Shown here: in pieces, positions 1 through 20,033 of the stretch
How the letters are laid out: every line of letters starts with the position of its first letter
Position numbering within the stretch: position 1 is the first letter of the stretch
Source of the DNA: a virus
DNA length: 20,033 bases
Reading direction: 5' to 3' (one strand)
Virus record (IMG/VR): IMGVR_UViG_3300042465_005814
Coordinates: 1 to 20,033 of that record
Translations under genes and position numbers: made by a program
The notes under the pieces: generated by a model
What the model was told of the DNA's origin: nothing
Seen by the model: only the letters and a program-made list of their open reading frames with translations
Database searches by the model: none

Positions 1-95
1 GGGATCATATCTTCTAAATCACCTAAATTGTATTTATGATGTTGCATCAAGGCAAAATTGGTCTTGTAATAGTTTAGTAAACTATCATGCCCCAT
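1..95 (-). CDS. Small gp51-position baseplate hub assembly protein, partial
   Basis: Only the first 31 codons are inside the window; the gene continues past the left edge. It starts at an ATG whose A is also the last base of the gp26 stop (TGATG), so the two genes are probably translationally coupled. The visible peptide begins MGHDSLLNYYKTNFALMQHH and continues with a short acidic stretch ending in MI. This aromatic, His-rich helical start looks like the small tail-assembly chaperone-type proteins that follow gp26 in marine T4-like phages. In T4, gene 51, whose product helps assemble the baseplate hub, directly follows gene 26, so position supports a gp51-like role. Similarity to T4 gp51 itself cannot be judged from so little sequence. 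The reading frame is sound; the function is inferred from position. Confidence 0.5.
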   Translation of the reverse strand, partial: MGHDSLLNYYKTNFALMQHHKYNLGDLEDMI

Positions 96-835
96 CACAA
101 TGCGAAAAAATTGGACATTCCCTCCAAAGTAACTTCGTCATCGCAACCACACTTTGAACATTTCCAATTGATGGTGTGTTTAAGTTTAGGCATTGTTTCA
201 AAGAACTTCATTACACTGGTGAATTGTTCTTGAGAAAGATTGTCGATAAATTCTGACAATTCTTTATCTGTAGAATCTTCTTTTTTATACACTTCTTCTT
301 TGTCGTAAATGTAGTCGATGCTTGCAATCAACAGCTTAGATGCTACATCTAGCTGGCTAAGATTTTCTACATCCATTTCAGCAAAATCTGCTGTTGGGTA
401 TTTTAGCTTAATACCTAGTCCAGTATTTTCATCAATGATGATTTTATCGGTGTGTTCAATTGTCTTTTGAATTTCGACTTCCATAATGTTAAATTTGAAT
501 TGAGTTGCGTGATCGCACTCTTCATCTTTAGAATTAAATCCACTAGGATGGCGCAATTGTAAATCTACTACTTCACCGATTGATTTGCCCCTCAATCTCA
601 TAAAGAAATATTCTAAATCAAATGTCGGCAACTTATCAACATCAATATTGTCACCGACAACGCAATTTCTGATGATTTGTTTGACTGCTGTCATAATTGA
701 TTTTGGTTCTCCACTCTCTAATGCAAGCAAAAGAATTTTTTGTTCTTTTACTAAGAATGGGCGATATTGAACCGGTTGACCAGATGATGATAAAGTCAAT
801 TCAAAGATGGGTGTGTTAATTTTCGGCAAAGCCAT
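95..835 (-). CDS. 26: Baseplate hub assembly protein, gp26-like (T4_baseplate family)
   Basis: A 246-aa protein with the N-terminal pattern of the T4 gp26 family (Pfam T4_baseplate): a beta start (PIFELTLSSSGQPVQYRPF), then a VKEQKILLLALE helix and a region around residues 68-85 with FDLEYFFMRLRGKSIGE. In T4, gp26 takes part in building the central hub of the baseplate. T4 gp26 is about 208 aa, so this copy is slightly longer. The C-terminus holds a cysteine cluster (C226, C229, C231 in KCSKCGC), a possible half zinc site; C and H residues near 107-109 could complete it, but this is inference. The start is supported by a strong Shine-Dalgarno GGAGG seven bases upstream. The gene follows the gp19-family gene and its stop overlaps the next start. 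Confidence 0.85.
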   Translation of the reverse strand: MALPKINTPIFELTLSSSGQPVQYRPFLVKEQKILLLALESGEPKSIMTAVKQIIRNCVVGDNIDVDKLPTFDLEYFFMRLRGKSIGEVVDLQLRHPSGFNSKDEECDHATQFKFNIMEVEIQKTIEHTDKIIIDENTGLGIKLKYPTADFAEMDVENLSQLDVASKLLIASIDYIYDKEEVYKKEDSTDKELSEFIDNLSQEQFTSVMKFFETMPKLKHTINWKCSKCGCDDEVTLEGMSNFFAL

Positions 836-841
836 GATATA

Positions 842-846
842 CCTCC
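842..846 (-). promoter_or_regulatory. Strong Shine-Dalgarno of the gp26-like gene
   Basis: On the minus strand the sequence reads GGAGGTATATCATG. The full GGAGG core is seven bases before the ATG, which fixes the start at position 835. This is the best ribosome-binding site in the minus-strand cluster; most other genes here have only short AGGA-type sites or overlapping starts. Confidence 0.75.
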
Positions 847-876
847 AAAGGTGTTAATGATTAAAAATGTGATTGT

Positions 877-1497
877 TTAAGTTGTTGATAGTGATGCATA
901 TTCATATTTTACATATGTGTAATGTCGATAAAACAAAGTAACTCCAAAACGCTGATATGAATTTACTTCTTCCCATGTTGCATTCATAGCTGATAATGCA
1001 GTCGGGTAAATGTCATGCATCTCATATGCAATAATAATTCGGCCAGCTTCATCTAATTGTTGAACTTCTAATGAAATTCCTCTAGCATAGTGTTCAAAGT
1101 ATGAAACTAATCCTCCAGTGCCAGGACCAGATTTCATGCCTGCTGGACCTATGATTGAATCCATCCAAGATTCAAAAAACAAACGTTCTTTCATGTCTGC
1201 TGAACATATGATAGAAAGTTGAATATCATTGTAAGTAACATCGTACGGAAGTTTTAATGTGGGCCCTCCACCTCCAGTGTCTTCTGATGTTGCAAGTGTG
1301 CGACCAGGAAATTCAGCTTTCTCGCATCGAAATGAAAATTCATCAATATTTGTTACATCGTTTCTGGCTAAATAAGCGCCAAGCTGATCGTTTTCGTCAC
1401 TAGATGATTTATCCCATCCACGTAATACCGCTTTGAATAAGTTGGGACGAACTGGTTTACCAATAGCAGTCTTAAAGCCTGAAATACTGAATGACAT
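877..1497 (-). CDS. Tail tube-like protein, gp19/gp54 family
   Basis: A 206-aa protein of the T4_gp19 tail-tube family. Diagnostic parts are RPNLFKAVLRG near residue 17, the FRCEKAEFPGRTLATSED block at about 56-73, the LPYDVTYNDIQLSIICSADM beta hairpin at about 83-102, the FFESWMDSI helix, and the C-terminal IAYEMHDIYPTALSAMNATW and GVTLFYRHYTY strands. T4 gp19 (163 aa) polymerises into the inner tube through which DNA passes. T4 gp54 is a larger protein with a related fold that starts the tube on the baseplate. This copy lies among baseplate and head-completion genes, so it may be the tube starter (gp54-like) rather than the bulk tube subunit. Which of the two it is cannot be decided from the window. 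The start has an AGGAAGA site inside the upstream gene, whose stop codon ends one base before this ATG. Confidence 0.85.
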   Translation of the reverse strand: MSFSISGFKTAIGKPVRPNLFKAVLRGWDKSSSDENDQLGAYLARNDVTNIDEFSFRCEKAEFPGRTLATSEDTGGGGPTLKLPYDVTYNDIQLSIICSADMKERLFFESWMDSIIGPAGMKSGPGTGGLVSYFEHYARGISLEVQQLDEAGRIIIAYEMHDIYPTALSAMNATWEEVNSYQRFGVTLFYRHYTYVKYEYASLSTT

Positions 1498-1498
1498 A

Positions 1499-2095
1499 TT
1501 ATGTTCTTCCTATCTTTTTGCGTGAATCTTCCCAAACACGACCCGTGTCTGCTTTTCTGAAAGACTCTGTTGGTAGAAAAATAGCAATGTCCCATTCGTT
1601 TACCTGCACTTCTAAGAATTGGGAACGCACATGACTTCTTAAATATTTCTTTAGCATTGGTTTAAAGTATCTGTACTTGGATGCAGACTGTAGAATAGAG
1701 TATGAAATTTTGACTTTTGTTGTGTCATCATATTTTTTGTTTGTCAACGTAGAATACAATGCATTCATTAATTTAGCACGTAGAACTGGTGGCAAGTAAT
1801 GAAAGTTGATCCCCAAGAATCCGTCAGAGTCCATTCTCACAGGAAAGATTAACGGAAAGGTGTCATAGTATGGTAGATCGTTTTTTGTTTTTGGATCATA
1901 CTTGAATGCGTACATATATCCAAATTCCATTGACGAAACTTTTCTTGCTTCATCCGTTCTTTTTTCAAAGACTCCAGGACTTATGTTTGACATTAATTTG
2001 CCTGCGGCTGACCTGTACCAATCCCTTGCCGCAACTGTTCTTGCAGGAATGATGCCTTGTTGTGCGCCTTGAATGAGTATGTTATCAAATATCAT
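1499..2095 (-). CDS. Conserved-looking T4-like structural or assembly protein, function not known
   Basis: A 198-aa soluble, basic, aromatic-rich protein with no signal peptide or membrane segment. Visible landmarks are a helical N-terminus (IIPARTVAARDWYRSAAGK), a beta-rich centre with FGYMYAFKYDPKT, LPYYDTFPLIFPVRM and GFLGINFHYLPPVLRAKLMN, and a Lys/Arg-rich C-terminal half. I have an impression that this FKYDPK...LPYYDTFPL...GFLGIN...HYLPP pattern recurs in marine T4-like phages, but I cannot name a function. It sits between the gp4-like head-completion gene and a tube-like gene on one strand. In T4, gene 4 neighbours genes 2 and 3 (DNA end protection and tail completion), so a head- or tail-completion role is possible, but this is only positional. 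The start is ATG at 2095, seven bases after the gp4 stop codon. Confidence 0.8.
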   Translation of the reverse strand: MIFDNILIQGAQQGIIPARTVAARDWYRSAAGKLMSNISPGVFEKRTDEARKVSSMEFGYMYAFKYDPKTKNDLPYYDTFPLIFPVRMDSDGFLGINFHYLPPVLRAKLMNALYSTLTNKKYDDTTKVKISYSILQSASKYRYFKPMLKKYLRSHVRSQFLEVQVNEWDIAIFLPTESFRKADTGRVWEDSRKKIGRT

Positions 2096-2102
2096 CTTCT
2101 AT

Positions 2103-2546
2103 TTATCTCAAATCTTTGTCGGTTATGATTTTAAATTCCCAATTTCTTTCAATTGAGTATTTTGTGGCTGCTTCCCACTTTGCTTGATTGACACCCCATG
2201 TCATTACTTCATTAATGAATCGTCTAGTTGGTTTACCATTGGGTGTGTTTTTTCGAACTGGAGGACGTGTTTGTATGTCCGGCTTGACTTCAATTAACAC
2301 AGATTTTATCTCTCCGTTTTTGTCTTTGTACTTCATCCAGAAATCAACAAAATATCTATGGTATCTATTGTCAACAGGTGACACATACGGCACGACAACT
2401 TCTTCAGAAGACCATTCGAGTATAGATGAAGTCTCATCACAATACACCATGAATCTACGTTCCAACAAACTACGATATGTAATATTAGTTGGGTTACCTT
2501 TGTACTTTTGATAGTTTTTAGGTTTAAATTTACCTTTGTATGACAT
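2103..2546 (-). CDS. 4: Head completion nuclease-like protein, gp4-like
   Basis: A 147-aa protein that resembles the T4 gp4 (50/65) head-completion protein in length (T4 about 150 aa) and pattern: KFKPKNYQKYKGNPTNITYR at the N-terminus, then an SEEVVVPYVSPVDNRYHRYF block at about 47-66. The layout fits a PD-(D/E)xK, TnsA-like nuclease fold, with E29 in the SLLERRF helix, D68 in RYFVDFW and E86/K88 in VLIEVKP. In T4-like phages gp4 acts on filled heads before tail joining. No clear Shine-Dalgarno lies upstream of the ATG. The start is chosen because the N-terminal KGKF.P.N.QKYKG segment aligns with the family and because the divergent gp48 leader begins there. The complementary bases of its start codon form part of the predicted late promoter for gp48. 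Confidence 0.8.
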   Translation of the reverse strand: MSYKGKFKPKNYQKYKGNPTNITYRSLLERRFMVYCDETSSILEWSSEEVVVPYVSPVDNRYHRYFVDFWMKYKDKNGEIKSVLIEVKPDIQTRPPVRKNTPNGKPTRRFINEVMTWGVNQAKWEAATKYSIERNWEFKIITDKDLR

Positions 2547-2551
2547 AAATA
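2544..2551 (+). promoter_or_regulatory. Predicted late promoter CATAAATA for the gp48 operon
   Basis: CATAAATA matches the NATAAATA late-promoter octamer described for marine T4-like phages and differs from the T4 consensus TATAAATA at one base. It lies 28 bases before the gp48 ATG, which leaves room for a leader of about 20 bases containing an AGAAGGAAAG ribosome-binding site. Its first three bases are the complement of the gp4 start codon, so the two divergent genes share this site. Inferred from motif and position. Confidence 0.6.
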
Positions 2552-2579
2552 GAATAATGATTAATAGAAGGAAAGATAA

Positions 2580-3707
2580 ATGGCAACAACAAGAACGCCC
2601 TTTACAATAATACGTGATGAATTTAATTATCCTGCTAAAGACACCGAACTAATATTTGGTAGTGACTACGCACACTCAGAATATGTTATTCCTATGGCCA
2701 GATTTAAATTCTTTGACGCAACAGGTGCAGAATCATCTGCACCAACTATTTATATACGACTTGGTGGCACATTCAATACACAATTAAGTAATGGATATCA
2801 AGAAACATCAGGCATATTTGGAGGTGTTACGCCTGGCGGACTTGGTGAAGGTGGGCTAGCAGGATTTACAGAAATATTAGGTAAAGTTAAAGGTAGTGCT
2901 TTAGAAGCAATACAAAAAGGCTTAGCAAATGCTCTTGGTGCTGGCGTTGGATATATTGGTAGTGCTGGTCAATCGGGAAAACCTCAAATAGAATTTTTGA
3001 CCAGAAAATTATTTAACAGTTTTCAGCAATTGATCTATCAAGGACCTAGATTTAGAGCATTTCAATTACCATTTAATATGAAACCAACAAGCTATCAAGA
3101 AGCAAAAATAATGCGTGACATTATTCACACGTTTCGTGTAGCATCATCTCCAAGATCAAATTTTGATGATATCTTAAAAGAAGATGATGAAAATGCATTG
3201 GCAAATTCTGCTGGTTCAGGAGCTGATGCGGAGGCGCTGGCTGCGGAATTAGAAAAATTGTCAGAAGAAGACAGAAGAATAAGACTAACCGAAATGGGAT
3301 TAGATGCATTTAATAATGATACTGGAACTGAGATTCAGGAAGCATCTAATGCGCCTTTAACATTTGGATATCCAGACATGGTTCAGTTAGAATTTATATT
3401 ATACAAAAAAGGCACTGGCAATTTTGATTTTACAGTTGGAGAGATTACAGACAAATATACTGACACTATAACTATGTTATTTCAATCTGAATATTGTATG
3501 ATTGAGAATGTCGGTTTAGACTATGGCGCACAAAACAAAATGGTATTTCTTTCAAGTCCAGAATCGGCCGATACTAGCGATGGCAAAGAAGTCGGTGATT
3601 ATTTTCCATCTGAAGTTAATATGACGATTGCACTAAAAGAGAGCGTATTGATTACAGCCGCATATGCATCAGCAGAACACGGAACAGCAGGCCGAACAAT
3701 TTTCTAA
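2580..3707 (+). CDS. 48: Baseplate tail-tube cap protein, gp48-like
   Basis: A 375-aa protein matching T4 gp48 (364 aa) in size and place. gp48 caps the central hub and, with gp54, forms the platform on which the tail tube polymerises. Visible parts are an N-terminal Tyr/Pro-rich strand region (FTIIRDEFNYPAKDTELIFG), a Gly-rich segment at about 80-120 that may be flexible or helical (GGLGEGGLAGFTEILGKVKG), a helical acidic segment at about 195-235, and a C-terminal beta region ending YFPSEVNMTIALKESVLIT. That ending is the tube-like strand pattern shared by gp19-family proteins. It is the first gene of the plus-strand operon, behind a predicted late promoter and an AGAAGGAAAG site. gp53 starts two bases after its stop. 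The call rests on recognised pattern, length and synteny. Confidence 0.8.
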   Translation: MATTRTPFTIIRDEFNYPAKDTELIFGSDYAHSEYVIPMARFKFFDATGAESSAPTIYIRLGGTFNTQLSNGYQETSGIFGGVTPGGLGEGGLAGFTEILGKVKGSALEAIQKGLANALGAGVGYIGSAGQSGKPQIEFLTRKLFNSFQQLIYQGPRFRAFQLPFNMKPTSYQEAKIMRDIIHTFRVASSPRSNFDDILKEDDENALANSAGSGADAEALAAELEKLSEEDRRIRLTEMGLDAFNNDTGTEIQEASNAPLTFGYPDMVQLEFILYKKGTGNFDFTVGEITDKYTDTITMLFQSEYCMIENVGLDYGAQNKMVFLSSPESADTSDGKEVGDYFPSEVNMTIALKESVLITAAYASAEHGTAGRTIF

Positions 3708-3709
3708 TC

Positions 3710-4240
3710 ATGTCAATATACACATACTTCCCAAAAATAAATTATAAAGTTGATGAATATGATTCGTTAAGAGCGATTGATATAACATCAGCTATAAAAA
3801 TAAAAGAATATCTGAAAAGCTACAGAGGTATATTGTATACTCCGTACATTGTAAAAAACGGTGATCGCCCTGACACTGTTTCAAATAAACTTTATGGTGA
3901 TCCAAACTATGATTGGATTCTTTTGATTGCAAACGACATGTATAGCGTGTACGATGACTGGCCAAGAAACTCTTTTGATTTAGATTCTTTCGTAATTGAA
4001 AAATATGGAAGTTTGGCCGCAGCCATGTCTACTGTAAAATATTACTACAATTCAAGTCTTGATATTATCGATGAAACAACATACAACAATCTTGCTTCAA
4101 ATGCAAGACGTTCAGAAACGCAGTATGAATATGAGTTGCGAGTAAATTCTAACAAAGCAAAAATAAAAGTTGTTAAGAGAAATTTGATTACTGCAATAAC
4201 GTCAGACTTAAATACAATTGCCAAAAGGCCAGTATTGTAA
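3710..4240 (+). CDS. 53: Baseplate wedge protein gp53
   Basis: A 176-aa protein of the Phage_gp53 family (T4 gp53, 196 aa). The signature is GDRPDTVSNKLYGDPNYDWI at residues 51-70, continuing LLIANDMYSVYDDWP, which lines up with the T4 PRPEELANAIYGNPQLYWVL...CNDNYDPYYGW region. This is a LysM-like fold that clips wedge components together; in T4, gp53 joins neighbouring wedges around the hub late in baseplate assembly. The N-terminus (YTYFPKINYKVDEYD) and a Lys-rich C-terminal helix are also typical. There is no strong Shine-Dalgarno, and its ATG is two bases after the gp48 stop, so translation probably depends on reinitiation. Its stop overlaps the next ATG (TAATG). Confidence 0.92.
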   Translation: MSIYTYFPKINYKVDEYDSLRAIDITSAIKIKEYLKSYRGILYTPYIVKNGDRPDTVSNKLYGDPNYDWILLIANDMYSVYDDWPRNSFDLDSFVIEKYGSLAAAMSTVKYYYNSSLDIIDETTYNNLASNARRSETQYEYELRVNSNKAKIKVVKRNLITAITSDLNTIAKRPVL

Positions 4241-6111
4241 TGGTAACTACAAACGCAAATTTTCCAGCATTCACTAGATTTTCTCCCAACTTATCGGAAA
4301 AATCAAGCATAGAAATAACTCAAGATCCAGTCACTCGTCCTGGAGTTGGGTCTGATGTTGATGTTAAAGAGATTTTTTTGATTACTGCTTATGGCGAAAG
4401 GGTAGATTTAAAGGGTGCATTTAGAGATATTGAAATTATTGAAGACATGTTCTCTGCGTCAATTGAAGGTGTTATTACTATTGACGATACTGGTGGTGGT
4501 TTAGAGAAATTTGCATTACGTGGTGGTGAAACTATTGGTGTTAAAATTGCAAAACCAAAAAGTAATGATGTAATCATTTGGAGAAAAGATTTAATCTTAC
4601 ACAAAATTAGTGAAAGCGTAGTAGATCAGACTACCTTGAGTAGCGTATATCAATTGCAGTTTGTGTCAAGAACTTTTGTTAATTCGACTAAAAAATGCTT
4701 ATTTAAAAGCTATAAGAACATGTCAATTGGCGATGCAGTATCGTCTATGTTTTCTGAGATTGGTGGTCAAAACGATTTAGTTTTAGAAGACCCTAAAATT
4801 ACTTTAGAAAAACCATTTATATCTACAGGACTCATGCCGCATAAAGCAATTGAAGCCATGACACACAGAGCATGTGCGAAAGGTGACTTTTATGTATTCT
4901 TTGAAAGATTGAATCCAGTATTTGCAACAAACACACAAACAGATGAGCCTTTTACTTCTTCATATTATTTTGGTAGTCTAAGCAAATTAATTGCAGATTC
5001 AGCACAATTTGGTGTGTATAACATTAAATTTTCTGAAAAATTACAAGCAAACCAAGAAGATTCAACAATAAGAACTCTCAAGTATGAAAGAAGAGAAAAT
5101 TTTAATCATTTGAACGCAATGTTGTTGGGACTTTACAATACAACGATTACGTCAATTGATCCAATATCAAGAACACATGCGATGAAAAAATTGTCGTATG
5201 CAAATGGTGAAAACGAAAGCACAGATTTTTACTCATTTAAAACTATAGATAATTTCAACATTTTTTCTAGGTATGATGATGTTGCTGGAGAAACTCCAGG
5301 AAGAAAATTAATTGCATCATCTTTAAATGATTCAGTAAACAGAGATGCATGGCTTGGAAATAATATCTATGGACATTTAAGCAAAAATCTATTTCAAATT
5401 GGTCTTGAAATTGAGGGTGGTAAAAATAATATTGGCGTTGGACACATAGTGCATTTTACGATTCCAAGTTCTTTTGAGAAGTTAGCCGATCCATTAAATC
5501 CAAATCCACCTAATGATAAAATTTATTCGGGTAAATATTTTGTTGTGTCAGTAACCCATAAAATTTCATTAGGCGAATACACAAAATCATTGGAATTAAG
5601 CAGAGCGTCTGTGCCTTTTGATTTTAATACTGGACTTGGATCAGATCAGATTGAATCGATTTTACCAAACAGAAGATACGCAGATAACACAGAGTCAACA
5701 TCAATAGTTGACAACTATTGGAGAAAAGGTGTGGTGCCTAAACAAGTAACTGCATCAACAACAACTGCCACATCAGCCAAAACTACGTTTACAGAGGGTG
5801 TTGAGTTTATTCAATATAATTATCCGCCTTTAGTGATAGCGGGGCAAACTGGAAATTATGTTTCGGGTGCAGATTTTGCAAGCATTCGTTTAACGGGAGT
5901 CAAACCGCTAAGTGCATATACTGTTCAGGCATTTAAAGATGGCGTTGAAGTTTCTGCAAATGAAGGACAAGGATGGCTGCCAAGAATTGATGGAGATGGA
6001 ACTGGTTGGATCGTTGCTATGGTAGGTAACGGACAATACAAATATGTGATAACGTTTGATAGCGGTGATGGCAATCAGAATCAATCAGTTGTAGACTTTA
6101 CTAAGTTGTAA
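4240..6111 (+). CDS. 27: Baseplate central hub protein, gp27-like, with extra C-terminal domain
   Basis: A 623-aa protein whose first 470 or so residues look like the hub protein of T4-like phages. They contain a beta domain (KEIFLITAYGERVDLKGAFRD, then IEDMFSASIEGVITIDDTGG) and the adaptor-like segment RTFVNSTKKCLFKSYKNMSI. A second beta half ends near YFVVSVTHKISLGEYTKSLE. gp27 forms the trimeric torus that holds the gp5 spike and connects to the tube. T4 gp27 is 391 aa, so this protein is over 200 residues longer. Residues 500-520 are a Thr/Ala/Ser linker, and about 520-623 form a separate beta domain with an Ig-like or carbohydrate-binding look (LSAYTVQAFKDGVEV, GTGWIVAMVGNGQYKYVITF). The kinase gene follows after an AAGGAAA site. 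The hub call is firm from pattern and synteny; the nature of the extra domain is inference. Confidence 0.82.
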   Translation: MVTTNANFPAFTRFSPNLSEKSSIEITQDPVTRPGVGSDVDVKEIFLITAYGERVDLKGAFRDIEIIEDMFSASIEGVITIDDTGGGLEKFALRGGETIGVKIAKPKSNDVIIWRKDLILHKISESVVDQTTLSSVYQLQFVSRTFVNSTKKCLFKSYKNMSIGDAVSSMFSEIGGQNDLVLEDPKITLEKPFISTGLMPHKAIEAMTHRACAKGDFYVFFERLNPVFATNTQTDEPFTSSYYFGSLSKLIADSAQFGVYNIKFSEKLQANQEDSTIRTLKYERRENFNHLNAMLLGLYNTTITSIDPISRTHAMKKLSYANGENESTDFYSFKTIDNFNIFSRYDDVAGETPGRKLIASSLNDSVNRDAWLGNNIYGHLSKNLFQIGLEIEGGKNNIGVGHIVHFTIPSSFEKLADPLNPNPPNDKIYSGKYFVVSVTHKISLGEYTKSLELSRASVPFDFNTGLGSDQIESILPNRRYADNTESTSIVDNYWRKGVVPKQVTASTTTATSAKTTFTEGVEFIQYNYPPLVIAGQTGNYVSGADFASIRLTGVKPLSAYTVQAFKDGVEVSANEGQGWLPRIDGDGTGWIVAMVGNGQYKYVITFDSGDGNQNQSVVDFTKL

Positions 6112-6119
6112 GGAAAAAA

Positions 6120-7070
6120 ATGAAACTTAAATTTTCAGAGTATGTAGATTTAAAAGACTACAAAGCAAGTCAACTTGTAGAAAAACAAATTCTCTATAAC
6201 AATGGCGCAAAGTATGGGCAGATTGTGTTCCTTGCTGGTGGCGCAGGCTCTGGCAAAGGATTTGCTGTTCAGCATTTCATGCAAGGCTCTGAGTTTAAAA
6301 TACGTGACGTTGATGAATTGAAGATTGCATTTCAAAAGTTAGATGCGCTTGGTAAATTCACGACACAAGACTTACTTGACAAGTATGGCGACAAGATTTC
6401 TCAAAAAGATAAAGAACTTATCCAAAAAGAATTGACAGACAAAAATTTAAAGATGGGTGAATTGAATCTTAAGACTCCAACTCATGTTTATATTCTACAC
6501 GTTCTCATTCGTGCAACTGACGTAAAGAACAAGACGTTAGACTTGATGCTTGCTGGCGCTGAAAAAGGGCAATTGCCAAATCTTATTTTTGATAGCACAT
6601 TCAAAGAAGTTTCAGACATGACAGATGTTTTGCCAAAACTGTTTGCCGCTGGATATGAACCAAAGAACATTCACGTATCTTGGGTGTTGACTAACTATCA
6701 GATTGCAATCAAGAATAACAAATCAAGAGCAAGAGTTGTGCCAGAAGATATTTTGCTTGCTACTCATGCGGGTGCGGCACAGACTGTATATAACTTAGTA
6801 ACAACAGCTATGCCGCCAACTGTTCAAGGCGGAATTTATGTCATTCTAAATAATCCAGAGAATACAATTTTCATTGTTGATCCGCAAACAAATAAAGCAT
6901 ACAAAGATAAGAAGGGCAATCCTGTTATTAAAGACTTCAAGTATTTGGTACTTAAAGAACCAGGAAAACCTGCTAAGAAAGAACTTGATGTAAAAAAACA
7001 ATTACTCACTTGGATCAAAGACAATGTTCCTCCAGGCGCAGTAGATACATCAGAATTAGACAAGCTATGA
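6120..7070 (+). CDS. P-loop kinase of zeta-toxin/AAA_33 type, in the hub operon
   Basis: A 316-aa soluble protein. A Walker A loop (GGAGSGKG, residues 40-47) follows a hydrophobic strand (IVFLA). A conserved-looking acidic site RDVDELK lies at 62-68, and a strand NLIFDST at 154-160 could be the Walker B or catalytic Asp strand. A basic segment NKSRARVVPEDI at about 200-211 resembles the Arg lid plus VP motif of zeta-toxin and related small-molecule kinases. The substrate cannot be told: nucleotide-sugar, nucleotide and RNA-repair kinases are all possible. The N-terminus MKLKFSEYVDLKDY has the form of short N-terminal peptides on T4-like head-packaged proteins. It lies between gp27 and gp5, where T4 has no such gene. 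The start has an AAGGAAAA site six bases upstream, and its stop overlaps the next gene (ATGA). Confidence 0.75.
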   Translation: MKLKFSEYVDLKDYKASQLVEKQILYNNGAKYGQIVFLAGGAGSGKGFAVQHFMQGSEFKIRDVDELKIAFQKLDALGKFTTQDLLDKYGDKISQKDKELIQKELTDKNLKMGELNLKTPTHVYILHVLIRATDVKNKTLDLMLAGAEKGQLPNLIFDSTFKEVSDMTDVLPKLFAAGYEPKNIHVSWVLTNYQIAIKNNKSRARVVPEDILLATHAGAAQTVYNLVTTAMPPTVQGGIYVILNNPENTIFIVDPQTNKAYKDKKGNPVIKDFKYLVLKEPGKPAKKELDVKKQLLTWIKDNVPPGAVDTSELDKL

Positions 7071-7222
7071 AAAAATTCAAACAGTTTATACAGGGCACTA
7101 CACTTTCGCAAGAAGAGTGGGAAGAAGAAGTTTTTGGTCCAGAATTAATTGAGACACCCGAACAAGTGGGTAGCGAAGACCAAGAAAAAGAAATTCAGCA
7201 TTTGAAGAACATGGGAAATTGA
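7067..7222 (+). CDS. 51-aa acidic protein of unknown function, coupled to kinase and gp5
   Basis: The ATG overlaps the kinase stop (ATGA), and its own stop overlaps the gp5 ATG (TGATG), so it is tightly locked into the operon. A longer frame opening at 7010 exists, but the overlapping ATG at 7067 is the natural start. The 51-aa product has 11 Glu and 1 Asp against 5 Lys and is probably largely helical or disordered. It begins MKKFKQFI, which resembles the N-terminal capsid-targeting peptide of T4 internal head proteins (MKTYQEFIAE in IPIII), but a clear gp21-type cleavage site is missing. It could be a partner or inhibitor of the kinase, a hub-assembly factor, or a packaged peptide. No family is recognised. 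Confidence 0.7.
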   Translation: MKKFKQFIQGTTLSQEEWEEEVFGPELIETPEQVGSEDQEKEIQHLKNMGN

Positions 7223-7848
7223 TGAGAAATTTTATTGGGCAAGATGGGTTTGTTTGGTGGATTGGAGTTGTTGAAGATATCAACGACCCGTTGACGCTGG
7301 GCAGATGCAAAGTGCGATGCTTTGGATATCATCCTGCAAAATCAACTAATCAAGTCCCAACTGAAGACTTACCATTTGCACTATCGATTCATCCTTTAAA
7401 TACTCCAAACCTTTATGCGACACCTAGGGTGGGCGAATGGGTTTTTGGTTTCTTCTTAGATGCGTTGACTGCACAAGAGCCTGCAATTTTAGGATATCTT
7501 CCTGCAATTCCACAAGCCGCCGCAGAGTATTTTGGTGCAACACCTAGTCTAACTAGAAATTTTGCAAGCGTATCTAATAAAAGTGATATTTTATGGGACG
7601 CAAACGGATCAAGCATCAAACTTGGATCTTCAGGTGGTATAAGTATTGTTGCAAACACTCATAGTATAATTACTTCAGACAAAACTCTTACCCTCAATGG
7701 AACAGAAAATTTAGTCCTTACTGATAGCAAAAATGTAACAACTCTTGACCAAATTCTCATTAGAATAAAAGCATTAGAGGACAGATTGAATAGTCCAACA
7801 ACTGAACTAGTACCCAATACATCAATCACAGTTATAACAAATATCTAA
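7222..7848 (+). CDS. 5: Short gp5-like baseplate spike protein with OB domain, no lysozyme
   Basis: A 208-aa protein. Residues 1-100 or so are the gp5 N-terminal OB domain: GFVWWIGVVEDINDPLTLGR, then VRCFGYHP, PTEDLPFALSIHP, GEWVFGFFLDAL and ILGYLPAIPQ. This domain seats the spike trimer on the gp27 hub. T4 gp5 (575 aa) continues with a lysozyme domain and a long beta-helix. Here the lysozyme is absent, and the rest is short: a Gly/Ser-rich beta segment (SSIKLGSSGGISIVANTHSI, LTLNGTENLVLTD) followed by a short coiled-coil-like helix (ILIRIKALEDRL). The phage must therefore breach the wall with another enzyme or by other means. The ATG overlaps the upstream stop; a TTG one codon earlier is possible but less likely. 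Confidence 0.88.
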   Translation: MRNFIGQDGFVWWIGVVEDINDPLTLGRCKVRCFGYHPAKSTNQVPTEDLPFALSIHPLNTPNLYATPRVGEWVFGFFLDALTAQEPAILGYLPAIPQAAAEYFGATPSLTRNFASVSNKSDILWDANGSSIKLGSSGGISIVANTHSIITSDKTLTLNGTENLVLTDSKNVTTLDQILIRIKALEDRLNSPTTELVPNTSITVITNI

Positions 7849-7915
7849 AATCACAGTCTACACAGTAATATAGCATACTGTCAAGCAAAAGTCAACATTT
7901 TATAAGGAAATAATA
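7849..7915 (+). other. 67-base gap before the Hc1-like gene, with small hairpin
   Basis: This is one of the longest non-coding gaps in the window. It holds an inverted repeat ACAGTA-(8 bases)-TACTGT at about 7862-7881, with no T-run behind it, so a rho-independent terminator is unlikely. No NATAAATA octamer is present. An AAGGA site at 7904-7908, eight bases before the ATG, serves the small gene that follows. The hairpin could be an mRNA processing or stability element, or chance. Confidence 0.35.
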
Positions 7916-8092
7916 ATGACAAATCACGAAAACTTAGTAAATTTATTTGAATCATATCTTGCAGAGAGCGCAAAGTTTGACGAAAAAGGAAACAAAGCGG
8001 CTGGCACTAGAGCGAGAAAAGCATTAGCAGAGTTCACTAAAGCCGCAAAAGAACGAAGAAAAGAAATTCAAGACGCAAAAACGGCAGAATAA
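7916..8092 (+). CDS. 58-aa histone H1/Hc1-like basic protein
   Basis: ATG at 7916 with an AAGGA site eight bases upstream; the frame closes with TAA at 8090-8092. The product is a short, wholly helical-looking protein. Residues 20-50 read KFDEKGNKAAGTRARKALAE then FTKAAKERRKE. This matches the core of the Hc1 (bacterial histone H1-like) family, whose chlamydial members carry a GNKAAAQRVRT segment followed by a K/R-rich helix; similar short Hc1-like proteins occur in marine T4-like phages. A DNA-binding or packing role is likely by family. The N-terminal segment MTNHENLVNLFESYLAES contains LAE/S, which fits the T4 gp21 prohead-protease consensus. Removal of residues 1-17 would raise the net charge from about +2 to about +5. 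It sits between gp5 and gp25, outside any known baseplate role. Confidence 0.75.
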   Translation: MTNHENLVNLFESYLAESAKFDEKGNKAAGTRARKALAEFTKAAKERRKEIQDAKTAE

Positions 8093-8096
8093 CAGA

Positions 8097-8104
8097 CATA
8101 AATA
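8097..8104 (+). promoter_or_regulatory. Possible late promoter CATAAATA upstream of gp25
   Basis: CATAAATA fits the NATAAATA late-promoter form and lies in the 22-base gap before gp25. It is only ten bases before the ATG, so a transcript from it would have almost no leader. It may therefore be a weak promoter for downstream genes, or chance in AT-rich DNA. Confidence 0.35.
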
Positions 8105-8114
8105 AAAGAAAAAA

Positions 8115-8498
8115 ATGGCAGATATTGTATTTTATAAAGATTTACCTTTAGATTTCACACCTCATCCTGTGACTGGTGACGTTCGTCCCATCACAAATGA
8201 AGTTGCGATTAAAAGGTCTTTGTCTAATTTAATTAACACACCAAAAGGCACACGTCCATTTATGCCCGACTATGGTAGCAGTGTTAAAAATTATCTGTTC
8301 TCCAGAAATGGCGCATTTACATTATATGAACTTAGAAACAGTCTTAAAATTGACATTGAAAAATATGAAAAACGTATAACTTTAAAAGACATAAAGGTTA
8401 ACTACTCGGATGATGGATTTGATATCAAGTTGGAATATACCATTAAAAATGCGACTGGTATTTCAGGTCTACAAACAACAATCAAGAGGACAGCATAA
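8115..8498 (+). CDS. 25: Baseplate wedge protein gp25
   Basis: A 127-aa protein of the GPW/gp25 family (T4 gp25, 132 aa; the same fold as TssE of type VI secretion). Family marks are the N-terminal FTPHPVTGDV segment, then NEVAIKRSLSNLINTPKGTR at 28-47, continuing PFMPDYGSSVKNYLFS. In most members the core glutamate motif reads EPR or G.R.f.p.fG; here it is KGTRPFMPDYGS. gp25 sits at the inner wedge with gp6 and gp53, where the sheath starts to polymerise. The C-terminal half (RITLKDIKVNYSDDGFDIKL then EYTIK) is the usual beta-sheet. Its stop overlaps the gp6 start (TAATG). Confidence 0.94.
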   Translation: MADIVFYKDLPLDFTPHPVTGDVRPITNEVAIKRSLSNLINTPKGTRPFMPDYGSSVKNYLFSRNGAFTLYELRNSLKIDIEKYEKRITLKDIKVNYSDDGFDIKLEYTIKNATGISGLQTTIKRTA

Positions 8499-10315
8499 TG
8501 GCATCCGATAATAATTTAAAACTAGATGCGTTAGATTTTCAAGGGATCAAAACCAACTTTAAATCTTATCTACAAGCGCAAGATCAATTCAGAGACTATA
8601 ACTTTGAAGGCTCTGGACTTAACGTTTTGCTTGATCTGTTGGCGTATAACACATACTACAATTCATTCTACCTAAACATGGTAGCCGCTGAAGCATTCTT
8701 GCCGACAGCACAAAAAAGAAATTCAGTTGTTAACTTAGCTAAGTCATTAAACTATACGCCACGTTCAATCACATCTGCATCTATTAGTGGAACTGCAACA
8801 TTGACACTTACTAGTTCTCCAGTAAGTATAACTATTCCTGCGTATACTTCCTTTAGAGGTGCAGTAGATGGAAAAACATTTAACTTTTTAAACACAAGTT
8901 CAATTATTGTTACTCCATTGGCTGGTGTTTATAGCACAACAATGTCTCTCAAAGAGGGAAGATATATTAACAGAAGATATTCGGTAAATCTGAATGATTC
9001 GGATCAAAGATTTTTAATTCCAAATAAAGATGTAGACACATCAACATTGACTGTTAGTGTTTTAAATTCTTCGGTTGATAGTACGACAAGAACATTTTCA
9101 AGAGTTACTAATTTGGTTGAAGTCACATCTACAACTAGAGTTTATTACATTGAAGAAGTTGAAGATGGACAATTTGAAATTAAATTTGGCGATGGTATTT
9201 TTGGTGTAGCATTGGATGCGGGCAATATTGTTGTGCTTGAATATCTTGTTTCTAACGGCATCTCAGCAAATGACATTCAAACATTGACATATGCAGATGC
9301 TATTGCAGGCGTGACAACAATTACCTTTGTTGCATCTGATCCAGCCGCAGGTGGAGCAGACAGAGAAACAATTAGTAAAATTAAATTTAACGCACCAAAA
9401 GCATATGAAGCACAAAATCGTGTGGTGACAGCCGATGACTATAAAACATTAATGCTACAGCAAGCGACAGTAGATTCTTGCGTTGTGTGGGGTGGTGAAG
9501 ATAATGATCCACCAACATTTGGAAAAGTGTTCATTGCAATCAAACCAGTAACTGGCGATGTGCTGACTGCAACAGAAAAACTCAACTTAATTAATTCGAT
9601 AATTAAACCTAAAAAGGTTTTAACTATATCTACAGAAATTGTTGACCCCGAATACATTTATATTATTGTTGACACGATTGTGAAGTATCAATCTGATGCA
9701 ACAGTATCAACTTCGGCTGAAATTAAACAACTCGTACTTGATACAATTAAAACGTACAATACAGATGAAATCAATCAATTCTCAAAATATTTTAGATATT
9801 CAAAATTATCTAGACTGATTGACGTTTCTGAAAGATCAATATTAAGTAGCGTAACTATAGCAAAAATGAGAAAAGAACTTGACGTTCAATTGGGTGTAGG
9901 CACACGATATGAGATTAATTTCTCGAATGCAATTGACGGCGCAACAATTGGTAGACCATCAACTCACCCATTTGGTGTTGGTAATAAAATCACATCTAAT
10001 GAATTTACTTTAGGTGGATTTTCAAATTGTTTTTTAGAAGATAACAATGGTATAATTCGTATATACAGAGTATTGGGCATTGAAAACATTGCAGTTTCTA
10101 CCAATGCTGGAACAATTAACTACACTACGGGCAAAATTGTTCTAACAAATTTTGCGCCAACATCATTTACTGATGCCGGCACAACATTAAAAATAACTGC
10201 AACACCGCAAGATAAAGACATTCTTCCATTAAGAGGTCAGATTATTGCAATTAGAGATGCAGACATTACAGTTACAATGGTTGACGATAAAACAATTAGT
10301 TTAGTTAGCAGATAA
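8498..10315 (+). CDS. 6: Baseplate wedge protein gp6
   Basis: A 605-aa protein corresponding to T4 gp6 (660 aa), which forms the inner ring of the baseplate as dimers joining neighbouring wedges. Recognised parts are the N-terminal helix region LDALDFQGIKTNFKSYLQAQ at 8-27, continuing DQFRDYNFEGSGLNVLLDLLAYNT, and the LPTAQKRNSVVNLAKSLNYT segment at about 67-86. A beta domain follows (ITIPAYTSFRGAVDGKTFNF), then the gpJ-like core with ISKIKFNAPKAYEAQNRVVT at about 288-307 and ADDYKTLML. The final 100 residues form a separate beta domain. A GAGGA site lies near 8485-8489. The ATG overlaps the gp25 stop, and gp7 begins two bases after its own stop, so the three wedge genes are coupled. Confidence 0.93.
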   Translation: MASDNNLKLDALDFQGIKTNFKSYLQAQDQFRDYNFEGSGLNVLLDLLAYNTYYNSFYLNMVAAEAFLPTAQKRNSVVNLAKSLNYTPRSITSASISGTATLTLTSSPVSITIPAYTSFRGAVDGKTFNFLNTSSIIVTPLAGVYSTTMSLKEGRYINRRYSVNLNDSDQRFLIPNKDVDTSTLTVSVLNSSVDSTTRTFSRVTNLVEVTSTTRVYYIEEVEDGQFEIKFGDGIFGVALDAGNIVVLEYLVSNGISANDIQTLTYADAIAGVTTITFVASDPAAGGADRETISKIKFNAPKAYEAQNRVVTADDYKTLMLQQATVDSCVVWGGEDNDPPTFGKVFIAIKPVTGDVLTATEKLNLINSIIKPKKVLTISTEIVDPEYIYIIVDTIVKYQSDATVSTSAEIKQLVLDTIKTYNTDEINQFSKYFRYSKLSRLIDVSERSILSSVTIAKMRKELDVQLGVGTRYEINFSNAIDGATIGRPSTHPFGVGNKITSNEFTLGGFSNCFLEDNNGIIRIYRVLGIENIAVSTNAGTINYTTGKIVLTNFAPTSFTDAGTTLKITATPQDKDILPLRGQIIAIRDADITVTMVDDKTISLVSR

Positions 10316-10317
10316 AA

Positions 10318-12990
10318 ATGAATGACGCATTTTTCAAGCCCTCATTAAACGTAGGCTCTTTTATAGGTGAAAATCCTTCTGTTAATACAGAAAGATTTTT
10401 GCTGTTTATAAAAGCATATTATGAGTGGATGCAATCTACAACATTGACACTAACAAGTAAAACTGGTACGTTTGTAATAGGCGAAACTGTTGTTGGTGCG
10501 TCTTCTGGTGCATCAGCCACAATTATAGAAGTTAAAGCAAATTCTATTATAGTTCAATTAGTATCAAGAACAATATTTGATTACAGTGAAATCGTCAATG
10601 GACAAACATCAAGTGCGACTGCAACTATCAGCACAATCAAAGATAATATTGGACGTGCTTCTGGTAACTTATTAAATTATAAAACACTTGAAACATCTGT
10701 TGACAAATATGTTGATTATCTAAGAGAAGAATTATATCCTAGTATACCTGCAACACACTATGGAGATAAAAGATTAGTTGCACAATACTTCAAAGATTTT
10801 TTTGAATCTAAGAGTAATGAGCAGTCTTATCGGTTTTTGTTTAAATTATTATATGATGAAAATATCGAATTTTATTATCCAGGAACTGACATTCTTCGTG
10901 TGTCGGATGGTAATTTTGAAAAGACTCAGATTATCAGAACGGTTGCTATATCAGCCGACACTAGGGATATATTTTTATTCTTAAATAAAACTATTCGTGG
11001 TGAAACTTCTGGTGTTCTTGCAAACGTAGTTGACATTAAAAAATTCTTTATTGGTTCGTTAGAAGTTGCTGAGATGACACTCAAACTTGTGAGTGGAACA
11101 TTTGCCGCTGGTGAGACTATTGTCGATATTGATGATGAAGATTTATCTACAACAATTTATGGCATTGTATCAAGTATTACAATTGTGGATGGTGGTTCTG
11201 GATATGAAGATGGAAATATTATTACCATTACTGGTAATGGATCCGAAGCGCAAGCTAAAGTTTCATCAATTAAAGAATCACCAATTAGTGCATTAAAAGT
11301 AAATACAATCGGGCATGGTTATCAATTAAATACTGAAGCAATAATTAACAACTCAGGAACTGGTGGTACTGGTTTTCTTTTTGAAGTTTCTGAACTCGCA
11401 AACACATACACAGTAACTTCTGGTGCAAATACATATACTGTTGGTGAAATTTCTAAATTATCTATTATTAATAGAGGTGAAGGATATTTCAAAAAACCAA
11501 CTGTCACATTAGAAGATACGACAATTTCTTCTTTAGGATTGTTGTCCAATAATCTAATTACAATTGTCAATGCTGGTTCTAATTATGGCGTTGGAAACAC
11601 ATTAATATTTACTGGTGGTGCTGGCGCAAATGCGGCTGGGCAAATTGCATCTGTTGTAGAAACTACGACATTCGATCTTCTGTTTGAAGACGGCTTTCAA
11701 ATGAAAGCTGATGGCAGTTATTACGATATCATTAAGAATGAAGATTGGTTAGTAACAGGTCCAATCAAACGTATTGAACTAACAAATTTCGGTACTGGAT
11801 ATACTTCAGCAAATTTACCTTCAATCACTATATCCACAACAACTGGTTCTAGTGCAAATCTAATAGCAACAAATATTCAAGGTAAAACTGCAAACGTTAG
11901 TGTAGACACTTCAAATAACATTACAGGTATAGGTTCGATTCGTGCTGTTGAAATTACCAATTTTGGTATCAACTATAGTGCGGCTAACGCATCTGCATCC
12001 ACTATTGGTGATGGCAATGCAATATTGACTCCAGTTATTTCGGGTCTTGGAATTAAAGAAGGTGTTTTTCTAGATGATGATGGCAAAATTAATTTCAAAA
12101 TTATTCAAGACTCATATTACTATCAAGATTACTCTTACGTTATTAAGAGTGGATTAGCATTTCAAACATATTCTGATACACTAAAGACAATTATTCACCC
12201 TGCTGGATTGCAATCTTTTGGTGAAATTTTATTGTTCACTGAACTTGATTTGACAATGTTGATGAGTAGCACAATAAGTACAATTGAAAATATTAATGAA
12301 TATGTAGTGTATATACTCAGTACTCTGGATGTTCAGAATTCTATGGTGAATTCTGAAAGTTTGGTGGAGTTTGAATTAGCTTTGAATGCCAATACTGCTA
12401 TTATTCAAAATGATAAATCTTACACAGTATTTCCAGGATCAGATGTAATTTCTACAGAAATTGATGTAATAAATAAAGAATATGTTATAAACATTGAGAA
12501 TGATGTTGCAAATTTATCCGATATATCTGTTGCATCATCTATAAGTTTTGGCTTTGTGTCAGATATTGGATTATATCCAACATTTGGCGATATTGAAATA
12601 CAGTATCTTTCATTAGAGCAATTATTGGAGTATTCTGAAACAACTTTCAATACGACATACGTACCAACTGAAACATATCTTACTGCTTGGAAATTAATTC
12701 AAGGAACAATTAGCTTTTCAACGTATTCATATTCTTCAACACAAATATCGCAATATGCAAATGTTCAAATATCGACTCTTCAATCGGCTACGTTCTTGTC
12801 TAGTATAAATCATGTCACAGGAACAGGCACTAATTTCTTATTGGATTTTGCTGTGAATGACACATTTTTGGCAAATAATGAGTTCGGAACAGTGAGTATT
12901 CTTTTTAGTAATACTGAGATGGACATTTATGTTCCTCCATCAAGTCCGTATACCAATGTTCCTGCATATAAAATCATAGCTGGACCATAA
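10318..12990 (+). CDS. 7: Baseplate wedge protein, gp7-like, with inserted beta repeats
   Basis: An 890-aa protein. Two landmarks tie it to T4 gp7 (1032 aa): YFKDFFESKSNEQSYRFLFK at about 157-176, followed by LLYDENIEFYYPG, against T4 RFFESRSYDFYSTKGIEASYKFLFKVLYNEEVEI; and IIHPAGLQSFGEILLF near 624, against T4 IRFVHPVGFGFIAITLL. gp7 is the main outer arm of the wedge. The large N-terminal region of T4 gp7 is missing, and the frame begins with FFKPSLNVGSFIGENPS, like the part of T4 gp7 just before the helical core. Between the landmarks lie GTFxxGET modules (about 46-105 and 222-280) and a run of five or so GxGY beta repeats (about 283-580). The C-terminal 250 residues are beta-rich and include VTGTGTNF at about 832. 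Homology of the core is firm; the repeats are lineage-specific. Confidence 0.8.
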   Translation: MNDAFFKPSLNVGSFIGENPSVNTERFLLFIKAYYEWMQSTTLTLTSKTGTFVIGETVVGASSGASATIIEVKANSIIVQLVSRTIFDYSEIVNGQTSSATATISTIKDNIGRASGNLLNYKTLETSVDKYVDYLREELYPSIPATHYGDKRLVAQYFKDFFESKSNEQSYRFLFKLLYDENIEFYYPGTDILRVSDGNFEKTQIIRTVAISADTRDIFLFLNKTIRGETSGVLANVVDIKKFFIGSLEVAEMTLKLVSGTFAAGETIVDIDDEDLSTTIYGIVSSITIVDGGSGYEDGNIITITGNGSEAQAKVSSIKESPISALKVNTIGHGYQLNTEAIINNSGTGGTGFLFEVSELANTYTVTSGANTYTVGEISKLSIINRGEGYFKKPTVTLEDTTISSLGLLSNNLITIVNAGSNYGVGNTLIFTGGAGANAAGQIASVVETTTFDLLFEDGFQMKADGSYYDIIKNEDWLVTGPIKRIELTNFGTGYTSANLPSITISTTTGSSANLIATNIQGKTANVSVDTSNNITGIGSIRAVEITNFGINYSAANASASTIGDGNAILTPVISGLGIKEGVFLDDDGKINFKIIQDSYYYQDYSYVIKSGLAFQTYSDTLKTIIHPAGLQSFGEILLFTELDLTMLMSSTISTIENINEYVVYILSTLDVQNSMVNSESLVEFELALNANTAIIQNDKSYTVFPGSDVISTEIDVINKEYVINIENDVANLSDISVASSISFGFVSDIGLYPTFGDIEIQYLSLEQLLEYSETTFNTTYVPTETYLTAWKLIQGTISFSTYSYSSTQISQYANVQISTLQSATFLSSINHVTGTGTNFLLDFAVNDTFLANNEFGTVSILFSNTEMDIYVPPSSPYTNVPAYKIIAGP
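10453..11296 (+). repeat. GTFxxGETV-type modules in gp7 coding region
   Basis: Within gp7 the pattern GTF-x2-GET-x-V followed by GASSGASATI-like Gly/Ser/Ala turns and hydrophobic strands recurs: SKTGTFVIGETVVGASSGAS, NGQTSSATATIS, IRGETSGVLANVV and SGTFAAGETIVDID. The same pattern occurs in gp8 (SGTFTVDETITSGSNTASLI and GGTSGATATIAAI). These look like small beta-hairpin modules. The copies have diverged at the DNA level, so they are protein-level repeats and not recent duplications. Confidence 0.55.
11167..12060 (+). repeat. GxGY beta repeats in gp7 coding region
   Basis: A tandem series of 40-80-residue units, each with a strand, then G-x-G-Y or a variant, then a second strand and a Gly-rich turn: ITIVDGGSGYEDGNIITITG, VNTIGHGYQLNTEAIINN, LSIINRGEGYFKKPTVTLED, ITIVNAGSNYGVGNTLIFTG, IELTNFGTGYTSANLPSITI and VEITNFGINYSAANA. 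The same unit occurs in gp8. It probably builds an elongated beta structure on the outer wedge. Confidence 0.65.
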
Positions 12991-13006
12991 AATCGACAAA
13001 TCGTTG

Positions 13007-13014
13007 TATAAATA
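13007..13014 (+). promoter_or_regulatory. Perfect T4-type late promoter TATAAATA before gp8
   Basis: An exact match to the T4 late-promoter octamer in the 63-base gap between gp7 and gp8. The spacing leaves a leader of roughly 30 bases with an AAAGGA ribosome-binding site at 13041-13046, eight bases before the ATG. T4-type late promoters are read by host polymerase with a gp55-like sigma factor and gp33/gp45-like helpers, none of which is in this window. This would give gp8 and the DUF4815 gene their own late transcript. Confidence 0.75.
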
Positions 13015-13053
13015 AGTAAATGAAATACTACTTCCACAGTAAAGGACAAACAC

Positions 13054-14331
13054 ATGGCTTCACTTGTAACAAGCAAATTTAGAGTACACAATGCACAGCA
13101 ATTTGCCGAAGCATTTGCGGAAACATCAAACACTATTATGTATTTGTTTATTGGCAAAAATACATCATTTCCAAATGACAATAGTCCTCCAACTCCAGTA
13201 AATTCTACAGCGAATATTGAATACACGCCATGGCGTGATATGTATGCCGCAAAACGAATTACTACAGCAGACGTAACACACGCAATTGAACGTTATAACT
13301 GGACTTCAGGTACAGTTTATGACCAGTATGACGATCAAGACACAAACTTGTTAGAAGATGACTTCTACGTTATGACTGAAGACTATAACGTTTATAAGTG
13401 TTTGTTTAACGTTAGTGCATCTGCATCAACAACAAAACCAACAGGCGTAAGTACATCACCATTTACAACCGCAGACGGATACATTTGGAAATACATGTAT
13501 ACTGTTACAACTGCTAAAGCATTGAAATTCTTAACTAACGATTATATTCCAGTTCAAACATTAACGGGTGACGATGGCACAGATCAATGGGATGTTCAAC
13601 AAGCGGCCGTTGATGGTGGTATTCACGTTATTAAAGTAACAGCAGGTGGTTCTGGTTATGCTACAGCGCCAGCAGTTACAATTACTGGCGACGGCACAGG
13701 TGCTACAGCTAACTCAACAATTGTTGCTAATACTGTTACATCAGTTACAATCACTAACGCAGGTACAGGTTACACAAGAGCAACAGTTGCGTTCGCATCT
13801 GGTGCCGCAGCCGCAACAGCAATCATTTCACCACAAGGCGGACATGGCTCTGACGCAGTTGAAGAACTTGGTGGCAAATTCATCATGTTAAACGTTCGTT
13901 TAGATGGCACTGAATCTAATACATTCTCTACTGCTAACGAATTCCGTCAAGTTGGTATTGTTCGTGATCCATATTTGTATGGCACAACAACTAGAGCGGT
14001 TGCTTCTTCTTTCAGACAATCATTTGGATATCAATTGTCTTCAATATCTGGCACATTTACAGTAGACGAAACTATCACTAGCGGATCAAACACAGCATCT
14101 CTCATTGAATTTACAACACCAAATATATTCACCACACTACCACTAAATCTACCATTTGCTAACACAGCAAGTGTGTCAGGTGGTACATCTGGTGCGACAG
14201 CAACAATTGCGGCTATCACAACTCCAGGCTTAAAACCTTACAGTGGCGACATTATCTATGTTGAAAATCGTGTGCCGATTTCACGTGCGGATGACCAAAT
14301 TGAAGACGTTAAACTAGTTATTCAGTTTTAA
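13054..14331 (+). CDS. 8: Baseplate wedge protein gp8 with GxGY repeat insertion
   Basis: A 425-aa protein matching T4 gp8 (334 aa), the dimeric wedge subunit that links gp7 to the periphery. Matches are the N-terminal LVTSKFRVHNAQQFAEAF (T4 IVTSKFRTEKMLNFYNSI), TPWRDMYAAKRITTADVTHA, DYNVYKCL, the ADGYIWKYMY segment (T4 GDGYVWEYLF), FRQVGIVRDPYLYG (T4 FRQISIITNPLEA), and the C-terminal SGDIIYVENRVPISRADDQI (T4 SGEMIYMENRPPIIMAMDQT). The extra length comes from two GxGY beta units at about 190-255 and a GTF/GGTSGATATI module at about 328-388. It is preceded by a perfect late promoter and a good AAAGGA site. Confidence 0.93.
   Translation: MASLVTSKFRVHNAQQFAEAFAETSNTIMYLFIGKNTSFPNDNSPPTPVNSTANIEYTPWRDMYAAKRITTADVTHAIERYNWTSGTVYDQYDDQDTNLLEDDFYVMTEDYNVYKCLFNVSASASTTKPTGVSTSPFTTADGYIWKYMYTVTTAKALKFLTNDYIPVQTLTGDDGTDQWDVQQAAVDGGIHVIKVTAGGSGYATAPAVTITGDGTGATANSTIVANTVTSVTITNAGTGYTRATVAFASGAAAATAIISPQGGHGSDAVEELGGKFIMLNVRLDGTESNTFSTANEFRQVGIVRDPYLYGTTTRAVASSFRQSFGYQLSSISGTFTVDETITSGSNTASLIEFTTPNIFTTLPLNLPFANTASVSGGTSGATATIAAITTPGLKPYSGDIIYVENRVPISRADDQIEDVKLVIQF
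13621..13830 (+). repeat. Two GxGY beta repeats in gp8 coding region
   Basis: Two neighbouring units, VTAGGSGYATAPAVTITGDG followed by TGATANSTIV, and VTITNAGTGYTRATVAFASG followed by AAAATAII, match the gp7 repeat. They are inserted at a point where T4 gp8 has a short connection between its domains. The DNA is rich in ACA/GCA/GTT codons for Thr, Ala and Val. Confidence 0.65.
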
Positions 14332-14359
14332 GTTAAGACAAAATAGGTTTAAAAATTAA

Positions 14360-17300
14360 ATGGCAAATACAAATCCTGGTGGTATAGACTTAGATACCAG
14401 TCCATACTTTGATGATTATGATGAAGAAAAGAAGTTTGTAAGGGTTCTCTATCGTCCTGGACGTGCTGTTCAGGCTAGAGAACTTACACAAGCGCAAACT
14501 CTTCAACAAGTGCAGACTAGACGTTTTGCCGAATATTTTTTCAAGCAAGGCGCACTAGTCGATGGCTGTGAACAAAATCTAGACTTAAATTTAAATTTCG
14601 TAAAACTTCAAACAAACTACAATGGTAGTGCAGTTGCTGTTGCGAATTTATTAGATGAAATTGTCTATGGCGCAAACAGCGGCATCAAAGCATACTGTGG
14701 ATTAGTTACTGATATTGATGGTGATGATCCTAAAACATTGTTCATTAGCTATGCAACAAATGGAACACAAGTTCTTACAGTGAACGTTGCTCCATCTACA
14801 CTCGTATCAGGAAACACAATTACCTTTTCGACAGGTAATACTGCGACAATTGAAGCATATTACACAGATCCAATTTCTGGTGTAAATAAAATCTTTGTTT
14901 CAAACACAACCGGAATATTAACTGCAACAACTGCAAACACAGTATTAAGCACCGGTGCAACTCAAATAATTAACGTAACAAATGTTTCAGACCAAAGTGC
15001 AAATACTGCATTTGCCAACTCAGAAACTATTTTTACAGCAAACACAACAGCTAGATCATATGCGTTGGCAGCGGCAACAAATGCAGTAAGAAATGTTGTT
15101 GACGAAGGTCTCGCAACACAGCAAGTATATAACTACGGCTCTAAGATTACTGTTTCTGAAGGTGTTGTATATGTTGCAGACCATTTTGTTAAACATTCAT
15201 CACAAACAATTATTCTCGACAAGTATACAAACGAACCTTCTTATAGAATTGGATTAGTTCCAAATAAATCTTTTGTTGATTACATTGAAGATCAAACTCT
15301 TGTTGATAATGCACAGGGCACACCAAACTTTCAAGCTCCTGGTGCAGACAGATTAAAAATTGATACAACTCTAACAAAAATTGCGTTAGATGCAACTACT
15401 GATGAAAATGAATTCATCACAATTACAGAAATTGAAGATGGTGTTGCTAGAAAAAGAAAAACAATTACTGTTGATAGTAAACTAGAAGATGTTTTAGCAA
15501 AACGAACACAAGAAGAATCTGGCAACTACACGCTGTCTGATCCTATTGTTTATGTTCGTGAACATTTAACAACAACTGGAACCGATACTGGTGTATTTAC
15601 TTCTGCCGAAGGCGGCAACTCAGATTTGCTTGTAGTTGAAGTTGATCCATTCACATCATATGTGTCTGGATATAGAAATCAAATTATTATAAAAACACAA
15701 ATTGAAGTAGAGAAGGGTCTAGACACACAATATGTAAATGCAACAACAACTCAAATTAACTATGGACAATATATTGAAGTTAAAGAGTTAGTTGGTGCAT
15801 GGGACATTATGGAATCAACTCCTGTTGATCTGTATGATACACCACAACAAGTTATTACAAATTTAACACACTCTACTGCAACAGTAGCAGGTAGTGCAAT
15901 TGGTACTGCTAGGGTGCGTTCAATTGAATATGTTGATGGTGTCAAAGGCACAGCATCCGCAAAGTATAAGTTATACTTATATGAAATCACGATGATTGCG
16001 GGTAAAACATTTTCTCAAGTTCGTGCGATATATGATTCTGCAACACCACAACGTTTTGCTGATATTGTAACAACTACCGCTGGCGCTGTTTTACAAGAAA
16101 CGTCTTTTGATACAATGATTTTCCCATTGCCATATAAGGCAATTAAAACTGTACGTGATTTATCAGAAAATGTTGACACTTCTTTCAGATTTAAAAAGAA
16201 ATTTACTGTTTCATTCTCTTCTGGTGTTGCTACTGTCGCCACTGACGCTGTTACAGAATCGTTTGTTGGTACGGGCGCATTGAGTTCAACTCAGAAAAAT
16301 GATTTTTACATGGTTGTTGTAAATAATGCTGGCGCAAACGTAGAAACTTCTGCGTTGACTGGCACTGTTACTGTAGGGGCAGCAAACACTACTGTTATCG
16401 GCACTGGCACACTATTTACATCACAATACAATGTAGGTGATCTAATTAAAATTGGATCAACTACTACGCATAGAATTGAATCTATTGCAAGTGCTACGGC
16501 ACTAACTTTAGCATCGGCACACGGCGCAGGTGCTAGTAGTGTTGCACACACAAAAATTATACCAACAGGAACCGTGTTGTCTCTTTCTGCTAATGGCGGA
16601 AAAGGAAGCACACGAACAGTTGACGTTACTTCTCAAGGTACTGTATCTATTGATGTTCAAGAAAATGCAACATTTACTGCTGATGTTATAGTGTCGATGG
16701 ATAGAGCAAATGCTAGAGAGAAAGTTAAAACATTAAGTTTTCAAACACAAACAAATATTAATCCAAACACGCATATTAGTGGGTTGTCTGGACCATTTGG
16801 GTTAGGTGTTGGTGATATCTATCGCTTACATGCTGTTTATCAGTCATCGTCATTCGCAGTTGCCGCTACTACAGCAAACACAAACGTTACTGCAAATTAT
16901 ATATTGGACAATGGACAACGTGACTATGCATACGAACACGGAACAATTACACCAATTGTAGGTTATGTTCCAACAGGTAGATTGTTAGCAGTCTTTGACA
17001 ACTTTGTACACGATACATCTCAAGGTGTTGGTTATGCGTCAGTTGACTCTTATCCAATCGATGATGATATATCATCAAATACTACAATCACAACTGGTGA
17101 CATTCCTACATTCACAAGTCCTACATCTAAGAGAATTTTTAGTCTTCGTGATTCTATTGACTTTAGACCGATTAAAACGGCAAACACATCTTTGAATCCT
17201 ATTGATGTTGGCACATATCAAGTACCTACTTTTGGTCTTCGTGTTCCACAACCAAATTCAGACTTTGATGCAGACTTGATTTACTACAAAGGTAGAGTTT

Positions 17301-20033
17301 CAAAAGTATACATCAACAATGCTGGCGTATTCGGCATCAATGATGGTGTGCCTGCACAAGCTGGTAATCAACGAGCAGAATCTCCGCCAACAAAACCAGA
17401 TACTCTAGAGATTGCAGAATTAACTATTCCAGCATATCCATCTCTGCCATCTGATGTTCAAATCAAACTATTGAAGAACAAGCGTTTTACAATGCGTGAA
17501 GTTGCACGTATGAATGAAAGACTCGAAAGACTTGAGTATTTTACTGCACTAAGTTTCTTAGAAAAACAAGCAACAGACACAACAGAATTGGATAATGATG
17601 GTTTAGATAGATTCAAGAACGGTATTCTTGTTGACCCGTTCACGGGTTGGTCAGTAGCATCTACAACTAACGGTGGTAAAGATTGTGCTATCGATGAGAC
17701 AAATAGGTTCTTAACAGCTAAACAAGAAAACACAAAAACTGTAGGACTGCGTTACTCAACTACGGGAACAACTACTTCAACAGCGCAACTGCAAACTGGT
17801 AACAAAATTATGTTGCCGTATACTGAAGTTGAAGCACCTGGTCTAAAACAACAATACGCATCTAGACAACTAAGACTTGCTGAAGAATTAAACTTTATCT
17901 GGACTGGCGACTTATCAGTCATGCCGTTTGGCGACACATTCTTTGAAACAGAAAACGTGCCTAGTCTGGCGCAAGTTTACAATGATGACCAAGGCGCAGA
18001 CAATTGGAGAGCATTGACAGAGGCATGGAACACAGAGGTTGCGCCATTAAATCAACGTTGGCTTGGCAGCCCAACCGCAGTAGATACACAGCAACAAACA
18101 ACGCAACAAGGCAATCAAATTGTCACTACAGCACTACGCACGGTGACACAAGAAGCATTCAATAGAATTGCAACTGGTAGTCAACCAGCATCAAGTAAAC
18201 AAGAAGTTTCTTTTGACAGAGTTGTGAGTGTAGAAGTTGCGCTATGGATGCGTCAACGTGAATTTGTAATTTATGCTAAAGGTCTGAAAAACAACGCTAG
18301 AGTTTACGCATTTTTTGATGGCGTTAATGTTACGGCAAATTGTTTCCAGATTCAATTGTTGGGTACTTCTACTCTACAGACATTGAATAAATTTGCTCCC
18401 AATGCTAATACTGGAATCATCGAATTGAGTGATCAGGACATTACTTGGAAAGCAATTGCTGATGGTGCAAACACTTCACAGCCACTTATTGTTAAAAACG
18501 GTGAAATCTATTTGTTGTTTGAAGTGCCAAAACATAAATTCTATACTGGCCAACGTGAGTTTAAAATTACAGACAGTCCTACAAACTCAGAAGGCACAAC
18601 GCTAACAAGTGCAAGAAATATCATCACTTCACAGGGTGTTTTGCAAAAGACTGCACAGTTTTCGATTAACACTAGACCATTTACTAATTTATCATTTAAC
18701 ACACAGCGATCTTTAGGTAGAAGAACTGTTTCATCTGAGCGGGTTGAAACTGGAAGAGTGACTATACCACCTCCACCTCCACCACAAAATTGGGATCCAT
18801 TATCACAGAGTTTCTATGTTGATCCAAATACATTTGAAAAAGGCATGTTTTTAACTTCTATTGATTTATTCTTTAGAACAAAGTCACAATCAAATACAGC
18901 ATATGTTACGATTGAAATACGTGAACTTGACAATGGATTTCCATCGCCAGAATTAATTAGTGATGGAGACAATGCGGTTGTTAACAATCCAGATATCAAT
19001 GTAAGCCAAAACGCATCAACTGCAACTAAATTTACATTTAAAAATCCTATCTTTCTGAGTCCTGGTGTTGATTACTGCTTTACGGTTAAGCCGTCAAACA
19101 ATGATCCTGATTTTGCACTTTGGGTTGCTGAGTTGGGTGCAATAGATATTACAGAACCAGACAAACAAACTAGAATTGAATCTGCATACAATAGTGGTGT
19201 TCTATTTTCATCGTCTAATGACAAAACTTGGACTGTAAAGCAAAACGTTGATATGAAGTTTAATATGAGAGTCGCACAATTTGATACGACTACTTCTAAA
19301 GTTGCTTTCTGGAATAACACTCCGATAACTACTGCTATAACATATGATGCACTAACACCAATGATTGCTGATGTGGTTCTTGCAGGAACTAATATCAACT
19401 ATGAAATTAAAACTTCTGATAATACTCTAGCAGTTGACGAAGATTTTACTGCAATTAAAAAATATGAAAGATTAGTATTGCGTTCTAGAAAACAGATTTC
19501 TACAAGCGCATCGGAAACAGCGGGCGGCATTAAATCTTTGTTGGTAAAAGCAACATTGTCTACGACAAACAAGTTTATCAGTCCATATATTGATAACGAA
19601 AAAATTGAGTTTCACTTTGATAAAAACGTTATCAATAATTTAGACAGCACAGCAGTAAGCGGAACAGTCACATATAGTTCTGGCAATAACATTGTTGTTG
19701 GTACTGGTACAACTTTTACGACACAAGTATTCCCTGGTGAATATGCATACTTCGGTGACGAATATCGTAGAGTTTCTTCAATAACAAGTAACACAGTTTT
19801 AACTGTTACAAATAACTTTACTACATCAAATGCAGTCAGTCAAGCAATGACTATTCGCAATGAAGAAAGTCCAACAGGACCATATTCTTCAGAGTCTAGA
19901 TACATCACTAAAGTTGTGACGTTGAATGACGGATTTGAAGCCGCAGATTTAGTTACTTATTTGAAAATCAATCGTCCACCAGGAACTTCAATTAAAGTTT
20001 ACTGTAAGCTATTGAACGAAAACGACACAGATG
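14360..20033 (+). CDS. Giant DUF4815-type tail/baseplate structural protein, partial
   Basis: Open from ATG at 14360 to the right edge: 1891 complete codons with no stop. The start DLDTSPYFDDYDEEKKFVRV then LYRPGRAVQARELTQAQTLQ is the signature of DUF4815 proteins of marine T4-like phages. At about 970-1090 come YYKGRVSKVYI, IPAYPSLPSDV, then KRFTMREVARMNERLERLEY followed by FTALSFLEK, also typical. Further on are ARVYAFFDGVNVTANC (near 1312), a six-proline linker (1470-1475) leading into NWDPLSQSFYVDPNTFEKGM, and a LSPGVDYCFTVKPS segment. Two copies of a VxGTGTxFT...GD module lie near 668-725 and 1767-1817. The place after gp8 is where T4 has gp9-gp10-gp11-gp12, so a peripheral wedge, pin or fibre-attachment role is likely; its exact role is not known to me. 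The missing 3' end prevents a fibre-tip call. Confidence 0.82.
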   Translation, partial: MANTNPGGIDLDTSPYFDDYDEEKKFVRVLYRPGRAVQARELTQAQTLQQVQTRRFAEYFFKQGALVDGCEQNLDLNLNFVKLQTNYNGSAVAVANLLDEIVYGANSGIKAYCGLVTDIDGDDPKTLFISYATNGTQVLTVNVAPSTLVSGNTITFSTGNTATIEAYYTDPISGVNKIFVSNTTGILTATTANTVLSTGATQIINVTNVSDQSANTAFANSETIFTANTTARSYALAAATNAVRNVVDEGLATQQVYNYGSKITVSEGVVYVADHFVKHSSQTIILDKYTNEPSYRIGLVPNKSFVDYIEDQTLVDNAQGTPNFQAPGADRLKIDTTLTKIALDATTDENEFITITEIEDGVARKRKTITVDSKLEDVLAKRTQEESGNYTLSDPIVYVREHLTTTGTDTGVFTSAEGGNSDLLVVEVDPFTSYVSGYRNQIIIKTQIEVEKGLDTQYVNATTTQINYGQYIEVKELVGAWDIMESTPVDLYDTPQQVITNLTHSTATVAGSAIGTARVRSIEYVDGVKGTASAKYKLYLYEITMIAGKTFSQVRAIYDSATPQRFADIVTTTAGAVLQETSFDTMIFPLPYKAIKTVRDLSENVDTSFRFKKKFTVSFSSGVATVATDAVTESFVGTGALSSTQKNDFYMVVVNNAGANVETSALTGTVTVGAANTTVIGTGTLFTSQYNVGDLIKIGSTTTHRIESIASATALTLASAHGAGASSVAHTKIIPTGTVLSLSANGGKGSTRTVDVTSQGTVSIDVQENATFTADVIVSMDRANAREKVKTLSFQTQTNINPNTHISGLSGPFGLGVGDIYRLHAVYQSSSFAVAATTANTNVTANYILDNGQRDYAYEHGTITPIVGYVPTGRLLAVFDNFVHDTSQGVGYASVDSYPIDDDISSNTTITTGDIPTFTSPTSKRIFSLRDSIDFRPIKTANTSLNPIDVGTYQVPTFGLRVPQPNSDFDADLIYYKGRVSKVYINNAGVFGINDGVPAQAGNQRAESPPTKPDTLEIAELTIPAYPSLPSDVQIKLLKNKRFTMREVARMNERLERLEYFTALSFLEKQATDTTELDNDGLDRFKNGILVDPFTGWSVASTTNGGKDCAIDETNRFLTAKQENTKTVGLRYSTTGTTTSTAQLQTGNKIMLPYTEVEAPGLKQQYASRQLRLAEELNFIWTGDLSVMPFGDTFFETENVPSLAQVYNDDQGADNWRALTEAWNTEVAPLNQRWLGSPTAVDTQQQTTQQGNQIVTTALRTVTQEAFNRIATGSQPASSKQEVSFDRVVSVEVALWMRQREFVIYAKGLKNNARVYAFFDGVNVTANCFQIQLLGTSTLQTLNKFAPNANTGIIELSDQDITWKAIADGANTSQPLIVKNGEIYLLFEVPKHKFYTGQREFKITDSPTNSEGTTLTSARNIITSQGVLQKTAQFSINTRPFTNLSFNTQRSLGRRTVSSERVETGRVTIPPPPPPQNWDPLSQSFYVDPNTFEKGMFLTSIDLFFRTKSQSNTAYVTIEIRELDNGFPSPELISDGDNAVVNNPDINVSQNASTATKFTFKNPIFLSPGVDYCFTVKPSNNDPDFALWVAELGAIDITEPDKQTRIESAYNSGVLFSSSNDKTWTVKQNVDMKFNMRVAQFDTTTSKVAFWNNTPITTAITYDALTPMIADVVLAGTNINYEIKTSDNTLAVDEDFTAIKKYERLVLRSRKQISTSASETAGGIKSLLVKATLSTTNKFISPYIDNEKIEFHFDKNVINNLDSTAVSGTVTYSSGNNIVVGTGTTFTTQVFPGEYAYFGDEYRRVSSITSNTVLTVTNNFTTSNAVSQAMTIRNEESPTGPYSSESRYITKVVTLNDGFEAADLVTYLKINRPPGTSIKVYCKLLNENDTD
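16363..16530 (+). repeat. First VxGTGTxF...VGD module in the DUF4815 gene
   Basis: Encodes GTVTVGAANTTVIGTGTLFT followed by SQYNVGDLIKIG, then HRIESIASATALTLASA. The pattern (strand, GTGTxFT, 6-8 residues, G-D or G-E, strand, SI-x-S-x-T-x-LT) recurs near 19660-19810 in the same protein and in the C-terminus of gp7. It is a protein-level repeat. Confidence 0.6.
19660..19812 (+). repeat. Second GTGTTF...PGE module in the DUF4815 gene
   Basis: Encodes SGTVTYSSGNNIVVGTGTTF followed by TTQVFPGEYAYFG, then YRRVSSITSNTVLTVTN. It closely follows the first copy about 1100 residues upstream and shares its final SI-x-S-x-T-x-LT strand. Confidence 0.6.

What the first reader, a model, noticed from the sequence alone, without database searches (positions are those of the whole stretch)
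6120..7222. Kinase plus acidic small protein inserted between the hub genes 27 and 5
A Walker A protein (GGAGSGKG at 40-47, NLIFDST at 154-160, NKSRARVVPED lid-like segment at about 200-210) and a 51-aa Glu-rich protein sit between the two genes whose products form the central hub and spike. All junctions are tight: ATGA into the small gene, TGATG into gp5. So the pair would be made together with the hub. Zeta-type kinases often work beside a small inhibitor, and here an acidic partner is coupled downstream. Options are a virion-delivered effector kinase, a metabolic or RNA-repair kinase, or a hub assembly factor. The sequence shows the motif and coupling; the pairing and function are inference.
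Basis: partly seen in the sequence, partly recalled or inferred. Interest (0 to 1): 0.68.

Follow-up and report, generated by a model that had tools for sequence, protein, structure and literature searches.

The report
Head-targeted zeta-like kinase among hub genes
A gene pair wedged between two tail-tip genes of a lake/marine T4-like virus of bacteria encodes a zeta-type kinase and a small companion that both carry the address tag and cutting site by which such viruses load proteins into the head for injection, so the kinase is probably delivered into the cell with the viral DNA, which can be tested directly.

Summary
The pair is real: a 316-aa P-loop kinase (6120-7070) and a 51-aa ORF (7067-7222), translationally coupled, lie between gp27-like and gp5-like genes. 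The kinase is PHROG 5268 (no known function) and scores above the Pfam Zeta_toxin cut-off; the model resembles zeta toxin, AvrRxo1 and polynucleotide kinases about equally. The hub position is fixed in one clade (and one distant relative) but not in the family: in Straboviridae the gene lies near Hoc, Inh or nucleotidase genes. What stays constant is the N-terminus: an MKxFxxF-type segment, a linker of variable length, then (L/I)xE directly before the kinase core, in every distinct homologue examined but one. T4 internal head proteins (capsid-targeting sequence plus gp21 cleavage site) have this layout. The small gene has it too. Its full form is 77 aa; the window's 51-aa form has lost the folded core, and some relatives lack the gene, so it is not a dedicated inhibitor. 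Best reading: a late-made, head-packaged, protease-trimmed kinase ejected with the DNA, comparable to T4 Alt. Virion location, cleavage and substrate are inferred, not shown. The hub-effector and toxin-antitoxin readings are not supported; 'virion-delivered kinase' is, via the head.

The parts
6120..7070 (+). PHROG 5268 zeta-like P-loop kinase, 316 aa
6120..6182 (+). Predicted capsid-targeting prosegment of the kinase, residues 1-21 (MKLKFSEYVDLKDYKASQLVE), ending in the predicted prohead-protease site LVE
   Evidence: all 79 distinct N-termini tabulated end in [LI]xE before the core; control; low-confidence segment, coil at 19-23, core starts after it
6237..6260 (+). Walker A, GGAGSGKG, residues 40-47
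6306..6314 (+). DVD, residues 63-65, probable catalytic Asp region (invariant)
6726..6734 (+). LID arginines R203 and R205 (invariant)
7067..7222 (+). 51-aa companion: keeps the prosegment (MKKFKQFI...ELIE, residues 1-29) but has lost the folded core that relatives carry in a 77-aa form
7145..7153 (+). LIE (residues 27-29), predicted cleavage site of the companion
4240..6111 (+). gp27-like hub protein (context)
7222..7848 (+). gp5-like hub OB-domain protein, short, no lysozyme domain matched (context)

Best explanation
The kinase and its companion are precursors of head-internal proteins, not hub parts. Each begins with a capsid-targeting segment that would bind the scaffolding core of the prohead; the prohead protease (gp21 type) would cut after (L/I)xE, leaving a mature kinase core (about residues 22-316) inside the head, to be ejected into the cell with the DNA, as for T4 IPI-III and Alt. 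The kinase is predicted to be active and, as a zeta-class enzyme, most likely phosphorylates a nucleotide-type small molecule of the host at time zero. Shown here: the sequence layout, its conservation, its likeness to T4 precursors, the prohead protease and scaffold in a complete relative, late-promoter-like elements in isolates. Inferred: packaging, cleavage, ejection. Guess: the substrate.
For: (1) All 79 distinct homologue N-termini tabulated have [LI]xE immediately before the conserved core, with 11 different middle residues and linkers of differing length; 5 of 5 MAG homologues also have it, one with a 10-residue leader MLTFSQYLQE, like T4 ipIII MKTYQEFIAE. (2) The companion, of unrelated fold, has the same layout: variable prosegment, [LI]xE with about ten different middle residues, conserved core. 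(3) Control: gp53, gp27, gp5, gp25 and gp6 alignments have no such triplet, gp48/54 one with 4 middle residues; in the diverse kinase and companion alignments it is the only one (7-9 middle residues). (4) T4 sites match: ipI ITE|A, ipII/III IAE|A, gp23 LTE|A, gp24 LRE|S; published: IPs and Alt carry an N-terminal CTS removed by gp21 and enter the host (PMC7411985, PMC5694885, PMC9958956). (5) Complete relative G001 (150 kb, 127-bp terminal repeat) encodes gp21 (phrog_207, 1e-75) and a scaffold protein starting MLKFKDFI; its major capsid protein has LSE|T aligned at the T4 gp23 site. (6) Isolate homologues begin MKSFKQFT, MKSFKDFT, MKKFSEFI, like T4 ipI MKTFKEFT. (7) 8 of 8 isolate homologues checked have TAAATA 24-36 nt upstream, against 1.2% of random windows and 14% of other ORF starts. 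(8) Catalytic motifs invariant.
Against: No virion proteomics was found that lists a homologue. The strict N-terminal pattern was refined after seeing the sequences; with a looser pattern 11 of 203 G001 starts match against about 5 expected. E21 could be conserved for folding reasons. Tenacibaculum PTm5 has VFE instead of [LI]xE. [quoted passage not shown] The TAAATA test counts related phages, and T4 ipI-III show no TATAAATA within 130 nt of their own starts.
Confidence: 0.74

Rival explanations
1. Unpackaged late metabolic or nucleic-acid-end kinase: an ordinary intracellular enzyme (polynucleotide, nucleotide or cofactor kinase) whose N-terminal segment only mediates folding or interactions.
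For: Bacterial polynucleotide kinase (Z 12.1) and T4 Pnk (Z 10.3) come close behind zeta toxin (Z 12.7) in the fold comparison; in Slopekvirus and Pseudotevenvirus the gene is followed on the same strand by a 5'-3' deoxyribonucleotidase gene and lies in a region with an RNA ligase.
Against: The N-terminal segment is variable, predicted with low confidence and separated from the core by an (L/I)xE site with free middle residue; a structurally unrelated neighbour shows the same layout.
Confidence: 0.16
2. Hub- or baseplate-associated kinase: a hub assembly factor or tail-tip effector made with gp27 and gp5.
For: Strictly fixed position between gp27 and gp5 in one large clade, and in a distant relative at 45% identity (L335); overlapping or near-overlapping junctions.
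Against: In Straboviridae and other homologues the gene is not near 27/5; six Hc1-bearing relatives keep 27 and 5 without the kinase; hub alleles diverge to saturation while the kinase stays about 90% identical in DNA, and the reverse.
Confidence: 0.06
3. Zeta toxin-antitoxin module with the acidic 51-aa protein as the inhibitor.
For: Zeta_toxin match above cut-off; coupled small acidic ORF downstream.
Against: Kinase genes without the small gene, and forms that have lost its core; core is beta-beta-beta-alpha, no good structural match; its core homologues in PA5oct-like phages lie apart from any annotated kinase of this family.
Confidence: 0.03

Closest known systems
T4 internal proteins IPI, IPII, IPIII and Alt (CTS-targeted, gp21-processed, ejected)
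   Same: MKxFxxF-type N-terminus (IPs), (L/I)xE before the mature part, prohead protease and scaffold genes in a complete relative; Alt is also an ejected enzyme that modifies host targets
   Different: Cargo is a zeta-class kinase; genes sit among hub genes in this clade; leader often longer (21-22 residues); packaging not demonstrated
Zeta toxins (PF06414; epsilon/zeta, PezT)
   Same: Profile match above curated cut-off, P-loop kinase fold (3q8x Z 12.7, 1gvn Z 12.5), invariant P-loop Lys, Asp and LID Arg
   Different: No epsilon-type antitoxin; N-terminal prosegment; phage-encoded; substrate unknown
AvrRxo1 (zeta-like NAD kinase, a type III effector; PMC5491322, PMC5087710)
   Same: Fold match as good as zeta toxin (Z 12.6 over 207 residues); an injected zeta-fold kinase
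   Different: 8% sequence identity over the aligned region; unrelated delivery route; NAD kinase activity untested here
PHROG 5268
   Same: Full-length member (E 1e-50)
   Different: PHROGs gives no function; the capsid-targeting reading is new here as far as the library searched shows

Membership tests
T4-type CTS internal (ejected) head protein | N-terminal capsid-targeting segment like that of IPI-III | tested here: met
   small protein MKKFKEFI vs T4 ipI MKTFKEFT; the kinase is a looser match (MKLKFSEYV)
T4-type CTS internal (ejected) head protein | (L/I)xE prohead-protease site between leader and mature domain | tested here: met
   exception PTm5
T4-type CTS internal (ejected) head protein | Genome encodes gp21-type protease and scaffold | tested here: met
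   in complete relative G001; not testable in the 20-kb window record itself
T4-type CTS internal (ejected) head protein | Present, processed, in the mature head and ejected | not testable with these tools
   needs virion proteomics
Zeta toxin (PF06414) | Profile score above gathering cut-off | tested here: met
   26.9 vs 22.3 bits; 25.9-35.4 bits in 6 other family members
Zeta toxin (PF06414) | P-loop kinase fold with catalytic residues conserved | tested here: met
Zeta toxin (PF06414) | Cognate antitoxin neighbour | tested here: not met
   companion absent or core-less in many kinase-bearing relatives
Zeta toxin (PF06414) | Phosphorylates UDP-GlcNAc-type sugar nucleotides | not testable with these tools
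   biochemistry needed
Hub (gp27/gp5) component | Constant linkage with 27 and 5 across the family | tested here: not met
   constant in one clade, not in Straboviridae
Polynucleotide kinase (Pnk) | Fold similarity | tested here: inconclusive
   Z 12.1 (4jt2) and 10.3 (1ly1); AAA_33 profile seen only below its cut-off, in some members

The most novel reading that the evidence does not exclude
A widespread class of phage-head cargo kinases of the zeta fold that is ejected with the DNA and phosphorylates a host metabolite or signalling nucleotide (for example NAD or a UDP-sugar) before any phage gene is expressed, blunting metabolism or an NAD/nucleotide-based defence.
Probability: 0.3. Interest if true: 0.82.

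Novelty: new variant of a known kind. Interest (0 to 1): 0.62.

Why it matters
It gives an uncharacterised phage protein family (PHROG 5268; matches in 206 isolate records) a location and timing hypothesis that one mass-spectrometry run on phage heads could confirm or kill. If right, zeta-fold kinases join ADP-ribosyltransferases and antirestriction proteins as enzymes that phages inject at time zero. The leader-plus-(L/I)xE signature is also a simple way to look for unrecognised head cargo in T4-like phages, including cyanophage families of unknown function (phrog_455, phrog_2496).

Tried and rejected
Toxin-antitoxin pairing and hub assembly factor: rejected as above. PADLOC and NCBIfam gave no convincing match; sequence search of the PDB gave nothing useful. 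Hc1 neighbour as a third leader-bearing cargo: its conserved E is preceded at P3 by L, V, I, S or Q, so the site is not clean and I do not claim it. Literature searches for virion proteomics of Slopekvirus or PTm5 found no statement on this protein; no paper was found linking zeta toxin with capsid targeting. Companion fold: best structural match only Z 3.4, so no fold family assigned. TATAAATA itself is absent upstream of the kinase in the window, where it is read within an operon. The gp27/gp5 divergence comparison used loci selected by kinase similarity, which biases it; loci selected by gp6 show the same direction.

Full report
OBSERVATION. The 316-aa protein is PHROG 5268 (1.4e-50) and scores 26.9 bits against Pfam Zeta_toxin, cut-off 22.3. 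It lies between a gp27-like protein and a gp5 OB-domain protein; gp53, gp25 and gp6 homologues are nearby. The window is a 20,033-base virus record. The nearest isolates by gp6 are Pelagibacter phage HTVC008M and Methylophilales phages at about 38-39%.

POSITION. In loci chosen by kinase similarity and in loci chosen by gp6 the gene order is 27-kinase-5. Of 46 gp6-chosen locus records with both 27 and 5, 30 have kinase and small gene, 5 a kinase without the small gene (one of them, L141, a different zeta-like kinase), and 11 neither. Some of these records overlap the same contigs. A very different phage contig binned in an archaeal MAG (L335, 45% identity) has the same order without the small gene. 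In Straboviridae (Klebsiella KP15, Cronobacter GAP161, RB43, Pectobacterium POP12, Aeromonas 65 and AS-zj, Vibrio EniLVp02, Cronobacter S13) the homologue lies elsewhere, near Hoc, Inh, nucleotidase or tRNA genes. Hub linkage is therefore a lineage feature.

THE SMALL GENE. Relatives carry a 77-aa form; 12 of 79 loci have none, with gp5 starting on the kinase stop, and the window plus 9 relatives have 48-53 aa forms that keep the N-terminus and lose the central core. The 77-aa protein is predicted as a low-confidence prosegment (1-28) and a beta-beta-beta-alpha core (29-76, pLDDT about 80-86). Core homologues at 71-75% identity occur in PA5oct-like Pseudomonas jumbo phages and in Stenotrophomonas phages, and the alignments begin within a few residues of the predicted cut. 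It does not behave like an obligate inhibitor.

THE N-TERMINI. The kinase N-terminus is predicted as an isolated low-confidence helix (5-18), a coil holding L19-V20-E21, then the core. All 79 distinct N-termini tabulated have [LI]xE right before the core, with 11 different residues in the middle. Five MAG-derived homologues have it too; the exception is Tenacibaculum PTm5 with VFE. Linker length varies; the shortest leader is MLTFSQYLQE. The companion shows the same pattern in all full-length forms. As a control, alignments of gp53, gp27, gp5, gp25 and gp6 have no such triplet and gp48/54 has one with four middle residues. T4 ipI begins MKTFKEFT and has ITE|A; ipII and ipIII begin MKTYQEFIAE|A; gp23 has LTE|A and gp24 LRE|S. 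Published work states that IPs and Alt carry an N-terminal capsid-targeting propeptide removed by gp21 and enter the host cell (PMC7411985; also PMC5694885, PMC9958956, PMC3012670).

GENOME CONTEXT. A 150,107-bp relative, G001, has a 127-bp terminal repeat and is taken as complete. It encodes gp21 (phrog_207, 1.3e-75) and a scaffold protein beginning MLKFKDFI; its major capsid protein has LSE|T at the position aligned to the T4 gp23 cleavage site. With the strict leader pattern five G001 starts match (kinase, companion, scaffold protein, its 168-aa neighbour, a phrog_455 protein) against 0.09 expected, but the pattern was tuned after the fact; the loose pattern gives 11 against about 5. In T4 the strict-type matches are ipI-III and gp61.1. 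Eight of eight isolate homologues have TAAATA, the core of T4-type late promoters (own knowledge), 24-36 nt upstream, against 1.2% of random windows and 14% of other ORF starts, which suits late expression.

EVOLUTION. Against the window, kinase and Hc1 keep pS near 0.36 where gp53, gp27 and gp25 are near saturation (median 0.64-0.73), and in L020, L033 and L064 the hub genes are closer than the kinase. Hub alleles and kinase recombine independently, which speaks against an obligate hub partnership. Kinase pN/pS is about 0.1.

FUNCTION. The P-loop, DVD, D158/T160, R203/R205 and H216 are invariant. Fold matches: epsilon/zeta toxin Z 12.7, AvrRxo1 Z 12.6, Clostridium Pnk Z 12.1, T4 Pnk Z 10.3, so the substrate cannot be read from fold. 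I favour a nucleotide-type small-molecule substrate on the Pfam match; a nucleic-acid 5' end is the main alternative.

VERDICT. Sequence evidence is strong that both proteins are built as capsid-targeted, protease-trimmed precursors. Packaging, cleavage and ejection are inferred. Identity of the substrate and benefit to the phage are open.

Noticed in passing
window 7916-8092: 58-aa Hc1 (chlamydial histone H1-like) protein, Pfam 8e-17, conserved in the whole clade including kinase-less relatives; kept at about 90% DNA identity while hub genes diverge.
   Followed up: partly
window 7222-7848: The gp5-like protein (208 aa) matches only the N-terminal OB part of gp5 families; no lysozyme domain was matched.
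   Followed up: no
L178 2909-4750; L337 2708-4813: Apparent intein inserted in the kinase P-loop in Tenacibaculum phage PTm5, and again in a Campylobacterales MAG contig, there with an intervening endonuclease-like ORF.
   Followed up: partly
L141 5541-6254: A different zeta-like kinase (phrog_12810, 24% identity) occupies the same gp27/gp5 slot in a more distant phage.
   Followed up: partly
L336 3797-8830: Homologue (431 aa) in a run of genes whose products start with leader-like sequences: phrog_2496 MKKFRSFLTE|K and phrog_455 MALDFKNYIFE|A, both families found in cyanophages; possible further head cargo.
   Followed up: partly
L254 4965-5159: Companion core homologue in jumbo phage PA5oct lies between genes annotated as MS-detected structural proteins.
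   Followed up: no
window 4240-6111 and relatives: gp27 C-terminus beyond about residue 463-500 is not matched in most relatives; hub alleles (gp53, gp27, gp25) appear to be exchanged between phages.
   Followed up: partly
L173 18966-19130 (T4 gene 61.1): T4 gp61.1 starts MKTFKEFIKED, like the internal proteins; could be an unrecognised head protein.
   Followed up: no

Follow-up and report, generated by a model that had tools for sequence, protein, structure and literature searches.

The window analysed here, a 20,033-bp IMG/VR virus record (IMGVR_UViG_3300042465_005814), encodes a 58-aa Hc1-domain protein within its T4-type baseplate locus, and directly beside that gene a conserved sigma-70-type promoter sequence faces the opposite way, into the gp5-like gene. 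The explanation that best accounts for both, which we put forward as plausible but still tentative, treats them as separate neighbours: Hc1 as an unprocessed phage nucleoid protein, and the adjoining element as an early antisense promoter whose RNA may serve as an origin primer.

An Hc1-family gene in a T4-type baseplate locus

The reading frame at 7916-8092 is a real gene, and it lies among genes in T4 baseplate order. Profile matches place gp2 and gp4 on the minus strand and, in order on the plus strand, a tube-cap gene, gp53, the gp5-like gene, hc1, gp25 and gp6, bearing out the initial annotation, which had set hc1 in a baseplate unit. The gene and its flanks comprise:

7219-7848, plus strand: gp5-like baseplate hub gene with an OB domain (phrog_430/694/1922)
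7904-7909, plus strand: Shine-Dalgarno-like AAGGAA of hc1
7916-8092, plus strand: hc1, ATG start, 58-aa Hc1-domain protein, translation MTNHENLVNLFESYLAESAKFDEKGNKAAGTRARKALAEFTKAAKERRKEIQDAKTAE
7958-7969, plus strand: codons for LAES (residues 15-18), a proposed cleavage site judged not to be a conserved protease site
8115-8498, plus strand: gp25 baseplate wedge gene (phrog_261, E 7.6e-32; phrog_43, E 3e-17)

The 58-aa product almost certainly belongs to the Hc1 family, as first proposed from its GNKAAGTRARKA core (residues 25-36). It matched PF07432 (Hc1) with an E-value of 8.4e-17 and 61.2 bits against a cut-off of 23.5, covering model positions 1-56 of 57, and T31-L37 (the TRARKA core) is invariant among 28 phage Hc1 proteins. 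Homologues were found in ~370 fetched loci. They occur in hundreds of aquatic phage contigs and in a few named phages: two marine single-cell phages and S-SRM01, whose gene carries the annotation 'histone H1'. One contig filed under Pacearchaeota (L086) encodes an Hc1 identical to that of a viral contig (L079) and is probably a misbinned phage.

AlphaFold2 predicted a helical hairpin for the protein (helices 3-24 and 27-56, mean pLDDT 94.6). Fold comparison of this model returned only generic two-helix hairpins, none with E < 0.001, and a sequence search found no related solved structure. The whole protein is close to neutral, with 12 K+R against 10 D+E, and the Lys-rich tail that some cellular relatives have is absent, which makes its binding to DNA uncertain. 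Chlamydial HctA (NF051889) has the same PF07432 core, but the phage protein has only 58 aa, has no Lys/Ala-rich C-terminal tail and fell far below the HctA equivalog cut-off (19.8 vs 100 bits, matching only model positions 9-53 of 121). An earlier report describes Hc1 in moraphages (PMC12619734), and phages were thus already known to carry the family. The moraphage protein and the S-SRM01 'histone H1' belong to the same Pfam family and likewise come from large aquatic T4-like or jumbo phages, whereas hc1 of the window's type is fixed between gp5 and gp25 beside the counter-oriented promoter; the S-SRM01 gene has a different genomic place.

Other plus-strand frames in the window were also noted. 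Positions 6120-7070, in the baseplate cluster, encode a 316-aa protein with a P-loop-like GGAGSGKG, whose sole match was phrog_5268 (function unknown). An open frame at 14360-20032, at least 1891 codons long, runs past the end of the record and is probably a giant structural gene.

A putative counter-oriented promoter beside hc1

Side-by-side comparison of the gaps upstream of hc1 revealed a conserved opposite-strand TTGACA-17-TATAAT directed from hc1 into gp5, so that a minus-strand RNA from it would run against the gp5-like gene. The window's copy, identified from sequence and conservation, has these parts:

7890-7895, minus strand: -35 hexamer TTGACT of the counter-oriented sigma-70-type promoter
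7867-7872, minus strand: -10 hexamer TATATT, after a 17-bp spacer
7843-7866, minus strand: start-of-transcript region ACTGTGTAGACTGTGATTTTAGAT, related to those in other clusters and at the gp55 site

This copy scores 10/12, and ten further sites in the 20 kb score the same, so a single copy proves nothing and conservation carries the case. For the statistics, upstream regions were clustered at 68% identity and the median score per cluster was used; expected counts were derived by tiling control windows across the same loci, and clusters defined in this way are not fully independent. Among 35 clusters with hc1-gp25 synteny, 22 scored at least 10/12 against 1.8 expected (binomial P 4e-20), 15 scored at least 11/12 against 0.18 expected, and five were perfect against 0.04 expected. 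The forward strand of the syntenic upstream regions had no comparable excess. Reverse-strand scores of 11 or more occurred in 0/33 viral hc1 clusters without gp25 downstream and at no cellular hc1. When spacers of 10-26 bp were scanned, 15 of 18 strong sites fell at 16-17 bp, as sigma-70 requires. Taken on sequence grounds, the antisense promoter is very probably real.

The remaining 13/35 syntenic clusters carry no such promoter, and several of these have a very short gap before hc1 or an intervening small gene. The promoter was also absent from distant gp25 loci without hc1, suggesting that it may move together with hc1 and not belong to the locus as such. A Pho box was considered, as the double GTCAA at 7880-7895 resembles one; a sigma-70 promoter is favoured because of the 16-17 bp spacing to the -10 hexamer and because the inner repeat is lost in other clusters. 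In the window's own clade the promoter spacers at hc1 and at gp55 (e.g. L404) each contain a second TTGACA, set 11-12 bp from the first.

What the promoter would produce was judged from the sequence behind it. In 21 of 22 clusters the 250 nt behind it contained no open reading frame led by a Shine-Dalgarno sequence, arguing against service to a small gene, and a terminator-like hairpin occurred in 1/22, arguing against a terminated small RNA. Since frames and terminators of this kind are almost always missing, the expected transcript is an antisense RNA that codes for nothing. The signal for a conserved hairpin where this RNA would begin was weak (P 0.02 for one group and 0.09 for all). At the start of infection the promoter could be used by host RNA polymerase, yielding a non-coding RNA antisense to gp5.

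Similar sites recur elsewhere in long sibling records. A matrix that combined the hc1 promoters with 24 nt of sequence at the transcript start gave three outliers in the 133-kb record G002, at 32.4, 29.5 and 26.7 bits, against 14.6 for the next site and a shuffled maximum of 12.6. All three oppose the coding strand: one at hc1, where a high score is expected because the site comes from the training family, and two outside the training set, one before a cytidyltransferase-like gene, the other within uvsW. The third promoter of this class in G002 (22726; ~2726 in L382) is flanked by two genes whose matches fall on different parts of phrog_455, a cytidyltransferase-related family. In the 150-kb G003 a counter-oriented site precedes gp55, downstream of uvsY-uvsW. 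Across gp55 loci (n=80), such a site, beside uvsW and with a CTGTGT-like start, was present in 10/12 clusters against 0.4 expected (P 1.5e-13). UvsW is Pfam-confirmed in G002 and G003, gp55 gave a weak sigma-70 region-2 match, and the names uvsY, gp46 and gp47 derive from sequence and gene order alone. The hc1-site matrix score is not far above shuffled maxima in the window and G003, and the class is best defined in G002.

Possible origin priming or early silencing by the antisense RNA

The position of the promoter recalls T4 oriE. In the T4 annotation, oriE is at 79355 on the minus strand and its primer RNA is complementary to the gene 5 transcript; oriE apparently depends on an early-mode promoter (PMC3016281). 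Our scan of T4 antisense to gene 5 found TTGATG-17-TATAAT from 79377, at the annotated origin. Both systems thus have, close to the strand switch between gp4 and gp53, a minus-strand sigma-70-type promoter whose RNA would be antisense to gene 5, but the window's promoter sits just past gp5 and not within it. They differ as well in that an evenly spaced array of 12-nt T4-type iterons was not found in window 7100-8120. The antisense genes repEA/repEB of oriE were not found either, as far as Shine-Dalgarno-led frames within 250 nt of the promoter show (one such frame in 22 clusters). T4 origins have no common sequence motif, and the use of R-loops by T4 origins other than oriF and oriG is a listed open question (PMC3016281). 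GC skew was uninformative as an origin signal, tracking gene orientation.

The antisense gene-5 RNA of T4 is proposed to prime replication of the leading strand. By analogy, the window's antisense RNA would do so at an origin like oriE, and the element may work in the same manner as oriE. Origin priming is the most likely role we can assign to this RNA, at a confidence that stays tentative. Within our combined explanation, Hc1 membership, synteny, promoter conservation and spacing, the recurrence of the class at gp55 and the lack of a frame or terminator behind the promoter in most clusters are read directly from the sequences, and from them we infer transcription from the promoter and its priming role.

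The same promoter could instead produce an early regulatory antisense RNA unconnected with an origin, which would keep late genes off until late transcription begins; gp5 and its neighbours would be its targets here, and uvsW at the second locus. This is a possibility we regard as somewhat doubtful, and it has several points in its favour. The counter-oriented sites in the long records oppose late-type or regulated genes, including the one inside uvsW in G002, and T4 UvsW, which unwinds origin R-loops, is itself made from a late promoter (PMC3016281). T4-type late promoters lie within 200 nt upstream of hc1 in 16/35 gp25-linked clusters, against 3/53 others. Antisense RNA also has a precedent in a T4-like phage, CfrI of cyanophage S-PM2 (PMC2984593), although CfrI differs in its locus, which is psbA and a homing endonuclease. 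Silencing leaves unexplained, however, why the end of gp5 in particular should be the target and why the site matches the position of T4 oriE.

Role of Hc1 and meaning of the locus

Two late promoters of T4 type bear on when the window's hc1 would be expressed:

2544-2551, plus strand: nearest coding-strand T4-type late promoter upstream of hc1, candidate driver of the unit ending with hc1
8097-8104, plus strand: T4-type late promoter CATAAATA between hc1 and gp25, matching the NATAAATA consensus

The consensus is that of late promoters in cyanomyoviruses (PMC2984593). In the window's clade hc1 probably closes a late unit as its final gene, and from these promoter matches late expression of the window's copy is plausible. 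In other phages hc1 lies near nrdA/nrdB, a single-strand binding protein gene, phoH or an SbcC-like gene, and three clusters outside baseplate loci (L355, L367 and L379) have a perfect forward TTGACA-17-TATAAT upstream of hc1, where hc1 is probably an early gene. These neighbours and promoters seem to us to fit intracellular DNA handling better than head maturation. We therefore favour Hc1 as a small, unprocessed nucleoid-associated protein that would act on intracellular phage DNA and not as a head protein matured by gp21; its DNA binding and late expression are parts of this explanation that we infer. Beyond the works cited here, we found no paper that treats the function of Hc1 in phages or an antisense promoter at gp5/hc1.

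Hc1 could also serve host takeover, by compacting or silencing the nucleoid of the host. Hc1 in E. coli, according to work cited in PMC12619734, is reported to lower DNA and protein synthesis, and the perfect forward promoters of the three non-baseplate clusters mean that the gene may be early there. The window's group, however, is without a strong forward sigma-70 promoter, its hc1 probably sits in a late unit, which would be late for host shut-off, and the protein is missing the Lys-rich tail of some cellular relatives, making this role unlikely.

The initial annotation had proposed instead that Hc1 is a head-packaged basic peptide, cut by the gp21 prohead protease at LAE/S. Its description of the sequence was accurate: LAES is present at residues 15-18, and a cut after residue 17 would take away three Glu, the remaining 41 aa containing 12 K+R against 7 D+E. 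The hypothesis is also fairly testable, since gp21 and gp23 are encoded in three long sibling records, the 20,033-bp window being too short to show them. G003 carries both the gp21 protease (PF03420) and gp23, and the gp23 maturation site, placed by T4 analogy, reads LSE/T in G003 and LGE/A in two other records. A 17-aa leader would be of a suitable length, since the capsid-targeting propeptides of T4 have 10-20 residues (PMC5694885), and the late promoters upstream of hc1 in 16 of the 35 baseplate clusters would suit a head protein.

Conservation, structure and base rate nevertheless rule against the site. Of 58 distinct relatives, 44 have N and 14 have S at residue 18, and (L/I)xE(A/S/G) fits nine, so the alignment of relatives did not uphold LAES as a conserved site. 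In a wider set of distinct proteins the pattern fits 21/94 baseplate-linked orthologues, which does not support a cut at E17/S18, 23/36 viral proteins from outside baseplate loci, which gives processing some residual support, and 0/24 proteins of cellular genomes. The G003 Hc1 (L020), 95% identical to the window's, reads LAEN. Glu17 itself occurs in nearly all phage Hc1 proteins and in 13/24 from cellular genomes, several of whose genes lie amid chromosomal genes (dapF, thiG, isocitrate/isopropylmalate dehydrogenase, Sua5, ABC-type ATPases), marking it as a feature of the family and not of phages. LAES falls in the middle of predicted helix 3-24, which a cut at 17/18 would break; in this model the residues first taken for a maturation site are a feature of the helix. 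Tetrads of this kind are also common: the main proteins of the window show L-x-E-[A/S/G] with a frequency of 0.0022 per residue, a rate at which ~11% of proteins 58 aa long can be expected to carry one by chance, and one arises in 17% of shuffles of Hc1, which itself bears two (LFES at 10-13 and LAES at 15-18).

LFES is a weak alternative site, with [LI]xE[ASG] fitting 20/94 baseplate-linked, 3/36 other viral and 0/24 cellular proteins; at this position 73/94 baseplate-linked proteins fit only with T allowed at the final residue. The capsid-targeted, gp21-cut T4 internal proteins and Alt resemble Hc1 in having an N-terminal (L/I)xE/S-type tetrad at a similar distance, but the Hc1 tetrad is unconserved and lies in a predicted helix, and the domain is common to non-phage proteins. 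Hc1 is in all likelihood not a conserved gp21 substrate, and its maturation into a packaged head peptide is very improbable. A 51-aa ORF directly upstream of gp5 (7067-7222, plus strand, within the listed ORF 7010-7222), which starts MKKFKQFIQG, resembles a capsid-targeting leader more than the Hc1 N-terminus does.

For the known Hc1 family the protein means additional members; the promoter is of greater consequence. The broader view it suggests, which we rate as possible but rather doubtful, is that uncultured aquatic T4-like phages have a dedicated class of counter-oriented host-type promoters with related starts, at two or three sites per genome (hc1 at gp5/gp25; uvsW/gp55), making non-coding primer RNAs for R-loop origins. 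Initiation of the oriE type would then be ancient and recognisable by sequence in the T4 superfamily, with a mini-histone gene placed directly against one origin. If this is true, the antisense promoter at the oriE position and at uvsW/gp55 would make origins predictable across aquatic T4-like phages.
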